NCBI RefSeq assembly: GCF_900115225.1
Contig: NZ_FOVR01000011.1
Location: 62,001-126,000, forward strand
DNA length: 64,000 bases
Direction of reading: 5' to 3'
Source of the DNA: Cohaesibacter marisflavi
Lineage (GTDB): Bacteria; Pseudomonadota; Alphaproteobacteria; Rhizobiales; Cohaesibacteraceae
Position numbers and translations under genes: made by a program. The notes under the pieces are model-generated. The model searched no databases and was not told where the DNA came from. It saw only the letters and a list, made by a program, of their open reading frames with translations. Position 1 is the first letter of the stretch, and each line of letters begins with the position of its first letter. Shown piece by piece: positions 1 to 64,000 of this stretch.

Positions 1-387
1 GGCGCTTCAATTGCCCGCGTCGTCTGCTTTCCCGCCGTGTGCTGTTTGTGTGGCTTATAGCCTTGATAAGCTGTTCCCCAGTCTGTTCTTCGTGCGGAAA
101 ATCGTCCTTTGAGCCTGAAACGTACGAATTAACTGTTACGAGTTATTCAAAAGCAAGTTTTGGACCAAGCGTCATAAATTGGGCAAGGTTCTGTCTTTTT
201 GGCATGTTATGCCGTTTCAAGGTGGTCTTCCAACCACTTTGAATCGTTTCCAGCTTAAATTTTACCCAAAGTTGTGTTGCTTTGTGGAGCAACTTTGCCT
301 TACTTTTGAGCATTGTTCTAAAAGTGCGCGAATTTTGAACAATTGCAAGCTGTAAGGCCATCAGGCTCATGCAACTTGGGCAGGGCT
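1..387. other. intergenic region, nothing convincing
   Basis: No open frame here has a ribosome binding site or recognisable protein. A weak 7-bp hairpin with one G-T pair (about 222-241) is not followed by a T run. The stretch lies downstream of the sucrose phosphorylase gene, whose stop is at 388-390 on the minus strand. Confidence 0.5.
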
Positions 388-1854
388 TTAAGGTTTAACC
401 GGGAAACGCCCGGTCCCATCCGGCGTGGTGTGGGAAATGGTTGCTTCCATTTGGGCAAAGTCGACCGAAAGCTTGGCCCATTGGCCCTCGGCTTTCCAGG
501 TTATTTCAAGCTGAGCTCGGGCCGGCTGCACAATGGAGAAGGTGCCATTGAAGGCAGGGTGTTCATTTCGGAAGCGAATCAGTTTTATGAGGGCTGCGAC
601 CATTGGGGTCTCGAGCGCCTCTACAACTTCGTCATTCTTGTAATAGTGACGGTTGATGTCGCGCCCGACATCGGTTTTGGCCAGCAGCTCCATGTCATTT
701 TCTCCGCCCAGCAGGCCGATATAATAGACCTGCGGAATGCCCGGCGCAAAAAACTGTACGGCACGTGCGATCAGATAGTCGGCTTCTCTGCGACCGATCG
801 CGTCGAAATAGGTGCTGTTGACCTGATAGAGATCGAGGTTGGAGGCCTTGGCGCCTGTTGCTTTGCGAGAGGTGCCATCGGAGCGCTCATGCATGGTTTC
901 TACCAGATTGTGAATGGCATCCGGCTCCAGCAGGCCCGGGCGTCCATCGGAATGGGCCCCTACATCAATGACGCCGATACCGTCATGGGTGTCGAGCACG
1001 GTGAGTGCATTGCGCGGGCTGATGTCAAGCCAGCGGCAGAGCGGAGCCGCATCGCCAGTGAACAGCGCATGCATGATGAGAGGCGGCAGAGCGAAATCAT
1101 ACACACAGTCGACTTTTTTCGAAATTTCGATCTGATCCTGATAGTAACTATGGATTTCGACCAGAACCTCCATGCCGCGCGCCTTGGCTTTCTGTGTTAG
1201 CTCGGCGAGGAAATCGTAGGTTTCCGGAATCATGAAGCAGCTGGTGCCCGGCTTCTTGATGGCATAGCCGGCCGCATCCAGGCGAATGCAGCTGATCCCT
1301 GCTTCGGCAAAGCGCGTCAGGATGCTATCGAGATAGGCTTCGCCCTTTTCGCTGCGTACATCGATATCGATCTGCTTGGGCGTAAAGGTGGTCCAGATCA
1401 GGCGACTGCTCCCGTTTTTCAGCGACATCTGGTTGAACGGCAACCCCGGGCGCGGACGATAGATGGAGGTCAGATCCTTTTCGGTGGCGCCATCAGGGAA
1501 GACCGATGCATAGGTCAGGAACATCTCCGCATAGTCGGAGGCGTCTCCATGGGCGAGAAAATCCTGAAAGGCCTCGCCATCGGCCGACACATGATTGACG
1601 ATAAGGTCTGCCATCAGATCCACTGATTTGCTGAGGCTGCGCACGTCATCCCATGTGCCAAGGCGTGAGTCGACGTTGGTGTGGTCTTTGGGGTCAAAGC
1701 CCGCATCCGCGCCATCATAGGGATCGAAAAAGGGCAAGGCGTGGACCGTGCCGAAAAGACCCTTGAGCGGGCCATCGATCATGGTCTTGAGATCGGCAAA
1801 TGTGCCATCGGTGAGCCGGTCTACATAGGTGATAAGCTGGACTTTGTTTTTCAT
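388..1854 (-). CDS. gtfA: sucrose phosphorylase (GH13 family)
   Basis: The 488-residue protein matches sucrose phosphorylase, which splits sucrose with phosphate into glucose 1-phosphate and fructose in the cytoplasm. Visible GH13 landmarks are the nucleophile Asp193 in IRLDAAGYA, the acid/base Glu233 in VLVEIHSYY and the HD pair ending at Asp291 in TVLDTHDGIG. These fall within one residue of the positions I recall for the Bifidobacterium adolescentis enzyme (192, 232, 290). YDFALPPLIMHALFTG is also characteristic. I chose the ATG at 1854 because GGAGAG sits just upstream; an in-frame start 10 codons earlier (1884) has no comparable site. No sugar transporter or LacI-type regulator lies within the window, so it appears to stand alone. 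A related GH13_18 phosphorylase specificity (for example glucosylglycerol) cannot be excluded. Confidence 0.88.
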   Translation of the reverse strand: MKNKVQLITYVDRLTDGTFADLKTMIDGPLKGLFGTVHALPFFDPYDGADAGFDPKDHTNVDSRLGTWDDVRSLSKSVDLMADLIVNHVSADGEAFQDFLAHGDASDYAEMFLTYASVFPDGATEKDLTSIYRPRPGLPFNQMSLKNGSSRLIWTTFTPKQIDIDVRSEKGEAYLDSILTRFAEAGISCIRLDAAGYAIKKPGTSCFMIPETYDFLAELTQKAKARGMEVLVEIHSYYQDQIEISKKVDCVYDFALPPLIMHALFTGDAAPLCRWLDISPRNALTVLDTHDGIGVIDVGAHSDGRPGLLEPDAIHNLVETMHERSDGTSRKATGAKASNLDLYQVNSTYFDAIGRREADYLIARAVQFFAPGIPQVYYIGLLGGENDMELLAKTDVGRDINRHYYKNDEVVEALETPMVAALIKLIRFRNEHPAFNGTFSIVQPARAQLEITWKAEGQWAKLSVDFAQMEATISHTTPDGTGRFPVKP

Positions 1855-2133
1855 AGCTGGCTCTCCGCTAAGAGGCGCACGCAAGGCTTTGACTGTATGA
1901 CGTCATTTTGCAACGCGGTTTGAAGGGGCAGGCGCAAGGCACAGAATTTTGATTTCAAATGCTCTCTTGCGCACTGGTTTTACAACATTTTTGAAATTGC
2001 TAAAAGCAGTTATTGAGTGGCAAGGGGGATAGCGCTCATCCTCTGATGGCCATGCTAGGTGCGACAGGAGCGTATCGCACGTCTGTCGCGCCAAGCTCTG
2101 GCCTTCGAGGCTAAGGGAATATGAGGCTGCTTT

Positions 2134-2949
2134 TCACACCTTGTTTTGTGTGGCTTCTAGAATAACTTTGAAGATTGCGACAGGTGGATAGGGGTAATCG
2201 ATGGTTTTGCCGATGCCCAGATCCAACAGCGCTTCTTTCAGGTTCCTGTCGACATTTTCCTTGCAAAGCAGCACCATTTTTCCGCGCCCATGGGTAGCGC
2301 GGGTGTTGATGAGATCATTGAGATAGAAATGCACGATTTTGCTGTAGAGCAGAAAAACCAGATCATTATTTTCGATCGCATCCTTGCGCACGGACAAATG
2401 CTCTTCATGCACGAACTCCACAAGGCAGCCCAAATCCTGAAGGGCCTGTTCGATTGGCAAAACGAACTTGTGCGAGCTTGCCACCAGAGCGATCGAGAGT
2501 GGTTCGGATGACCGGTTTTCGCGCAAGGCATTGTAGATGCGTTTGAGCTTGGTCTCGTTGGTTTCCTTGATGCGATAAACCTGTTCGAGGCGCGCTTTGA
2601 TCGTGGCCAGCAGCAGGTCATAATCGATGGGTTTGGTGAGATAGTCATCCACCCCCATTTTTTTGCCCACGAGAATATCTTCTCTTGTCGACTTTGCCGT
2701 CAGAAAGATGAAAGGCACTTCATTATGTTGTGGCAGTCGTTCGCGGATGAGTTTGAGCGTGGTTGGACCATCGATCAGCGGCATCATGATGTCGCACAGG
2801 ATGAGATCTACGGTTTCCACTTTCAGAATCTCGATGGCCTCCTTGCCGTTGGAGGCTTTCAGCGTTCTATAGCCAGCGTCCTGCAATTCTTCGACGATAT
2901 CTTCCAGCAACAGGGCTTCGTCTTCAATGCAAAGAATCTTTTCCGGCAT
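2134..2949 (-). CDS. response regulator with uncharacterised C-terminal region
   Basis: Residues 1-120 form a receiver domain: acidic pocket around Glu9-Asp10, phospho-acceptor Asp53 in LILCDIMMP, Thr84 and Lys106 in YLTKPID. After a short linker with coiled-coil character (about 115-145), the last 120 residues match no output domain I recognise. They have no helix-turn-helix, GGDEF, EAL or ANTAR signature, and their alternating hydrophobic pattern could be a degenerate second receiver-like fold. It starts 25 bases after the stop of the kinase gene, so the two are almost certainly cotranscribed and form one phosphorelay. Because no DNA-binding motif is visible, output by protein-protein interaction is an inference. 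Confidence 0.85.
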   Translation of the reverse strand: MPEKILCIEDEALLLEDIVEELQDAGYRTLKASNGKEAIEILKVETVDLILCDIMMPLIDGPTTLKLIRERLPQHNEVPFIFLTAKSTREDILVGKKMGVDDYLTKPIDYDLLLATIKARLEQVYRIKETNETKLKRIYNALRENRSSEPLSIALVASSHKFVLPIEQALQDLGCLVEFVHEEHLSVRKDAIENNDLVFLLYSKIVHFYLNDLINTRATHGRGKMVLLCKENVDRNLKEALLDLGIGKTIDYPYPPVAIFKVILEATQNKV

Positions 2950-2974
2950 GGGTCTTTCTCCGATATGTCTTTAA

Positions 2975-4591
2975 TCAGGATGCCAGTTCGTCAGGGGTGC
3001 CCTGATCTTTGTCGGGGCGGGCCTTACCGGTGTCTTCCTGCTCTTGGACATCATCTGCGATGGATGCCGGAAGGAAAATGGTGAAGCAGGAACCCTCTCC
3101 GAGTTTGCTTTTTACTTCAATTCTACCGCCTTGTTCCTTCAATGCCATTTGGGTGAAATTGAGGCCGATGCCTGTTCCGGCAATGCCACTTGAGTTGGAG
3201 GCGCGATAGTATTTGTTGAAGATCTTGGGCACTTCGTCTTCTGGAATGCCGATGCCTTCGTCGCAAATATCAATCGTGATATGCTGATCGCCGCGACGTC
3301 CGATTACATTGATAGGGGCGCCCGGCTCGGAATATTTGATCGCATTGGAAAGGATATTGCTGACGCACTGATCCAACAGATTCTGATCAAAGCTGGCATA
3401 TTTGGGCAGCTCGTTCAAATCCCAAAGAATATTGGCGGTCTCCCCCATTTCCAAATGGTTCGCACATAGGCGCTCTACAGTACTGCGAAAATTCTGCTTC
3501 TTGGCGGCCATCTTGAGACCTGCGATTTCTTCGCTGGAGAAATCCATGAAGCGGTTGATCAGATACTGCATCCTTTGCACGGAGTCGCGAATGTTATCGA
3601 TGCGCGTCAACAAGCGCTCGGTGGTCATGTCGCCTGCCTTGCGTTCAATGCGCTGGGCATTGCTGTCGATGATGGCGAGCGGCGTCTTGAATTCATGGGA
3701 GGCCATGGAGACAAATTCGCGCTGCGTCTCGGAAAGCGAGATTTCCTTTTGCAACAGTTTGACCAGCTTGTTGGTATGTTGCTGCAGCTTGCTGGTCTGG
3801 TCCTTGTAGGTCGAGATATCGGAGAATATGGCTATCTTGCCGCCATTGACCGTTGCCGATTGCTCGATCCGGTACCAGTGATCATCATGCAGTTTGACTT
3901 CGTTGCGATGCCGCCCCTTGAGCAGGTCTTCTTCGTTTGTTTCATCCGGCTCGGGCAGATCGAAGCCTTCGATCTTTTTGATATGGGACTGCTGGATCAG
4001 GTGTCGTTTCAGGCTTGGATAAAGATCCAGTATGCGGGTGTTGGCCAAAACCAGTCGGTCATCCTCATCAAACAGAATGATGCCGTCGTCGATGGCGTTG
4101 ATCGCATTGAGCAACAGATCCCTGTTGTAGCGCACTTCTCGCAGGCTGTTTTCCAGCTTGAGTTCCAGCTCATACTGGACGGCTTCCAGTTTGGCCTCAT
4201 AGGCGCGTTGTTCCGTCACGTCGCTGAAAATGGAAACAAAGATGCCTTCGGTGGCGAATTTGCCCTGCAGGCAGATGACACGTCCGTCCTGTGTTTCGTG
4301 ATCGATATCGTGGACGGTTTCCTTGCGCAGCAGCTCAATGCGATGCTTGATGATTTCATCGATATCGCCCGGGCCATAGTCGCCCCGTTCAGCCATATAG
4401 CGAATAAGATTGTAAACAGTATTGTTTTTTTGCAAGAGGCTGACAGGAATATCCAGCATCTTGCAAGCTGCCCGGTTCATAAAAACTATATTGAGATCTT
4501 CGTCTGTAACCGAAATTCCCTGTTCGACGGATTCCATCAAGAATGAAATCAGATTATTCTCGATATTCTTGTTTTTTATGAAGTAAGGCAT
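2975..4591 (-). CDS. PAS-domain sensor histidine kinase
   Basis: This 538-residue protein has no transmembrane segment, so it is probably a cytoplasmic sensor. Two PAS domains of the PAS_7 type are seen (about residues 13-125 and 160-260). The dimerisation/phospho-acceptor box follows with His299 in MASHEFKTPLAII, then the ATPase domain: N box NILSNAIKYSEPG near 412-424, G1 DEGIGIP near 444-450, and G2 GTGIGLNFT near 472-480. The C-terminus ends in a charged tail. A GGGAGGA ribosome site precedes the ATG. It is the first gene of a two-gene operon with the response regulator. The PAS ligand cannot be read from sequence; I see no haem or flavin signature. Confidence 0.9.
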   Translation of the reverse strand: MPYFIKNKNIENNLISFLMESVEQGISVTDEDLNIVFMNRAACKMLDIPVSLLQKNNTVYNLIRYMAERGDYGPGDIDEIIKHRIELLRKETVHDIDHETQDGRVICLQGKFATEGIFVSIFSDVTEQRAYEAKLEAVQYELELKLENSLREVRYNRDLLLNAINAIDDGIILFDEDDRLVLANTRILDLYPSLKRHLIQQSHIKKIEGFDLPEPDETNEEDLLKGRHRNEVKLHDDHWYRIEQSATVNGGKIAIFSDISTYKDQTSKLQQHTNKLVKLLQKEISLSETQREFVSMASHEFKTPLAIIDSNAQRIERKAGDMTTERLLTRIDNIRDSVQRMQYLINRFMDFSSEEIAGLKMAAKKQNFRSTVERLCANHLEMGETANILWDLNELPKYASFDQNLLDQCVSNILSNAIKYSEPGAPINVIGRRGDQHITIDICDEGIGIPEDEVPKIFNKYYRASNSSGIAGTGIGLNFTQMALKEQGGRIEVKSKLGEGSCFTIFLPASIADDVQEQEDTGKARPDKDQGTPDELAS

Positions 4592-4950
4592 GTGTCCTCC
4601 CTCGGGTTTTTTACAAAATTTATAATATAATTGTTAATGAAAATAGAATTCCTAAATTCATCTATTTTCATGGTTGAGTTTATGTTTATTAAACGTTTTG
4701 TTTACTATAAATTACGCAAGTATTTTCTGATATTATCTAACTTTATAGACATTGCCTGGATTGACGACTTGTCTGTATCCTTTCATGTCCGTGGTTGGGA
4801 GGCTTGGGCAGAAGGTGTGGCTCATGTGGCCTTAGGTAAAGAAACCGGACTGATGCCCGCCAAGCCTGCAAAGGGGGTTGCGACTGCGCCTTTAGGCGAA
4901 TAGGTTGTCTGCAAACAGATCGGTCAGATCAATCTACCGCGAGATACTTC
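4592..4950. promoter_or_regulatory. AT-rich divergent intergenic region
   Basis: This 359-base gap separates the minus-strand kinase operon from the plus-strand tyrosine phosphatase. Positions about 4600-4760 are strikingly AT-rich compared with the genes on either side, so promoters for both directions probably lie here. No operator repeat or small gene with a ribosome site is evident. Confidence 0.4.
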
Positions 4951-5436
4951 ATGATTCCTGCGCATCCCACCTCGGTTCTATTTGTCTGTCTTGGCAACAT
5001 TTGCCGTTCCCCTTTGGCCGAAGGGGTTTTCAGGCAGAAGATTCAAGAGGCTGGCCTTGGCGATCAGTTTTTGCTCGACAGTGCTGGCCTTGGTGCCTGG
5101 CATGTGGGCCATCAGCCGGATGGCCGTACCATTAGCGTTGCCAGGGCCCATGGAACCGATATCTCTGATCTGCGTGCCCGGCGCATCGCTGTTGAGGATT
5201 TTTATGCCTTTGATCTCATTCTAGCGATGGATCGGGACAATCTGCGCGATATCCGGGCAATGCAGCCTCGCGATGGCACCGCAGAAGTCGCTCTCTATCT
5301 GGAATATTGCGGCCTTGAGCAAATGAAGCGCTCTTATGAAGTGCCGGATCCCTATTATGGCGGCGCGGATGCTTTTGAGGATGTCTATCATTTGGTCGAT
5401 CAGGCCAGCGACATTTTATTACAAAAACTTCGTTGA
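4951..5436 (+). CDS. low-molecular-weight protein tyrosine phosphatase
   Basis: A 161-residue enzyme of the LMW-PTP family (arsenate-reductase fold), predicted to remove phosphate from protein phosphotyrosine in the cytoplasm. The P-loop CLGNICRS carries the nucleophile Cys13 and Arg19 of the CX5R motif. The general acid Asp133 is in the VPDPYYGG signature close to the C-terminus. Length is typical. In proteobacteria such enzymes often sit with a tyrosine autokinase for polysaccharide export, but no kinase or export gene is nearby, so its substrate is unknown. The next gene starts 88 bases downstream on the same strand. Confidence 0.9.
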   Translation: MIPAHPTSVLFVCLGNICRSPLAEGVFRQKIQEAGLGDQFLLDSAGLGAWHVGHQPDGRTISVARAHGTDISDLRARRIAVEDFYAFDLILAMDRDNLRDIRAMQPRDGTAEVALYLEYCGLEQMKRSYEVPDPYYGGADAFEDVYHLVDQASDILLQKLR

Positions 5437-5524
5437 AAAACTTGCTTCGTTTGACGGATCTGGCTGTACATGTCATCTCTTTATGCTTCTGTATTTTCGA
5501 ATATGGCTAATTATGGAGAAGATC

Positions 5525-6238
5525 ATGGCTCGCCCTTCCAGACTCATTCTTGCCACCGCGCTGCTGGTTGGCATGTCTTCGGCCGCCTTGGCTGATTTCG
5601 ATTCCGATGTTGCAAAGGCCTATGCGCCTTATCGTGTTGCGCTCTTCAAGAGCAATCAGAAGGATGTTGAGGGCACCAAAAAGGCTTTGGCGCAATTCCA
5701 GACGGTCTGGAATGGCACCATCCTTGAAACCTACCCCACTGCTCCGGCTCGCTATGCCGATGAGGCCAAATGGTCTGAAAGCCTTCAGTCCATAAGCGCC
5801 ATTGCGGCCAAAGCCGTCGACGCCACCGCAAAGGGGGAGGTGCTTGAAGCGCATGACATCCTGGAAGCAATCCGCAATGAGCTCGATGATTTGCGAGATC
5901 GAAACGGCGTGCGCGTGTTCAGCAGTTTCGTCAATGCCTATCATGCCGCCATGGAACCCGTACTCCGGGTGACAGTCAGCGAGCAAAGCTGGTCAGATGA
6001 GACGCGGGCGCAGCTTCTGGAACAAGCCGGTGTGCTTGGTTATCTGAGCGATGATCTGGTCGCCCATGCTCCGGCTGAGCTGCTGTCCAATGGTGAATTC
6101 AAAAAGCTCCTCAGAGGGCTGACAGGATCTGTCCGGGCCTTCATGGAAGCGCTGGAGAGCAATGACCCGGCCAGGGTTGGAGCTGCGCAAAAAGCGCTGA
6201 AGCCTGCCTATGCCAAGCTTTTTGTCAAGTTTGGCTAG
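5525..6238 (+). CDS. exported alpha-helical protein of unknown function
   Basis: I do not recognise this 237-residue protein. It begins with a clear Sec signal (MARPSRLILATALLVG...SAALA), which should be cleaved after ALADF or thereabouts, so it is probably periplasmic. The mature part is almost entirely amphipathic helix rich in Ala, Glu, Lys and Leu, in the style of helical-bundle periplasmic proteins such as cytochrome c' or imelysin-like folds. It has no CXXCH haem motif, and no HxxE metal motif is evident. The ATG at 5525 was chosen because GGAG lies 7 bases upstream; a nearby ATG at 5513 is also in frame. It ends just before a strong bidirectional terminator. Confidence 0.75.
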   Translation: MARPSRLILATALLVGMSSAALADFDSDVAKAYAPYRVALFKSNQKDVEGTKKALAQFQTVWNGTILETYPTAPARYADEAKWSESLQSISAIAAKAVDATAKGEVLEAHDILEAIRNELDDLRDRNGVRVFSSFVNAYHAAMEPVLRVTVSEQSWSDETRAQLLEQAGVLGYLSDDLVAHAPAELLSNGEFKKLLRGLTGSVRAFMEALESNDPARVGAAQKALKPAYAKLFVKFG

Positions 6239-6266
6239 CGCGGTAGAGTGCTTTATGCCAATCATC

Positions 6267-6293
6267 AAAAAGGGCCCATAAGGGGCCCTTTTA
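6267..6293. terminator. bidirectional intrinsic terminator
   Basis: A perfect 9-bp stem, AAAGGGCCC / GGGCCCTTT with a five-base loop, has T residues following in both orientations. It lies between the convergent ends of the periplasmic protein gene (plus) and thpR (minus). Confidence 0.85.
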
Positions 6294-6307
6294 TTCGATC
6301 ACAGCGC

Positions 6308-6847
6308 CTATAAGAGATCGAAGGTTTCCTCGATCACATAGGGGCCACCGCCGGTACTGTCGCGTGATGAATAGAGTATAAAGCGCGGCACTCTGAAATG
6401 ATCTGTCCGGAAGCCGCCGCGCAATGTCAAATAGTTGGCGACATCAATTGGTTCGGCTGATTTTTTCAGGCGGGCCAATGTGACATGGGGCGTATAGTCA
6501 TGCTTGTCTGACTTGAGGCCAAGTTTGCGCATGCGCCGTTCCAGTTCGTGATGCAGGAGCAGCAGATCTTCATTATTCTGCACCGCCGCAAAGACCGAAT
6601 GGGGCTTCTTGGCTCCGAAAGACCCAAAGCCTCGCAAGGAGAGGTCAAATTCGGGACATTGGATCTGGGACATTTGAAATACAATTTCATTGGCCAGAGT
6701 GTAATCGACATCACCCATGAAGCGCAGCGTGATGTGGTAGTTGGACTCGTCCACCCAGCGCGCACCATAAAGGCCGCCCTTCTGCAGGGACAACATGGTC
6801 GTGATGTCGGGGGGGATTTCCAGACCGGCAAATAAGCGTGGCATCAT
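6308..6847 (-). CDS. thpR: RNA 2',3'-cyclic phosphodiesterase (2H superfamily)
   Basis: This 179-residue protein carries the two HxT motifs of the 2H phosphoesterase fold: His38 in YHITLRF and His121 in HVTLARL, at the usual spacing. The family (ThpR, formerly called LigT or 2'-5' RNA ligase) hydrolyses RNA 2',3'-cyclic phosphate ends to 2'-phosphates and was first noticed as a reversible 2'-5' RNA ligase activity. Two ATG codons stand side by side at the start; GGAGCG is upstream. It is a single-gene unit that ends at the shared terminator with its convergent neighbour. Confidence 0.9.
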   Translation of the reverse strand: MMPRLFAGLEIPPDITTMLSLQKGGLYGARWVDESNYHITLRFMGDVDYTLANEIVFQMSQIQCPEFDLSLRGFGSFGAKKPHSVFAAVQNNEDLLLLHHELERRMRKLGLKSDKHDYTPHVTLARLKKSAEPIDVANYLTLRGGFRTDHFRVPRFILYSSRDSTGGGPYVIEETFDLL

Positions 6848-7044
6848 TTCGCTCCCGTATTGGACGTGGGGGCAGGATCACGTGATCCGTGTTACAGTCG
6901 AAATGAGTTCGGCCAAAGTAATTGATAGGTCAATGTCGAATCACTTCGGGGCTGTTGTCGTTGCAGGATAGCTGAAAAATTGTGACGATGCTTTAAAAGC
7001 TTTATCCGCCGTTGCCTTGTCCTGTTGGCATTTGCTCATAAAAG

Positions 7045-7088
7045 AAAGCCGCCCCGGCTAGTTCTGGCAGGCCGGGGCGGCTTTTTTT
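7045..7088 (-). terminator. intrinsic terminator of the aldo/keto reductase gene
   Basis: A GC-rich 13-bp stem (AAGCCGCCCCGGC paired with its complement, 12-base loop) lies just beyond the minus-strand AKR stop. T residues follow on both strands, so it may work bidirectionally, but no plus-strand gene precedes it. Confidence 0.8.
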
Positions 7089-7136
7089 ATTCTTGTCTAT
7101 TAGGTCTTGGGGCTGTTGAAATCTACCGCTGCCAGA

Positions 7137-8192
7137 TCATGGGCAAGGGTTGGAATGCAGCAGATGAACCTTGTTGATGGCTTCTTCCATTTCGTCGGTC
7201 AGCTTGAAATCGTGACAAGCGATGTCTGTTTTCAGCTGCTCGAGTTTGGACGCACCGAGGATCACCGACGTGGTGAACGAGCGGGTGTGGACAAAGGCCA
7301 AAGCCATTTGGGCAACATCCACGCCAAACTCTTCGGCAACCTTGAGATAGCCGCGAATGGCTGGTTCAGCTCCAGGGGTCTGATAGCGACCACCGAAATT
7401 CTTGAACAGGGTCATGCGTGCACCTTCAGGATGTTTGCCATCAAGATATTTACCCGTAAGAGTGCCCTGACCCAGTGAGGAATAAGCCAGCAGGCCGACC
7501 TGTTCGCGCATCGCGACCTCTGCGAGGTTGACCTCGAAGGTGCGGTTCAGCAGACTATAGGCATTCTGGATGGAAACGACGCGGGGGCCGGTGCCTTTTT
7601 CCGCTTCATTCAGATAGTTCATGGTTCCCCAGCCGGTCTCGTTGGACAGGCCCACATGACGCACCTTACCAGCCTTGACCAACTCGTCCATCGCGGCGAG
7701 TGTTTCGGCGATCGGGGTTTCGTCTTCGGCTGGTTCCGGATGGGAATAGATGACCGGGTTGGCGCCGAACTGGGAGACCTTACGATCTGGCCAGTGGATC
7801 TGGTACAGATCGATATAATCGGTCTTGAGGCGCTTGAGGCTCTTGTCGACGGCTTCAAAAATCTGTGCGCGGGTGAGGCGCGGTTCGATTTCGCCATCGC
7901 GGAACCATGTGCTCATGGAGCGGCCCACGACCTTTGTGGCCAGAATGATGTCGGAGCGGTTGCCGCGATCTTGCATCCAGTCGCCGATGATCTCTTCGGT
8001 GCGTCCTTGCGTGGCTGCGCGGCTAGGAACCGGGTAAAGCTCGGCAACATCAAAGAAATTGATGCCCTGATCGATGGCATAATCCATCTGTTCATAGCCG
8101 TCTGCTTTGGTGTTCTGCTCGCCCCAGGTCATGGTGCCAAGGCAAAGGCTGCTCACTTCGAGGTCTGTGCGACCCAGTTTTCTCATTTCCAT
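7137..8192 (-). CDS. tas: aldo/keto reductase, Tas type
   Basis: A 351-residue NADPH-dependent aldo/keto reductase closest in pattern to E. coli Tas. The catalytic tetrad of the AKR fold can be placed: Asp48 and Tyr53 in FFDVAELYPVP, Lys87 in LATKVVG and His133 in YQIHWPD. The insert YPVPSRAATQGRTEEIIG is typical of Tas-like members. The C-terminal cofactor-binding part shows VILGASKLEQL. It stands as a single gene with its own terminator. The physiological substrate is unknown; E. coli tas was found as a suppressor of a tyrosine-auxotroph defect, which does not define its reaction. Confidence 0.85.
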   Translation of the reverse strand: MEMRKLGRTDLEVSSLCLGTMTWGEQNTKADGYEQMDYAIDQGINFFDVAELYPVPSRAATQGRTEEIIGDWMQDRGNRSDIILATKVVGRSMSTWFRDGEIEPRLTRAQIFEAVDKSLKRLKTDYIDLYQIHWPDRKVSQFGANPVIYSHPEPAEDETPIAETLAAMDELVKAGKVRHVGLSNETGWGTMNYLNEAEKGTGPRVVSIQNAYSLLNRTFEVNLAEVAMREQVGLLAYSSLGQGTLTGKYLDGKHPEGARMTLFKNFGGRYQTPGAEPAIRGYLKVAEEFGVDVAQMALAFVHTRSFTTSVILGASKLEQLKTDIACHDFKLTDEMEEAINKVHLLHSNPCP

Positions 8193-8273
8193 ATCGGGAT
8201 CCGTTTATTCATCGCCAGCAAAGGGGGAAGGGATCTGGCTGTGTTAAAATGGCTACATGCCAGATGCATGCTG

Positions 8274-8918
8274 TCAGTTAGGTTGGTTCAATAAATCAAT
8301 CACGAAGGGTGCGATATTTTTGACAATCACTTGAATGCCCTTCTGGTTCGGGTGCATGCCGTCCTGCAGATTCAGGTCTGGCTCAGCGGCCACATCTTCC
8401 AGAAAGAAGGGGTATAGCGGTATTTGGTATTCATTGGCAAGGGCAGGGTAAATGGCGTCAAAGGCCTGAGTATAGTCAGCGCCCATATTGGGGGGCGACC
8501 GCATGCCCATCAAGGCGACCTTGATGTCCTTTTGCTGGAATTTCTCGATCATGGCCGCCAGATTGGCCTTGGCATTGTCTACCGAGAGCCCTTGCAAGGC
8601 ATCATTTGCGCCCAGTTCCAACAATACAAGATCGATATTCTCCGGTGTTGACCAGTCAAGACGAGAGAGGCCAGAGGCCGTGGTGTCGCCAGAAACGGAG
8701 GCGTTGACGATCTCTACATCAAGTCCCTGGTTTTTTAAATGCTGCTGGAGCTGCGTTGGGAAATCCTCTCCGGCGGGCAACTGATAGCCAGCGGAGAGAG
8801 AATCGCCAAAGGCAAGAATTCTGGTGGTGTCGGCGGCTTTTGCAGAGGTCATGGTGAAGAGGCCAAGAAGCAGTAATAGAAAAAAGGAAGGGAAGAAATG
8901 GGCAGGATGACTGGTCAT
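8274..8918 (-). CDS. tesA: TesA-like GDSL esterase / arylesterase
   Basis: A periplasmic SGNH hydrolase of about 214 residues. Block I FGDSLSAGY holds the Ser nucleophile, block III is GAND (ELGANDAL), and block V DGMHPN supplies the catalytic Asp and His. Family members (TesA/ArylE) hydrolyse thioesters, lysophospholipids and aryl esters. A signal peptide starts at MTSHPAHFFPSFFLLLLLG, which is why I set the start at 8918. The open frame continues to an ATG at 9095 with a better AAGGA site, but the extra 59 residues look non-coding in composition and would bury the signal sequence. The gene is divergent from ybbA-ybbP, as in E. coli. Confidence 0.85.
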   Translation of the reverse strand: MTSHPAHFFPSFFLLLLLGLFTMTSAKAADTTRILAFGDSLSAGYQLPAGEDFPTQLQQHLKNQGLDVEIVNASVSGDTTASGLSRLDWSTPENIDLVLLELGANDALQGLSVDNAKANLAAMIEKFQQKDIKVALMGMRSPPNMGADYTQAFDAIYPALANEYQIPLYPFFLEDVAAEPDLNLQDGMHPNQKGIQVIVKNIAPFVIDLLNQPN

Positions 8919-9158
8919 CCGAGCCGTTGCCGCACCGCCGTGTGGCGATTGCAGGCGAGCCGTTGTTTGGCCATGTTGGCTATATTCATACTTCATTTTC
9001 ATAAGACTTATCTTTGGTGCGCATAAGCAAAACGCCCAAGAATGCGCTTTGCTGTCTTTGATTCCGAAATAACGACCCCATATAGGATTGATCATATTTT
9101 CCTTTGTCTTGTCTTCACACTGCGTGCAGAGTTACTTGCAATATAGGTTAGGATCATC

Positions 9159-9923
9159 GTGACTTCATCCCTTGCTCAAGAAGTTTCCAAAACAATGGCC
9201 AATCCGGCAGACGGAGAGACTGCAAAAGAAGCGATTATTTCGCTGCATGGCGTCTATTTGAGCCTCGGGGCAGGGAATTCACGGGTCGATATTCTGCGCG
9301 GCATCGATCTCGACATCGAAAGCGGCCACTCGGTGGGCCTTGTCGGGCCGTCCGGCTCGGGCAAGTCAACCTTGCTGATGGTGATGGCAGGTCTTGAGCA
9401 AGCGGATCAGGGCAAGGTGCTTGTTGAGGGCAGCGATCTGTCGCAAATGGATGAGGATACGCTGGCGCAGTTTCGCGGCACGCGGATTGGCATCATCTTC
9501 CAGTCCTTCCATCTGGTGCCGACCATGACAGCGCTTGAAAATACCGCCATTCCTCTGGAACTTGCTGGCCGCCGCGATGCTTTTGATGTCGCCAAGGCCG
9601 AGTTGGAAGCGGTGGGGCTGGGACATCGCGTGCATCATTATCCGGCAGAGCTTTCCGGTGGTGAGCAGCAGCGCGTGGCCATTGCCCGTGCGCTGGCGCC
9701 GCGTCCCTCCATTCTTATTGCCGATGAGCCGACGGGGAACCTTGACGCAGACACGGGGCAGGAGATTTCCGATTTGATGTTCCGCCTGCATAAAGAGCGG
9801 GGCATGACGCTGATGCTGGTGACCCATGATCCGCGCCTTGCAGATCGATGTGAGCGTGTGGTGCGGCTCAAATCCGGCCAGTTGGTGGAAACACCCCATG
9901 ATGCTGCCCACCCGGTTCAATAG
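9159..9923 (+). CDS. ybbA: ABC transporter ATP-binding protein YbbA
   Basis: A 254-residue ABC ATPase of the LolD/MacB-like class. It shows Walker A GPSGSGKS (63-70), signature LSGGEQQRVAIARAL and Walker B ILIADEPTGNLD. A GTG start at 9159 follows AGGA; an ATG 12 codons later is an alternative. It is followed after 9 bases by the permease gene ybbP, and the pair faces tesA, the same three-gene arrangement as in E. coli. From that conservation the transporter is thought to act on envelope lipids or lipoproteins, but its substrate is not established. ATP binding drives the FtsX-type permease partner. Confidence 0.9.
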   Translation: MTSSLAQEVSKTMANPADGETAKEAIISLHGVYLSLGAGNSRVDILRGIDLDIESGHSVGLVGPSGSGKSTLLMVMAGLEQADQGKVLVEGSDLSQMDEDTLAQFRGTRIGIIFQSFHLVPTMTALENTAIPLELAGRRDAFDVAKAELEAVGLGHRVHHYPAELSGGEQQRVAIARALAPRPSILIADEPTGNLDADTGQEISDLMFRLHKERGMTLMLVTHDPRLADRCERVVRLKSGQLVETPHDAAHPVQ

Positions 9924-9932
9924 GAGGGCGCT

Positions 9933-12542
9933 ATGGATCAGCTGACTTCGAACAAAGACACAGGCAGCGCGCATGCGTTTCCCGGTCTGCCCGCACCGCG
10001 CGGCATCTGGGCATCCTTGCGCCTTGCTTTCCGTTTTGCGCTCAGAGAAATGCGTGGCGGATTGCGTGGATTTTATATTTTTCTGGCCTGTATCGCTCTT
10101 GGCGTGGCTGCCATTGGCGCAGTAGGCTCGGCCTCCAAGGCGTTGACCGGTGGCCTCAATGAGCAGGGACGGCAGATTCTGGGCGGGGATATCTCGCTAT
10201 CGGCCATCCACACGCCGTCGACTGAAGAGCAGCGCGCCTATTTGAAACAATTTGGTCAATTGGCACAGTTGGCCAGCCTCAGGGCTATGGCGCGCACGGC
10301 TGATGCGTCCGATCAGTTGCTGATTGATATCAAGGCCGTGGATGGCAATTACCCCATGGTTGGCGATCTGGTGACCACCAATGGCAAGACGCTTGCGCCC
10401 GGCTCGCTGATTGTTGATCCGCTCCTTCTGGATCGGCTCGGGCTTTCGGTTGGGGATCCGCTGGTCATTGGCGTCAAGCAATTCACCATCGCAGACAGCA
10501 TTGCTGACGAACCGGACGCGTTGGCCTCTGGCATTGCCTTCGGGCCAAGGGTGATCATGGGGCTTGATGACCTGCAAGCAACCGATCTGCTACAGCCCGG
10601 CGTCATCGTGCGTTGGATCACGCGGCTGAAGATGGATGGTGATCCGTCTCTTTCCCAAGTCGAGGCCGTTATTGAACAGATACGGGCAGAATTTCCTGAT
10701 GCAGGTTGGCGCATTCGCTCTCGTGCCGATGCCGCGCAGGGGCTAAAGCGCAATATCGATCGCTTTGCGGCCTTTCTAGTGCTGGTCGGCCTTGCCTCGC
10801 TGATCACTGGCGGGGTTGGCATCGCCAATGCTGTGCAAGCCTTCATCTCCGGTCGGCAGACGACCATTGCCAGCTATAAGTGCCTTGGGGCGCCCAGTTG
10901 GCTGATTGTCGGCATCTATCTGATGCAGATCGTGTTTATTGCCTTTATCGGCATTGCGATCGGTGTCTTTTTCGCCGCGCTCGTGCCTTTCATTCTGCAG
11001 GCTGTGATACCGGATAATTTGCCGCTGTCTTCATCGTTGTTTCATCCGTTGCAGTTGGGCAAAGCAGCTCTGTTCGGTCTGTTGGCCGCGCTGCTTTTCT
11101 CCATGCGTCCCTTGTTGCGCACTCGTTCCATTCCGGCAACGGCACTGTTTCGTGACCAGATCGCTCCGGTCAAATATCGGGCCAGCAAACGCGATTGGCT
11201 GATCGTTCTGGCGCTTGGGGCCTTGCTGGTGGGGCTGGTTCTTGCAACGGCAGAGGTGCTCTATGTGGCTGCGGCTTTCCTTGTGGGCATGGTGATTGTC
11301 TTCTTGCTGCTGCGGTTCGTGGCTTTCGTCATCATGAAGGTGGCTGCTCGGTTGCCGCGTTTTCGGCATGTGGTGCCGCGGCTTGCCATTGCCAACCTGC
11401 ATAGGCCCGGCGCGTTGACGCCTTCGGTGGCGCTGTCGCTCGGGCTCGGGCTCAGTCTGTTGGTGACGCTGGTGCTGATCGATCTTAATCTGCAACAGCA
11501 ACTGACAGGCAATTTGCAGCAGAAGGCACCAAACTTCTTCTTCATGAACATCCAGAATTCCGAGGTCGATCAGTTTGAAGCCGAACTGGAAGCCATGGCT
11601 CCGGAAGGCATGCATCAGCGCGTGCCGATGTTGCGCGGTCGGCTGGTGACGCTGAAGGGGATCGCTGCACGTGATTTCGAAGCGCCGGACGGAGCGCAAT
11701 GGGTGCTGCGCGGGGATCGTGGCATCACCTATTCGGCCCATCTGCCTGAAAATTCCACGCTGGTGGAAGGCGAATGGTGGCCTCAGGATTATTCCGGCGA
11801 GCCGCTGCTTTCCTTTGATGCCGAGTTAGCTGACGAAATGGGGTTAGCCATTGGTGATAGTCTGGAAGTCAATGTGCTTGGGCGCACCATTTCGGCAAAG
11901 ATTTACAATCTGCGGCAGGTGGAATGGCAGTCACTGGCGATCAATTTCGTCATGGTCTTCTCGCCTAACACCTTTGCCGGAGCGCCGCACGCCCATCTTG
12001 CCACTCTGACCCTTGATCCTGATGGCAAGGAGAGTGCCGAGCAAATTGGGCAACGGGAATCGGCCATCATGAAGGCCCTTGTGCAGGATTTTCCAGCTGT
12101 CACCTCTATTCGGGTTGGTGATGCGCTTGATACGGTCAATGATCTTGTGCGCCAGTTGGCCTGGGGCATGCGCGCGGCTTCATCGCTTGCCATTATTGCC
12201 TCCATTCTGGTGCTCGCCGGTGCCTTGGCCGCTGGGCAACGCGAACGCATCTATGATGCGGTGATCCTCAAGACGTTGGGGGCAACCCGTGGTAAGGTTT
12301 TGCAGGCCTATTCGCTGGAATATTGTCTGTTGGGCGTGATTACGGCAGTCTTTGCGCTGATCATCGGCCATGTGGCGGCTTATCTGGTGCTGACCGAGAT
12401 GATGGAAATGGCCTTTGCCTGGCAGCCATTGGTTTCGGCCATCGTGGTGGTGCTTGCCATGCTTCTGACAATTTTGCTTGGTCTCATTGGTACATGGTCA
12501 AGTTTGAACCGGAAACCGGCCCGAATTCTGCGTAATGGTTAA
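9933..12542 (+). CDS. ybbP: ABC transporter permease YbbP (FtsX-like)
   Basis: An 869-residue inner-membrane protein with the two FtsX-type permease modules of the MacB/LolCE-like superfamily. There is an N-terminal membrane segment near residues 45-65, then a periplasmic domain (about 75-265). A block of membrane helices about residues 270-410 is followed by more helices around 420-520 and a second periplasmic domain (about 530-740). Three further helices lie near 750-860. The repeated motif ASYKCLGAP / AVILKTLGATRGK marks the coupling region of each FtsX module. It is cotranscribed with ybbA and needs that ATPase. Length is within the usual range (about 800-870). Confidence 0.9.
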   Translation: MDQLTSNKDTGSAHAFPGLPAPRGIWASLRLAFRFALREMRGGLRGFYIFLACIALGVAAIGAVGSASKALTGGLNEQGRQILGGDISLSAIHTPSTEEQRAYLKQFGQLAQLASLRAMARTADASDQLLIDIKAVDGNYPMVGDLVTTNGKTLAPGSLIVDPLLLDRLGLSVGDPLVIGVKQFTIADSIADEPDALASGIAFGPRVIMGLDDLQATDLLQPGVIVRWITRLKMDGDPSLSQVEAVIEQIRAEFPDAGWRIRSRADAAQGLKRNIDRFAAFLVLVGLASLITGGVGIANAVQAFISGRQTTIASYKCLGAPSWLIVGIYLMQIVFIAFIGIAIGVFFAALVPFILQAVIPDNLPLSSSLFHPLQLGKAALFGLLAALLFSMRPLLRTRSIPATALFRDQIAPVKYRASKRDWLIVLALGALLVGLVLATAEVLYVAAAFLVGMVIVFLLLRFVAFVIMKVAARLPRFRHVVPRLAIANLHRPGALTPSVALSLGLGLSLLVTLVLIDLNLQQQLTGNLQQKAPNFFFMNIQNSEVDQFEAELEAMAPEGMHQRVPMLRGRLVTLKGIAARDFEAPDGAQWVLRGDRGITYSAHLPENSTLVEGEWWPQDYSGEPLLSFDAELADEMGLAIGDSLEVNVLGRTISAKIYNLRQVEWQSLAINFVMVFSPNTFAGAPHAHLATLTLDPDGKESAEQIGQRESAIMKALVQDFPAVTSIRVGDALDTVNDLVRQLAWGMRAASSLAIIASILVLAGALAAGQRERIYDAVILKTLGATRGKVLQAYSLEYCLLGVITAVFALIIGHVAAYLVLTEMMEMAFAWQPLVSAIVVVLAMLLTILLGLIGTWSSLNRKPARILRNG

Positions 12543-12563
12543 CTGGCGTTAAGATTTCAAATG

Positions 12564-12592
12564 AAGCTTGGGCGAGTCTTTTCAAGCTTTTA
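12564..12592 (+). terminator. weak terminator after ybbP
   Basis: AAGCTTG and CAAGCTT form a 7-bp stem with a 12-base loop followed by only three Ts. It lies 22 bases after the ybbP stop, a sensible position, but the signal is weak. Confidence 0.35.
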
Positions 12593-12688
12593 CAAGGGTC
12601 GGGCAAGGATTGTGCATCAAACTTTGCGGCCAGTGATGACATTTGCGTGAATTCGACGATAGAATCCCGTTTGTTGCGCAAAAAGGTC

Positions 12689-12717
12689 TTGAGCTGGTGC
12701 CTGAACCCACCCATATA
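12689..12717 (+). promoter_or_regulatory. candidate promoter of the Bax-inhibitor-like gene
   Basis: TTGAGC, a 17-base spacer and CATATA resemble the alphaproteobacterial housekeeping consensus CTTGAC-N17-CTATAT. The -10 box lies inside the perfect 12-bp palindrome CCCATATATGGG (12710-12721), which could also be an operator. Inference from pattern only. Confidence 0.35.
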
Positions 12718-12825
12718 TGGGACACACGTCGGTTTTGAAATTAGGTCCGGCGACCACCAACGACATGAACACTTCGGATTGGTCAGTCGAACCGTTCGAG
12801 CTTTTGAGTTTTGTGAGGAGAAACC

Positions 12826-13605
12826 ATGGTGAATGACTTCCGTCAAAGCGCGCAGCATATGAGTGGCCGTGCCGCCGAAATGGCGCGTATCGATCAGGGC
12901 CTGCGCAGCTATATGCTGAAGGTCTATAACTATATGGCCATTGCGCTGGCAGTGACCGGCGTATTTGCCTATGGCCTTTACACTGTCGCCTTTACACAGG
13001 ATCCGTCTCAGGCCGTAGCTCAGGTGAGCGGTAGCCTGTATGTGACCCAGCTTGGTTACACACTGTTTGGCAGCCCGCTTAAATGGGTCGTGATGTTTGC
13101 GCCTCTGGCGATGGTAATGTTCCTGAGCTTCCGTATCCAGAAAATGAGCGCTAGTGCTGCTCAGACCATGTTCTGGGCTTACGCGGCGCTGATGGGTATT
13201 TCCCTTTCATCGATCTTTGCGGTTTATACCTCGACATCCATTACGCAGGTCTTCTTCATCACCGCAGCAGCCTTCGCTGGTCTTAGCCTCTATGGCTACA
13301 CCACGCCGAAGAGCCTGTCTGGCTGGGGCAGCTTCCTGTTCATGGGCCTGATCGGTATCGTGATCGCTTCGATCGTCAACATCTTCCTTGCGTCCAGCGC
13401 ACTGGCCTTTGCCGTGTCTGTGATCGGTGTTCTGGTCTTTGCAGGCCTGACCGCCTATGACACCCAGCAGATCAAGGAAATGTATTTCGAAGGTGACAGC
13501 TCCGAAGTCGCTGGCAAGAAAGCCATCATGGGCGCTCTGCGACTGTATCTGGACTTCATCAACCTGTTCATCATGCTTCTGCAGCTGCTTGGCAACCGCG
13601 AATAG
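12826..13605 (+). CDS. Bax inhibitor-1 / YccA family membrane protein
   Basis: A 259-residue polytopic inner-membrane protein with seven hydrophobic segments, the first near residues 33-55 and the last near 230-255. The family signature region FAGLTAYDTQQIKEMY appears late in the sequence. Bacterial members include YbhL and YccA; YccA modulates the FtsH protease and a Bacillus homologue (YetJ) is a pH-sensitive calcium leak channel. The start has a good GAGGAG site 7 bases before the ATG. It is a single-gene unit between a likely promoter and a strong terminator. Which activity applies here cannot be told from sequence. Confidence 0.88.
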   Translation: MVNDFRQSAQHMSGRAAEMARIDQGLRSYMLKVYNYMAIALAVTGVFAYGLYTVAFTQDPSQAVAQVSGSLYVTQLGYTLFGSPLKWVVMFAPLAMVMFLSFRIQKMSASAAQTMFWAYAALMGISLSSIFAVYTSTSITQVFFITAAAFAGLSLYGYTTPKSLSGWGSFLFMGLIGIVIASIVNIFLASSALAFAVSVIGVLVFAGLTAYDTQQIKEMYFEGDSSEVAGKKAIMGALRLYLDFINLFIMLLQLLGNRE

Positions 13606-13633
13606 GCATAGAACAGCGCTCTGCTGAATTAGA

Positions 13634-13664
13634 AAAAGCCGCTCCATTCGGGGCGGCTTTTTTC
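13634..13664 (+). terminator. intrinsic terminator
   Basis: AAAAGCCGCTCC-ATTC-GGGGCGGCTTTTTT, a 10-bp or longer stem with a four-base loop and T run, ends the Bax-inhibitor-like gene. Confidence 0.85.
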
Positions 13665-13831
13665 GTTTGATGCCATAGATATGGTGCGTCTTGCCCCGCC
13701 TTTCAATTGGGGCCATTCCCGACAAAATCGGTCACATTGACGCTTGGCTCTCGCGCGACATAGATAAGGTGTCGCCTCATACTGAGCGGCCTTGTTTGCG
13801 AGGATATTTGCGGGATAGGGGAGGATTTGCC

Positions 13832-14242
13832 GTGATCAAACTCATCGCAGGCGTCAATTTTGTTGCCGCCATGGTTCATCTGCTTTTCTGGGGGCTGGTG
13901 GCCTTCCATTTTTGGGACGGGGTCTTTGGTACGGCACCAACGACAGCGTTGGCGACGACGTTCGGAATCGGGGTGGCCGATCTCGTCTGGTCGGTGCCTT
14001 TGTTGTTGATTGGCTCGATAGGGCTAATGCGCCAGCATGCGTTCGGCTGGCTCTGTGCGCAGATGGCGAACGGGCTCTATTTCTATTCCATGACCTTCAT
14101 TCTGGTCAGGGACGGGCTGACGGGGGATTTCAAGCCCGGCTCCTATCTCTTTATGCCCTTCACGCTGTTTGCTTTCTGGGCCGTGTGGGCGCTCTGGAGC
14201 CGGCGCCATCTGTTTTTCGTGCCTAGCTTTCCACGACCTTAA
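13832..14242 (+). CDS. small membrane protein, unknown function
   Basis: A 136-residue protein with four predicted membrane helices (about 5-25, 40-65, 75-95 and 105-125 by hydrophobicity). I do not recognise the family. The open frame begins upstream at 13691, but the first 47 codons are charged and unlike the rest. The GTG at 13832 has an excellent GGGGAGG site eight bases ahead, so I start there. Its 3' end overlaps the 3' end of the convergent DUF2794 gene by 20 bases. Confidence 0.7.
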   Translation: MIKLIAGVNFVAAMVHLLFWGLVAFHFWDGVFGTAPTTALATTFGIGVADLVWSVPLLLIGSIGLMRQHAFGWLCAQMANGLYFYSMTFILVRDGLTGDFKPGSYLFMPFTLFAFWAVWALWSRRHLFFVPSFPRP

Positions 14243-14618
14243 GCAGTTTCTGATTGAGAAGCTTGAGGATGGAATCCAGCTCGTGACCGCGTTTGAGAAT
14301 CTGACCCTGTTGCGAAATGAGGCTGTAGGCGCCCTGACGGCGGGCGAGCTTGGGATTTTTCTCGATGCGGTAAATGGGCATTTCGCTTGATCGTCGGAAG
14401 ATGGAAAAGACCGCCCGGTCTTTCAGTGTGTCGATGGCGTAGTCGCGCCACTCGCCTGCTGCCACCATGCGTCCGTAAACGTTGAGAATATTCGTCAGCT
14501 CCATGCGATGGAAACAGATTTGCTGAGGTGGCTTTGGCTGTTGGTTCGAATGGCCTGTCGTTGTTGCCGGACGCAGACTTGCCAGTGAGGTCACACTTTC
14601 ATCAGAATTATCGAGCAA
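14223..14618 (-). CDS. DUF2794 family protein
   Basis: A 131-residue protein whose core, roughly residues 36-120, matches the alphaproteobacterial DUF2794 family: FHRMELTNILNVYGRMV, then EWRDYAIDTLKDRAVFS and YRIEKNPKLARRQGAYSLI. The N-terminal 35 residues are low-complexity and probably disordered. No function is established for the family. The gene is convergent with the membrane protein gene at its 3' end, sharing 20 bases, so the two coding ends constrain each other. Confidence 0.88.
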   Translation of the reverse strand: MLDNSDESVTSLASLRPATTTGHSNQQPKPPQQICFHRMELTNILNVYGRMVAAGEWRDYAIDTLKDRAVFSIFRRSSEMPIYRIEKNPKLARRQGAYSLISQQGQILKRGHELDSILKLLNQKLLKVVES

Positions 14619-14941
14619 GCGATCCTCCTTTTGTTCGTGGTCATGGAAGGCATGACACCTAATGTGGCGCCGATCTTCGAAAACTCAAGAGATATGATTG
14701 CTGTAAAACGCCCGCTTGGCAAGAGTGGAGACCCGAACCAGCAAGGGGCTTGTCGCAAAGTTCATAGAGGGGGACACGATTATTCTGTTTTAAAGCAAGA
14801 TATGGGTAGAGAAGCATTCGCTTTCTTTCGTGGAGGATCTGGTCTCCTGTCACCTGGCGATGGGGGCCTGACCGGATGACTGATCGTGGTGTTATCTGAT
14901 TGATCGGCATAGGAAAATCACACAATTGCCTTATTTCGGCC

Positions 14942-14970
14942 CTTGGAAAGTCGCAGGTGGGGACCAATAT
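14942..14970 (+). promoter_or_regulatory. candidate promoter of small RNA
   Basis: CTTGGA, a 17-base spacer and CAATAT fit the alphaproteobacterial consensus (CTTGAC-N17-CTATAT) at most positions. It would start a transcript near 14977, just before the first hairpin of the RNA candidate. Pattern evidence only. Confidence 0.35.
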
Positions 14971-14976
14971 CAGATA

Positions 14977-15203
14977 TGTTGCATCGCGGTACGGTTCATT
15001 GATTGGACATGGGACTCTGCCCCCTCTGACTTATGTCCATGAACCTGATTGTTAAGCTTGGTCTGCTTGAGCTTTGATTTCAATGGCTCGAGCAGCTTGC
15101 TCGGCAAGCGTTCGATAGAGGTCATTTGTCCTTCGGATTCCCGATAGCGGTCAACATCCCAACAGCTCCTTCACGGGATGCCTTAGCGCATCCCGTTTTT
15201 TTT
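14977..15203 (+). ncRNA. candidate structured small RNA upstream of htpG
   Basis: A strong intrinsic terminator ends at 15203 on the plus strand although no plus-strand gene lies upstream, since the neighbour DUF2794 is on the minus strand. The preceding 210 bases are rich in paired segments. GGTTCAT plus GGACAT (14993-15010) pair with ATGTCCATGAACC (15033-15045). CTGCTTGAGC (15063-15072) pairs with GCTCGAGCAG (15086-15095). CTTGC (15096-15100) pairs with GCAAG (15104-15108). A near-perfect direct repeat CGATAGMGGTCA occurs at 15113 and 15142. An unpaired CTCCTT (15166-15171), complementary to Shine-Dalgarno sequences, sits just before the terminator. It does not match RNase P, tmRNA, SRP RNA or any family I can name. 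Confidence 0.6.
15174..15203 (+). terminator. orphan intrinsic terminator
   Basis: CGGGATGC and GCATCCCG form a perfect 8-bp stem with a six-base loop followed by eight Ts on the plus strand only. It belongs to the small RNA candidate and lies about 220 bases before the htpG start. Confidence 0.85.
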
Positions 15204-15226
15204 GGGCTCTGCTTTGCCCTTCCCAT

Positions 15227-15255
15227 CTTGAAACTCACCGGCAGCATTGCTAGAT
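15227..15255 (+). promoter_or_regulatory. candidate heat-shock (RpoH) promoter of htpG
   Basis: CTTGAA, 17 bases and CTAGAT resemble the RpoH promoter of alphaproteobacteria (CTTGAA at -35 is the diagnostic part). It follows the orphan terminator and precedes htpG, a classical heat-shock gene, by about 170 bases. Confidence 0.4.
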
Positions 15256-15424
15256 CCTGTGCTGAAAACCGTCTTTCTTGCAGTTTTCCGGGGTATCCTT
15301 TTGCTCTTCTCGTGCTTGCGAGGCGGGGAGGCGGATGAACCTTGCAGAAAGGCGATCAATCTGGTTGCCGGATTTGGGCCAAAGCGGCTGCTTCCGGCGA
15401 TGCTGATAAGGAAGGACATCTGTC

Positions 15425-17356
15425 ATGACTGATGAAGCGCAAACTCCTGCTGCGGGCGCCGAGACCCATTCGTTTGAAGCCGAGGTTTCCCGACTGCTCC
15501 ACCTGATGGTGCATGCCGTCTATTCCAACAAGGAAATTTTCCTGCGTGAGCTGATTTCCAACGCGGCGGATGCCTGCGAGAAATTGCGCCATGAGGCTCT
15601 GACCAATTCCGATCTGACGCGCAACGACCCCACTTTCAAGATCACACTGTCTTCTGATGGCAAGGCTGGAACGCTGAAGGTTGTCGATAACGGCGTTGGC
15701 ATGAGCAAGGAAGAGCTAATCGACAATCTTGGCACGATCGCCCGCTCCGGCACCCGCGCCTTTCTTGATCAGCTTGCCAGCAGCTCCAATGGCGAAGATG
15801 GTTCGGCCCTGATCGGCCAGTTCGGTATCGGTTTCTATTCCGCCTTCATGGTGGCCGACAGCGTAGAAGTCGTTTCCCGCCGCGCCGGGGCCGATGAAGC
15901 ATGGCGCTGGTCGTCCGATGGCATGGGGTCTTACGAGATTGCCCCGGCGAGCGATGAAGACGCGCCGGTGCGCGGCACCAAGATCACGCTGTATCTGAAG
16001 GAAGACGAAAAGAGTTTTGCCGATCCGGTAACCATTCGCCGCGTCGTACGCGAATATTCCTCTCATGTGCCCGTACCTATCCGCCTGATGAGCTACAATG
16101 AAGAAGCCAAGGCGATTGATGAGGAAGAGTTGACCGATGGCTCCGCACTCTGGATCAAGCCGAAGTCGGACATCACCGAAGAGCAATATACCGAGTTTTA
16201 TCAGCATACGGCTGGCCAGTTCGACCATCCGGCCCTGACGATCCATTATCGCGCTGAAGGGCGGACGGAATATAACGTGCTCGCCTTCGTGCCTGAGCAT
16301 AAGCCGTTTGATCTGTTTGATCCAAACCGCAAGGGCCGCATCAAGCTTTATGTGCGTCGTGTCTTCATCACCGATGATGCGGATGTGCTGCCGGCTTATC
16401 TGCGCTTTGTGCGCGGCGTCGTGGACAGCGAGGACATCCCGCTCAATATTTCCCGCGAAATGTTGCAGGACAATCCGATCCTCAATGCCATTTCCAAAGG
16501 CGTGACCAATCGTATTCTTAGTGAACTGGAAAAGCTGGCCAACAAGGAAGAAGAGAAGTTTGCTTCCGTCTGGGAAGCCTTCGGCCCGGTGATCAAGGAA
16601 GGCCTTTATGAAGATCCCGAGCGTCGCGATCAGCTGTTCAAGCTGGTGCGCTTCAACACCACCAAGGGCGACAACCGCACCTTGGCGCAATATGTCGAGG
16701 ATCTGAAGGAAAACCAGACCGCGATCTATTATGCGCTCGGCGACAGCAAGGAAGCCATTCTGGCCAGCCCGCAGCTTGAAGGCTATCAGGCGCGCGATGT
16801 AGAGGTTCTGCTGCTCTCTGATGCAGTGGATGCCTTCTGGGTGCAGACAGCGCTTGGCTTTGATGGCAAGAGCTTCAAGTCTATTTCCCAGGGCGGTGCC
16901 GATCTCGATTTGATCGAGAAGCCGGAAAAGGAAGAAGACAAGGGCAAGAGCGAGGAAGACAAGGCCAAGGAACAGGGCGATGTGGCCGAGCTGGTGACCT
17001 TCGTTAAGGAAACCCTCGGGGAGGCCGTGTCTGACGTGCGCATTTCTGCTCGTCTGGCAACGAGCCCGGTTTGCATTGTGGCTCCGGATTATGGTCCGGA
17101 TCGTCAGTTGGAAAAACTGATGCGCAGTCAGAAGGGCGCTGAGGTCGGAATGAAGCCAATTCTTGAGGTTAATCCGGATCACAGCCTCATTCGCATGCTG
17201 GCTGACCAGTATAAGGCTGCCAGCGACAAGGCCAGCGTGGAAGACGGGGCGCATCTGTTGCTCGATCAGGCGCTTATTCTGGATGGCGAACATCCGACCA
17301 ATCCGGCCGACTTTGCCACACGCCTCAGCAAGGTGATGATGTCGGGTCTCAAGTAA
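15425..17356 (+). CDS. htpG: molecular chaperone HtpG (Hsp90)
   Basis: The full-length 643-residue bacterial Hsp90. The N-terminal ATPase (GHKL fold) shows ELISNAADACEKLR with Glu42, Asn46 and Asp49, DNGVGM with Asp88, and the lid and loop sequence IGQFGIGFYSAFMV. The middle domain contains RRVFITDDADVLP and SREMLQDNP. A short charged linker rich in Lys, Glu and Asp (about residues 495-520) precedes the dimerisation domain. HtpG assists folding and remodelling of client proteins under stress, with DnaK. It is a single-gene unit: the orphan terminator lies upstream and its own terminator downstream. Confidence 0.97.
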   Translation: MTDEAQTPAAGAETHSFEAEVSRLLHLMVHAVYSNKEIFLRELISNAADACEKLRHEALTNSDLTRNDPTFKITLSSDGKAGTLKVVDNGVGMSKEELIDNLGTIARSGTRAFLDQLASSSNGEDGSALIGQFGIGFYSAFMVADSVEVVSRRAGADEAWRWSSDGMGSYEIAPASDEDAPVRGTKITLYLKEDEKSFADPVTIRRVVREYSSHVPVPIRLMSYNEEAKAIDEEELTDGSALWIKPKSDITEEQYTEFYQHTAGQFDHPALTIHYRAEGRTEYNVLAFVPEHKPFDLFDPNRKGRIKLYVRRVFITDDADVLPAYLRFVRGVVDSEDIPLNISREMLQDNPILNAISKGVTNRILSELEKLANKEEEKFASVWEAFGPVIKEGLYEDPERRDQLFKLVRFNTTKGDNRTLAQYVEDLKENQTAIYYALGDSKEAILASPQLEGYQARDVEVLLLSDAVDAFWVQTALGFDGKSFKSISQGGADLDLIEKPEKEEDKGKSEEDKAKEQGDVAELVTFVKETLGEAVSDVRISARLATSPVCIVAPDYGPDRQLEKLMRSQKGAEVGMKPILEVNPDHSLIRMLADQYKAASDKASVEDGAHLLLDQALILDGEHPTNPADFATRLSKVMMSGLK

Positions 17357-17398
17357 AAGACCTGCCGCATAAACCAATCGGCGCTATTGGATGACATC

Positions 17399-17433
17399 AA
17401 GCCGCGAAGGAGGGTATCTTTCGCGGCTTTTTT
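17399..17433 (+). terminator. intrinsic terminator of htpG
   Basis: AAGCCGCGAA and TTCGCGGCTT form a 10-bp stem with a T run, 42 bases after the htpG stop. Confidence 0.85.
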
Positions 17434-17605
17434 GTTGTAATAGCAGCACTCTTGTAAAGGTGAAGAGGTGCCTCCCGGTTTCGGGGGTGGTAATTTGCGC
17501 CCAGTTTCGCCATATAGAACGAGAAAACCGAGAGCCCAGATACGGATCGGGCTCTCCTTCCCATCATAATGATCAGCAAAGTGATCAAGCAGGAATGGCT
17601 GAGAA

Positions 17606-18496
17606 ATGGCCCCGCACGTGCAATTCTTGAAAATGAATGGTCTTGGCAACGAATTCATCGTGATCGATGCCCGAAAGACCAAGCCCCAACTTGGGGCCGA
17701 TGCCGTGCGCGCACTTTCCAACCATCAGACCGGACCGGGCTGTGATCAGTTCATCACGCTTGAAAAGTCGCCCGCTGGCGGGGACGTCTTCATGCGCATT
17801 CACAACGCCGATGGCGGCGAGGTGGAAGCCTGTGGCAACGCGACCCGCTGTGTCGGGCGGCTGATGATGGCCGAGAGCGGCGCCAATCGGGCGGTGATCG
17901 AAACAGTGGTCGGCAAGCTGATCGGCTATCGCTGTGATGATGAAAGCATGGTGACGGTGGATATGGGCGTGCCGAAATTCGGCTGGCAGGATATCCCCCT
18001 TTCCGAACCTTTCGAAGATACCCGTGTCATTGAACTGCAAGTCGGACCGATTGATGCGCCTATTCTTCATTCCCCCTCGGTGGTCAATGTGGGCAACCCG
18101 CATGCCATTTTCTGGGTGAAGAATGATGTCGAGAGCTATGGGCTGGAAGTGAACGGACCGCTGCTGGAAAATCACATGATCTTTCCGGAGCGGGCCAATA
18201 TCTCTCTGGCGCAGGTGCATAATCGCAGCGAGATGACCCTCAAGGTCTGGGAACGCGGCGTGGGCCTTACGCAGGCGTGCGGCACGGCTGCCTGTGCTGC
18301 CACGGTGGCGGCCATTCGCAACAAGATGACCGACCGCACCGTGCTGGTGCATTTGCCCGGTGGCGACCTCACGATCGAGTGGCGCGAAGCGGATGAGCAC
18401 ATCATGATGTCCGGTGGGACAGAACTGGAATATGCCGGTGAGATTGATCTTGCAGATCTCTCCTGGCGCAAGCTGCCAGCAGGCAGCGTGGAGTAG
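17606..18496 (+). CDS. dapF: diaminopimelate epimerase
   Basis: A 296-residue DapF, which interconverts LL- and meso-diaminopimelate for peptidoglycan and lysine synthesis. The two catalytic cysteines of the proton-transfer pair are Cys76 in EACGNATRCV and Cys225 in QACGTAACAA. The N-terminal motif KMNGLGNEFIVID is typical. An AGGA site precedes the ATG. It is the first gene of a four-gene run (dapF, mtaB, ftsY, yciB) found in this order in many Rhizobiales. mtaB follows after only 6 bases. Confidence 0.96.
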   Translation: MAPHVQFLKMNGLGNEFIVIDARKTKPQLGADAVRALSNHQTGPGCDQFITLEKSPAGGDVFMRIHNADGGEVEACGNATRCVGRLMMAESGANRAVIETVVGKLIGYRCDDESMVTVDMGVPKFGWQDIPLSEPFEDTRVIELQVGPIDAPILHSPSVVNVGNPHAIFWVKNDVESYGLEVNGPLLENHMIFPERANISLAQVHNRSEMTLKVWERGVGLTQACGTAACAATVAAIRNKMTDRTVLVHLPGGDLTIEWREADEHIMMSGGTELEYAGEIDLADLSWRKLPAGSVE

Positions 18497-18502
18497 CCTT
18501 AT

Positions 18503-19759
18503 ATGACAATCAAGGTTCTTACCTTCGGATGTCGCTTGAACACCTATGAATCCGAAGTGATGAAACAGCAGGCCGATGAAGCCGGGCTGGACAATGCCAT
18601 TCTTGTGAATACCTGCGCTGTAACCAGCGAAGCGGTGCGTCAGGCCCGCCAGCAGATTCGCAAGGCGAAGAGGGACAATCCCGATGCCCGCATCATCGTG
18701 ACCGGTTGCGCCGCGCAGACCGAGAGCGAGCGGTTTGCCTCCATGGAAGAGGTGGATCTGGTGCTTGGCAACGATGAGAAATTGCGGGCCGAGAGCTATA
18801 AGGCCGTGCCTGACTTCGGTGTGCCGCTACCAGAGAAGATCCGCGTCAACGACATTATGAGTGTGCGCGAAACGGCGCTGCATCTGATTGACGGGCTGGA
18901 AGGGCGCACCCGTGCCTTCGTGCAGATCCAGAATGGCTGCGACCATCGCTGTACCTTCTGCATCATTCCTTTCGGGCGGGGCAATTCCCGCTCTGTTGCG
19001 ATGGGGCCGATTGTCGAGCAGATCACCAAACTGGTGGACAATGGCTATGCGGAAGTGGTGCTCACGGGCGTGGATATCACCTCTTACGGGGCAGATCTGC
19101 CCGGTCAGCCCAAGTTGGGCACGTTGGTCAAGTCCATTCTCAAGCATGTACCGGATCTGCCGCGTCTGCGCATTTCATCGATTGATTCCATCGAGGCCGA
19201 TCCGGACCTGATGGACTGCATTGCCAATGAAGAGCGCCTGATGCCGCATCTGCATCTCTCTTTGCAGTCGGGAGACAATATGATCCTCAAGCGCATGAAA
19301 CGGCGGCATAATCGCGAACATACCATTGCCTTTTGCAAGGATGTGCGCGCGTTGCGGCCGGATATGGTGTTCGGGGCGGATATCATTGTCGGGTTCCCAA
19401 CCGAGACCGAAGAGATGTTCCAGCGCAGCCTTGATATTGTCGAAGAGTGCGATCTGACCCATTTGCATGTGTTCCCATATTCCGCTCGGCCCGGAACACC
19501 CGCAGCGCGGATGCCGCAGGTGCGTGGTCCGGTCATTCGCGAACGGGCTGCCCGGTTGCGTGAAGCGGGGGAAGCGGCCCTGCAGCGCCATCTTCAAAGC
19601 CAGATCGGGCGTGAGGTGCGATTGCTTGTAGAGGGGAAAGGTCTTGCCCGCACTGAGCAATTTACGCTTACGGAGATTGCAGAAGGCGATTCAGGTGATA
19701 TTGTTGCTGCGCGCGTCGTGGATGCCAGCCAGCGCCATTTGATGGCGGTCGGGCTTTGA
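18503..19759 (+). CDS. mtaB: tRNA t6A37 methylthiotransferase MtaB
   Basis: A 418-residue radical-SAM methylthiotransferase that adds a methylthio group to N6-threonylcarbamoyl-adenosine at position 37 of tRNAs reading ANN codons. The N-terminal UPF0004 domain has the auxiliary-cluster cysteines Cys10 (TFGCRLN), Cys38 (NTCAVT) and Cys69 (VTGCAAQ). The radical-SAM cluster is Cys146, Cys150 and Cys153 in CDHRCTFCIIP. A TRAM-like C-terminal domain begins near residue 360. The early CRLNTYES favours MtaB over MiaB or RimO. It is cotranscribed with dapF, 6 bases upstream. Confidence 0.94.
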   Translation: MTIKVLTFGCRLNTYESEVMKQQADEAGLDNAILVNTCAVTSEAVRQARQQIRKAKRDNPDARIIVTGCAAQTESERFASMEEVDLVLGNDEKLRAESYKAVPDFGVPLPEKIRVNDIMSVRETALHLIDGLEGRTRAFVQIQNGCDHRCTFCIIPFGRGNSRSVAMGPIVEQITKLVDNGYAEVVLTGVDITSYGADLPGQPKLGTLVKSILKHVPDLPRLRISSIDSIEADPDLMDCIANEERLMPHLHLSLQSGDNMILKRMKRRHNREHTIAFCKDVRALRPDMVFGADIIVGFPTETEEMFQRSLDIVEECDLTHLHVFPYSARPGTPAARMPQVRGPVIRERAARLREAGEAALQRHLQSQIGREVRLLVEGKGLARTEQFTLTEIAEGDSGDIVAARVVDASQRHLMAVGL

Positions 19760-19825
19760 TCGTCCGCATATAGATGCGCGCCGCCTTGCGCTTTCGAGCG
19801 CGTTTTTCGATCAGGGAGTAGGATC

Positions 19826-21346
19826 GTGGCCAAAAAAGGATTTTTCTCGCGTTTGTTCGGCTCGTCCGAGGAGAACACGCCCGAAGAGCAAGTCAAGGAC
19901 AAGGCTCTGGAGGCAGAAGGCGAGGATGTTGCCGATCCTGCCCAGGAGGCGACGGAAGCGACGCCTGTTGAGACCGAAGCTGAAGCGGTGGTTGCGGCTG
20001 CTGGTGACGATACAGGCAATGCTGGCGATGCTGTCGAAGAAGTGGATGTGGCCATTATGGGCGGGGATGTCCCTGCCGGAGCCGTTGCATCCGATGCCGA
20101 GGAGCTCGCCGAAGACAAGCTGGGAGAGGAAGCCGGTGAGGCTGTCTCCGAGGCCGATCTGGCCGCGCTTGAAGCGGAAGAAGCCGTTGTTCTGGAAGAG
20201 GATGCGGTCGATGATACTCCCTTGGAAGAGGCCCCTGCACCACTAGACGCGCCAGCTGCCGAGGAAGACGGACCGGAAGAAGCTATTGAGGCAGTGGCTG
20301 AAGAGCCTGAGCTCCCAGAGATTGCTGCCGAAAGCGCACCTGCGGACGACGCCGCTGACGTGCTTGAACCAGACGTGGAGCCAGCAACAGTTACTGAAGA
20401 AGCAGAAACGCCAGCGAAAAAGCTCTCATGGTTCGAGCGGCTCAAACAGGGGCTGTCGCGCTCTTCAGGGGCGTTGGGTGAAGGGATCAGCTCGATCTTT
20501 ACCAAGCGCAAGCTTGATGACGACACCCTGCAGGATCTGGAAGACATTCTCATTCAGGCCGACCTTGGCGTTGAAACGGCGATGACGATCACGGAGCGCC
20601 TTTCTGACGGGCGCTACAACAAGGAAGTGTCTGACAAGGAAGTACAGGAAATTCTCGCCGACGAGGTGGACAAGGTGCTGGAGCCGGTGGCCAAGCCGCT
20701 GGAGATCACAAAGCCGGCCAGCGGTCCGCATGTGGTCCTGATGATCGGGGTCAACGGCGCAGGCAAGACCACCACGATCGGCAAGCTGGCGCAGAAATTC
20801 CGCGCCGATGGCAAAAAGGTCATGATGGCCGCTGGCGATACCTTCCGAGCGGCTGCCATTGACCAGCTGAAGGTCTGGGGCGAACGCACGGGCGCACCCG
20901 TGATTGCCCGCGAAGTGGGGGCTGATGCCGCCGGGTTGGCTTATGATGCGATGCTGGAAGCGAAAGAGAAGGACATGGATGTTCTTCTGATCGATACCGC
21001 TGGGCGATTGCAAAATCGCACCGAGCTGATGGCCGAGTTGGAAAAGATCGTCCGCGTGATCAAGAAGCATGATGAAGCGGCTCCGCACTCGGTGCTGTTG
21101 GTGCTGGATGCGACCACGGGGCAGAATGCGCTCAATCAGGTTGAGGTCTTCACCAAGATGGCGGGCGTTACGGGCCTTGTCATGACCAAGCTGGACGGCA
21201 CGGCGCGGGGTGGTATTCTCGTTGCCATTTCAGCCAAGCACAAGGTGCCGGTGCATTTCATCGGTGTTGGCGAAGGCGTTGATGATCTGGAGCCATTCGC
21301 ATCACGTGATTTCGCACGAGCCATTGCCGGGTTGGCAGACAATTGA
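19826..21346 (+). CDS. ftsY: signal recognition particle receptor FtsY
   Basis: A 506-residue FtsY that receives SRP-ribosome complexes at the inner membrane. The first 200 residues are a very acidic, Ala/Glu/Asp-rich A domain, starting with a short basic segment MAKKGFFSRLFG likely to contact membrane. The conserved NG GTPase follows: Walker A GVNGAGKTTT near 308-317, DTAGR near 390 and TKLDGTARGG near 454. The A domain is long but such extensions are common in alphaproteobacteria. The acidic Ala-rich bias creates a long serine-rich frame on the other strand that is not a gene. It lies in the dapF-mtaB-ftsY-yciB run. Confidence 0.96.
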   Translation: MAKKGFFSRLFGSSEENTPEEQVKDKALEAEGEDVADPAQEATEATPVETEAEAVVAAAGDDTGNAGDAVEEVDVAIMGGDVPAGAVASDAEELAEDKLGEEAGEAVSEADLAALEAEEAVVLEEDAVDDTPLEEAPAPLDAPAAEEDGPEEAIEAVAEEPELPEIAAESAPADDAADVLEPDVEPATVTEEAETPAKKLSWFERLKQGLSRSSGALGEGISSIFTKRKLDDDTLQDLEDILIQADLGVETAMTITERLSDGRYNKEVSDKEVQEILADEVDKVLEPVAKPLEITKPASGPHVVLMIGVNGAGKTTTIGKLAQKFRADGKKVMMAAGDTFRAAAIDQLKVWGERTGAPVIAREVGADAAGLAYDAMLEAKEKDMDVLLIDTAGRLQNRTELMAELEKIVRVIKKHDEAAPHSVLLVLDATTGQNALNQVEVFTKMAGVTGLVMTKLDGTARGGILVAISAKHKVPVHFIGVGEGVDDLEPFASRDFARAIAGLADN

Positions 21347-21394
21347 GAACAGGCCTGTTCGCAGGCATATTGAACAGGCAGATAAAGGCATAGC

Positions 21395-22063
21395 ATGAGC
21401 AATTCCGAATATCCCGGCAAGGATGCTTCTGAGGGGAGCGCACAGCAGGCGGCCGAGCCGCAGTTGGACAAGGCCCAGCTTCTCAAGCTGGTTCTGGAAC
21501 TGGGGCCACTTGGCATTTTCTTCTTTGCCAATGCCAAGGGCGAAATGCTGGCAGACTGGATACCGGCGCTTGCTGGCATGAAGCCGATCTTCATCGCCAC
21601 AGCCTGTTTCATGGTTGCCACCGTGATCTCTCTGGTCATTTCCCGAGTCAAGCTTGGTAAGCTGCCCGTGATGCCCATGGTCACCGGTGTTGTGGTGTTC
21701 ATTTTCGGAGGGCTGACGCTCTATCTTCAGGATGACACCTTCATCAAGATGAAACCGACCATCGTCAATGTGCTGTTCGGATCGGTTCTGCTTGGGGGCT
21801 TGCTGTTTGGCAAGAGCCTGCTGGGCTATGTGTTTGATTCCGTGTTTGAGCTCAATGCAGAAGGCTGGCGCATTCTGACCATTCGCTGGGGCATTTTCTT
21901 CTTTGTGCTGGCATTTCTGAATGAAGTGGTCTGGCGCAATTTCTCCACCGACGTCTGGGTGGACTTCAAGGTCTTTGGTGTCATGCCGCTGACGATGGTT
22001 TTCGGGGCCTTCCAGATGCCCCTGCTCAATCGCTACGCGCCGGGCAAGGAAGAAGAAGCCTGA
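21395..22063 (+). CDS. yciB: YciB / IspZ family inner-membrane septation protein
   Basis: A 222-residue polytopic membrane protein of the IspZ/YciB family (septation protein A). About 30 polar residues precede five or six membrane helices. The signature [21 protein letters not shown] is recognisable. YciB is linked to cell envelope synthesis and septation in enterobacteria and Shigella. It follows ftsY by 48 bases and is probably the last or penultimate gene of the dapF operon. Confidence 0.92.
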
Positions 22064-22090
22064 GCCGGCTGCATATGAAAGTCTTACGAG

Positions 22091-22573
22091 ATGAAACCTC
22101 AGGTGTTTCTGTTTGACGGGCCTATAGGAGTGGGTAAGACATCTCTGGGGCAGGGCGTCGCAGAGCGTCTGGCACTTGCTTTCATCGACGGCGATGATCA
22201 TTGTAAGACGGAGCGCTGGTTGGATTCCAGTTTGCAAACCAACAAGAGCATTGCGTCTTTGTGCATCAAGTTGCTTGATAGCGGGCAGGGGGTGATTGTC
22301 GCCTATCCTGTGCGCCGCACGAACTGGATTTTCTTTAAAGAAACATTTGCGCGTCTGGGATATTGCTGCCGCTGCATTGGCCTGATTGCGCAAAGCAGCC
22401 AGATCGCAAAACGCGAACGGGTGCTCTCAAAGGGAGAGTTGGCCAGAAGCATGCAGATGATCAAGGAAGGCTATGGTCAGCGAAGCTTCTGCGACTTGAT
22501 CTATCACACCGATAAAGCTGACCTTGAAACCAACTGCGTCCGTCTTGCAGACAGCATCCGCGCACTGCCTTAA
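22091..22573 (+). CDS. small P-loop kinase-like protein
   Basis: A 160-residue protein with a Walker A motif GPIGVGKTSL (residues 10-19) near the N-terminus, then FIDGDDH, resembling small nucleoside or shikimate-type kinases of the P-loop fold. No lid or base-recognition motif allows a substrate to be named. It follows yciB by 27 bases. Its stop codon overlaps that of the convergent ccmG gene (shared sequence TTAA, 4-base overlap). The gene is not part of the conserved set I associate with this locus, so it may be a lineage-specific insertion. Confidence 0.7.
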   Translation: MKPQVFLFDGPIGVGKTSLGQGVAERLALAFIDGDDHCKTERWLDSSLQTNKSIASLCIKLLDSGQGVIVAYPVRRTNWIFFKETFARLGYCCRCIGLIAQSSQIAKRERVLSKGELARSMQMIKEGYGQRSFCDLIYHTDKADLETNCVRLADSIRALP

Positions 22574-23223
22574 TTGGCCTCTGCCAGAATCTTTTCCAGT
22601 TTGGGCATGAAATTTTCGGCGATGGAGCGTTTGGTCAGGGCGCCAATATGCTTGTAGCGGATGATGCCTTTTTTATCGACAATGAAGGTTTCCGGCGCGC
22701 CATAGACGCCCCAGTCGATGCCGACGCGGCCTGAAACATCCATGCCGACCTTGTCAAACGGGTTGCCGTGATTTTTCAGGAAGCGGGCCGAGTTGGCCGG
22801 TTCGTCTTTGTAGGCAAGGCCGATGAGGTCGAAGCGATTGTCATTGGTCATCTCGATGAGCAGCGGATGTTCATCGCGGCATGTGGGACACCAGGATGCC
22901 CAGACATTGACGACGGCAACCTTTTCCTTGAAATCCTCGGTCTTGAAACCGGGAATGATGCCGCCATCGGGGCGGCGAATGCCGAAGCTGGCATCCAGCG
23001 GCGGCAGGTCAAACTCTGGTGCGGGCTTGTTGATCAGCACGCTGGGCACTTCATTGGGGTTGCGCCCGAATTGCATCTGATAGCCAAACAATAGCGCCAT
23101 GCCGACAAAGATGAGCAATGGCAGCAGGATAAAGATATTGAACCCGCGCTTGGAAGGGGCTGCCTCTTCGCTTGGTGCTTGTTCGGTCGTCTGGTTTTCG
23201 GGCGATTTGTTGTCTTCGCTCAT
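22570..23223 (-). CDS. ccmG: cytochrome c maturation thioredoxin CcmG/DsbE
   Basis: A 217-residue membrane-anchored thioredoxin-like protein. It has a 25-residue cytoplasmic Glu/Pro-rich tail, one membrane helix (about 29-48) and a periplasmic domain with the active site Cys112-Pro-Thr-Cys115 in WASWCPTCRDEHP. It keeps the apocytochrome c CXXCH cysteines reduced for haem ligation. It is the last gene of ccmABCDG on the minus strand. The four-base stop overlap with the opposite P-loop gene leaves no room for a terminator between them. Confidence 0.95.
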   Translation of the reverse strand: MSEDNKSPENQTTEQAPSEEAAPSKRGFNIFILLPLLIFVGMALLFGYQMQFGRNPNEVPSVLINKPAPEFDLPPLDASFGIRRPDGGIIPGFKTEDFKEKVAVVNVWASWCPTCRDEHPLLIEMTNDNRFDLIGLAYKDEPANSARFLKNHGNPFDKVGMDVSGRVGIDWGVYGAPETFIVDKKGIIRYKHIGALTKRSIAENFMPKLEKILAEAN

Positions 23224-23259
23224 GCTGGTCGTTCTGCTCGCAGGATGTGACGTGTCAGA

Positions 23260-23439
23260 TTAGGAATGTGTGGCCGCTTTTGTGCGTTCGGAGCGGCGAT
23301 GAACACCTCTCTCATGCAATTGGGCCAAAATTTTGGTCTGTTTGCGCCCATCCAGCAGGACCCACAGGATCAAGACAAGGATGGTTGCAGCGGTGACGCC
23401 ATAGGAGGCGAGAATGAAACCGGCGTAATTTCCAAACAT
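23260..23439 (-). CDS. ccmD: haem exporter protein CcmD
   Basis: A 59-residue CcmD with a single membrane helix (about 7-30) and a basic cytoplasmic tail including RGVHRRSERTK. CcmD stabilises the CcmABC complex and helps release holo-CcmE. The ATG at 23439 follows AAGGAG at good distance; an in-frame ATG 10 codons upstream lacks such a site. It sits between ccmC and ccmG in the expected position, so context confirms a protein otherwise too small to call with ease. Confidence 0.9.
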   Translation of the reverse strand: MFGNYAGFILASYGVTAATILVLILWVLLDGRKQTKILAQLHERGVHRRSERTKAATHS

Positions 23440-23491
23440 GCTGTTCTCCTTGCTCTGCTTTTGCCCCAAGTATCTCAGGTGCCTTTGCGCG

Positions 23492-24310
23492 TCAGTGTGA
23501 GGCCGAAGGGCCGGTGGAAGGGCTGGCTGCCTGAGTGGCTGCGGCCCGATTGCCGGAGGCGACCTGACGGGCGGCCTGCATTTGCATCGAGCGGATGCGG
23601 CGTCGCAGAATTTCGTTTTTCATGGCTTTGAAATGCAACACGGTGAAAAGCAGCGTGAAGCCGATTGCCATCACCATCAAGGGGATCAACATGGAATTGT
23701 CCATCTTGGGCCCTTCGAGCGTGAAGACGCTGGCTGGTTGATGCAGGGTGCTCCACCAGTCGACCGAAAATTTGATGATCGGGATGATGATAAAGCCCAC
23801 AAGGGTGAGAATGGCGACGGCCTTGCCTGCCTTGATCGGGTCTTCGATGGCGTGCCAGAGGGCGATGAGCCCCAGATAGATGATCAGCAGAATGAGCATG
23901 GAGGTGAGCCGTGCATCCCAAACCCACCAAGTGCCCCACATGGGCTTGCCCCAGAAACTGCCGGTGGTCAGGCACACGAAGGTGAAAGCTGCGCCCAGAG
24001 GGGCGGCGGCCTTGGCCGAAACATCGGCCAGCGGGTGCTTCCAGACCAGCGTGCCCAGAGCGGAAATGGTCATCATGGTATAGGCAAACATGGCCAGCCA
24101 CGCGGCAGGCACATGGATATACATGATCCGGACCGTGGCACCCTGCTGATAGTCTTCCGGGGAATCAATCAACGCCATATAGAGCCCTACGCCGATTACG
24201 ACCACCGTGAGAATAACGAGCGGGATCATGATCTTGTCAAGCAATGCGAGAAAGCGCGTTGGATTGGCCAGGCCTCTAATCCGGAAAGATGGTTGTTTGG
24301 TCTCAGTCAT
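23492..24310 (-). CDS. ccmC: haem exporter protein CcmC
   Basis: A 272-residue haem-handling membrane protein with six helices and the tryptophan-rich motif WGTWWVWDARLTS of the haem-handling protein family. Conserved histidines occur in YIHVPAAW and in TLHQPAS. It attaches haem to CcmE. The C-terminal 40 residues are a basic, Ala/Ser-rich cytoplasmic tail. I use the ATG at 24310, with AGGA upstream; the codon just before it is TTG. It lies in the ccmABCDG operon. Confidence 0.95.
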   Translation of the reverse strand: MTETKQPSFRIRGLANPTRFLALLDKIMIPLVILTVVVIGVGLYMALIDSPEDYQQGATVRIMYIHVPAAWLAMFAYTMMTISALGTLVWKHPLADVSAKAAAPLGAAFTFVCLTTGSFWGKPMWGTWWVWDARLTSMLILLIIYLGLIALWHAIEDPIKAGKAVAILTLVGFIIIPIIKFSVDWWSTLHQPASVFTLEGPKMDNSMLIPLMVMAIGFTLLFTVLHFKAMKNEILRRRIRSMQMQAARQVASGNRAAATQAASPSTGPSASH

Positions 24311-24464
24311 CAAGCGTCCTGCGGTCTGGTCGAGCCCCGCGAAGGGGGCGGCTTGTTCGGTTGGTCGCCGAAAAGCGCGCCGGGTTTCTAGACAAATATC
24401 ACGAGATGAAAGGCGCGCGAATTACGATTTTGTAACAAAGCCGCTTTTGCGCGCCGACTTTCTG

Positions 24465-25133
24465 CTATTCCTGCGAACTCCTCAAGGCGGCTGCGGCGGC
24501 CACGGGGCCGATTACCAGATAGAGAAGCGATAGGCCGCATAGAATGTAGAATGGCGTATCAAAAGGCGCAGGATCTGTGACCGCGCCAAGGGATGCGCTG
24601 ACACCAAAGATCAGTACGGGGATCGTCAGCGGCAGAATGAGAATCGAAAGCAGCAAACCGCCGCGCCTCAGGATCACCGTCAGGGCCGCACCCACCGCGC
24701 CAATGAGCGTGAGTGCTGGCGTGCCGACAAGTAAGGTGGCAGTTACGGCGGCAATGCCGACCGGCTCCACATTGAGAAACAGCGACAGAAGCGGGGTTGC
24801 GACCACCAGAGGCATGCCGGTGGAGATCCATTGAGCTGCGCATTTGACCAGCACCACCAGCTCCAGCGGATGTTCGCCCAGCAGCAGAAGGTCCAGCGTG
24901 CCGTCTTCCTGATCTGCCTGAAACAGTCGATCCAGGCTAAGCAGCGTCGCCAGCAGGGCTCCGATCCATAGAATGGCCGGGCCGATGCGGGCAAGAAGAT
25001 TGAGATCTGGCCCCACGGCAAAGGGAAAGATGGTGACGACGATCAGGAAAAACAGCACGCCCATGAGCGCACCGCCGCCGATCCGGATGGACAGTTTTAG
25101 ATCCCGTACAAAGAGGGCACCCATGGCTGACAT
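24465..25133 (-). CDS. ccmB: haem exporter permease CcmB
   Basis: A 222-residue membrane protein with six predicted helices, the permease of the CcmAB ABC complex. FQADQEDGTLDLLLLGEHPLE matches the conserved cytoplasmic loop of the family. CcmAB uses ATP to release haem-loaded CcmE from CcmC. It begins 11 bases after the end of ccmA on the minus strand. Confidence 0.94.
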   Translation of the reverse strand: MSAMGALFVRDLKLSIRIGGGALMGVLFFLIVVTIFPFAVGPDLNLLARIGPAILWIGALLATLLSLDRLFQADQEDGTLDLLLLGEHPLELVVLVKCAAQWISTGMPLVVATPLLSLFLNVEPVGIAAVTATLLVGTPALTLIGAVGAALTVILRRGGLLLSILILPLTIPVLIFGVSASLGAVTDPAPFDTPFYILCGLSLLYLVIGPVAAAAALRSSQE

Positions 25134-25144
25134 ATTCTGCTCTC

Positions 25145-25834
25145 CTAGTGGGCGGTTGGTTCGCTCAAAGCGTCATCAAGCGCGGGCTCGCTGGCCAGAT
25201 TGCGGTCAAGATGCAGGCGCAGCGGGTCGACCAGTCCAAGAGGCGCATGGGTGGCGGCAATGATCAGGCCGCCCTCAATCAAGTGCTCTGCCATCAGAAC
25301 CTCCAGCTTGTGTTCGGATGCCTTGTCGAGCGCCGAGGTCGGCTCATCGAGCAGCCAGAGGGGGCGGTAGCTGACCAGCAGGCGCGCCAGCGACAGACGT
25401 CGGCGCTGACCGGCGGAGAGATAGGCCGCAGGCAGGTCGATGAGATCCTCGATCCCCACTTCGATCATTGCCTGATAGGGACTGCGGGTGGGGTGGCCAT
25501 AATAGGTTTGCCAGAATTTGAGATTTTCCCTGCAAGACAGGGCTGGCTTGATAGCGTCGGCATGGCCAAAATAATGGGCTTGCTGGCCGACAGATAGGTC
25601 GTCCTCGGCCCCCTCAAGCGTCATGGAACCGGCATGGGCCTTGATGAGGCCCGCCAATGTGCGCAGCAGGGATGATTTTCCTATGCCGTTCGGGCCGGTC
25701 ACCACAAGCGCCTTGCCTCCGGGCAGGTCGAAGGAAATATTCTCGATGACAGGACGGCCTCCACGGATACATCCCAAATTATGAACGCTTAAAAGCTTTG
25801 TGTCTTCTTGAAGAGTCAATGGTTGGTTACTCAC
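25145..25834 (-). CDS. ccmA: haem exporter ATPase CcmA
   Basis: A 229-residue ABC ATPase with Walker A TGPNGIGKSS (46-55), signature LSAGQRRRLSLARL and Walker B LWLLDEPTSALD. It begins with GTG at 25834, and no strong ribosome site is visible. It is the first gene of ccmABCDG. The divergent neighbour is an aconitase gene; from memory, acnA is found at this position in several Rhizobiales. Confidence 0.95.
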   Translation of the reverse strand: MSNQPLTLQEDTKLLSVHNLGCIRGGRPVIENISFDLPGGKALVVTGPNGIGKSSLLRTLAGLIKAHAGSMTLEGAEDDLSVGQQAHYFGHADAIKPALSCRENLKFWQTYYGHPTRSPYQAMIEVGIEDLIDLPAAYLSAGQRRRLSLARLLVSYRPLWLLDEPTSALDKASEHKLEVLMAEHLIEGGLIIAATHAPLGLVDPLRLHLDRNLASEPALDDALSEPTAH

Positions 25835-26306
25835 CGCTGGGATCTGTATTGGAAACCAAATCTTGCCTTGAATTTCATTCTTTTATCTGGATTTTCCTGC
25901 TTGGGGCTGTCCAGCCTGTCTTTTGCATATTCCAGCTATAAAAAAGCACAGTCAAGACCATCGGTTATCTAGCAATCAGTAGTAAAAGATCTTAAAAATG
26001 GCTTGTTTGATGCCTGCGGTTCTCGCGAGGTCGGGTAATGTTGCGCTCTTTTTGGGCGGAAAACCGGCTTTTCGCGATCTTCTCGTGAGCATTTTCTTTC
26101 AATCATTGCACTGCATGTGCCCTTTTGTTGGCTCGGGCGCATGATCTGCACAAATAGGTGATGATCGACGGTGGAGCAATGGTCTTTTGTCGAAGCATTG
26201 CACGTTGATCTCATTGATTCAGGACGGCAGTTGAAATGCCTTTTTCTTCTCACCACGTTTAGTGGGAAGAAAATGGTTGAGCGTTAACGAATAAGCTGGG
26301 ACCGAT
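25835..26306. promoter_or_regulatory. divergent ccmA / acnB promoter region
   Basis: This 472-base gap separates ccmA (minus) from the aconitase gene (plus). It must hold promoters for both. Apart from the leader hairpin listed separately, I see no convincing small gene or terminator. Confidence 0.45.
26242..26273 (+). promoter_or_regulatory. leader hairpin upstream of acnB
   Basis: TTTTCTTCTCAC pairs with GTGGGAAGAAAA (12 bp, one G-T pair) around an eight-base loop CACGTTTA. It ends 33 bases before the ATG. No T run follows, so it is not a terminator. It could affect mRNA stability or translation. Confidence 0.45.
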
Positions 26307-29099
26307 ATGACCTTATATACAGACTATCTAGACGAAATCGAAACTCGCAAGATTCAAGGGTTGCACCCCAAGCCTATTGATGATGCCGCTCTCTTGAATG
26401 AGATTATTGCGCAGATCAAGGACACCGGCAACGAGCACCGGGCCGATTCACTTCACCACTTCATCTATAACACGCTGCCCGGGACCACGAGCGCAGCGGG
26501 GGCAAAAGCGGCCTTTCTTAAAGAGATCATTCTGGGCAATGAAGTCGTTGAGGAAATCACTCCGACTTATGCTTTTGAGCTTCTCTCCCATATGAAGGGT
26601 GGACCGTCGATCGAGGTTCTGCTCGATCTTGCTCTTGGTGATGATGACGCCATTGCCAAGCAGGCCGCCGAAGTGCTGAAAATGCAAGTCTTTCTGTATG
26701 AAGCCGATATGGAACGCCTCGAAAGCGCCTACAAGGCTGGCAATGCGATTGCCAAAGATGTATTGGAGAGCTATGCGAAGGCAGAATTCTTCACCAAGCT
26801 CCCCGATGTGGACGAAGAAGTGGAAGTGGTTACCTATGTCGCCGCCGAAGGCGATATCTCCACCGACCTTCTGTCTCCGGGCAATCAGGCCCATTCCCGC
26901 TCCGACCGCGAACTGCATGGCAAATGCATGATCTCGGAAAAGGCGCAGAAGGAAATCGAAGCGCTGAAGCTGCAGCATCCGCAAAAACGTGTCATGTTGG
27001 TGGCGGAAAAAGGCACCATGGGTGTGGGCTCTTCGCGCATGTCTGGCGTTAACAACGTGGCGCTGTGGACCGGCAAGCCTTCCAGCCCTTATGTGCCTTT
27101 CGTCAATTTCGCTCCGGTGGTTGCAGGCACCAATGGCATTTCGCCGATTTTCCTGACCACGGTCGATGTGACCGGTGGTATTGGTCTTGACCTTAAAAAC
27201 TGGGTCAAGAAGGTTGATCCGGATGGCAAACCGATCCTGAATAATGATGGCAACCCTGTTCTCGAACAGAAATATTCTGTCGAGACGGGCACTGTTCTCA
27301 AGATCAACACCAAAGAGAAGAAGCTTTATAATGAGGATGGCTCTGAGGAGCTGACGGATGTTTCCAGATCTTTTACACCGCAGAAGCTTGAATTCATGAA
27401 GGCTGGCAGCTCCTATGCGATTGTCTTTGGCAAGAAGCTGCAGACATTTGCTGCCGAAACCCTTGGCATTGAAGCACCGACCGTCTTTGCGCCACCCAAG
27501 GAAGTGACCAATGAAGGGCAGGGCCTGACGGCTGTCGAGAAAATCTTCAACAAGAATGCCGTGGGCGTGAACTCCGATTTGCCACTGCTCGCTGGTTCGG
27601 ACGTGCGCGTCAAGGTGAATATCGTCGGCTCGCAGGATACTACGGGCCTGATGACATCGCAGGAACTGGAAGCCATGGCGGCAACCGTGATCTCGCCAAC
27701 GCTGGACGGGGCCTATCAGTCTGGCTGTCATACAGCGTCTGTTTGGGATCTCAAGGCGCAGGCGAATATTCCGCGGCTCATGAAATTCATGAATGACTTT
27801 GGTCTCATCACCGGTCGTGACCCGAAAGACGTCTATCCGCCGCTGACGGACGTCATTCACAAGATGCTGAACGATCTGACCGTTGATGACTGGGACATTA
27901 TTATCGGTGGCGACAGTCATACCCGCATGTCAAAGGGTGTTGCCTTCGGGGCCGACTCAGGCACCGTTGCATTGGCTCTGGCCACGGGCGAAGCCTCCAT
28001 GCCTATTCCGGAATCCGTCAAGGTGACCTTCAAGGGCACTATGGCTGATTATATGGATTTCCGTGATGTGGTGCATGCAACTCAGGCGCAGATGCTCAAA
28101 CAGCATGGAGACAATGTCTTCCAGGGCCGAGTGATTGAAGTGCATATCGGCACACTGTTGGCTGACCAGGCCTTCACCTTCACTGACTGGACCGCAGAAA
28201 TGAAAGCCAAGGCTTCCATCTGTATCTCCAACGATGAAACCCTGATCGGGTCGCTTGAACTGGCCAAGAGCCGCATTCAGGTAATGATCGACAAGGGCAT
28301 GGACAATGAGAAGAAGGTTCTGCAGGGTCTGATCGACAAGGCGAACAAACGCATTGACGAGATCAAGTCTGGTGAGAAACCGGCTCTGCGTCCTGACGAC
28401 AATGCGCAATATTTCGCAGAAGTCGTGGTTGATCTGGACGAGATCGTCGAGCCGATGATTGCCGATCCAGATGTCAACAATGCCGACGTTTCCAAGCGCT
28501 ATACCCATGATACGATCCGTCCGATCTCCTACTATCATGCAGAGAAGAAGGTTGATCTGGGCTTTGTCGGGTCTTGCATGGTGCATAAGGGGGACATGAA
28601 AATCGTTGCCAAGATGCTGCGCAATCTCGAGGCTGCCAAAGGCAAGGTCGAGTTCAAGGCGCCGCTCGTTGTTGCCGCACCGACCTACAACATCATTGAT
28701 GAGCTGAAGGAAGAAGGCGACTGGGACGTGCTTCAGAAATATTCAGGCTTTGAATTTGATGATCTGGCACCAAAGAGCGCTGCGCGTACCGAATATGAGA
28801 ATATTCTCTATCTGGAGCGTCCGGGCTGTAACCTCTGCATGGGTAACCAAGAAAAAGCCGAGAAGGGCGATACCGTTCTGGCAACCTCCACACGCCTCTT
28901 CCAGGGTCGTGTTGTGGAAGACAGCGAAGAGAAGAGGGGGGAATCCCTGCTGGCCTCTACGCCGGTTGTCGTTCTCTCTGCAATCCTTGGCCGCACCCCA
29001 ACCCTTGAGGAATACAAAACCGCGGTTGAAGGCATCGACCTGACCAAGTTTGCTCCTCCGAAGGAGATACCGGGAACCACACGGTCCGTGCATTTCTAG
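26307..29099 (+). CDS. acnB: AcnB-type aconitate hydratase / 2-methylisocitrate dehydratase
   Basis: A 930-residue aconitase of the AcnB family, recognised by its N-terminal HEAT-like helical domain (about 1-165) and the swivel domain that precedes the catalytic core, the reverse of AcnA order. The three [4Fe-4S] ligands are Cys757 (GSCMVHKG), Cys841 and Cys844 (GCNLCMGN). GGDSHTRMSKGVAFGADSG is the conserved substrate-site block. It converts citrate to isocitrate in the TCA cycle and may serve the methylcitrate cycle. It is longer than E. coli AcnB (865), with an insertion around residues 300-400. It lies divergent from ccmA and ends at a hairpin terminator. Confidence 0.92.
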   Translation: MTLYTDYLDEIETRKIQGLHPKPIDDAALLNEIIAQIKDTGNEHRADSLHHFIYNTLPGTTSAAGAKAAFLKEIILGNEVVEEITPTYAFELLSHMKGGPSIEVLLDLALGDDDAIAKQAAEVLKMQVFLYEADMERLESAYKAGNAIAKDVLESYAKAEFFTKLPDVDEEVEVVTYVAAEGDISTDLLSPGNQAHSRSDRELHGKCMISEKAQKEIEALKLQHPQKRVMLVAEKGTMGVGSSRMSGVNNVALWTGKPSSPYVPFVNFAPVVAGTNGISPIFLTTVDVTGGIGLDLKNWVKKVDPDGKPILNNDGNPVLEQKYSVETGTVLKINTKEKKLYNEDGSEELTDVSRSFTPQKLEFMKAGSSYAIVFGKKLQTFAAETLGIEAPTVFAPPKEVTNEGQGLTAVEKIFNKNAVGVNSDLPLLAGSDVRVKVNIVGSQDTTGLMTSQELEAMAATVISPTLDGAYQSGCHTASVWDLKAQANIPRLMKFMNDFGLITGRDPKDVYPPLTDVIHKMLNDLTVDDWDIIIGGDSHTRMSKGVAFGADSGTVALALATGEASMPIPESVKVTFKGTMADYMDFRDVVHATQAQMLKQHGDNVFQGRVIEVHIGTLLADQAFTFTDWTAEMKAKASICISNDETLIGSLELAKSRIQVMIDKGMDNEKKVLQGLIDKANKRIDEIKSGEKPALRPDDNAQYFAEVVVDLDEIVEPMIADPDVNNADVSKRYTHDTIRPISYYHAEKKVDLGFVGSCMVHKGDMKIVAKMLRNLEAAKGKVEFKAPLVVAAPTYNIIDELKEEGDWDVLQKYSGFEFDDLAPKSAARTEYENILYLERPGCNLCMGNQEKAEKGDTVLATSTRLFQGRVVEDSEEKRGESLLASTPVVVLSAILGRTPTLEEYKTAVEGIDLTKFAPPKEIPGTTRSVHF

Positions 29100-29125
29100 G
29101 ATCAATCGGCTGAGCTTTGCTCTTC

Positions 29126-29169
29126 TTGATATCGAATTAAGAGCCCGTTGATATCGAATTAAGAGCCCG
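29126..29169 (+). repeat. tandem 22-bp perfect direct repeat
   Basis: Two abutting identical copies (29126-29147 and 29148-29169), each beginning TTGATATCGAATT and ending GAGCCCG. The second copy supplies the outer part of the 5' arm of the acnB terminator, so the event duplicated part of that arm. Confidence 0.9.
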
Positions 29170-29195
29170 GCGTTCGAAAGAGCGTCGGGCTTTTT
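29163..29195 (+). terminator. intrinsic terminator of acnB
   Basis: GCCCGGCG and CGTCGGGC pair over 8 bp (one G-T) around a ten-base loop, followed by five Ts. Its 5' arm overlaps the second copy of the tandem repeat. Confidence 0.8.
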
Positions 29196-29420
29196 GCTTG
29201 CTTGACTGTGAAGGTGGGGGCGCTTATCCAGGATATATTGATGGATACAGGAGTTTTGATGTCCCGCTAAAAAGGGAAGCCGCAGATGCTTCCAATTGCA
29301 TGAACCGTGTGAGACCTGCGGCGCGTTGCGCCAGCAGTCACTGTTTGTGCGACCATTTTTAGCGAAGCAATGAAACCGGAACGGCACCAGCCTTTCCGGA
29401 CGAAAACTGGATATCACATC

Positions 29421-29852
29421 ATGATCCGGACATTTACATCTGAAGACACCGACGCCGTGATTGCCATCTGGCAATCTGCCAGCGAACTGGCGCATTCCTT
29501 TCTTCCTGCCGACTTTATGATCGAGGCCGAGCGGTTGACCCGAGAGGTCTATCTCCCGCAAGCCGAGACATGGGTCTTTGTGCGCGATGGCGCAATTGTC
29601 GGCTTTATCGGACTGATCGACGCCTATATAGGCGGACTGTTTGTCGACCCCTCTCATCATGGCGAGGGCATAGGGCGGGCGCTTGTCGATAAGGCTGTGG
29701 CAGAGAAGGGATCCTTGACGATTGAGGTCTTTGTCGACAACGCTATCGGACGGCGCTTTTACACAGCCTATGGCTTCACCGGCGATAAGCAGGTGAGTGA
29801 CCCGCATTCGGGTTTTCCGTTGTTACAGCTCACCTATGAGGTGACAGCTTAA
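29421..29852 (+). CDS. GNAT family N-acetyltransferase
   Basis: A 143-residue GNAT enzyme expected to move an acetyl group from acetyl-CoA to an amine. The acetyl-CoA-binding motif A is GGLFVDPSHHGEGIGRALVDKA. The later EVFVDNAIGRRFYTAYGF is the C-terminal half of the fold. The pattern is close to the YjaB/PA4866-like group. The substrate is unknown. I use the ATG at 29421 because MIRTFTSED is the normal N-terminus; the frame is open 17 codons further upstream (29370), and neither start has a strong ribosome site. The gap between acnB and this gene (29196-29420) shows nothing else. Confidence 0.8.
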   Translation: MIRTFTSEDTDAVIAIWQSASELAHSFLPADFMIEAERLTREVYLPQAETWVFVRDGAIVGFIGLIDAYIGGLFVDPSHHGEGIGRALVDKAVAEKGSLTIEVFVDNAIGRRFYTAYGFTGDKQVSDPHSGFPLLQLTYEVTA

Positions 29853-29955
29853 CGAAACAGCCCGGCGCCACTGCGCGCCGGATTTTTTCTTGCGCTGGTT
29901 GCCGCTTTTCTGTCAGACTGATAAAAAAGAATATCCTTCCAAATCGAGTTTTCCC

Positions 29956-30807
29956 ATGTCCAACATCGTTCCACCCGCTGATGCAGACGCGCGTCGCGCG
30001 ATCAAACCCGTTATTTGCTATCCGACCGAGACCTTGCCCAAGCCGGATATCGGGCTTTATCAGGCTGCTTTTGAGGGGGCCGAGAAGATTGATGAAGTCA
30101 TCATTCCGGCGCGAGATGCTGCCAGCATTGAGGTGCCTGCAGGGCATCTGCTGCGCATCATCTGTCCGGAAGGGCCGCAGGTGGGGGATCTTGATCTCTT
30201 CAACAGCGGCAATCTCGACGAGCGTTTTTATTCAGGCAAGACCCGCGCGCTGCATGGAACCCATGTGAGCATTGGTGATCAGCTCTGGTCGAGCTTTCCC
30301 TATATGCGGCCGATGGCGACCGTTATGGAAGACACGCTGGCATGGTATGGCATCGATGAATATGGTGGCTCGGTGCATGACGTGATTGGTACGCGCTGTG
30401 ATCCCTATACGGGGCGTGTGCTCAACGGGGTGGATTATCACTATTGTTGCCATTCGAATCTGACGCGCGCTTTGGCGCGGGCGCGCGGGCTCAGCCTGCC
30501 TGAAGCTGAGAAATATGTACATGATGTGCTCAATGTCTTCATGTGCACCGGCTTTACGCGGGATACGGGGCAATATTTCATGAAGGCCAGCCCGGTGCGG
30601 CCCGGCGATACTCTGGGGCTGTTTGCCGAGATTGATCTTTTGGCAGTGCAGAGTGCCTGTCCGGGCGGGGATTGCTCATCAGAACATTCCAGTGATGCGG
30701 CACAATGCTATCCCTTGAAGATGGAAGTCTATAAGCCTGCTGCGGGAAGCCTGGAGGGCTGGCAAAGCCCTGCTGTGAATGCTTATGATGGCAGTCACGG
30801 CTGCTGA
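29956..30807 (+). CDS. DUF1989 (urea carboxylase-associated family) protein
   Basis: A 283-residue protein of the DUF1989 family. Recognisable parts are EVPAGHLLRIICPEGPQVGDLDLFN, then RTRALHGTHVSIGDQLWSSF-like sequence, and the Cys/His-rich segments HYCCHSN and CPGGDCSSEH, which suggest a bound metal. Members occur beside urea carboxylase/allophanate hydrolase or guanidine genes and are often called urea amidolyase-associated. Neither partner lies in this window, so its role here is open. The start ATG at 29956 follows the unrelated end of the GNAT gene. It converges on the EamA gene with a 10-base gap. Confidence 0.8.
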   Translation: MSNIVPPADADARRAIKPVICYPTETLPKPDIGLYQAAFEGAEKIDEVIIPARDAASIEVPAGHLLRIICPEGPQVGDLDLFNSGNLDERFYSGKTRALHGTHVSIGDQLWSSFPYMRPMATVMEDTLAWYGIDEYGGSVHDVIGTRCDPYTGRVLNGVDYHYCCHSNLTRALARARGLSLPEAEKYVHDVLNVFMCTGFTRDTGQYFMKASPVRPGDTLGLFAEIDLLAVQSACPGGDCSSEHSSDAAQCYPLKMEVYKPAAGSLEGWQSPAVNAYDGSHGC

Positions 30808-30817
30808 AGGTTTGAGC

Positions 30818-31252
30818 TTAGAAAAGGGCAACGAGCACGGCTCCTGTGGCGATGAAGCCAACGCCGAGCCAGCCACCAATGGAGAGCTGTTCGCCAAGGA
30901 AGAGGGCGCCGAAGATGGCAACGAGCACAACGCTCATTTTGTCTATGGGGGCAACCTGAGAGGCTTGTCCGATTTTGAGGGCGCGGAAATAGCAAATCCA
31001 TGATGCGCCTGTGGCCAGACCGGAAAGGACCAGAAAGAGGATTGATTTTGACGATAGGCTGGAAAGGCTGTCCCAGCCGCCTGTCGCACTGAGCATGGCT
31101 GCCAGAGCGAACAGAATAACGATCGTGCGTATGAAGGTTGCGAAATCCGACCCAATACCGGATACGCCGACCTTGGCAAAAATGGCCGTTAATGCAGCAA
31201 AGCAGGCCGAAAGAATGGCCCAGAACTGCCATGAAAGGATTAGATTTCTCAT
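30818..31252 (-). CDS. half-size EamA/DMT family transporter
   Basis: A 144-residue membrane protein with five hydrophobic segments, corresponding to a single EamA domain (drug/metabolite transporter superfamily); full-size members have two. ASWICYFRALKIGQASQVAPIDKMSVVLVAIF is the EamA hallmark. Half-size members are believed to act as dimers. The start is ATG 31252 with GAGGAAAC upstream; the frame extends 27 codons further without support. The substrate is unknown. Confidence 0.82.
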   Translation of the reverse strand: MRNLILSWQFWAILSACFAALTAIFAKVGVSGIGSDFATFIRTIVILFALAAMLSATGGWDSLSSLSSKSILFLVLSGLATGASWICYFRALKIGQASQVAPIDKMSVVLVAIFGALFLGEQLSIGGWLGVGFIATGAVLVALF

Positions 31253-31381
31253 TGTTTCCTCGTGCTCGCCAGAGGACGAACGGATTCGAGTTTGAAAGAG
31301 TGAAATTTTGTGACCTCTCCCACGCTTTGGCAAGAGCCAAGTCGGGGTGGCGCAATGACGTTTGAACGTTGGAGGGAAGAT

Positions 31382-32410
31382 ATGATTTATACTGCATCTG
31401 ATAAACGCTATGACACCATGCCTTACCGTCGGTGTGGCAAATCAGGACTCAAGTTGCCAGCGGTTTCGCTGGGGCTCTGGAACAACTTTGGCTATGACAC
31501 ACCGCATTTCACTAAGCAGGAAATGTGTCGGACCGCATTTGATCTGGGCATTACCCATTTCGACCTGGCCAACAATTATGGCCCGCCTGCTGGTGCTGCC
31601 GAAGAAGCCTTCGGTGACATTCTCAAGACCGACTTCAAACCCTATCGCGATGAAATGATCATTTCTTCAAAGGCGGGCTATGACATGTGGCCGGGGCCTT
31701 ATGGGGAATGGGGTAGCAGGAAATATCTGATCGCGTCCTGCGATCAATCCCTCAAGCGTATGGGGCTCGACTATGTCGACATTTTCTATTCCCACCGCTT
31801 CGATCCCAATACGCCGTTGGAAGAAACCATGGGGGCGCTAGATACGCTGGTGCGTCAGGGCAAGGCGCTCTATGTGGGCATTTCGTCCTACAATTCCCAG
31901 CGAACGCGGGAAGCGGTCAAGATTCTCAATGAACTTGGTACGCCGTGCCTTATCCATCAGCCGAGCTATAATATGCTCAACCGCTGGGTTGAACGCGATG
32001 GTCTGAAGGATACGCTCAAGGAGCTCGGTGTGGGCTCGATTGCCTTTACGCCATTGGCTCAGGGCATGTTGTCCAACAAATATCTCAACGGTATTCCGGC
32101 TGATTCGCGTGCTGCTTCCGGTCGTTTTCTCAAAAAGGAAATGATCACGGATCGCGCTGTCGAGCATCTCAAGAAGCTCAATGAGATTGCCGCTCGTCGC
32201 GGTCAGACGTTGGCGCAGATGGCGATTGCGTGGGTGCTGCGTGATGAGGGTATTACCACGGCACTGATCGGGGCGTCTCGTGCGTCGCAGATCGTTGACT
32301 GCGCAGGTGCGGTAGCGAATCTTGATTTCACAGCGGAAGAACTGGCTGAGATTGATCTTTATGCGCAGGATGAGGACATCAATATCTGGAAGAAATCATC
32401 CGATCTGTGA
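31382..32410 (+). CDS. gpr: aldo/keto reductase, L-glyceraldehyde 3-phosphate reductase type
   Basis: A 342-residue AKR14-type enzyme matching E. coli YghZ (Gpr), which reduces L-glyceraldehyde 3-phosphate and methylglyoxal with NADPH. The N-terminus MIYTASDKRYDTMPYRRCGKSGLKLP is diagnostic. Asp and Tyr of the tetrad are in HFDLANNYGPP, Lys in SSKAGYDMWPGPYGEWGSRKY and His in FYSHRFD. The distal motif LIGASRASQI binds the cofactor phosphate. ATG 31382 follows GGAGGGAAG. It ends at a terminator shared with the convergent DUF1674 gene. Confidence 0.9.
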   Translation: MIYTASDKRYDTMPYRRCGKSGLKLPAVSLGLWNNFGYDTPHFTKQEMCRTAFDLGITHFDLANNYGPPAGAAEEAFGDILKTDFKPYRDEMIISSKAGYDMWPGPYGEWGSRKYLIASCDQSLKRMGLDYVDIFYSHRFDPNTPLEETMGALDTLVRQGKALYVGISSYNSQRTREAVKILNELGTPCLIHQPSYNMLNRWVERDGLKDTLKELGVGSIAFTPLAQGMLSNKYLNGIPADSRAASGRFLKKEMITDRAVEHLKKLNEIAARRGQTLAQMAIAWVLRDEGITTALIGASRASQIVDCAGAVANLDFTAEELAEIDLYAQDEDINIWKKSSDL

Positions 32411-32444
32411 TTGACCCGGTCTTTGTGGCTTATTGAAAAACGAA

Positions 32445-32477
32445 AAAAGGGCGAGCGGCCAAGCCGTTCGCCCTTTT
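32445..32477. terminator. bidirectional intrinsic terminator
   Basis: GGGCGAGCGGC and GCCGTTCGCCC form an 11-bp stem (one G-T) with a three-base loop, with A and T runs on either side. It separates the convergent gpr and DUF1674 genes. Confidence 0.85.
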
Positions 32478-32498
32478 GTTGATCGCTGTGTGATCGTA

Positions 32499-32795
32499 TC
32501 AAAAATCGATGGCACGACCGTCGATTTCATAATCATCATAGCGTGATGGATCGAGACCGCCGCGACCATTGAATTCTTTGGGGCGGTCTGCACTGACTTT
32601 CAGTGCATCGCGTTCCTTGCGGCGCTGTTCCGCTTCCATGAGCGCGCGCTGGGCTGCGGGGGGCAGATCCTCAAACTTGCGGCGTGGTCTTGGCTCTTCT
32701 TTCGGCTTGGCAGTATCGGCGACGCGTTCTTCCGTGCTCTTGAACTGAGGGGAGTCGACGTCAACCGTCTGTCTTTTCGGGGCTTCGTCTGCCAT
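32499..32795 (-). CDS. DUF1674 / SdhAF4-like succinate dehydrogenase assembly protein
   Basis: A 98-residue, highly charged, probably largely disordered protein. The C-terminal part [25 protein letters not shown] is the DUF1674 signature, which is homologous to eukaryotic SDHAF4. That factor binds flavinated SdhA and aids succinate dehydrogenase assembly. No sdh gene is in the window, so the role is by family only. It is transcribed away from htpX, which it faces across about 110 bases. Confidence 0.85.
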
Positions 32796-32904
32796 AAATT
32801 TGCTCCCTTGCTTTCCTATCTTGAAAATGGGTCTCGTGCGGCACCATATAGGATATTATAATGCGATCCAATCGCTGTGCGCCATAAAGAAGGATAGATT
32901 TGGC

Positions 32905-33891
32905 ATGAATTTCTTCCGTACCACATTATTGCTGGCCGCCATGACGGGCCTGTTCATGGCCATCGGCTATTTGCTCGGTGGCTCGGGAGGCATGATGATT
33001 GCCTTCATCTTTGCGCTGGGCATGAATGTGTTCAGCTATTGGAATTCGGATAAGATGGTGCTGCGCATGCACAACGCCATGGAGGTGGATGCGCGTACGG
33101 CTCCTGAATATTACGAGATTGTGCAGAAGCTGGCCCAGTCAGCCGGGCTGCCCATGCCCAAGGTGTATGTCATCAATTCCGATCAGCCCAATGCGTTCGC
33201 CACCGGACGCAGTCCGCAGCATGCTGCTGTTGCTGCCTCGACGGGCCTGCTCAACCGGCTGACCTATGAAGAGGTGGCTGGCGTGATGGCCCATGAGCTG
33301 GCGCATATCAAGAATTACGACATTCTGACCATGACCGTGACGGCGACCTTTGCGGGTGCCATTTCCATGCTCGCCAACTTTGCGATGTTCTTTGGCGGCA
33401 GCAGGGAAAGGGGCGGTATCATCGGCACGATTGCCATCATGATTCTGGCTCCGTTGGCAGCGTCCATCGTGCAGATGGCCATCAGCCGGACGCGGGAATA
33501 TGCGGCCGACAAGACCGGTGCTGAAATCTGCGGTCAGCCCATGTGGCTGGCCACGGCGTTGGCCAAGATTGCCAACGCTGCGGGGCGCACGGCCAATGTA
33601 ACTGCCGAACAGCATCCCGAAACGGCCCATATGTTCATTATCAACCCGCTATCGGGGCAGAAGATGGATAATCTCTTCTCCACCCACCCGGATACGCAGA
33701 ACCGGATCGATGCACTGCAGTCGCTGCAGTCTGAATGGTATGGCGGACAGAGCCCTCTCAAGGTAAGTGGTGGCGGTACGCTCGGAGCTTCCCAGCGTCG
33801 CGGCCAGATGCAACAGGATGCGGGCGCAGACGGCCCTTGGGGGCGCAGTTCTTCCCAGAGGGATGACAATCAGCCCGGGCCTTGGGGCTAG
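32905..33891 (+). CDS. htpX: membrane protease HtpX (M48 family)
   Basis: A 328-residue zinc metalloprotease of the inner membrane. Two N-terminal helices (about 5-45) precede the catalytic HEXXH motif His130-Glu-Leu-Ala-His134. Two more hydrophobic segments (about 143-165 and 172-193) are followed by the third ligand, probably Glu198 in [14 protein letters not shown]. HtpX degrades misfolded membrane proteins in concert with FtsH and is stress induced. The tail (about 290-328) is Gly/Gln/Pro-rich, as in many alphaproteobacterial members. ATG 32905 follows AGAAGGA. Confidence 0.93.
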
Positions 33892-33941
33892 GGGGAGATT
33901 GGCTGCGTTGCAGCTTGAGACGAATCATTCAGGAGATAGGA

Positions 33942-33968
33942 AGAGCCCGGTTAAGCCGGGCTTTTTTA
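33942..33968 (+). terminator. intrinsic terminator of htpX
   Basis: AGCCCGG and CCGGGCT (7 bp, five-base loop) are followed by five Ts, about 50 bases after the htpX stop. Confidence 0.8.
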
Positions 33969-34156
33969 TGTCTCCGGTATAGGCTGCGCGTTCCATGCAA
34001 CTATGGGGCATTGTGCAACAGGTGGTTTTCCCGTGCTGGACCTTAGGAGGTTTCCATAATTCCTTGAGAGTTGCCATTTCGCGTTTGTTGTCCCCTTTTT
34101 TGCCTTTATTGGCATGTTCTAAACGGGGCTCTACGAAAAAGAAAAAGGAATATTCG

Positions 34157-34498
34157 ATGTTTTTGATCTGGAGAGGCTGGGGCCTTCTGCTTCCTCTTGG
34201 TGTCTTCGCCGGTGCATTTATCGGTTTTCTCGTATCCGGTAGCCTTCTTGGCCCTCAGTCCGGTTTTGCTCCTGTCATTATTTCGCTTTTTGCGACAATC
34301 GGGGCATATGGCGTTGTGGCGCTTCTCGGCCGTACTGATAAGGGCAAAGTGGTTATCGACAAGGATAGTGGAGAGGAGCTTCTCTTGAAGCGGGGCGATA
34401 GCCTGTTTTTCATTCCAGTTCGTTTCTGGTTCTATCTGCTTGTCATTATTACTGTTGTGGCTCTCGGTATCAGCGTCTTTTCTCTGTTCGCTGGCTAA
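34157..34498 (+). CDS. small membrane protein, unknown function
   Basis: A 113-residue protein with three predicted membrane helices (about 8-28, 36-57 and 92-112). A polar loop carries GRTDKGKVVIDKDSGEELLLKRGD between the second and third. I do not recognise the family. ATG 34157 follows AAGGAA; the longer open frame from 33995 has no support in its first 54 codons. The unit is closed by a strong palindromic terminator. Confidence 0.7.
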   Translation: MFLIWRGWGLLLPLGVFAGAFIGFLVSGSLLGPQSGFAPVIISLFATIGAYGVVALLGRTDKGKVVIDKDSGEELLLKRGDSLFFIPVRFWFYLLVIITVVALGISVFSLFAG

Positions 34499-34553
34499 AG
34501 AGATTGTCTGCATTGGTTTTGTGAATATCGATCGCGTAAGCCGTGTGACTTTC

Positions 34554-34581
34554 AAACCCGGATCTAGATCCGGGTTTTTTT
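34554..34581 (+). terminator. intrinsic terminator
   Basis: AAACCCGGATC and GATCCGGGTTT form an 11-bp perfect stem with a two-base centre and a T run of seven. It ends the small membrane protein gene at 34498. Confidence 0.85.
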
Positions 34582-34687
34582 ATTGGCGATTTCGATTGAT
34601 CTATGTTTGATAGAGCGCCTGTAAAGGCAGGAAAGGCTTGTCTGCTCAAGCTGACGCGGCTCTTTTCTGGTAACAATCCGGGTTTAG

Positions 34688-35047
<360 letters not shown>

Positions 35048-35072
35048 CACCGGCTTGGTAAAACCTAATCAT

Positions 35073-35111
35073 AAAAAAGCCGCCTGCGGGGTCTCCCGAG
35101 GCGGCTTTTTT
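35073..35111. terminator. bidirectional intrinsic terminator
   Basis: AAAAAAGCCGCCT pairs with AGGCGGCTTTTTT over 13 bp around a 13-base interior that itself pairs partly. It serves typA (minus) and the DUF6122-like gene (plus). Confidence 0.88.
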
Positions 35112-35134
35112 GATTGCTTTGAAGGGGCGGCCTA

Positions 35135-36955
35135 TCAGCTGGCCTTTTTGGAGGCGCGCATGGCCCGCTTGCGATCATTAGGATCCAGCAGGATCTTGCG
35201 CAGGCGGATGGACTGTGGCGTCACTTCCACCAGCTCATCATCGGCGATGTAGCTCAGCGCAGCTTCAAGGCTCAGCCTTAGCGGCGTGGTCAGCTTGATG
35301 GCATCATCCTTGCCCGAAGAGCGGATGTTGGTCAGCTGCTTGCCCTTGAGCACGTTGATGTCCAGATCGTTGCCACGGGTATGCTCGCCCACGATCATGC
35401 CTTCATAGACCTTGGTGCCCGGATCGATCATCATAGGTCCGCGATCTTCCAGCTGCCAGAGGGCGTAAGCCACAGCTTCGCCATTGCCGTTGGAAAGCAA
35501 TACGCCGGTGTTGCGCGAGGCGATCTCGCCCTTGTGCGGCTGATATTCATGGAAAATACGGTTCATGATGGCCGTGCCGCGCGTGTCGCTGAGCAGTTCG
35601 GACTGGTAGCCGATCAGGCCACGGGTCGGCGCGTGGAACATCAGGCGTGTACGACCGCCACCGGATGGGCGCATTTCGACCATTTCGGCTTTGCGTTCCT
35701 GCATCTTTTGCACAACGATACCGGAAAATTCATCATCCACGTCGATGGTAACTTCTTCGATTGGCTCGAGGCGCTTGCCATTTTCGTCCTTCTGCATGAC
35801 GACCTGCGGACGGCCGACGCCAAGTTCGAAGCCTTCGCGACGCATATTCTCGATGAGGATGGAGAGCATCAGCTCGCCACGGCCCGATACGATGAAGGCG
35901 TCTGTGCCCTGGGCTTCTTCCACTTTCAGGGCAACGTTGCCCTCGGCTTCAGACAGCAGGCGGGAACGGATGACGCGGCTCTGTACCTTGTCGCCTTCCT
36001 GGCCGGCCAGCGGGCTGTCGTTGACGCGGAAGGTCATGGACAAGGTTGGCGGGTCAATCGGCTGGGCCTGAATGGCTTCGGTCACGGCTGGCGCGCAGAT
36101 GGTGTCGGCAACGGTGGCCTTCTGCAGGCCGGCGATGGAAACGATGTCGCCTGCTTCGCCCTTTTCGATGGCGGCGCGTTCAAGGCCGCGGAAAGCCAGA
36201 ACCTTGGAGATGCGGCCCTGTTCGATCAGTGAACCATCACGGGACAAAGCCTTGACGGCCATGTTCGGGGTGACTTCGCCTGCGATGATACGACCGGTCA
36301 GGATGCGGCCAAGGAAGTTGTCCGACTGAATGGTGGTTGCCAGCAGACGGAATTCGCCTTCTTCCACCTTGGGGGCAGGCACATGCTTGATGACCATATC
36401 GAACAATGGCTCAAGGCTATCCTTGGGGCCATCCGGATCGGTCGCCATCCAGCCGTTCTTGGCGGAGCCGTAAAGAACGGGGAAGTCGAGCTGATGCTCG
36501 TCGGCATCCAGATTGGCGAACAGGTCAAAGACTTCGTCGAGCACTTCGTCAGCGCGCTGCTCGGGTTTGTCGATCTTGTTGATGGCTACGATCGGGCGCA
36601 GGCCAAGATTCAATGCCTTGGAGACCACGAATTTGGTCTGAGGCATCGGGCCTTCAGCCGCATCCACCAGCACGATAACGCCATCGACCATGTTGAGGAT
36701 ACGTTCCACTTCGCCGCCAAAGTCGGCGTGGCCCGGGGTGTCAACGATGTTGATGCGTGTGCCGTCATGTTCCAGCGAAGTCACTTTGGCCAGAATGGTG
36801 ATACCGCGCTCACGTTCGATATCGTTGGAATCCATCATCCGTTCTTCGGTTTGCTGGTTGGCCCGGAACATGCCGGAGGCTTTGAGCAGTTCATCGATCA
36901 GAGTGGTCTTGCCGTGGTCAACGTGTGCGATGATCGCAATGTTGCGCAGATTCAT
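35135..36955 (-). CDS. typA: translational GTPase TypA/BipA
   Basis: A full-length 606-residue ribosome-binding GTPase of the EF-G family. G1 is AHVDHGKT (10-17), G2 includes RGITI (Thr53), G3 DTPGH (72-76) and G4 NKID (126-129). Domains II, III and V and the BipA-specific C-terminal domain follow. TypA supports 50S subunit assembly and growth under cold or other stress. It is a single gene; the gap upstream (36956-37211) shows no gene, only a GGCTGCGTTGCAG motif also present at 33901. Confidence 0.96.
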
Positions 36956-37211
36956 GTCTGTTTCTCATGTTGTACGGGCATAGCAAACGGCCTCGGCAAA
37001 TGCCGACGCACCCTCTCAGCCCGACTTATTCAGGAAGTTGGCGCAAGCTCTATACGAATTTTCCCCAGTTGAAAAGCCTTGTTCATGCGGAAAAACGGCA
37101 AATTGGCTGCGTTGCAGTATTGCATAGCTCTCTAAAGCGTTCCTGTGACAGGGGAATGAAGCTTGTTGCGGGACCATAATTGACCGATCTCGAACAGCGA
37201 TGCGCGCGTGT

Positions 37212-37745
37212 TTATGCCGAGGGATCAACCGGCCAGACCTCAAAAGCTGTCTGGTAGGAGACATAAAGAGGGTGTTTGGGGTGATTATCGCGGGAGAGGC
37301 CAAGATGGTGCAATACCAATCCTTCCGAGGCCAGCAGCCTGGAGACCGCAGGTCCCATGCCCAGATAGGCTCCGTGGGTGCCCCATGCACACAGGACCGT
37401 GTCGGCAAGACGGGCGGATTTCGTCAGGATGGCCAGATTGTCCGGCCCTATCGGCTCCTTTGCCCGTTTGAGGTCTTTCGGATCTGTGGCGCGATAGGCA
37501 AAGAGGTTGCAAGCCCTGAGGCCGCCATAGCCCAGTGCGCGGGCACGTCGTTCGCAGCGCTCGATGGTGGGATCATTCTTCAGCTCGGTTGCCGTGGACG
37601 GATTGAGCATGATGAACAGGAGTTTGGGGGCCGTCTCGTCCCAGACCCGCGTGAGGGCGTAGCGGTAGGTTTCGCATGGCGAGTAATGGGCCGTGGAGAT
37701 TTTGCCCTCTTCGATATGCTGTCTGATCAAAAGTGTTTCGGTCAT
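37212..37745 (-). CDS. DUF1643 family protein
   Basis: A 177-residue protein of the DUF1643 family. The hallmark KLLFIMLNPSTATELKNDPTIERC occurs early, followed by GGLRACNLFAYRATDPKDL and, late in the sequence, HPLYV. The biochemical function is not known. I start at ATG 37745; an ATG 12 codons upstream (37781), only 5 bases after the fucU stop, is possible. It is probably cotranscribed with the fucU-like gene. Confidence 0.82.
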   Translation of the reverse strand: MTETLLIRQHIEEGKISTAHYSPCETYRYALTRVWDETAPKLLFIMLNPSTATELKNDPTIERCERRARALGYGGLRACNLFAYRATDPKDLKRAKEPIGPDNLAILTKSARLADTVLCAWGTHGAYLGMGPAVSRLLASEGLVLHHLGLSRDNHPKHPLYVSYQTAFEVWPVDPSA

Positions 37746-37786
37746 ATGCGTTTCCAAAGAGGGCAATATGCTCTGTTTCATGCGCG

Positions 37787-38230
37787 TCAGAGACGCACAA
37801 CGCCCTTCTTGACGATAATATTGCCATAGAGCCGCCGTTCGCCGGTCTGGACGATGGCATAGGCGTTCTGGGAGCGCTCATAGAAGGCAAAGCGGTTCAT
37901 CGATGCAATGTCTGCCGGATTGTCAGCCGCATCTTTGATGACAGACTGGAATTCGGTCACAACAGGCGGAATCTCGGCAGTATCGCCAACCACTTCCATC
38001 ACATAGGCCGGGTCTTCCACGAAGTCGTCCAGTGGCATCAGCTCCAGCACGGCTTTCAAAACGTCCGTTGCCAATATGCCGTCAAGGCGCACATAGCGGC
38101 AGCCGTTGGTGCGGGCGATCTGCTCGCCGGGGTAATTCGCATCAGCAATCACCAGATCATCGCCATGTCCCATGGCAGCGAGAATATGAAGAAGGTCTGG
38201 GGAGAGAAGTGGATTGATATTTCTAAGCAT
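37787..38230 (-). CDS. fucU: RbsD/FucU family sugar mutarotase
   Basis: A 147-residue sugar mutarotase-like protein. AAMGHGDDLVIADANYP with His22 is the catalytic-site motif of the RbsD/FucU fold. The C-terminal YGNIIVKKGV is also typical. FucU interconverts anomers of L-fucose and RbsD acts on ribose; the early sequence favours FucU. No fucose or ribose transport genes lie nearby. ATG 38230 has GGGAACC upstream; an in-frame GTG six codons earlier is an alternative. Confidence 0.88.
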   Translation of the reverse strand: MLRNINPLLSPDLLHILAAMGHGDDLVIADANYPGEQIARTNGCRYVRLDGILATDVLKAVLELMPLDDFVEDPAYVMEVVGDTAEIPPVVTEFQSVIKDAADNPADIASMNRFAFYERSQNAYAIVQTGERRLYGNIIVKKGVVRL

Positions 38231-38322
38231 TGGATGGTTCCCAATCACATAAAGGCCTTATGGATACAGGATCGCGGCTGGTTTGCGGGTGCAAATCGAC
38301 TAAGGAGCAATCTGTCTCATCC

Positions 38323-38353
38323 ATAAAAAATGGCGAGGTTGTAACCCCGCCAC
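38323..38353 (-). terminator. intrinsic terminator of argG
   Basis: On the minus strand GGCGGGGTT and AACCTCGCC pair (one A-C mismatch, two-base loop), followed by a run of Ts. It lies 29 bases after the argG stop. Confidence 0.75.
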
Positions 38354-38381
38354 TTTGTCATTCCAGATTGGAGGCTTCAAC

Positions 38382-39611
38382 TTAGCCTTTGGCCTTGCGG
38401 TTGCGATAGCCAATGGTCCTTAGGCGCAGTCCCTGTAGCTCGATAAAGCCGGCAGCGTCATTGTGGTCATAGTCGATCGCGCCTTCTTCGAAGGTCACCA
38501 GATCTTCGCTATAGAGGCTGTATTCGCTGTCTCGGGCGATGACGTCAACATTGCCCTTGTAGAGCTTCAGTTTAACAGTGCCGGTGACATATTCCTGAGA
38601 CTTGTCGATCAGAGCCTGCAGCATTTCGCGTTCCGGGCTGTACCAGAAGCCGTTATAGATCAGCTCTGCATAGCGCGGCATGATGGAATCCTTCAGGTGT
38701 GCCGAGCCGCCATCAAGGGTGATGGATTCGATGCCGCGGTGCGCTGCGATCAGGATCGTGCCGCCCGGGGTTTCATAGATGCCACGGGATTTCATGCCGA
38801 CGAAACGGTTCTCCACCAGATCAAGGCGACCGATGCCATTGTCATGGCCCAGCTCGTTGAGTTTGGTGAGGATTTCTGCCGGGGTCATTTTGACGCCATC
38901 AATGGAAACAGCGTCGCCCTTTTCAAAGCCAACTTCGATGATGGTGGCTTTGTCTGGAGCCGCTTCCGGGCTGATGGTGCGGGAATAGACATATTCCTCA
39001 GCCGGGATGGCCGGATCTTCCAGAACACGGCCTTCAGAAGAGGTGTGCAGCAGGTTGGCATCCACCGAGAAGGGGGCTTCGCCGCGTTTGTCCTTGGTGA
39101 TGGGGATCTGGTTCTGCTCTGCAAACTCGAGAAGCTTGGTGCGCGAGGTCAGGTCCCATTCACGCCAAGGTGCGATGACCTTGATGTCCGGGTTGAGGGC
39201 ACGGGCGGCCAGCTCGAAACGGACCTGATCATTGCCCTTGCCGGTTGCGCCGTGAGCGACGGCATCGGCGCCGGTTTCCTTGGCGATCTCGACAAGGCGT
39301 TTGGAGATCAGCGGGCGGGCGATGGAGGTGCCGAGCAGGTAGACGCCTTCATAAAGGGCGTTGGCGCGGAACATCGGGAAAACGAAGTCACGCACGAATT
39401 CTTCACGGACATCTTCGATATATATGTCCTTGATGCCGAGCATTTCGGCTTTTTTGCGGGCTGGTTCCAGCTCTTCACCCTGACCGAGATCGGCGGTGAA
39501 GGTAACCACTTCGCAGCCATATTCGGTCTGCAGCCATTTGAGAATGATGGATGTATCCAGGCCCCCTGAATAGGCCAATACGACTTTTTTGATATCGCCT
39601 TTTTTCGCCAT
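38382..39611 (-). CDS. argG: argininosuccinate synthase
   Basis: A 409-residue ArgG that joins citrulline and aspartate with ATP in arginine synthesis. The ATP-pyrophosphatase loop AYSGGLDTS is at residues 13-21. [14 protein letters not shown] is the citrulline/aspartate-site block, and [17 protein letters not shown] is strongly conserved. Length is normal. It is a single-gene unit with its own terminator. Confidence 0.97.
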
Positions 39612-39841
39612 GCGATTTCACCTGATTGTCTGGAGGCGCCTGATGCAATGTCTGCGCCATAGTCATTGGGAAGAGACTGCTCTCTTTAATATATCTGGCG
39701 GCACTATAGGCGCTATATAATTCTGCGCAAGAGGGAGAGGGGAGAATTTCCTCCTGAGGGGGGCGAGTTATCCGCCGGGTTTTGTCCTTATGGCAGCGTA
39801 GGTCCTTCCACTCTGCCAAGGCTTCTTAGCATTTGGCTGGG

Positions 39842-40624
39842 TTATTGGCTCAGAATGCGCCAGAGCGTTGCAAGGCGCGCGCGGAGCTGTTGTCCTGTAT
39901 GATCCCAGTTTTCCTCAATTCTTTGTGCCCTGTCGCCAAACCATCCGGCCTGCTGCATGAGGCGATAGAGGATGACCATCACCCAGCCTGTCAGCGCCCA
40001 CGAAAGGAGAATGTCGGAGAGAAAATGCCCCCCAAAGGCGACGCGATTAAGCGAGATCAGCACACACAGCGTGGCAAGGAGCCAAACCGATACCTTGCGC
40101 CAGCCAAATGGCAAGAGCAATACCAATCCCAACATCCAGAAGCCCATTGAGGCTTCACCTGATACGAAGGAACAGTTGCTCTGGCAGTGATCGGCCAACA
40201 CCCAGACTTCAGAGTAGGGCCAGTCGCCGCCAAACAGATCTGTCTGGATCGGGCGGGCGCGGCCCCAGTTGGCCTTGAGCAGGCCATTGACCAGTAGTCC
40301 CGGCCCCAATAGGGCGCTTGCTCCCAGAAATAAGACAATCGGGAGCGGAAAAAGCTTTTTGAGAGATGGCCAGAAGAGACGCGCAAGAGCGAAGCCAAGC
40401 AAGAGCAGAATGGCGGCACGAGGCAGAAACAGGCCCAGCTTGCGCAACCGCAGTGGCACATCGTGAGCCTTGAGCCAGAAGCCATCGACAGGACTGAAAA
40501 AGAGCCCACTGACCCAGATGTCCAGCTCCGGCAGGATGAGAAAGAGGCTTGATAGCAGCAAAATCGCCATAGTCGCCCAATAGACAGGGTAACGGTATGC
40601 TTCGTGTATAAAAGTCTTGCGCAT
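39842..40624 (-). CDS. PAP2-family membrane phosphatase
   Basis: A 260-residue membrane protein with about six helices and the three PAP2 phosphatase motifs: K117-X6-R124-P125 (KANWGRARP), Ser155-Gly156-Glu157 (CSFVSGEAS) and R194-X5-H200-X3-D204 (RVAFGGHFLSD). Motif 2 has Glu where SGH proteins have the acid His; the nucleophile His200 is present. Related proteins act on lipid A, undecaprenyl or phospholipid phosphates at the periplasmic face. The substrate cannot be read from sequence. Confidence 0.85.
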   Translation of the reverse strand: MRKTFIHEAYRYPVYWATMAILLLSSLFLILPELDIWVSGLFFSPVDGFWLKAHDVPLRLRKLGLFLPRAAILLLLGFALARLFWPSLKKLFPLPIVLFLGASALLGPGLLVNGLLKANWGRARPIQTDLFGGDWPYSEVWVLADHCQSNCSFVSGEASMGFWMLGLVLLLPFGWRKVSVWLLATLCVLISLNRVAFGGHFLSDILLSWALTGWVMVILYRLMQQAGWFGDRAQRIEENWDHTGQQLRARLATLWRILSQ

Positions 40625-40749
40625 GGGTGGGTCCGGGTCGCTTGGTCTTTGCCTGCTCTAGCCTATTTGTCGGGCAAAGAAAAGGGACTGCGGGCGGTTG
40701 CATCGTGGTGGTGATTTATGTCCTTCTGGGTGGGGAAAGGATCGATTCG

Positions 40750-41100
40750 ATGACGCATTTATGGATAAGTCTGATGCGGTTGGTTCTTGTTGCCTTTCTT
40801 GGCGCGGGACTCTTTGCCGTCAGCAGCGTTTCCGGCGCGACACAAAGCCGGGATGATAGTTGCAGAGCTCTGTCCATGGTGCGTTGTGATGCAGCGTCCC
40901 GATGTATTTGGGTGAAGAGCTACATGACCAAGACGGGCGCACGCATTGGTGCCCATTGCCTGGCCAAGAACCGCAATAAAAGCTCGGCCATCAATAAATT
41001 GCTCAATGGCGAGAAGTCCTCCACTACCGTCACGCGGATCCCCCCCCAGAGGCGGGGCAGTATCACGCGCAATCCCAAGCCCTCTGAAAAGCTTAGATAG
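40750..41100 (+). CDS. small secreted cysteine-containing protein
   Basis: A 116-residue protein with an N-terminal signal peptide (MTHLWISLMRLVLVAFLGAGLFAVSSVSGA). Four cysteines follow in a compact region, in SCRALSMVRC, SRCIWVK and HCLAKN, which could form two disulfides in the periplasm. The rest is basic and Ser/Thr/Pro-rich. I do not recognise the family. The ATG at 40750 has GGGGAAAGGA just upstream. Confidence 0.65.
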   Translation: MTHLWISLMRLVLVAFLGAGLFAVSSVSGATQSRDDSCRALSMVRCDAASRCIWVKSYMTKTGARIGAHCLAKNRNKSSAINKLLNGEKSSTTVTRIPPQRRGSITRNPKPSEKLR

Positions 41101-41144
41101 GCTCTGCGGGTGCGATCGCGGGGTTTGTCGCTTCATGGTGACAT

Positions 41145-41188
41145 GAAAAGAGCCGACGCAAGGGCTGTGATCGCTTGCATCGGCTCTG
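41145..41188 (-). terminator. intrinsic terminator of the 50-residue ORF
   Basis: AGAGCCGACGCAAG and CTTGCATCGGCTCT form a 14-bp stem with one mismatch and an 11-base loop. On the minus strand four Ts follow. It lies 61 bases after the small ORF's stop. Confidence 0.7.
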
Positions 41189-41248
41189 GCTCGCTATCTT
41201 TGGGAGGATAGGGCCTATCAATGGGTATTTTTCTTTGAAAAGTAGGCG

Positions 41249-41401
41249 TTAGTGTTTGCGTGAAAGGGCCTGAAGCATATTGACCCATGGCATGAAAGGT
41301 TGCCATTCAGGACGTTCAAACGGGTCCTGGAAGGCGTCATGTTTGGTATGGCTGGTCTTTGTTGCAGAATCCCACATGAGCAATGTTTGCATATGTGTCA
41401 T
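41249..41401 (-). CDS. 50-residue protein, unknown (newly called small ORF)
   Basis: A small gene below usual length cut-offs: ATG at 41401, TAA at 41249-41251, 50 residues beginning MTHMQTLLMW and ending MLQALSRKH. AGGAG lies 9 bases before the ATG, and a strong terminator follows 61 bases after the stop, so the transcription unit looks complete. The protein is rich in Met, Trp, Phe and Pro (DPFERPEWQPFMPWV), suggesting an interaction peptide rather than an enzyme. A hairpin at 41435-41459 precedes it. I do not recognise a family. Confidence 0.6.
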   Translation of the reverse strand: MTHMQTLLMWDSATKTSHTKHDAFQDPFERPEWQPFMPWVNMLQALSRKH

Positions 41402-41427
41402 TTTCTACACTCCTGCATTATGCGCAT

Positions 41428-41459
41428 AAAAATCCCTGCCGTCGGCCCGTGGAGGCAGG
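41428..41459 (-). promoter_or_regulatory. leader hairpin before the 50-residue ORF
   Basis: On the minus strand CCTGCC and GGCAGG form a 6-bp stem followed by GATTTTTAT, resembling a weak terminator or attenuator about 30 bases before the small ORF's ATG. It could instead end an upstream transcript. Suggestive only. Confidence 0.3.
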
Positions 41460-41660
41460 AACGGATGATTCTATACGCCGATTGTGACTGATGGTTCCCT
41501 TGGAATGGCTCGGTGTTGATCCATTGAAAAATCGCGCACCGGTCCTTGGGGACACCCTAAGATATAGCATCACCCGCATGAGCGATGTAGATTAGAGTTT
41601 GAAAGTCGTTTTTCATTCTTATGCGTTTCGCCTGTTTGTGCTCCGTAGGAAAGAAGTGTC

Positions 41661-42524
41661 ATGGAAGCAAGTTGGGATGATCTCAGGCTCTTTATGATTG
41701 TGGCCGAGTGCGGCGGATTATCCGGTGCAGCGGCGCGTACGGGGCTTAGTGCGCCGACAATCGGGCGACGCATTCTGGCTCTTGAGCGGACGATGAATCG
41801 TTTGCTGTTCGAGCGCAGCAGACGCGGCTATGTCTTGGCCAAGGACGGCGAGATTCTGCTTGAGCAGGTCAAGCAGATGCAGAAAATTTCGACCGATATT
41901 ACAGACTGGCATGGCGGGGCTTTCAAGGATCCTGTGGTGGAAGTGGCTGGCGATACATGGTTGGCCATGTTTTTTGCCCATCACGGCAAAGCCCTTTCAA
42001 AAGGGCCGGGTGATATTCGAGTCGGCTTTACCGACTGTCATGAAACAACCCAACATATCAATCGCGACAGGCTCGTGTTTCTGACGATTGCACCGCCCAC
42101 TTCAGGCAACTATGCCATCCTGCAATCGGTCGTGATGCGCTATGCGGTCTATAAAAGCATTGAGCTGGCCCAAACAGAGGATGTGCCATGGATTTCTCTG
42201 GGCAAGGAGACGTCGCGTTTTCCCGCCGATCGTTGGGTGTTTGAGCATTATGACAGGGAAATCTACAGCTGGACCAACAAGGCGCATATGTTGCTGCACC
42301 TCATCGTGAGCGGGCAGGGGCGAGGGGTTTTGCCTTGCTTCATCGGAGATATGCAGCCTTCCGTGATCCGGGAAGGCGATATAATCGAGGATTTAACCAC
42401 GCGGCTCTATATCGTGGTCAATGATGATGATCGCCGACGCCCCGAAGTGCGCATGATGATGGATCGCGTGGCAGGTCTGCTTAGCGATCATGCCGAGCTG
42501 TTCGCCGGTCGCGGCGGCGCTTGA
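41661..42524 (+). CDS. LysR family transcriptional regulator
   Basis: A 287-residue regulator with an N-terminal winged helix-turn-helix (about residues 5-65; GLSGAAARTGLSAPTIGRRILALERTM). A shorter than usual co-inducer domain follows, with the remark that its GAFKDPVVEVAG linker is atypical. It is a single gene with no obvious divergent target: the nearest minus-strand gene is the 50-residue ORF starting 259 bases away, which is the likeliest regulated partner by position. The inducer is unknown. Confidence 0.85.
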   Translation: MEASWDDLRLFMIVAECGGLSGAAARTGLSAPTIGRRILALERTMNRLLFERSRRGYVLAKDGEILLEQVKQMQKISTDITDWHGGAFKDPVVEVAGDTWLAMFFAHHGKALSKGPGDIRVGFTDCHETTQHINRDRLVFLTIAPPTSGNYAILQSVVMRYAVYKSIELAQTEDVPWISLGKETSRFPADRWVFEHYDREIYSWTNKAHMLLHLIVSGQGRGVLPCFIGDMQPSVIREGDIIEDLTTRLYIVVNDDDRRRPEVRMMMDRVAGLLSDHAELFAGRGGA

Positions 42525-42637
42525 GTCGGCCTTACCGCTTGCTTGCATCCTGAATCGTGCCGCATCTTCGCCACTATTCCTCCATACCGCTTTTTTCGAC
42601 ATTCGTGTCTATTATTAGAAGCTCTCGAAAAGAGATG

Positions 42638-42679
42638 CCAACCCGGCAGAGCCTTCATGTTCTGGTTTGTCGGGTTTTC
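42638..42679 (+). terminator. probable terminator downstream of the LysR gene
   Basis: AACCCG and CGGGTT enclose a partly paired interior and are followed by two further Ts. It lies 114 bases after the LysR gene and just before the ribosome site of the next gene. Confidence 0.4.
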
Positions 42680-42705
42680 AGTTTTGTAAGGAAGAGAAGA
42701 AGAAA

Positions 42706-42948
42706 ATGTCCGTAAAACCGTTTGTTATCGGAGCGCTGGTCTTCGCTGTCTGTGAATATCTCGCCTATGTCGCCTATAGCGGCGAAACTCTAGGTGTGAG
42801 TGGGCGGCGCGGTCGCGCGATAGCCGATCTGGTCAATTGGCTTGTTGCCAAGGTGGGCAGTATGCCGGCCGCGGGAATTCTTGCCGTGGCAGGACTGCTG
42901 CTGGCACTGATTGCTTTCAAGGCAGCCGTGCGCAAGGCTGCGGCCTAG
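42706..42948 (+). CDS. 80-residue membrane protein, unknown
   Basis: A small protein with an N-terminal hydrophobic segment (about 5-24), a polar middle GVSGRRGRAIADLVNW, and a C-terminal hydrophobic segment (about 52-72) ending in a basic tail. Two membrane helices are therefore likely. No family is recognised. ATG 42706 follows AAGGAAGAGAAG. A terminator closes the unit downstream. Confidence 0.65.
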   Translation: MSVKPFVIGALVFAVCEYLAYVAYSGETLGVSGRRGRAIADLVNWLVAKVGSMPAAGILAVAGLLLALIAFKAAVRKAAA

Positions 42949-42980
42949 TCGGCTTCTATTCTGACAAGCCAAATCTGGAG

Positions 42981-43012
42981 AGGTGCGTTCCTGCTGGAGC
43001 GCGCCTTTTTTT
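42981..43012 (+). terminator. intrinsic terminator
   Basis: AGGTGCGTTCC and GGAGCGCGCCT pair (two G-T pairs, four-base loop) and are followed by seven Ts, 32 bases after the 80-residue membrane protein gene. Confidence 0.8.
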
Positions 43013-43050
43013 GCGAGACGAGCAGAGATATTCCAAGAGTTTTCGTGACT

Positions 43051-43509
43051 TCAGAGTGATTTGGGCTTGTTGTCGAGAGACCGCTTGACGATGCCTGCGC
43101 CTCTGCCTGCAATCAGCCAGTAGACAAAGCCGCCGATGAGGCCCGCTGCCATGGCGCGAATATCTATGGCGATTGCCATGGCATCAACCGGCTCATTGGG
43201 AGAATGGGTAATAAAGAAGGACAGCACCAACCCATAGGCCAAATAGATCCAGATGCTGCGCCATGAGAAGATTTCCGCGATGATCAGGCCCAGAATGGCT
43301 GGATAGAAGGCAAAATGCCCCAGTGGGAAGACAAGTACAAAGCCGGAAAAGATGGCGAACATATTTTCCGCTGCCGGATCATGATACATGCCGGGGCTGG
43401 GCGCCATGGAATTGAGGGCAAAGCCCAGAAAGATGCTGGCTGCCATGATGGCCAGAAACAGGCCGATTGGCACCATGATGATGCGGGCAATCAGGCGGGA
43501 CAGGCTCAT
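43051..43509 (-). CDS. conserved membrane protein, unknown function
   Basis: A 152-residue protein with four predicted membrane helices (about 8-30, 49-70, 74-96 and 112-138). I do not recognise it with certainty. It begins 63 bases after the rlmN stop on the same strand, without a visible terminator, so the two may be cotranscribed. Confidence 0.7.
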   Translation of the reverse strand: MSLSRLIARIIMVPIGLFLAIMAASIFLGFALNSMAPSPGMYHDPAAENMFAIFSGFVLVFPLGHFAFYPAILGLIIAEIFSWRSIWIYLAYGLVLSFFITHSPNEPVDAMAIAIDIRAMAAGLIGGFVYWLIAGRGAGIVKRSLDNKPKSL

Positions 43510-43572
43510 GGCAGGCTCCTTGGGCTTACAGGTATCTTGCGAGTGAGAAAAAGGGGAGTGTTTGGGTGCTCC

Positions 43573-44889
43573 CTATTCCTCTTCTTCCATATCGTCGTTG
43601 GAGCCGTCGCCGACAAGGTTTGCCATGCGCATTCTTTCAAGGGCGGCCAACTCGGCTTCCAGCTTTTCGCGCTCAACCTTGCGCAGGCGTTCGGATTCGG
43701 ATTTCAACTGACCACAGGCAGCATAGATGTCACGTCCGCGTGGCGTGCGAACCGGAGACGCATAACCGGCGCGGTTGATGAAATCAGCAAATTCCTCGAT
43801 CTGATCCCAGTCGGAGCATTCATAATTGCTGCCCGGCCAAGGGTTGAAGGGAATGAGGTTGATCTTGGCGGGAATGCCGCGCAGCAGCTTTACGAGGTTG
43901 CGGGCATCCTCGATGGAATCATTCACACCCTTGAGCATCACATATTCGAAGGTGATGCGCTTGGCGTTGGAAACGCCGGGATAGGTGCGGCAAGCCTCAA
44001 GCAGTTCCTTCAGGTTCCACTTCTTGTTGATGGGCACGATTTCGTCGCGCAGCTCATCATTGGTGGCATGAAGGGAAATGGCCAGCATGCAGCCGACTTC
44101 CTCGCCAGCGCGCCGGATGTTTGGCACATGCCCGGAGGTCGACAGCGTGATGCGGCGCTTGGAGATGGACAGACCTTCACCATCGGACATGATCAACATC
44201 GCGGTTTTCACATGGTCGTAGTTGAAGAGCGGTTCGCCCATGCCCATCATGACGACGTTGGAAACAAAACGGCCCATTTTTGGTACGATGGTGCCGACCT
44301 TTGCTTCGCGATCAGGGAAATCGTTGAGGATTTCGCGCGCAACGCGCAGCTGAGCGACGATTTCTTCCGCTGTCAGGTTGCGCACCAGCTTCTGGGTGCC
44401 TGTGTGGCAGAAGGTGCAGTTGAGCGTGCAGCCAACCTGGGAGGAAACGCAAAGCGTGCCCCGATTTTCATCGGGAATATAGACAGTTTCCACTTCCACC
44501 GGACGTCCGGCGCCACGGGGCGGAAAGCGCAGCAGCCATTTGCGGGTGCCGTCTACCGAGATCTGTTCGGCGACCAGTTCGGGATGGGTAATGGTGTAGA
44601 CCAGATCCATCTTGGCGCGCAGATCCTTCGACACGTTGGTCATCTGATCAAAGGAAGTGGCCCCGCGCACATAGATCCAGTGCCAGAGTTGGTTGACGCG
44701 CATGCGGATCTGCTTTTCCGCCACGCCGACCCGGCGCATTGCCTCCGAAAGGTCTTCGCGGTTCATGCCCACAAGATTGAGCTTGTCCGGATCAAGGGCA
44801 GGCCAGGTGTAATTGTGGCTTGTTTCAATAGCGACAGTGTCCAGAACAGGGGTCTCCTGTGCTGTGTCGAGAGCGGAGGCGTGCGTCAT
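43573..44889 (-). CDS. rlmN: dual-specificity RNA methyltransferase RlmN
   Basis: A 438-residue radical-SAM enzyme that methylates C2 of A2503 in 23S rRNA and A37 in some tRNAs. The [4Fe-4S] motif is CTLNCTFC, and the downstream cysteine of the catalytic pair is in AACGQL near the C-terminus. [14 protein letters not shown] is typical. I place the start at ATG 44889; the open frame extends 14 codons further to a TTG. A perfect palindrome TTGCCGATCGGCAA lies at 44956-44969, upstream. The C-terminal tail is very acidic. Confidence 0.95.
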
Positions 44890-45126
44890 GTAATTTTCAA
44901 AGCCGCGGGTTGGCGCGGTTCCTCTTTTCAAGGCCGATCACGTCTGTTCCTTCGCTTGCCGATCGGCAAAGGCGCAAGGTGTGGCGCGATCCTTGTAGAC
45001 TGCCATTCCAGAACGACCACCGTGCATTGGCTATGGGTGGCCCGATCCTTGCCCTTTTTTCAGCAAATGCTGTCCATCAGGGGGCAATCCGGTTGAATGC
45101 TGTGCGAATTGGCGGGTGTATAAAGC

Positions 45127-45153
45127 AAAAAAGCGGCCTTGTCAGCCGCTTTT
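45127..45153 (-). terminator. intrinsic terminator of ialB
   Basis: On the minus strand AAAAGCGGC and GCCGCTTTT pair over 9 bp around a seven-base loop with two further Ts, 25 bases after the ialB stop. Confidence 0.82.
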
Positions 45154-45177
45154 GTTGATTTTTCTGGTCACTTTATC

Positions 45178-45690
45178 TTACTGGCACTCGGCCAGAGCCT
45201 TGCGGGTTGCCGCCGTAACGCCCGAGAGGGAGTAGGTATCAACCGTCAGGGTGCCGCGAGACGAGGTGCCTTTGACGACCATGCTTGCGCCAGCGCGCAT
45301 TGCATTGACCAAACGGGCTTCTTCAGCTGCATTCTCAAGCCAGGCGCCATCGCCGGACGTATAAAGAGAGAATGTATCCGAACCGACCTGAATGGAGGTC
45401 TTGGACCCCTCTTTGTAAGGATAGCCGGTGATCACGTTCACTTCTTCGCGAACACCTTCGCGCGGGCGCGTGGTGATGAAGAAATAGACCGGATCGCGGT
45501 TCACATTCTTTGGCTCCATGTCTTTGGGTTGGCTAACCGCAAAGCACATCTTGCCACGTTGAGGATCGTTAAAAACATAAGCACCCCAATCTTGGAATTG
45601 TTCGACGCGAGTGGCCGCGCCCTGAGCATTTGCTGCAGTGGCGGAAAGTGCGAGAAGGGTGGCTGCTCCGAGGATTTTTACGCTTTTCAT
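45178..45690 (-). CDS. invasion-associated locus B (IalB) family protein
   Basis: A 170-residue exported protein: signal peptide MKSVKILGAATLLALSATAANAQG, then an IalB-type domain with the conserved segment KMCFAVSQPKDMEP, PVYFFITTRP and, late, the family's C-terminal cysteine. The family is named after a Bartonella gene for erythrocyte invasion but is widespread in free-living Rhizobiales, where its role is unknown. The ATG at 45690 has AGGTAGAG ahead; the frame is open 18 codons further upstream without support. Confidence 0.85.
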   Translation of the reverse strand: MKSVKILGAATLLALSATAANAQGAATRVEQFQDWGAYVFNDPQRGKMCFAVSQPKDMEPKNVNRDPVYFFITTRPREGVREEVNVITGYPYKEGSKTSIQVGSDTFSLYTSGDGAWLENAAEEARLVNAMRAGASMVVKGTSSRGTLTVDTYSLSGVTAATRKALAECQ

Positions 45691-45956
45691 CTCTACCTGT
45701 CGCTTTCGACTGGATGCCAACAGGAGCCTCAAGCTCCAATTCATTCATTTAACATTTACCAAAGTCAGGGTTACCAAACAGTGAAGTTGCAGCAAATTTT
45801 GATTTTTTTTGCTCGTTTGCCGTTCACTGCCCGGAATTCCGCGATTCTGATGTGATTGCAGGCAAGATTCACCGCAAATGCGGCAAGAGATAGGCAGATG
45901 CCATCTTGTCTGTTGTCTAAAGATCCTTCTTTGAAAGAAGACCTTCAGGCCATTTT

Positions 45957-46499
45957 TCAGCCCTTGAGCGCATCCGGTGTACCGGAGCGGAATCTTGGCT
46001 GGCCATGTTGATGCACACGGGTTTCGCGTGGGCCGCCAGCGCGCACCGGACGATCAGTAAAACCGCCCATGGATTGCACACGATCATACATGATGATCGC
46101 ACCCGCTGTCGCGACATTCAGGCAGAAGCGTGTCGGGATCTTGACGATGAATTCGCATTTATCCTGCATCGACTTGGTCAGGTTACCCCGCTCGGGGCCC
46201 AGAATATAGGCTGCCTTGGTCGGGTGCCTGAAACTGGGCAGATCCACGGCGTCGTCTGTCAGTTCGATGCCGACAAGGCGGCAATCCTTGGGCAGTATGA
46301 GCTCATCTTCACTGGCCCATGGATAATAGGGCAGGTGGTCGCCGCTGTTGGAGGTGTCCGTTCCCGGCTTGGCGAATGTTTTTTCCGCCGCAATCGTGAA
46401 AAAGAAGCTGGCGCCGAAGGCATGGGCCGTTCTGACCAGATTTCCGAAGTTGCCCTCTTTGGATAGCCCTTGTACGCCGACTGCGAAATATCCGCGCAT
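45957..46499 (-). CDS. TrmH/SpoU family RNA 2'-O-methyltransferase
   Basis: A 180-residue SPOUT methyltransferase. Motif 1 is GNFGNLVRTAHAFGA, motif 2 AYILGPERGNLTKSM and motif 3 IPTRFCLNVATAGAIIMYDR. These make the trefoil-knot SAM site. The small size without an extra domain fits TrmL/TrmH-like tRNA methyltransferases, but the exact nucleotide target is not determinable. I start at ATG 46499, with AGGAAAC upstream; the frame is open 48 codons further without support. The C-terminal 30 residues are basic, possibly RNA-binding. Confidence 0.88.
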   Translation of the reverse strand: MRGYFAVGVQGLSKEGNFGNLVRTAHAFGASFFFTIAAEKTFAKPGTDTSNSGDHLPYYPWASEDELILPKDCRLVGIELTDDAVDLPSFRHPTKAAYILGPERGNLTKSMQDKCEFIVKIPTRFCLNVATAGAIIMYDRVQSMGGFTDRPVRAGGPRETRVHQHGQPRFRSGTPDALKG

Positions 46500-46674
46500 T
46501 TGTTTCCTGTCTTCCGCTTTTGTTGTTCTTTGTTTTGGTGCTGCGGCTTGCTGCTCTGGTAAGGTATCAGCGCAATGGCCACAGATGCGCCTTTCTAGAC
46601 CAGAACGCGCCAAAAGGGAACCATCTGGCTTTTCACAGCGCAAAAGCTCGGCGATGAGCTAGACAAAAAGCGCA

Positions 46675-47835
46675 GTGATAAAATTTCGGGTTGATAAAAT
46701 TTTTTCTGAAACCCTATCATTTGAAGATCATTCTTTCGGCCCCGTTGGCGGGCAAATTTATTGCAAATGGACTAGTCTCTTGAAACACCTATATCTGGCT
46801 GGCCTTGTCGCCTGCGCGTTTGCGGTCTTTATGGCCTCTTGCCCTTCATCCATGGCGCGCGAAGATCTCGTGGTTCAGTATCTGAGGGCGGAAAATGGCT
46901 CTGATCTTGGCCTCTTCACGGTTAAAAAGGTCAATCTGGAAGCCCATGGGGACAGAAGTGATGAATATATCGTCTCCTTCAGGGGCTCGCTATATTGCGG
47001 GACCGCAGGCTGTTCCCATGAAGTCTTGCAGGTTCGCGACAGGAAGGTGACCAAGCTTTTGGACATTGTCACCCATTCGATAGACCCGATTGAGGATCAA
47101 TCTCGGAATGGCATGAAAGGGCTGATGCTTGGTGGCAGCAGGGGCGACGCGATCTGGGCGTTTGATGGCCAGGAATATCAGCATGTTAAAAATCTAAGTG
47201 AGCAGCAGCAGGCCTCCGCTCCTTCCCCTACTCCTTCAGCCCCTGCATCGGGCTGGGGCGCGCAACCCGACACCCGACCAAGTCCGCCCCCGAACGTGCG
47301 GGAAATCCAGTCAGCGCTCAACTATCTGGGCTTCTGTGTCGGGCCGGTCGACGGAATTATGGGCCGCAAGACGCGTGATGCCATTGCGTCCTTCAAGCGT
47401 AACCGGCGGGAATGGACAGCCAAAAACGAGACCTCGAGTATGATGACGGATCAGTTTGTCAGGGTGCTGCGCAAAGCTCGGGCCGAACAAGGGGCAGGCT
47501 CCGATCGATGCGCCGCTATGGCTCGGGCTGTTCGGCCCAAAATACCCGGGAGCTATCTCAATGAAAAAATTTATCAAAATAGTGAGGTGGATACACTTCT
47601 GTATTTGATGGGGAACGGCGAATTCAAGTTGAGCGTGATGCAATATAAGCCTTTGGGCACGCCGGGGCGCTATGTAATTTTGGTTTCGGGTGTTTACTCG
47701 GTCAGAGGGAGAGACGTTATTCTTCATGTGCAACGCTCGGATCCTCCCGGAGCCCCCAATAGAAGTGTTTTCGTGCTAACCCGGGATGGCAAAGCCCTGA
47801 TTAATGAAGGGGTTGTTTACTACAAACAGCGCTAG
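46675..47835 (+). CDS. exported protein with peptidoglycan-binding domain
   Basis: A 386-residue protein. A hydrophobic segment around residues 36-60 (LLKHLYLAGLVACAFAVFMASC) is a signal or membrane anchor, so the real start may be later than the GTG at 46675, for example a TTG near residue 36. An N-terminal unknown domain with two Cys (LYCGTAGCSHEV) spans about 65-175. A Pro/Ser-rich linker (about 178-212) follows. A PG_binding_1 domain (about 213-268, IQSALNYLGFCVGPVDGIMGRKTRDAIASFK) and a C-terminal beta-rich domain complete it. I cannot name a function; cell-wall association in the periplasm is inferred. Confidence 0.75.
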   Translation: MIKFRVDKIFSETLSFEDHSFGPVGGQIYCKWTSLLKHLYLAGLVACAFAVFMASCPSSMAREDLVVQYLRAENGSDLGLFTVKKVNLEAHGDRSDEYIVSFRGSLYCGTAGCSHEVLQVRDRKVTKLLDIVTHSIDPIEDQSRNGMKGLMLGGSRGDAIWAFDGQEYQHVKNLSEQQQASAPSPTPSAPASGWGAQPDTRPSPPPNVREIQSALNYLGFCVGPVDGIMGRKTRDAIASFKRNRREWTAKNETSSMMTDQFVRVLRKARAEQGAGSDRCAAMARAVRPKIPGSYLNEKIYQNSEVDTLLYLMGNGEFKLSVMQYKPLGTPGRYVILVSGVYSVRGRDVILHVQRSDPPGAPNRSVFVLTRDGKALINEGVVYYKQR

Positions 47836-47943
47836 ATTTTACTTTGCCTGCCGCCTTTTGTCTTATTGCGCGCGTTTGCATCTTTGTGACGCCGTTTTCT
47901 CATGCTAGGGCTATGAGGATGGTTGCAGAAGGGGGAACCGAGT

Positions 47944-48918
47944 ATGCGGGCAATTGTGTGCGATGCCTTTGAAGGCGTTGATAATCTCAAGCTGGTTGAC
48001 ATGAAGAAACCTTCTGCCGGGCCGGGGGAGGTTTTGATCCGGGTGAAGGCGGCCGCGCTTAATTTCTTCGACACATTGATTTTGCACAACAAATATCAGT
48101 TTACACCTGAGCTGCCTTTTTCTCCTGCTGGGGAGATTGCCGGTATTATCGAGGCGGTTGGGGAAGGAGTGGACCCGCACCGCGTTGGTGAAAAGGCAAT
48201 TGCCTATATCCGTTGGGGTGGCGCGCGCGACTATGTCGTTGTCCAGCAGGATGAAGCGATCACGATGCCGTCCAAACTCGGCTTTGAGCATGCCGCCGGC
48301 CTGATGATTACCTATGGCACCACCATTTATGGCCTTCGTAGTCGCGCCCGCATGCAGCCGGGGGAAACCCTTGCCGTGCTTGGGGCCGCCGGGGGCGTCG
48401 GGCTTGCTGCAGTGGAAATCGGCAAGTTGATGGGCGCACGGGTCATCGCCTGTGCGTCATCGGATGAGAAGCTTCAGCTTTGCAAGGCCCATGGCGCAGA
48501 TGACCTTCTCAATTACAAGACAGATGACCTTAAGGAGGCGCTGAAAGACATGACCTACGGCCATGGTGTCGATGTGGTCTATGATCCGGTTGGTGGCGAT
48601 CTGTCCGAAGCGGCGCTCAGAGCTACGGGCTGGTATGGGCGGTTTCTGGTTATCGGTTTTGCGTCGGGCGCCATCCCCAAAATGCCGCTCAATCTGGTGA
48701 TGCTGAAGGGCGTGGACCTGCTTGGGGTCTTTTGGGGAGAGGCGATCGGGCGGGAGCCCGCTGATCATGCGGAGAATATGAAGCAGATCATGGCCTGGGT
48801 CGCCAGCGGTCAGCTCAAGCCATATATTGATCGCCGTTATCCTCTTGAAGAAACGCCAGAGGCGATTAAGGCCATTGCCAACAGAGAAGCCAAGGGCAAG
48901 GTGGTGATTACGCTTTAG
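47944..48918 (+). CDS. NADPH:quinone oxidoreductase-like zinc-free MDR protein
   Basis: A 324-residue medium-chain dehydrogenase/reductase of the quinone-oxidoreductase group. The N-terminal GroES-like domain (about 1-120) lacks the catalytic zinc cysteines. The nucleotide-binding GAAGGVGLAAVEIGKLMGA follows (about 146-163), and YDPVGG is typical. These enzymes reduce quinones or enoyl compounds with NADPH. A GAAGGGGG site precedes the ATG. It converges on the DUF1232 gene. Confidence 0.9.
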   Translation: MRAIVCDAFEGVDNLKLVDMKKPSAGPGEVLIRVKAAALNFFDTLILHNKYQFTPELPFSPAGEIAGIIEAVGEGVDPHRVGEKAIAYIRWGGARDYVVVQQDEAITMPSKLGFEHAAGLMITYGTTIYGLRSRARMQPGETLAVLGAAGGVGLAAVEIGKLMGARVIACASSDEKLQLCKAHGADDLLNYKTDDLKEALKDMTYGHGVDVVYDPVGGDLSEAALRATGWYGRFLVIGFASGAIPKMPLNLVMLKGVDLLGVFWGEAIGREPADHAENMKQIMAWVASGQLKPYIDRRYPLEETPEAIKAIANREAKGKVVITL

Positions 48919-48943
48919 GTTGAGTGGTCAAGAGAGGTTTTGG

Positions 48944-49369
48944 CTAGCGCTCTACATGCACATCATGCTCGGCCATGGCCTGTTTGGCACGCAGCCGGTG
49001 TTTATCGGTGATGTTGCCGTGTACGGTCTTGATGACATAGGTCAGCAGCGCGATGTCGTCGGCAAAGCCGAGGCCGAAAATCATGTCGGGGATGGCATCC
49101 AGTGGCAAGACGAAATAAGCAAGGGCCCCGATCAGCGTCAGGCGTACCTTGACCGGCGTTTCGGGATCAAAAGCACAATAATAGGCGGCGACCACATCCT
49201 CGATGATGGGCATCTGCTTGGCTGCTTTTCTGACCACAGACCAGAATTTCTTGCGTACATTGGCAGCCTTTTTGGCCATGGAAGAATCGCGATGGCCCTG
49301 CTCATCCTCGGCTGCTTTCTCTGGCGGAAGCAGTTCGATTTCGTCTTCGGAATAGTGTTTATCAGCCAT
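48944..49369 (-). CDS. DUF1232 (YkvA-like) membrane protein
   Basis: A 141-residue protein whose central segment, about 70-125, matches DUF1232: LTLIGALAYFVLPLDAIPDMIFGLGFADDIALL. One or two membrane helices are likely. The first 50 residues are polar. The function is unknown. ATG 49369 follows GGGGAAGGA; the frame stays open 55 codons upstream without support, which region instead belongs to the RNA array terminator. Confidence 0.85.
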   Translation of the reverse strand: MADKHYSEDEIELLPPEKAAEDEQGHRDSSMAKKAANVRKKFWSVVRKAAKQMPIIEDVVAAYYCAFDPETPVKVRLTLIGALAYFVLPLDAIPDMIFGLGFADDIALLTYVIKTVHGNITDKHRLRAKQAMAEHDVHVER

Positions 49370-49484
49370 TTGTCCTTCCCCAGAATGTCTTGCCTTCTTG
49401 ATATGGGGCAAAATATGCGGAAAGCAAGCTGCGTGCGACGGGAATGTCGGATGGCTTTGGGGATTGTCGAAGGAAGGCAGATAA

Positions 49485-49519
49485 CAAAAACCCTCCGGGG
49501 GAGGAGGTCCGGAGGGCTT
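49485..49519 (-). terminator. terminator hairpin of the DUF1127-sRNA unit (hairpin A)
   Basis: On the minus strand CCCTCCGG and CCGGAGGG pair perfectly around the loop ACCTCCTCCC, followed by TTTTTG. It is at once the third CCUCCUCCC hairpin and an intrinsic terminator. Confidence 0.85.
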
Positions 49520-49640
49520 TGTTAGGAGATTCAAAACTGGGAGGAGGTAGTTTTGAATCGATCAGGCTTTGGGAGGAGGAAAAGCCTGAATTCCTTGAAA
49601 CTCGTGGCTTTCGCTTGGACATTTCTGTCAGCGAAAGACT
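49485..49640 (-). ncRNA. tandem CCUCCUCCC-loop small RNA array (CcsR/cuckoo type)
   Basis: Just after the DUF1127 stop lies a hairpin (CTTTCGCT with AGCGAAAG, 49608-49637). Three consecutive hairpins follow with unrelated, perfect stems but the same loop. C: 9-bp stem at 49562-49589, loop UCCUCCUCCC. B: 11-bp stem at 49528-49559, loop ACCUCCUCCC. A: 8-bp stem at 49491-49516, loop ACCUCCUCCC, which is also the terminator. The loop is complementary to Shine-Dalgarno sequences. In Rhodobacter sphaeroides, four CcsR RNAs with this motif are cotranscribed with and cut from the transcript of a DUF1127 gene (CcaF1) under stress sigma factors; a wider 'cuckoo' family is described in alphaproteobacteria. 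Here the identification is by structure and context. Confidence 0.85.
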
Positions 49641-49642
49641 TT

Positions 49643-49798
49643 TTATTTTGCAGTAGCAGCTTCACGTGCGATTTCGGTGATGTCGCCGCGGGAAATTCCC
49701 AGTTCGCCCAGATCGCGATTGCTCAGGCGGGCAAGTTCATCAACCGTGTCACGGTAGTTGCGCCACTGGCGATAGTTTTCAACAACAGTATTGATCAT
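49643..49798 (-). CDS. DUF1127 mini-protein (CcaF1-like)
   Basis: A 51-residue protein not visible to usual length cut-offs: MINTVVENYRQWRNYR, then TVDELARLSNRDLGELG and ISRGDITEIAREAATAK. The arginine-rich helix followed by LxxLsxrdLxdlGIsRxdI is the DUF1127 signature. AAAGGA lies 9 bases before ATG 49798; an ATG three codons earlier (49807) sits too close to it. The R. sphaeroides homologue CcaF1 is reported to bind RNA and affect maturation of the small RNAs encoded with it. Here the gene leads directly into three CCUCCUCCC hairpins, so the same pairing is likely. Confidence 0.9.
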   Translation of the reverse strand: MINTVVENYRQWRNYRDTVDELARLSNRDLGELGISRGDITEIAREAATAK

Positions 49799-49897
49799 CG
49801 GTGTCATTCCTTTGTTGCTATGTGGCTGTTTATCTTCAACTGCGTTTCAGAAGCGTTTACTTGATTTTGTCTTTCGAACTCGTCATCGCTTCCTTGA

Positions 49898-49916
49898 CCA
49901 TGAATATAGTTCATGG
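49898..49916. promoter_or_regulatory. inverted repeat, candidate operator
   Basis: CCATGAA-TATAG-TTCATGG, a perfect 7-bp inverted repeat with five-base centre, about 100 bases before the DUF1127 start. On the minus strand its centre reads CTATAT, the alphaproteobacterial -10 consensus, so a bound protein could cover the promoter. Confidence 0.45.
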
Positions 49917-50182
49917 CTCTCGATTTTACATCGCACAAAATTGCATGGCTGTTTTGTTGGCATTGCATTTGTGGTGGTGATTATTTTTTAGGCAGACTAT
50001 TTTTGCATATCTACATGGGTTTTGTCTTTGAAAACAGATATTTAAAAATTTTTCCAATTGCTTGATAGACGCTAAATATCAAACTTTTTGGTTCAAGAAT
50101 TTCTTTCAGACTTGATGTCAAGCAGTGGATACGTGTTTTTACGCTGGGTTTTCTCCTTGTTTGGGGCGTCGTGCAGCCATGG

Positions 50183-50213
50183 AAAAAGCCCGAAGCGATT
50201 GCTCCGGGCTTTG
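50183..50213 (-). terminator. intrinsic terminator of purH
   Basis: On the minus strand GCCCGGAGC and GCTTCGGGC pair (one mismatch, four-base loop) and five Ts follow, 42 bases after the purH stop. Confidence 0.82.
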
Positions 50214-50254
50214 TATATTGGACAGGCTTTCGCCTTTTTCTGGCGAAGTGTTCC

Positions 50255-51868
50255 CTAGTGCCGGAAATGGCGCATGCCGGTCATGACCATGGCAAGGCCG
50301 GCTTCGTTGGCCGCATCGATGACTTCCTGATCGCGCATGGAGCCGCCTGGTTGGATAACGGCAGTTGCTCCGGCTTCGGCGGCTGTCAGAAGACCATCGG
50401 CGAAGGGGAAGAAAGCATCGGAGGCCACGACGCATCCCTTTGTGAGTGGTTCGGTCATGCCTGCGGCTTCGGCTGCGTCTTCAGCTTTGCGGGCTGCGAT
50501 GCGGGCAGAATCCACGCGGCTCATCTGACCAGCACCGATACCGACGGTCGCGCCGTCTTTCACATAGATGATGGCGTTGGATTTGACATGCTTGCAAACC
50601 TGGAAGGCGAATTTGAGGTCGGCCATTTCCTGCTCGGAAGGCTGGCGCTCGGTGGCTACCTTCAGGTCAATATCGGCAATGTTGCCGTTGTCCCGGTTCT
50701 GTACCAAGAGACCGCCGGAAACGGACTTGACGGTCACGCCTTCTTCGCGTGGGTCGGCAAGGCCACCTGTGAGCAGCAGGCGCAGGTTCTTCTTCTTGGA
50801 GACAAGCGCCTTGGCGCCTTCCGTTGCATCGGGGGCGATGATCACTTCAACGAAGATCTTTGTGATTTCTTCTGCGACAGCTTCATCCAGTGTGCCGTTC
50901 AGTGCCACGATACCGCCAAATGCGGAAACCGGATCACAGGCCAGCGCCTTGACATAGGCATCCTTGAGCGTGGCGCCCATGGCGACCCCGCATGGGTTGG
51001 CATGTTTGATGATGGCAACGGCCGGAGAGACGGCCGGATCGAACTCGCAGACCAGTTCGAAGGCGGCGTCGGTGTCATTGATGTTGTTGTAGGAAAGCTG
51101 CTTGCCCTGAACCTGGGTTGCGGTGGCAACGCCGGGACGGGAAGAGGCGGTCTTGTAGAAGCCTGCTTTCTGGTGCGGGTTTTCGCCGTAGCGCATCACT
51201 TCAGCCAGTTCACCACCAAAGGCGCGGAAGGTTGGCGATTCGATTTCCAGTTCAGCGGCAAACCAGCCAGAGATGGCTGCATCGTAAGCGGCGGTGCGGG
51301 CATAGGCCTTGGCGGCAAATTTCTTGCGCACGTCATAGCTGATGCCACCCTTTTCCTCGATCTGGGCGAGGATCTCGGCATAGTCGGCTGGATCAACCAA
51401 GGTGGTGACGAAAGCGTGGTTCTTTGCCGCAGCGCGGATCATGGCCGGGCCGCCGATGTCGATATTTTCAACAGTGGTGGCATAGTCGGCGCCCTTGAGG
51501 ATGGTTTCCTCGAAGGGATAGAGGTTGACCACCAGCAGGTCGATTTCCAGAATGCCATGCTCTTTCATTGCTGCGCTGTGGGCTTCAACCGAACGGGCGC
51601 CCAGAAGACCGCCATGCACGCGGGGATGCAGGGTCTTGACGCGGCCATCCATGATTTCCGGGAATTCGGTAACCTCGGAGATGTCTTTGACCGGAATGCC
51701 AGCATCGGCAATGGCCTTGCAGGTGCCGCCGGTCGAGACAAGCTCGACGCCTTTGTCGGCGAGGGCCTTGGCAAAGTCGACAATACCGGTTTTATCAGAA
51801 ACGGAGATGAGAGCGCGCTTGACGGAAACAACTTCCGGCGCGGAAACAGAAAGAGGAGCTACGGACAT
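50255..51868 (-). CDS. purH: bifunctional AICAR formyltransferase / IMP cyclohydrolase
   Basis: A 537-residue PurH for the last two steps of IMP synthesis. The N-terminal MGS-like cyclohydrolase domain (about 15-160) shows [27 protein letters not shown] and [10 protein letters not shown]. The formyltransferase domain carries the catalytic KHANPCG. The C-terminus ends GMRHFRH, as usual. It lies downstream of the heparinase-like gene on the same strand; rsmB, heparinase and purH are neighbours in many Rhizobiales. Confidence 0.97.
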
Positions 51869-51999
51869 CGGTTATCCTGCTGCGTTTGATATGGGAAATT
51901 TCGCCAATGCGATAGCACATATCAGCTTTGAGGGAAACAATCCATTTAGCACAAAACGGCATCATTGTGTTGCCTTTTTGGCATCAAATGAACGGTGTC

Positions 52000-53808
52000 C
52001 TAGAGAGGAGCAATCGCGACGCGCTCAAAGAACCAGTTGACGGTCGGTACATGGCTGGCATGGCCATAAATGACGAGCTGTGTGGTCGGGCGGATGCCGT
52101 GAATATCGGAAAGATAGACACTCTCTTCGATGCCGGGATCGATTTCCTGGCAAACGAATTTCCAGATCTCGCCGTTGGCAAGCCCCAGATAGGCGACGTC
52201 CCTGTCTTCGGAGAATTCCACCTGTACCGATGGATGAAGATGGAAGCGGATGGCGTAGCTGTCCTGTCCCTTGGTGATGCCTTTGCCTATGGCATCCATT
52301 TCATCGCGCCCATCCAGACGGCGTCCATCGATGGCCAGCCAAATCTGGCGCGTGTGCCGAATGCCGAATTTCGAGCCATAGGCATCGTGGCTGGCATGGA
52401 TCGTTTCCTGCCCACGTTCAAGAAAACGCTCATATCTGACATGGCTATCCCCACAAATCAGCGGGCGGCCATCCAGGTCAAAGCTCCTTGGGGCGATCTT
52501 GCAAGTCGAATGGTCCTGCACGATGAGGGTGGAATGCGCTGCCGTGCTGCGGGCCAATTCGCGCCAGCCTTCATGTTGTGGCGCAGGGGTGCCGCAGTTG
52601 ACCACCATGGGAGCCGTGCCGGAGCAGATTTCAAAGGACAGCGCGCCTGCATGGGCCAGTGTGGATTGCTCGGTCGGCGGCGGGGCGCCGGTATCCATGA
52701 TGAGAATCGACTGGCCTGCTTCCATGCGCTGATAGCCCGAGAAGGAGGCATCCGAGACGGGGGTGCCGCGGGTGTCATCATAGGCCAGAATGGTGGCCAG
52801 AGAATCCGCCGGTGTAGCGCCGGTGCCATTGAAATGGGCAAAACTGCCATTGGGGTGGCGGAAAAAGCGCAGCATGGGCATCATGCGTTCGATGGCTAGA
52901 TTCATGCCTTCGGGCGGCACCATGTCGCGGGACATGAAGGTCTGGCGCAAAGGCAGCAGCTCCAGCAGGATGGACACGATGGCCAGCGGGTTGCGCGAAA
53001 CATGGCCGCCATCCGGCAGGATTTGGTCGTTGAGCTCATGGACCAACCGCTTGGAAACGGAGCGCACGAGGCGCTCCTTATCCGAAAAGCAAAGCCAACC
53101 AGCCAGCTCGGCAATCAGAAGAAGCAACCTGTCGAGATTGTTGGGCATACCCGAGTATGTCGCACGCAAATACCGCACCTGTAGATAAAGCGCGCGCAAG
53201 AAGGCGCGATAGAAGACATGGTCTGCATCCTGAAGGATTAAGGGCGAATTGTTAAGCCATGCCAGCACCCTGTTTGCCACCACGGGAGCGGCCCATGCTT
53301 CATAATCCAGTTTGCCGGAATTCTTGATCCAGTCTTCTACCAAGGCTCGGGCATTCGAGCGCGGCAGGGTGGCATTGGAGGCGCGCAGATGGCGCAGCCA
53401 GCGGAAGCCATGCAGCTCGCGCGCCCATTCCTTGCTAGGGGCGGCATGCACAAATGGGGAGTGGCCCTGACAATTTTCCACCTGACCGGCAAAAATGAAA
53501 AGACCCGAATAGATATCCTCTGCGATGGTCGGATCAGAGGTACGCAAATCTTGCGGCGCAATGAGCAACCGGTCCGGGCAGCGCGGAACATAACGCGTGT
53601 TGCAGGCTGGCCGCCTAACCGGGATGCGCTTGGCACGGCGCAAAAGAGTCGCCATGGAGATTCGCAGTTTTTGCCAGTTTTGTGACACGCAATAGTCGTC
53701 CGTGTTAAGGGCTCCCTTCAAGCAGGGCTTCTGTGAAAGGGAGCTGATGGCCAGGATTGGTACGGGCTTCAAACCATTTGGGTCTTTGCCGCGCGTCATC
53801 CGATTCAT
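52000..53808 (-). CDS. heparinase II/III family protein
   Basis: A 602-residue protein with an alpha-toroid-like N-terminal half (about 60-330) and a beta-sandwich heparinase II/III domain (about 340-590). Segments such as MDTGAPPPTEQS, HAGALSFEICSG, STAAHSTLIVQD and RFHLHPSVQVE are typical of the Rhizobiales heparinase-like protein beside rsmB. The family includes glycosaminoglycan and alginate lyases, but the natural substrate of this cytoplasmic, signal-less subgroup is unknown. The first 50 residues are poorly supported; a start at ATG 53655 (MATLLRRAK) is a good alternative. Confidence 0.85.
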   Translation of the reverse strand: MNRMTRGKDPNGLKPVPILAISSLSQKPCLKGALNTDDYCVSQNWQKLRISMATLLRRAKRIPVRRPACNTRYVPRCPDRLLIAPQDLRTSDPTIAEDIYSGLFIFAGQVENCQGHSPFVHAAPSKEWARELHGFRWLRHLRASNATLPRSNARALVEDWIKNSGKLDYEAWAAPVVANRVLAWLNNSPLILQDADHVFYRAFLRALYLQVRYLRATYSGMPNNLDRLLLLIAELAGWLCFSDKERLVRSVSKRLVHELNDQILPDGGHVSRNPLAIVSILLELLPLRQTFMSRDMVPPEGMNLAIERMMPMLRFFRHPNGSFAHFNGTGATPADSLATILAYDDTRGTPVSDASFSGYQRMEAGQSILIMDTGAPPPTEQSTLAHAGALSFEICSGTAPMVVNCGTPAPQHEGWRELARSTAAHSTLIVQDHSTCKIAPRSFDLDGRPLICGDSHVRYERFLERGQETIHASHDAYGSKFGIRHTRQIWLAIDGRRLDGRDEMDAIGKGITKGQDSYAIRFHLHPSVQVEFSEDRDVAYLGLANGEIWKFVCQEIDPGIEESVYLSDIHGIRPTTQLVIYGHASHVPTVNWFFERVAIAPL

Positions 53809-53958
53809 GAATGGTCCAAGCGCTCAGTCATCCGATCATGGCGAATCACCGGATGCAGGCGCTTTTTGGTAATCGATTGGTTACAATTTTATCAAGCTAT
53901 GGTTAACAAGGTCTATCTGAGTCCATTTGGTCCCGATTTACACAAAGCTTTGTCAAGG

Positions 53959-55299
53959 TCAGGAAGGGGCGTGGTTGCGCAGCCGGATCGCAAAGAATCC
54001 ATCCATGCCGCCCGCTTCAGACCAATAGTCAGGCCTTGTTCTCAGGCTGCCATCAGGCTGGATGAAGGGGGCAAGGGCGGGTGTTTCTTCCGCTGTGAGC
54101 GGCTCGATGCCGAATGTCGGGTTCTGCATGAGGAAATCCGCGATCAACTCGGGCCCTTCTTCGGGCTGGAGGGAGCAAGTGCAGAAAACCATCAAGCCGC
54201 CCGGAGCCAGCATGTCGGCAACATGATTGAGCATCTTTGCCTGCAATTTGGCGAAATGGCCTATGTCAGCGGGTGTCCGCTGATGGATGAGCTCAGGGTG
54301 GCGGCGCATGGTGCCGGTGGCCGAGCAGGGGGCATCAAGTAGAATGAAAGGCCATTTTGCGTCGAAGCTTTTCTTGAGCAGATCGCCTTTTACCAACTCC
54401 GCAGAGAGGCCAACCCGCTTCAAATTCTGTTCGATGCGTTCAAGGCGTTTGGCCGAAATATCCAGCGCAGTGACATCCGCTCCGCCTGCGGCCAACTGCA
54501 TGGTTTTACCGCCCGGAGCGGCGCAGAGATCAAGAACCTTTTGACCGGAAACCTCGCCCAGCATCTGCACGGGCAGCGTGGCCGCGGCATCCTGCACCCA
54601 CCATGCCCCTTCGGCAAAGCCTTCCAGTGTGTCCACCTTGTCGTGGCTGGCAAGACGCAGACTGCCGGACGGCATCTTTTCTGCGCCAAGGCGCTCGGCC
54701 CACTCGTCCGCTGAGGCAGGGTCTTTCAGGGTCAGATCAAGCGGAATCTGCGCCTTCTGGAATTGCGCCATCATGGCGTTGGTGCTGTCTTGCCCATAGG
54801 TGGTGCTGAGGGATTGATACATCCAGTCGGGCAGGGTCGCCTTGGCCGGATCGATGGTCGCCAGCTCATCGGCGCCATCGCGGCTGATGCGGCGCAGAAC
54901 GGCATTGGTCAGGCCCTTGAAGCCGGCATATTTGCGCCATGTGCGATAGTGCGACACGGCACAATCGACCACCGCATGGGGCGGAGTATTCAAAAACAGA
55001 AGCTCGGCAGTACCGATGCGCAGAATGTTGCGCAAGGGGCCGGACTTTTTGGGGATGCCGCGCTCCATGAAGCGGCTCAAAATGGTGTCGATTTCTCCTA
55101 GATGCTGCAGAACCGTGGTGGCGATGCGCTTGGCAAAGGCGCGGTCGCTGCCGTTGAGTTTGCGCAAGGGGCCTTCTGCCAGTTCATGGGCGTAGGCTTC
55201 GTCCAAAAGGGCTTTTTCGCTGAGCACCGCATGGATAAGGCGCAGGGCGCCAGCGCGTGCAGCCATTCCGCTTTTTCCGGAGGATTGGGATTTTTCCAT
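53959..55299 (-). CDS. rsmB: 16S rRNA m5C967 methyltransferase RsmB
   Basis: A 446-residue SAM-dependent methyltransferase that makes m5C967 in 16S rRNA. An N-terminal NusB-like domain (about 15-145) precedes the Rossmann fold: LCAAPGGKT (motif I), DAPCSATGTMRRHPE (motif IV Cys) and FCTCSLQPEEG (motif VI, the nucleophile Cys). I use ATG 55299, preceded by AAGG; earlier in-frame starts exist up to a TTG at 55353. It lies upstream of the heparinase-like gene on the same strand. Confidence 0.93.
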   Translation of the reverse strand: MEKSQSSGKSGMAARAGALRLIHAVLSEKALLDEAYAHELAEGPLRKLNGSDRAFAKRIATTVLQHLGEIDTILSRFMERGIPKKSGPLRNILRIGTAELLFLNTPPHAVVDCAVSHYRTWRKYAGFKGLTNAVLRRISRDGADELATIDPAKATLPDWMYQSLSTTYGQDSTNAMMAQFQKAQIPLDLTLKDPASADEWAERLGAEKMPSGSLRLASHDKVDTLEGFAEGAWWVQDAAATLPVQMLGEVSGQKVLDLCAAPGGKTMQLAAGGADVTALDISAKRLERIEQNLKRVGLSAELVKGDLLKKSFDAKWPFILLDAPCSATGTMRRHPELIHQRTPADIGHFAKLQAKMLNHVADMLAPGGLMVFCTCSLQPEEGPELIADFLMQNPTFGIEPLTAEETPALAPFIQPDGSLRTRPDYWSEAGGMDGFFAIRLRNHAPS

Positions 55300-55586
55300 G
55301 TTTCTGGCCTTACGGTGCATCTTGGGGCGACGCCTCATGGAAGCGTGCGGCAAAGTGCCTTGGATGTTGCTGTGTCAAACCGAAAAACCGCACTGTCCGG
55401 CACGATGCTTGCGAGCGCCTCACAAGCGCCGCTCAAACCCCGGTCAACGGTCCGCATGCGGACGGTTCGCGTGGATGGCTATACATCATATCAGTGCCAT
55501 GGATGCAAGGAAAAGGTTGGGCTCTTGTCCCGCCCTTTCCTTGAGGGGCCAAATCTGTTGGCGTTTTTTGATCGTCCCTTGCTGCT

Positions 55587-56402
55587 TTATGCGAGCTGGG
55601 TCATATCCAGTTTGGCAATTACAGGGGCGTGGTCCGATGGTTTTTCCCAGCTGCGCGCGTCGCGATAAACCTCCACACCGCTCACCTTGTCTGCGGCTGC
55701 ATCCGTTGCCCAGATGTGATCAAGGCGGCGGCCCTTGTCTGCCTTGGACCAATCACGAGAGCGATAGCTCCACCAGCTGTAAAGACGATGCTCCACCGGG
55801 ATGTGGTTGCGCACCACATCCTGCCATGGACCCGCAGCTTGCACAGCTGCCAAAGCTTCAACCTCGATGGGGGTGTGGCTGACGACCTTGAGCAGCTGCT
55901 TGTGGCTCCAGACGTCATTTTCATGTGGCGCGATGTTCAAATCTCCCACCAGAATGGACGCATTGTCGGTTTCCTCACCGGTCAGCCAGCTTTTCATTTC
56001 TTCAAGGAAATCCAGCTTGTGCTGGAATTTGTCATTGACTGCCGGGTCTGGAATATCGCCACCGGCCGGGACATAGAAGTTATGAATGCGCAACGGTCCC
56101 TTGTCTGTGTCGATGGTCACTTCCACATGGCGTGCATCGCCCTTGTCGCAAAAACCGCGCATATCGACCTTGGCGAAGGGAATGCGTGAGAGGATGGCGA
56201 CCCCGTGATAGCTCTTCTGCCCGTTGATCGCATAATGCTCATAGCCCAGCTTTTTCAGGCTTGCCGTGGGAAACTGATCGTTGATCACCTTGGTTTCCTG
56301 CAGGCAGAGAATATCCGGCGCTCGATCGGCATTGAACTGTTCGACATGGTGAAGTCTGGGGCGGATGGAATTAATGTTCCAGGTGGCAAGAGTGATGGTC
56401 AC
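55587..56402 (-). CDS. xthA: exodeoxyribonuclease III
   Basis: A 271-residue AP endonuclease/3'-exonuclease of the ExoIII family for base excision repair. Motifs are ATWNINSIRPR at the N-terminus, LCLQETKV (metal Glu), GVAILSR, VGDLNIAP (catalytic Asp/Asn) and SDHAP at the end. The GTG at 56402 is chosen because TITLATWN is the normal N-terminus, and AAGGCG lies upstream; the frame continues 35 codons beyond without support. It follows lolA, whose terminator separates the two. Confidence 0.95.
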   Translation of the reverse strand: MTITLATWNINSIRPRLHHVEQFNADRAPDILCLQETKVINDQFPTASLKKLGYEHYAINGQKSYHGVAILSRIPFAKVDMRGFCDKGDARHVEVTIDTDKGPLRIHNFYVPAGGDIPDPAVNDKFQHKLDFLEEMKSWLTGEETDNASILVGDLNIAPHENDVWSHKQLLKVVSHTPIEVEALAAVQAAGPWQDVVRNHIPVEHRLYSWWSYRSRDWSKADKGRRLDHIWATDAAADKVSGVEVYRDARSWEKPSDHAPVIAKLDMTQLA

Positions 56403-56496
56403 GGGCAGCGCCTTGTAAAGGGATTGGACTGAAAAAGAATGCCGATAGGCATAGCGGGAATCGGCTTTCTTTTCCTTTATAGCAGGCGATTTCGAC

Positions 56497-56528
56497 AAAA
56501 AAAGCACCGCAATGGATTGCGGTGCTTA
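56497..56528 (-). terminator. intrinsic terminator of lolA
   Basis: On the minus strand AAGCACCGCAA and TTGCGGTGCTT form a perfect 11-bp stem with four-base loop and a long T run. It lies 51 bases after the lolA stop. Confidence 0.9.
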
Positions 56529-56579
56529 AATCATTCACTTTTACTGAATCTCTAAAGGTCCGGGCTGTCTGCCAACGGG

Positions 56580-57275
56580 TCAGTCGTTGGTCGGGCTCAG
56601 ATCATATTTGATTTCGAAAACAGAGGGTTTGATCGGTTTGCCGGTTTCCACATTGAACACGGTAACGGTGGTGTCATTGCCGTTGGCATCTCGAATGGTC
56701 CACTGGCGCAGAAGGGACTGTTCCCTGTCGAAGATGAGAGTCAGGATGCCGTCTCCAAACAAGCTTTCCTGTTCCACCACCACCGAGACGATATCATCGG
56801 CGATGCTGGCCTGACGCACGCGCGGATCGCGGGCGAGATCCAGATTTTCTGACAAAAGAACGCGCAAGGGGGTTTTGCTCAGCGGATAGATATCCTGTGT
56901 CTTGAGCTTACGGTCTTCGATGGACAGGGTTTTGCCGTCGGAGATGATGTCCGTGTAAGAGGGTTTGGAATAATAGAAACGGATTTTGCCCGGACGCTCG
57001 ATGAAGAAATAGCCTTGCAGCGTGTCGCCATTGGGGGCGGTCTGAATGAACTCGCCATTCATGGTTTTGGTCGCGTTGAAGGCCTTGGAGATGGTGTCCA
57101 GCGCTTTGACGGAGGTTTCACTGAGTGCCGCTTGCGCGGTGGGGGTAAAGCCAGAAGCCAATATCATGAAAAGACTGGCAACAAGCAGGGCTGCCAAGCG
57201 GAACGAATGAGCGGTTTTTGTCATCAGTTTTGTATCTTGCGCGGTGGTTGGGCCATCAGAATAATAGTCGTCCAT
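56580..57275 (-). CDS. lolA: outer-membrane lipoprotein carrier protein LolA
   Basis: A 231-residue LolA-like protein that carries lipoproteins across the periplasm. A hydrophobic signal segment spans about residues 24-47 (LAALLVASLFMILASGF). The LolA fold follows, with GDTLQGYFFIERPGKIRFYYSKPSYTDIISDGKTL as the hallmark. The ATG at 57275 (MDDYYSDG) has GAAGG upstream; an ATG 17 codons later (57224) would give a shorter leader but lacks a ribosome site. ftsK lies upstream on the same strand, an arrangement usual in Rhizobiales. Confidence 0.9.
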   Translation of the reverse strand: MDDYYSDGPTTAQDTKLMTKTAHSFRLAALLVASLFMILASGFTPTAQAALSETSVKALDTISKAFNATKTMNGEFIQTAPNGDTLQGYFFIERPGKIRFYYSKPSYTDIISDGKTLSIEDRKLKTQDIYPLSKTPLRVLLSENLDLARDPRVRQASIADDIVSVVVEQESLFGDGILTLIFDREQSLLRQWTIRDANGNDTTVTVFNVETGKPIKPSVFEIKYDLSPTND

Positions 57276-57451
57276 AAGCTTGCCTTCGTTCTTTTTCATG
57301 TTTTGACGCATCAATGTACGTTTTGCCCTGCATATTTCAATAGCAAGCCAATGCGGCAGAATGACGAAATAAATCTGACGATTGTTTGTTTTCGCCGCCG
57401 CAAGGGTTGTTCTTCTCTCTCGCCGCCTTCCTTTGGCGGTATGAGAAAAGG

Positions 57452-60283
57452 CTACATGGTTGCGCCCTCTTCGGGAACCAGGATCTCGCGTTTACCGGCG
57501 TGGTTTGCCGGGCTGATCACGCCTTGTTGTTCCATCTGCTCGATGAGGGTTGCGGCCCGGTTGTAGCCAATGGAGAGGCGGCGCTGGATGTAGCTTGTCG
57601 AGGCCTTGCGGTCTCTCAGAACAATATCGACGGCCTTGTCATAAAGGGTTTCGGCATCGCTAGAGCTGCCTCCGGCCGAGGAATTGTCCCCCTGATCAGC
57701 ATCGCTTTCTTCCGTTACGGCTTCCAGATAGTCCGGCGTACCCTGTAGCTTCAGATGGGCGACGATTTCCTCGACTTCCTCATCGGCAACAAAGGCACCA
57801 TGAACACGCTGGATGCGACCGCCACCGGCCATATAGAGCATGTCGCCCATGCCGAGCAGCTGTTCTGCCCCCATTTCACCCAAAATGGTGCGGCTGTCGA
57901 TCTTGGAGGTTACCTGGAAGGACATGCGGGTCGGGAAGTTGGCCTTGATGGTACCGGTGATGACGTCGACAGACGGACGTTGGGTAGCCATGATCAAATG
58001 AATGCCGGCGGCACGGGCCATCTGGGCCAGACGCTGGATGGCGCCTTCGATGTCCTTGCCGGCAACCATCATCAGGTCTGCCATCTCGTCGACGATGATG
58101 ACGATGAATGGCATAGGCTCGAGGTCGAGCGTTTCCTGCTCATAGATCGGTTCGCCCGAGTCCGGATCAAACCCTGTCTGGATGGTGCGGGTCACCTCGT
58201 CACCCTTGGCCAGCGAATCGCGTACGCGCTTGTTGAAGCCGTCGATGTTGCGCACACCCATCTTGGACATGTTCTTGTAGCGTTGTTCCATCTCGCGCAC
58301 GGCCCATTTGAGGGCGACAACGGCCTTGGACGGATCGGTCACAACAGGGGTCAACAGATGCGGGATGCCATCATAGACGGAGAGTTCCAGCATCTTCGGG
58401 TCGATCATGATCAGGCGGCATTCTTCCGGGCGATGCCGGTATAGCAGCGAGAGAATGGTGGTGTTGATCGAGACCGACTTACCCGAACCGGTGGTACCAG
58501 CCACCAGCACGTGGGGCATGCGGGCCAGATCGACGACTACCGGATCGCCGGAAATGTTCTTGCCAAGGCAGATGGGCAACTTGGCCTTGGATTTCTCGAA
58601 ATCTTTGGAGGCCAGCATTTCGCGCAAATAGACGGTTTCCCGACGGGCGTTCGGCAATTCGATGCCGATGGCATTGCGGCCCGGAACCACGGCCACACGC
58701 GCAGAGATAGCGCTCATGGAACGGGCGATGTCGTCCGCCAGACCGATAACACGGGATGATTTGATACCCGGCGCCGGTTCCAGCTCATAAAGCGTAACCA
58801 CAGGGCCCGGGCGTACCTTGATGATTTCGCCGCGAATGCCGAAATCCGAGAGAACGCCTTCCAGAAGGCGGGCATTGTGCTCAAGTTGGTCGGCGGTAAG
58901 GCCTGCATTGGGCCCCAGGCTTTCCGGCTCGGAGAGAATGTCCAGAGACGGGAATTGATATTCATCCTGACGGCTGAACAGATTGCCCTGACCCGCCTTG
59001 ACCATGCGTTTGCCCTTGCCTTTGCCGCCTCTGGCTGGAGCGCCTGCGGGTTTGGTCTGGGCTCTCTCGTTGGTCTCGGCGCGGTTGCCCGGCTGGCTGG
59101 AGGGACGATTCAATTCGGGAGGCGCAATGCCGACAGGGGAAGACTGATAGGGGCCATCGTCGTTCCAGTCGTCTTCCTCGTCATAATCCTCATAGCCTGC
59201 TGCGGATTGCGGCGCGAAATCTTCCGGTCCGGAATAGCCCATGTCCGGGGCGGGGCCGGGTTTCTGCTGCTGGTAGCCCGGTTGGGCCGAGCGCTCAAGG
59301 CGTGGTTCCATGCGATCGCTCAGAGCGTCCAGACCATCATCGTCATCGGCCAGAAGGCGCGAGAAGAAGGATGGTTTCCTGGCCTTTTCCTGCCGCTCAA
59401 TCTCACGTTCTCTTGCTTTTCGCGCCTTGTTGGCGCGGCGTGAGAGATACCAGTGGTTCAAAGCACCGATCGGTACCGAGAAGAAGGAGCCGCGTTTTGA
59501 CGCAGGGCCCTTAGTGCGATCAAGCGTGCCGGCACCATCATGTTCTTCATGATGTGAAGCGTACTCTTCGCTGTCGTCATCGTCCCAGTCGTCTTCTTCA
59601 TAGTCGGTTTCGTCGTAGGTTTCGTCGTAGGTTTCGGCGTCTTCTTCCTCAAAGGCGGCTGTTGGTTTGCGGCGGAAGGCGAGATCTTTAAGGCCCATGT
59701 CCATGGAGGCTAGGAGGATGAGAACGCCCAGAAAGGCGGCACCTGCCCCAACAAGTACAGCACCAAGACCCTGCATGACCTCAGTGTCAAAGCGGCTGAC
59801 GACCGAAAGAAAGGCATCCCCAACCATGCCGCCAAGGCTGAGCGGCAGAGGCCAGCTGTCGGGTACGGGAATGGTGGAGCAGGCAATGGCAAGCATGCAC
59901 AGCCCGGCAAACCAGCCCATGAAGCGGTTGCGACTGATGCGAGCCGGACGCATGAGCACGAGCCGCCAGAACCAGACGGTCGGGGTGATGATCAGGAAGG
60001 CCGAAGCCAGCCCCAAACCCTGAAAACTGAGATCGGAAATGATGGCGCCCGCCAGCCCGAACGCATTGCGCGGGCTGACTTCCGTGGCGTTGGACAAGCT
60101 CGGGTCGGCCACATGCCATGTGACCAGACTGGTGGCCACGACAGCGCAAAGCAATAGCCCCAGCAGCCCAAGGCCTGCATAGGCATTGCGGCGCAAGGCA
60201 TGTTTCAAAGCTCCATCGCGATCTCGTCTTCCCATTGCTCCGCCTTCATAGGGTGCGGTTCGATAGTCGTCGAATGTGGTCAT
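57452..60283 (-). CDS. ftsK: DNA translocase FtsK
   Basis: A 943-residue FtsK/SpoIIIE translocase that acts at the septum to move chromosome termini and activate XerCD. Four N-terminal membrane helices (about 35-200) are followed by a long acidic, Pro/Gln-rich linker (about 205-440), which includes a short repeat [20 protein letters not shown]. The motor has Walker [11 protein letters not shown] and Walker [13 protein letters not shown]. The gamma domain for KOPS recognition (about 860-930) ends with [22 protein letters not shown]. It lies between an aminotransferase gene and lolA. Confidence 0.96.
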
Positions 60284-60384
60284 GATCTGCTCAGTTCCAG
60301 TTTCATTTGCCCCATTTCAACTTGTGTGGCTTTCCTGTTTACCCTGAAAAAGACGTTGCCGGTCACCGGTTGGTGGATGCCTGA

Positions 60385-61587
60385 TCAGTTGATCAGGCAG
60401 GTGCGCAGTCTCGTAAGGGCTTCTTCTGTTTCTGCAAGGTCTCCCACCAGTGCAAGGCGCAGGAACCCGTCGCCGGGATTGACACCGGAGCGGTCTTCGC
60501 GCGCAAGATAGGAGCCCGGAATGACTCTTACCCCCACTTCCTTCCAGAGCTTTTGCGCAACTGTGACGTCATCGCCAAAGGCACTGACGTCAAGCCAGAG
60601 GAAAAAGCCTGCAGGGGGCGTTTCATATGGCAGCTCTTTGCCCAAAATACGGCGGGCCGCATCGAATTTTTCGTTATAGAGCATGCGGTTTTCCTTCACA
60701 TGCTCTTCATCCCGATAGGCCGCAGCAGCTGCTGCTTGTATCGCCATGGATACCTGAGGGGCAACCAGGTTGCGGTATTTCGTCCACTGGGTCATGAAGG
60801 CGCCGTCCCCTGCGGCAAAGCCACAGCGCATGCCAGCAAGGTTGGAGCGCTTAGAGAGCGAGTGGAAGGTCACAACATTGGAGAAATCGCCTTCGCAAGC
60901 CTGAAGGATACCGGCAGGGGGCGTCTCACGATAAAGCTCGGAATAGCACTCATCCGCAAAGATAAAGAAGCGATGCTTGCGCGCAAGGGCAATAAGCTTT
61001 TTCCATGTGGCGATGTCAGCCACATTGCCTTGCGGGTTGGCTGGCGAGGCATAATAGAAGGCGATGGTGCGGTCGAGTAGATCCGTTTCCTTGGCCAATT
61101 CATCCAGATCTGGCAGAAAACCGGTTTCTGCGGTGCCATTGAGGAAAATCTGTTCCGCATCAATCGCCGCCGCGGCACCCTTATAGGTGTGATAGAAGGG
61201 GTTTGGCAGCAGGACAGCCGCATTGCTCGTGTCTTTGCCAAACTGGGAGCGGGCATAGTCGCGCGCGCCAACGCAGGCATGGAACAGCCCTTCGCGGGTG
61301 CCATTGAGCGGCAGGATATTCTTCTCTCCCAGCGGCAGACCACCCAGATCATAGCGCCAGTTCAGCCAGTCTTCGACGGCTTTGCGAAACTCGTCGGTGC
61401 CGCGCATCTGCGGATAGGGGCGAAAATACTGCGCGTTTTTCATGATCACATCGGGGATGAAATCAGGAAAGGCATGGCGTGGCTCGCCAATGGTCATATT
61501 GATTGGCTGGGCGTCTTTTTCATTGACCGGTACAACACCATCCAGCAGATCTGCGAGTTTCTGGAAAGGGGAACGTTCGTCTTGCAT
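60385..61587 (-). CDS. class I/II PLP-dependent aminotransferase
   Basis: A 400-residue fold-type I aminotransferase. Lys246 in SLSKRSNLAGMR binds pyridoxal phosphate; the Asp partner is in FADECYSE and the Asn in SPANPQGN. The pattern is close to DapC/AspC-like enzymes annotated as succinyldiaminopimelate aminotransferase in Rhizobiales, but substrate cannot be settled from sequence. It precedes ftsK on the same strand. A short inverted repeat CCTGATCA-GT-TGATCAGG overlaps its stop codon. Confidence 0.88.
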   Translation of the reverse strand: MQDERSPFQKLADLLDGVVPVNEKDAQPINMTIGEPRHAFPDFIPDVIMKNAQYFRPYPQMRGTDEFRKAVEDWLNWRYDLGGLPLGEKNILPLNGTREGLFHACVGARDYARSQFGKDTSNAAVLLPNPFYHTYKGAAAAIDAEQIFLNGTAETGFLPDLDELAKETDLLDRTIAFYYASPANPQGNVADIATWKKLIALARKHRFFIFADECYSELYRETPPAGILQACEGDFSNVVTFHSLSKRSNLAGMRCGFAAGDGAFMTQWTKYRNLVAPQVSMAIQAAAAAAYRDEEHVKENRMLYNEKFDAARRILGKELPYETPPAGFFLWLDVSAFGDDVTVAQKLWKEVGVRVIPGSYLAREDRSGVNPGDGFLRLALVGDLAETEEALTRLRTCLIN

Positions 61588-61856
61588 TGGGAATCTGGGC
61601 CTTTCGAAAGCCTTGGGTGTTGTGGTAAATCGGCGATCATTTTAGCTGGCTTTTGGTTAAGGCAGTTTTAACTCTTGCAAGCGGAAAGGGACGCAAATTG
61701 CATGCCTTGGATGGTTGTTAACCATTTCAGCTTGCCTTGTTTCATGACCGGATCGATCCATCACAGATGTTAAAGGCAGGTTGTCTTGAGAAGTGACGGT
61801 GCCGGGAGCGTCCCGCACCATCCCTCTGGCGGAGCTGCCGGAGGCTTGAGAAAACC

Positions 61857-62024
61857 ATGGTCCAAAGTCGCGAAACAGGCAAGGCTTTCGCCTTTGAGGA
61901 AATATACGATGATCATGACTTTGCGGAATGGCGAGGGCCAGATGGTCTGCTCGTTGCCATAGGGATAGACCTTGAAACACAAAATGCAAAGACCATAAAC
62001 GAAAAACAGCCCGATGACGGATGA
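61857..62024 (+). CDS. candidate 55-residue small ORF
   Basis: An open frame below usual cut-offs: ATG 61857 to TGA 62022-62024, 55 residues beginning MVQSRETGKAF and with EEIYDDHDFAEWRGPDG in the middle. Its acidic, hydrophilic composition is protein-like, and GGAGG lies 12 bases ahead, farther than ideal. Its end overlaps the terminator hairpin of the opposite-strand dehydrogenase gene, which argues against it. I do not recognise it. Confidence 0.3.
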   Translation: MVQSRETGKAFAFEEIYDDHDFAEWRGPDGLLVAIGIDLETQNAKTINEKQPDDG

Positions 62025-62036
62025 CAACGGGCTGTT
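62001..62036 (-). terminator. intrinsic terminator of the glutamate dehydrogenase gene
   Basis: On the minus strand ACAGCCCG and CGGGCTGT pair over 8 bp with a 14-base loop, followed by four Ts, 31 bases after the stop. Confidence 0.75.
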
Positions 62037-62066
62037 CTGTATTTCTTTGGTCTTGTCGGTATAGCG

Positions 62067-64000
62067 TCAGACCAGTCTTGCCAGATCCTCCAGCAGGCCA
62101 GCGGCAACTGACAATTTCGAAACCGTCAGATCATCGCTCTGGGTGATCGTGTTGACAGACTTGACCGTACGTTTGATGGCACCGCCTTCCTGCTCAAGCC
62201 AGATTTCCATACCGCTCTTTTCTTTGGTTGCCAGCCCCAGAACATATGCGGTCATCTGATTGTGAGCGGAGGAGATGGAATCGCGAACACGATCCAGAGC
62301 CAGCCCCTCATAATAGTCGGACACATCAAGATCCCCGGCGATCGCATCAATGCGGCCGATATTGAAGTGGCCTGCCACAGCAAAATAGGCCTCGGCGACT
62401 TCATTGAGCGAATGTTGGGATTTCTCTGCAATCAGCACCATATCCGGAATATCCGCGATCAGGAACAGGCGGGCAATTCTGGCGGCCAGATCTGATGGGA
62501 TATTTTTCTGCTCGAATTTGCGGGTGTCGCTTTGTACGAGGTCCGTAAGATAGGCGGGCAGATATTGGTCCATATTGCCAGAAAGCGCGCTGATTCCTTT
62601 TTTATAAAGAGCTACGGTTTCTGCAATCGGGGTTGATGCGGGAATGTTACGCATGAACCACTGGATGTTACCCAGCAGCAGCTTCTGGATTTCTTCATAT
62701 AGCTCCAGCTGCACGGCTCCGGAGATCTTGTTGTCGAGCGCGTCGATGCTTGCGTTGAGGGCAGGCAGATCGAAGGAATCGCGTACCGTCACATAGGCTT
62801 TGGCAATGTCTTTGGCAGACGCGCCCGTCTTGTCGGCAATGCGCGGGATGAGCGTTGCTCCGCCCCGGTTGATCATCGAGTTGGAAATAACCGTCGAGAT
62901 GATTTCGCGGCGCAAGCGATGGCCTTTGATTTCCTCGGCATAGGCCTCACGCATTTTCTCTGGGAAATAATGCATCAGCTCATGTTCGAGATAGCTCTCG
63001 TCGGGGAAGTCGCTATGCAACAGCTCTTCATAGAGCGAGTTTTTGGCATAGGCCAGCAACAGCCCCACTTCGGCGCGGCTGAGAGGCTGGCCCTTCTTAC
63101 GGGCTTCCTTAAGGGCTTCATTGTCGGGCAGGAACTCAACCACACGATCCAGCTCACCGGCTTCTTCGAGCCGTTCCATCAAACGGCGTTGATAGCCGAA
63201 GTCTTCCATGCCGCGCAGCTCTGTGAGCGAGATGGAAAGGGTCTGGAGATAGTTGTTGCGCAGGATCAGCTCGGAGACATTTTCTGTCATTTGGACAAGC
63301 AGCTTGTTGCGGCCATCCAGATCGATCTTGTTCTCGCGGATAGCAGCACCGAAGGCGATCTTGATGTTGACCTCCATATCGGAGCTGTTGACGCCAGCGG
63401 AGTTGTCGATGGCGTCGGAGTTGCAGCGCCCGCCCAGATGGTCGAACTCGATTCGGGCCCGCTGGGTGACACCGAGGTTGGCGCCTTCGCCGATCACCTT
63501 GACGCGTAGCTCTTTGGGCGTGACGCGAATGGCATCATTGGCGCGATCATCCGCATCTGCGTCGGTTTCCGAGCTGGCGCGAATGTAGGTGCCGATGCCG
63601 CCGAACCACAACAGATCGGCAGGCGCCATCAGAATGGCTTTCATCAGCTCTTGCGGCGTGACCTTGGTTTTGGCGATGCCCAAGACGGCTTTGACTTCCT
63701 TGGATAGGGAAATGGATTTTTCGGTGCGCGAGAAGATGCCACCACCCTTTGAAATCAGGCTCTCGTCATAGTCGCGCCAGGAGGAGCGGCCCAGATCGAA
63801 GACACGCTTGCGTTCCTTCCAGCTTTTGGCCGGATCGGGATCCGGATCAATAAAGATGTCCCTGTGGTCAAAGGCCGCGATGAGCCGTGTTTCCTTGGAG
63901 AGCAACATGCCGTTGCCGAAGACGTCGCCGGACATGTCGCCCACGCCAACAGCGGTGAAGGGGTCGCTCTGGATATCGCGATCCATTTCGCGGAAGTGCC
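62067..64000 (-). CDS. gdhB: NAD-specific glutamate dehydrogenase (large type), partial
   Basis: The C-terminal about 640 residues of the large NAD-dependent glutamate dehydrogenase, a family of about 1600 residues; the gene is open at the right edge, so about 950 N-terminal residues are missing. Recognisable parts are VGDMSGDVFGNGMLLS, AAFDHRDIFIDP, LLWFGGIGTYIR and VIGEGANLGVTQRARIEF, the catalytic and NAD-binding blocks. A long helical C-terminal domain follows. It oxidises glutamate to 2-oxoglutarate and ammonia, a catabolic entry to the TCA cycle. Confidence 0.93.
   Translation of the reverse strand, partial: HFREMDRDIQSDPFTAVGVGDMSGDVFGNGMLLSKETRLIAAFDHRDIFIDPDPDPAKSWKERKRVFDLGRSSWRDYDESLISKGGGIFSRTEKSISLSKEVKAVLGIAKTKVTPQELMKAILMAPADLLWFGGIGTYIRASSETDADADDRANDAIRVTPKELRVKVIGEGANLGVTQRARIEFDHLGGRCNSDAIDNSAGVNSSDMEVNIKIAFGAAIRENKIDLDGRNKLLVQMTENVSELILRNNYLQTLSISLTELRGMEDFGYQRRLMERLEEAGELDRVVEFLPDNEALKEARKKGQPLSRAEVGLLLAYAKNSLYEELLHSDFPDESYLEHELMHYFPEKMREAYAEEIKGHRLRREIISTVISNSMINRGGATLIPRIADKTGASAKDIAKAYVTVRDSFDLPALNASIDALDNKISGAVQLELYEEIQKLLLGNIQWFMRNIPASTPIAETVALYKKGISALSGNMDQYLPAYLTDLVQSDTRKFEQKNIPSDLAARIARLFLIADIPDMVLIAEKSQHSLNEVAEAYFAVAGHFNIGRIDAIAGDLDVSDYYEGLALDRVRDSISSAHNQMTAYVLGLATKEKSGMEIWLEQEGGAIKRTVKSVNTITQSDDLTVSKLSVAAGLLEDLARLV

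Follow-up and report, generated by a model that had tools for sequence, protein, structure and literature searches.

A DUF1127-ar14 locus of Cohaesibacter marisflavi and its probable control by an LsrB/VtlR-type regulator

The window, a 64,000 nt stretch of the Cohaesibacter marisflavi genome, carries on its minus strand a short DUF1127 gene followed by a three-hairpin RNA of the ar14 family, preceded by a box that resembles the binding motif of the LysR-type regulators LsrB and VtlR. We consider it likely that this is a DUF1127-ar14 operon of CIN1 architecture, activated by an LsrB/VtlR-type protein and giving rise to a transcript that provides both a protein and an RNA blocking Shine-Dalgarno sequences. 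According to this proposal, a LysR-type activator orthologous to LsrB/VtlR would bind the box and turn on a single transcript, which encodes the 51-residue DUF1127 protein and ends with the ar14 RNA. The RNA would be cut from the 3' end of the mRNA or be active as part of it. Its exposed CCUCCUCCC loops would then pair, redundantly, with the Shine-Dalgarno regions of mRNAs, mainly those for transporters, and so prevent translation.

The locus and its RNA family

The features of the locus are compiled in Table 1. On the same strand, purH (AICAR formyltransferase/IMP cyclohydrolase) is located before and a DUF1232 gene after it. The 51-aa product matches the PF06568 profile with 44.8 bits (cut-off 23.3). 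Between AAAGGA and the ATG of this 51-codon frame there are 9 nt, and an alternative in-frame ATG at 49807 abuts AAAGGA. All three loops are 10 nt long, with U, A and A as first base in hairpins 1, 2 and 3, respectively, followed by CCUCCUCCC. The stem of hairpin 3 has a perfect core of 8 bp and extends to 12 bp if one G-U pair is counted. The 9-mer CCTCCTCCC occurs three times in the 64-kb window, each time within an ar14 hairpin; in 100 shuffled windows its mean count was 0.58 and three copies were reached once. The sequence-only reading had described a 51-codon DUF1127 gene with AAAGGA, then three hairpins with unrelated stems of 9, 11 and 8 bp, (A/U)CCUCCUCCC loops and a T run after the last one, and this description is exact in every one of these points.

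Table 1. Features of the DUF1127-ar14 locus (positions in the window)
Feature	Position	Strand	Remarks
LsrB/VtlR-like box CAAAACAGCCATGCA	49942-49956	-	13/15 to Brucella VtlR motif
CTATAT, probable -10	49904-49909	-	nearly constant distance from box
Shine-Dalgarno AAAGGA	49808-49813	-	DUF1127 gene; from sequence
DUF1127 gene	49643-49798 incl. stop (coding 49646-49798)	-	51 codons, PF06568
Spacer hairpin CTTTCGCT...AGCGAAAG	49608-49637	-	between DUF1127 stop and ar14
ar14 small RNA, three hairpins	49483-49594	-	RF02344, 87.7 bits
Hairpin 1	49562-49589	-	9 bp, loop UCCUCCUCCC
Hairpin 2	49528-49559	-	11 bp, loop ACCUCCUCCC
Hairpin 3, terminator-like	49487-49520	-	loop ACCUCCUCCC, then T run

By its match to the Rfam model (E 1.7e-14, cut-off 58.8 bits) the RNA is assigned to ar14. 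The CcsR1 model (RF02791), in contrast, reaches only 26 bits against a cut-off of 65.3, a score that rules out membership in CcsR1, and a match to RNAI (22.4 bits, cut-off 47) is taken as chance. Of the CcsR/cuckoo-type operon claimed at first, the order of a DUF1127 gene and CCUCCUCCC hairpins, as in CIN1/cuckoo loci, therefore stands, the CcsR1 assignment does not, and a covariance-model search, which had been recommended as a check, leads to ar14 instead. Judged by its sequence, the locus corresponds to the description of CIN1, a short DUF1127 gene with a CcsR-like (cuckoo) RNA; the link of DUF1127 to such RNAs is reported under this name (PMC10253847). For ar14, the reported structure comprises three hairpins whose CCUCCUCCC anti-Shine-Dalgarno loops are identical while their stems differ (PMC10746234), so that a "three-copy version" represents the standard form of the family rather than a special case. 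Loop motifs resembling these had been reported for SmelA075 and SmelA099 in 2011, in three and four hairpins (PMC3927594), and six ar14 copies with hypervariable stems are reported for S. meliloti (PMC7143759). Since ar14 has been published in nearly the terms of the sequence-only reading (PMC10746234, PMC3927594) and the DUF1127 link as CIN1, neither the hairpin and loop pattern nor this link is new.

Distribution and copy number

The source genome has three ar14 loci over the cut-off, in the window and at L001 and L003, each with a DUF1127 gene upstream whose product is 80% (L001) or 62% (L003) identical to the window protein. Three further matches (E up to 10) all fall below the cut-off. 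In a search of 41 genomes (the source and 40 others), run with stricter filters by which weak matches can be lost, ar14 matches at E <= 0.001 were found in 29 and matches over the cut-off in 21, among them all 18 Cohaesibacter genomes. These 18 contain 37 loci over the cut-off, which we grouped by eye into A (14 loci), B (5, including the window), C (9), D (5) and E (4). A DUF1127 gene ends 3-55 nt before ar14 in 35 out of the 37; the other two, L039 and L040, have no DUF1127 upstream of ar14. An ar14 match was obtained in 46 of 150 genomes sampled from the order, and 22 of these pass the cut-off. Outside the genus we considered the best locus of each of 18 genomes: a DUF1127 frame ends at most 212 nt upstream in 13, and no such frame is present in the stretch examined in five (L087, L091, L092, L094, L101). 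Two genomes (G152 and G087) hold three ar14 matches each within 480 nt. Copy number, which the sequence-only reading had proposed to compare in relatives, thus varies by tandem units.

The physical tie of the RNA to DUF1127 in 35 of 37 genus loci and the terminator-like hairpin 3 would suit a simpler explanation, namely that the hairpins mainly serve the 3' end and the stability of the DUF1127 mRNA, the motif working in cis or as a decoy without release of an RNA that acts in trans. We regard this as quite improbable, because L039 and L040 keep the RNA without the gene, the five outside loci lack DUF1127 in the stretch examined, and the loop sequence is kept beyond mere pairing.

Several further arrangements were seen during the survey. 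L003, which diverges most among the three paralogous loci in the source genome, and the other group C loci have lost the usual LG motif of DUF1127 (RECEVSISR in L003), and in group C loop 2 is shortened, for example to AUUCCUCCC. L028 (G026:C130), from another family of the order, has four tandem DUF1127 genes, with a pair of CCUCC-type hairpins behind each of three of them. Directly after an L,D-transpeptidase (YkuD) gene, an assignment with Pfam support for L006 only, L006 (~1490-1600) and L054 (~1000-1090) carry CCTCCTCCC-rich hairpins below the ar14 cut-off, the final one terminator-like. L055 and L058 (~1000-1075) lack DUF1127 and have a pair of CCTCCTCCC-type hairpins (GCCTGTG...CACAGGC; 12-bp stem); these follow what by eye appears to be a strong promoter, whose operator dyad is not the same in the two loci.

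Conservation of gene, stems and loops

The DUF1127 frame is a real gene under moderate constraint. Codons of the five group B loci, compared position by position, show 56 synonymous and 40 nonsynonymous pairwise differences; all 40 come from pairs with L038, and four of the five orthologues encode an identical protein. For 9 of the 14 group A loci the numbers are 267 and 138.

The ar14 structure is conserved in Cohaesibacter, with compensatory changes. In 29 distinct genus sequences, standard pairs occupy 98.4% of 926 pair cells, and 11 of the 32 pairs are changed on both sides, in 61 cells, where shuffles gave 22.6 such cells and the six slid controls 0-5. The number of further pair types stands out less (26 versus 23.7 in shuffles, with 35 of 500 shuffles equally high). 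Within a locus the three stems are unrelated, with a mean identity of 0.20 and a maximum of 0.43 over the 37 genus loci. TCCTCCC (UCCUCCC) is retained in all 111 loops of these loci and the complete CCTCCTCCC in 86, counts to be read with the fact that the loci were collected by a model that itself rewards the loop motif.

That loops are more conserved than stems is, as a plain column measure, unsupported: in the genus alignment variability is 0.138 for loops and 0.129 for stems, partly because loop 1 is out of register. Between orthologous loci 33 of 64 stem columns are invariant. As the stems are well kept between orthologues and the motif is kept in the loops, both appear to be constrained. 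The selection on the loop that had been deduced from differing stems thus holds for the motif-anchored count and the low identity among stems of one locus, but not as a contrast to freely changing stems, and the divergence of loops and stems in relatives, where an equal rate had been named as refuting, does not differ by columns.

In the spacer hairpin between gene and RNA the ar14 pattern is inverted: its stem (CTTTCGCT/AGCGAAAG) is invariant, whereas its loop varies. This hairpin is present in 19 of the 37 genus loci, in all of groups A and B and only those, and at three places of the source genome, two of which are the window locus and L001 (~1455-1486). It is possibly a processing or protein-binding site.

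Promoter region

From 49967 onwards, a conserved block reads TGCA-N7-CAAAACAGCCATGCA; the putative box is its core and the best 15-mer match to the published Brucella VtlR motif in the window. By chance about 0.4 sites of 13/15 are expected per 64-kb window (30 Markov simulations), and for the 700 nt upstream p is ~0.003; the same test, tried at eight genus loci, gave p 0.003-0.05 in seven and 0.61 for L039. As an independent test of the box, this match is modest. The published LsrB/VtlR consensus GCAT-N3-TG-N3-T fits 35 of the 37 genus loci, a count that describes conservation and is no independent test, since the search expressions were shaped on the genus sequences themselves. At the window box the fit is on the strand opposite to transcription. 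The consensus is missed only at the two loci that lack DUF1127, L039 and L040, where ar14 immediately follows a decayed copy of the box in an NfeR1-like stand-alone layout.

The upstream block before DUF1127 is common to groups A-E. The distance from the box to a TATAT-like -10 is 28-34 nt in all 37 loci and mostly 33 nt, and CTATAT in the window would place the start of transcription at about 49896-49898. NfeR1 is reported to have the same -10 form (PMC10746234). A clear -35 is not apparent: by eye there is no CTTAGAC/CTTGAC-like hexamer 17 nt before CTATAT, and a sigma-70 scan gave no minus-strand match. The NfeR1 form TGCA-N6-GCAT, reported for NfeR1/AbcR1 promoters and not defining for the RNA family, is absent from the window, where the box region reads TGCA-N6-ACAA.

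This would be a CcsR-type operon proper if RpoH drove a stress transcript from which RNase E and the DUF1127 protein matured the RNAs, as for ccaF1-CcsR1-4. Gene order and loop motif are the same as those reported for R. sphaeroides (PMC10253847), and groups A and B show, by eye, a CTTG-N17-CCAT-like (RpoH-like) pair. Groups C-E keep the LsrB/VtlR-type box but not this pair, and together with the low CcsR1 score this makes a CcsR-type operon unlikely. On this inspection by eye an RpoH-type promoter finds no support, the element kept in 35 of 37 genus loci being the LsrB/VtlR-type box.

Outside the genus, a match of at least 12/15 lies within 700 nt upstream in only 5 of the 18 loci. In two of these five (L093, L097) it is located between DUF1127 and ar14, which points to a separate promoter of the RNA there. 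Across the source genome the box pattern has 27 matches with up to two mismatches, compared to one for the control; those with zero mismatches are the three ar14 loci from which the pattern was drawn. At five of the remaining box-pattern sites (L113, L119, L126, L129 and L134) there is no DUF1127 frame among the open reading frames listed.

The putative regulator

A candidate activator is encoded in the source genome. The LysR protein directly after trxB matches 9HH1 with 410 bits, the next chain reaching 108; 9HH1 is LsrB of A. tumefaciens, and lsrB is reported to be in an operon with trxB in Rhizobiales (PMC11975290). By sequence and position, this protein is the LsrB orthologue. LsrB is reported to activate NfeR1 (PMC10746234), and Brucella VtlR to activate both DUF1127 genes and AbcR2 (PMC12595884). 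The conserved box in 35 of 37 loci and the LsrB orthologue beside trxB suggest that in Cohaesibacter both of these known outputs, the DUF1127 protein as well as an anti-Shine-Dalgarno sRNA, are probably carried by one transcript.

Directly after lsrB in the source genome, L138 (~1350-1580) holds a candidate AbcR-like sRNA with TGCA-N6-GCAT upstream and CCTCCTCCC inside, although its suhB score of 23.2 bits is below the cut-off of 41. The top suhB match of this genome is L135, with 60 bits; it was set aside for L138 because the latter adjoins lsrB.

Possible targets

An action on ribosome-binding sites, as first suggested, is right in kind and is what the CIN1/cuckoo architecture leads one to expect. 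For NfeR1 the three loops are reported to act redundantly on target mRNAs, with a bias to transporters (PMC10746234); within ar14, expression of an RNA of about 110-125 nt and repression of targets via its loops have been published only for this member. In Cohaesibacter the evidence for targets is thin. The published NfeR1 target ntrB was located by position after dusB, its copy in the source genome having PAS, HisKA and HATPase domains. Neither GGGAGGAGG nor any 8-mer of it was found before the ntrB start in the 18 genus genomes, and loop complementarity is only 3-5 nt in all 18, for which reason ntrB was rejected as a conserved target. Genome-wide there are five perfect 9-mer start sites, versus two for the reversed pattern. 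Four of the five open only frames of 4-47 codons; the one long gene encodes a transporter permease, in line with the reported transporter bias of NfeR1 (PMC10746234).

The loops might also mimic the 16S anti-Shine-Dalgarno sequence and serve as a global brake on translation, with broad action on ribosome-binding sites and no chosen targets. Loops 2 and 3 contain ACCUCCU, which we take to be common to the general 16S tail, and duplex energies of loop and tail are similar among the best 12 of 64 proxy start regions of the window. The tail as we assume it is exact in only 1 of the 18 genus genomes, however, and absent from the source assembly. Moreover, the targets reported as tested are particular mRNAs (PMC10746234), so that a global brake appears very improbable indeed.

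Implications of the proposed joint operon

What the proposed LsrB/VtlR-activated operon adds is on the regulatory side: the LsrB/VtlR-type box, its nearly fixed distance to the -10, and lsrB kept beside trxB. If the proposal is true, a single regulator acts through both protein and RNA, and it becomes directly testable whether the DUF1127 protein acts on the adjacent RNA or merely shares its switch. By analogy, the protein may aid RNA maturation like CcaF1 of R. sphaeroides, a DUF1127 protein reported as an RNA-binding maturation factor (PMC10253847), or may act separately, as small DUF1127 proteins of Agrobacterium reportedly do by protein-protein contacts (PMC12501420). For one S. meliloti DUF1127 gene a uORF attenuator is described (PMC12218461).

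More tentatively, the DUF1127-ar14 operon may be the original LsrB/VtlR output, one transcript for a small arginine-rich protein and an RNA, from which stand-alone ar14/NfeR1 (as in L039 and L040) and RNA-less VtlR-activated DUF1127 genes would be derived by losing one half. We hold this to be possible rather than probable, as it is weakened by the box between DUF1127 and RNA in two outside loci. If true, it would join the CcsR/CIN1, NfeR1-LsrB and VtlR-DUF1127 lines, for which we found no joining publication in the accessible texts searched.

Comparison with known systems

With the ar14 founder NfeR1/Smr14C2 of S. meliloti the Cohaesibacter RNA shares three hairpins with CCUCCUCCC loops and differing stems, a length of ~112-123 nt, the CTATAT -10 and, as predicted here, LsrB-type control. 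It differs in that it would constitute the 3' portion of a transcription unit shared with DUF1127, that the window box departs in detail from TGCA-N6-GCAT, and that ntrB is no evident target. CIN1/CcaF1-CcsR1-4 of Rhodobacter sphaeroides has the same order of DUF1127 and same-strand CCUCCUCCC hairpins. In contrast to it, the window fails the CcsR1 model, its three hairpins score as one ar14 unit, and no RpoH element is common to all groups.

The VtlR-activated DUF1127 genes of Brucella resemble the locus by a small DUF1127 gene behind a VtlR box, and Agrobacterium atu1667 is called an orthologue; the available text of the two sources mentions no ar14 RNA behind these genes (PMC12595884, PMC7486931). 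The AbcR sRNAs (ar15/suhB), finally, have another structure and belong to another family, but share with the window RNA anti-Shine-Dalgarno seeds and, as predicted here, control by LsrB, and the distance of the Cohaesibacter box is close to that of the site reported for AbcR1 of S. meliloti (-61 to -49).
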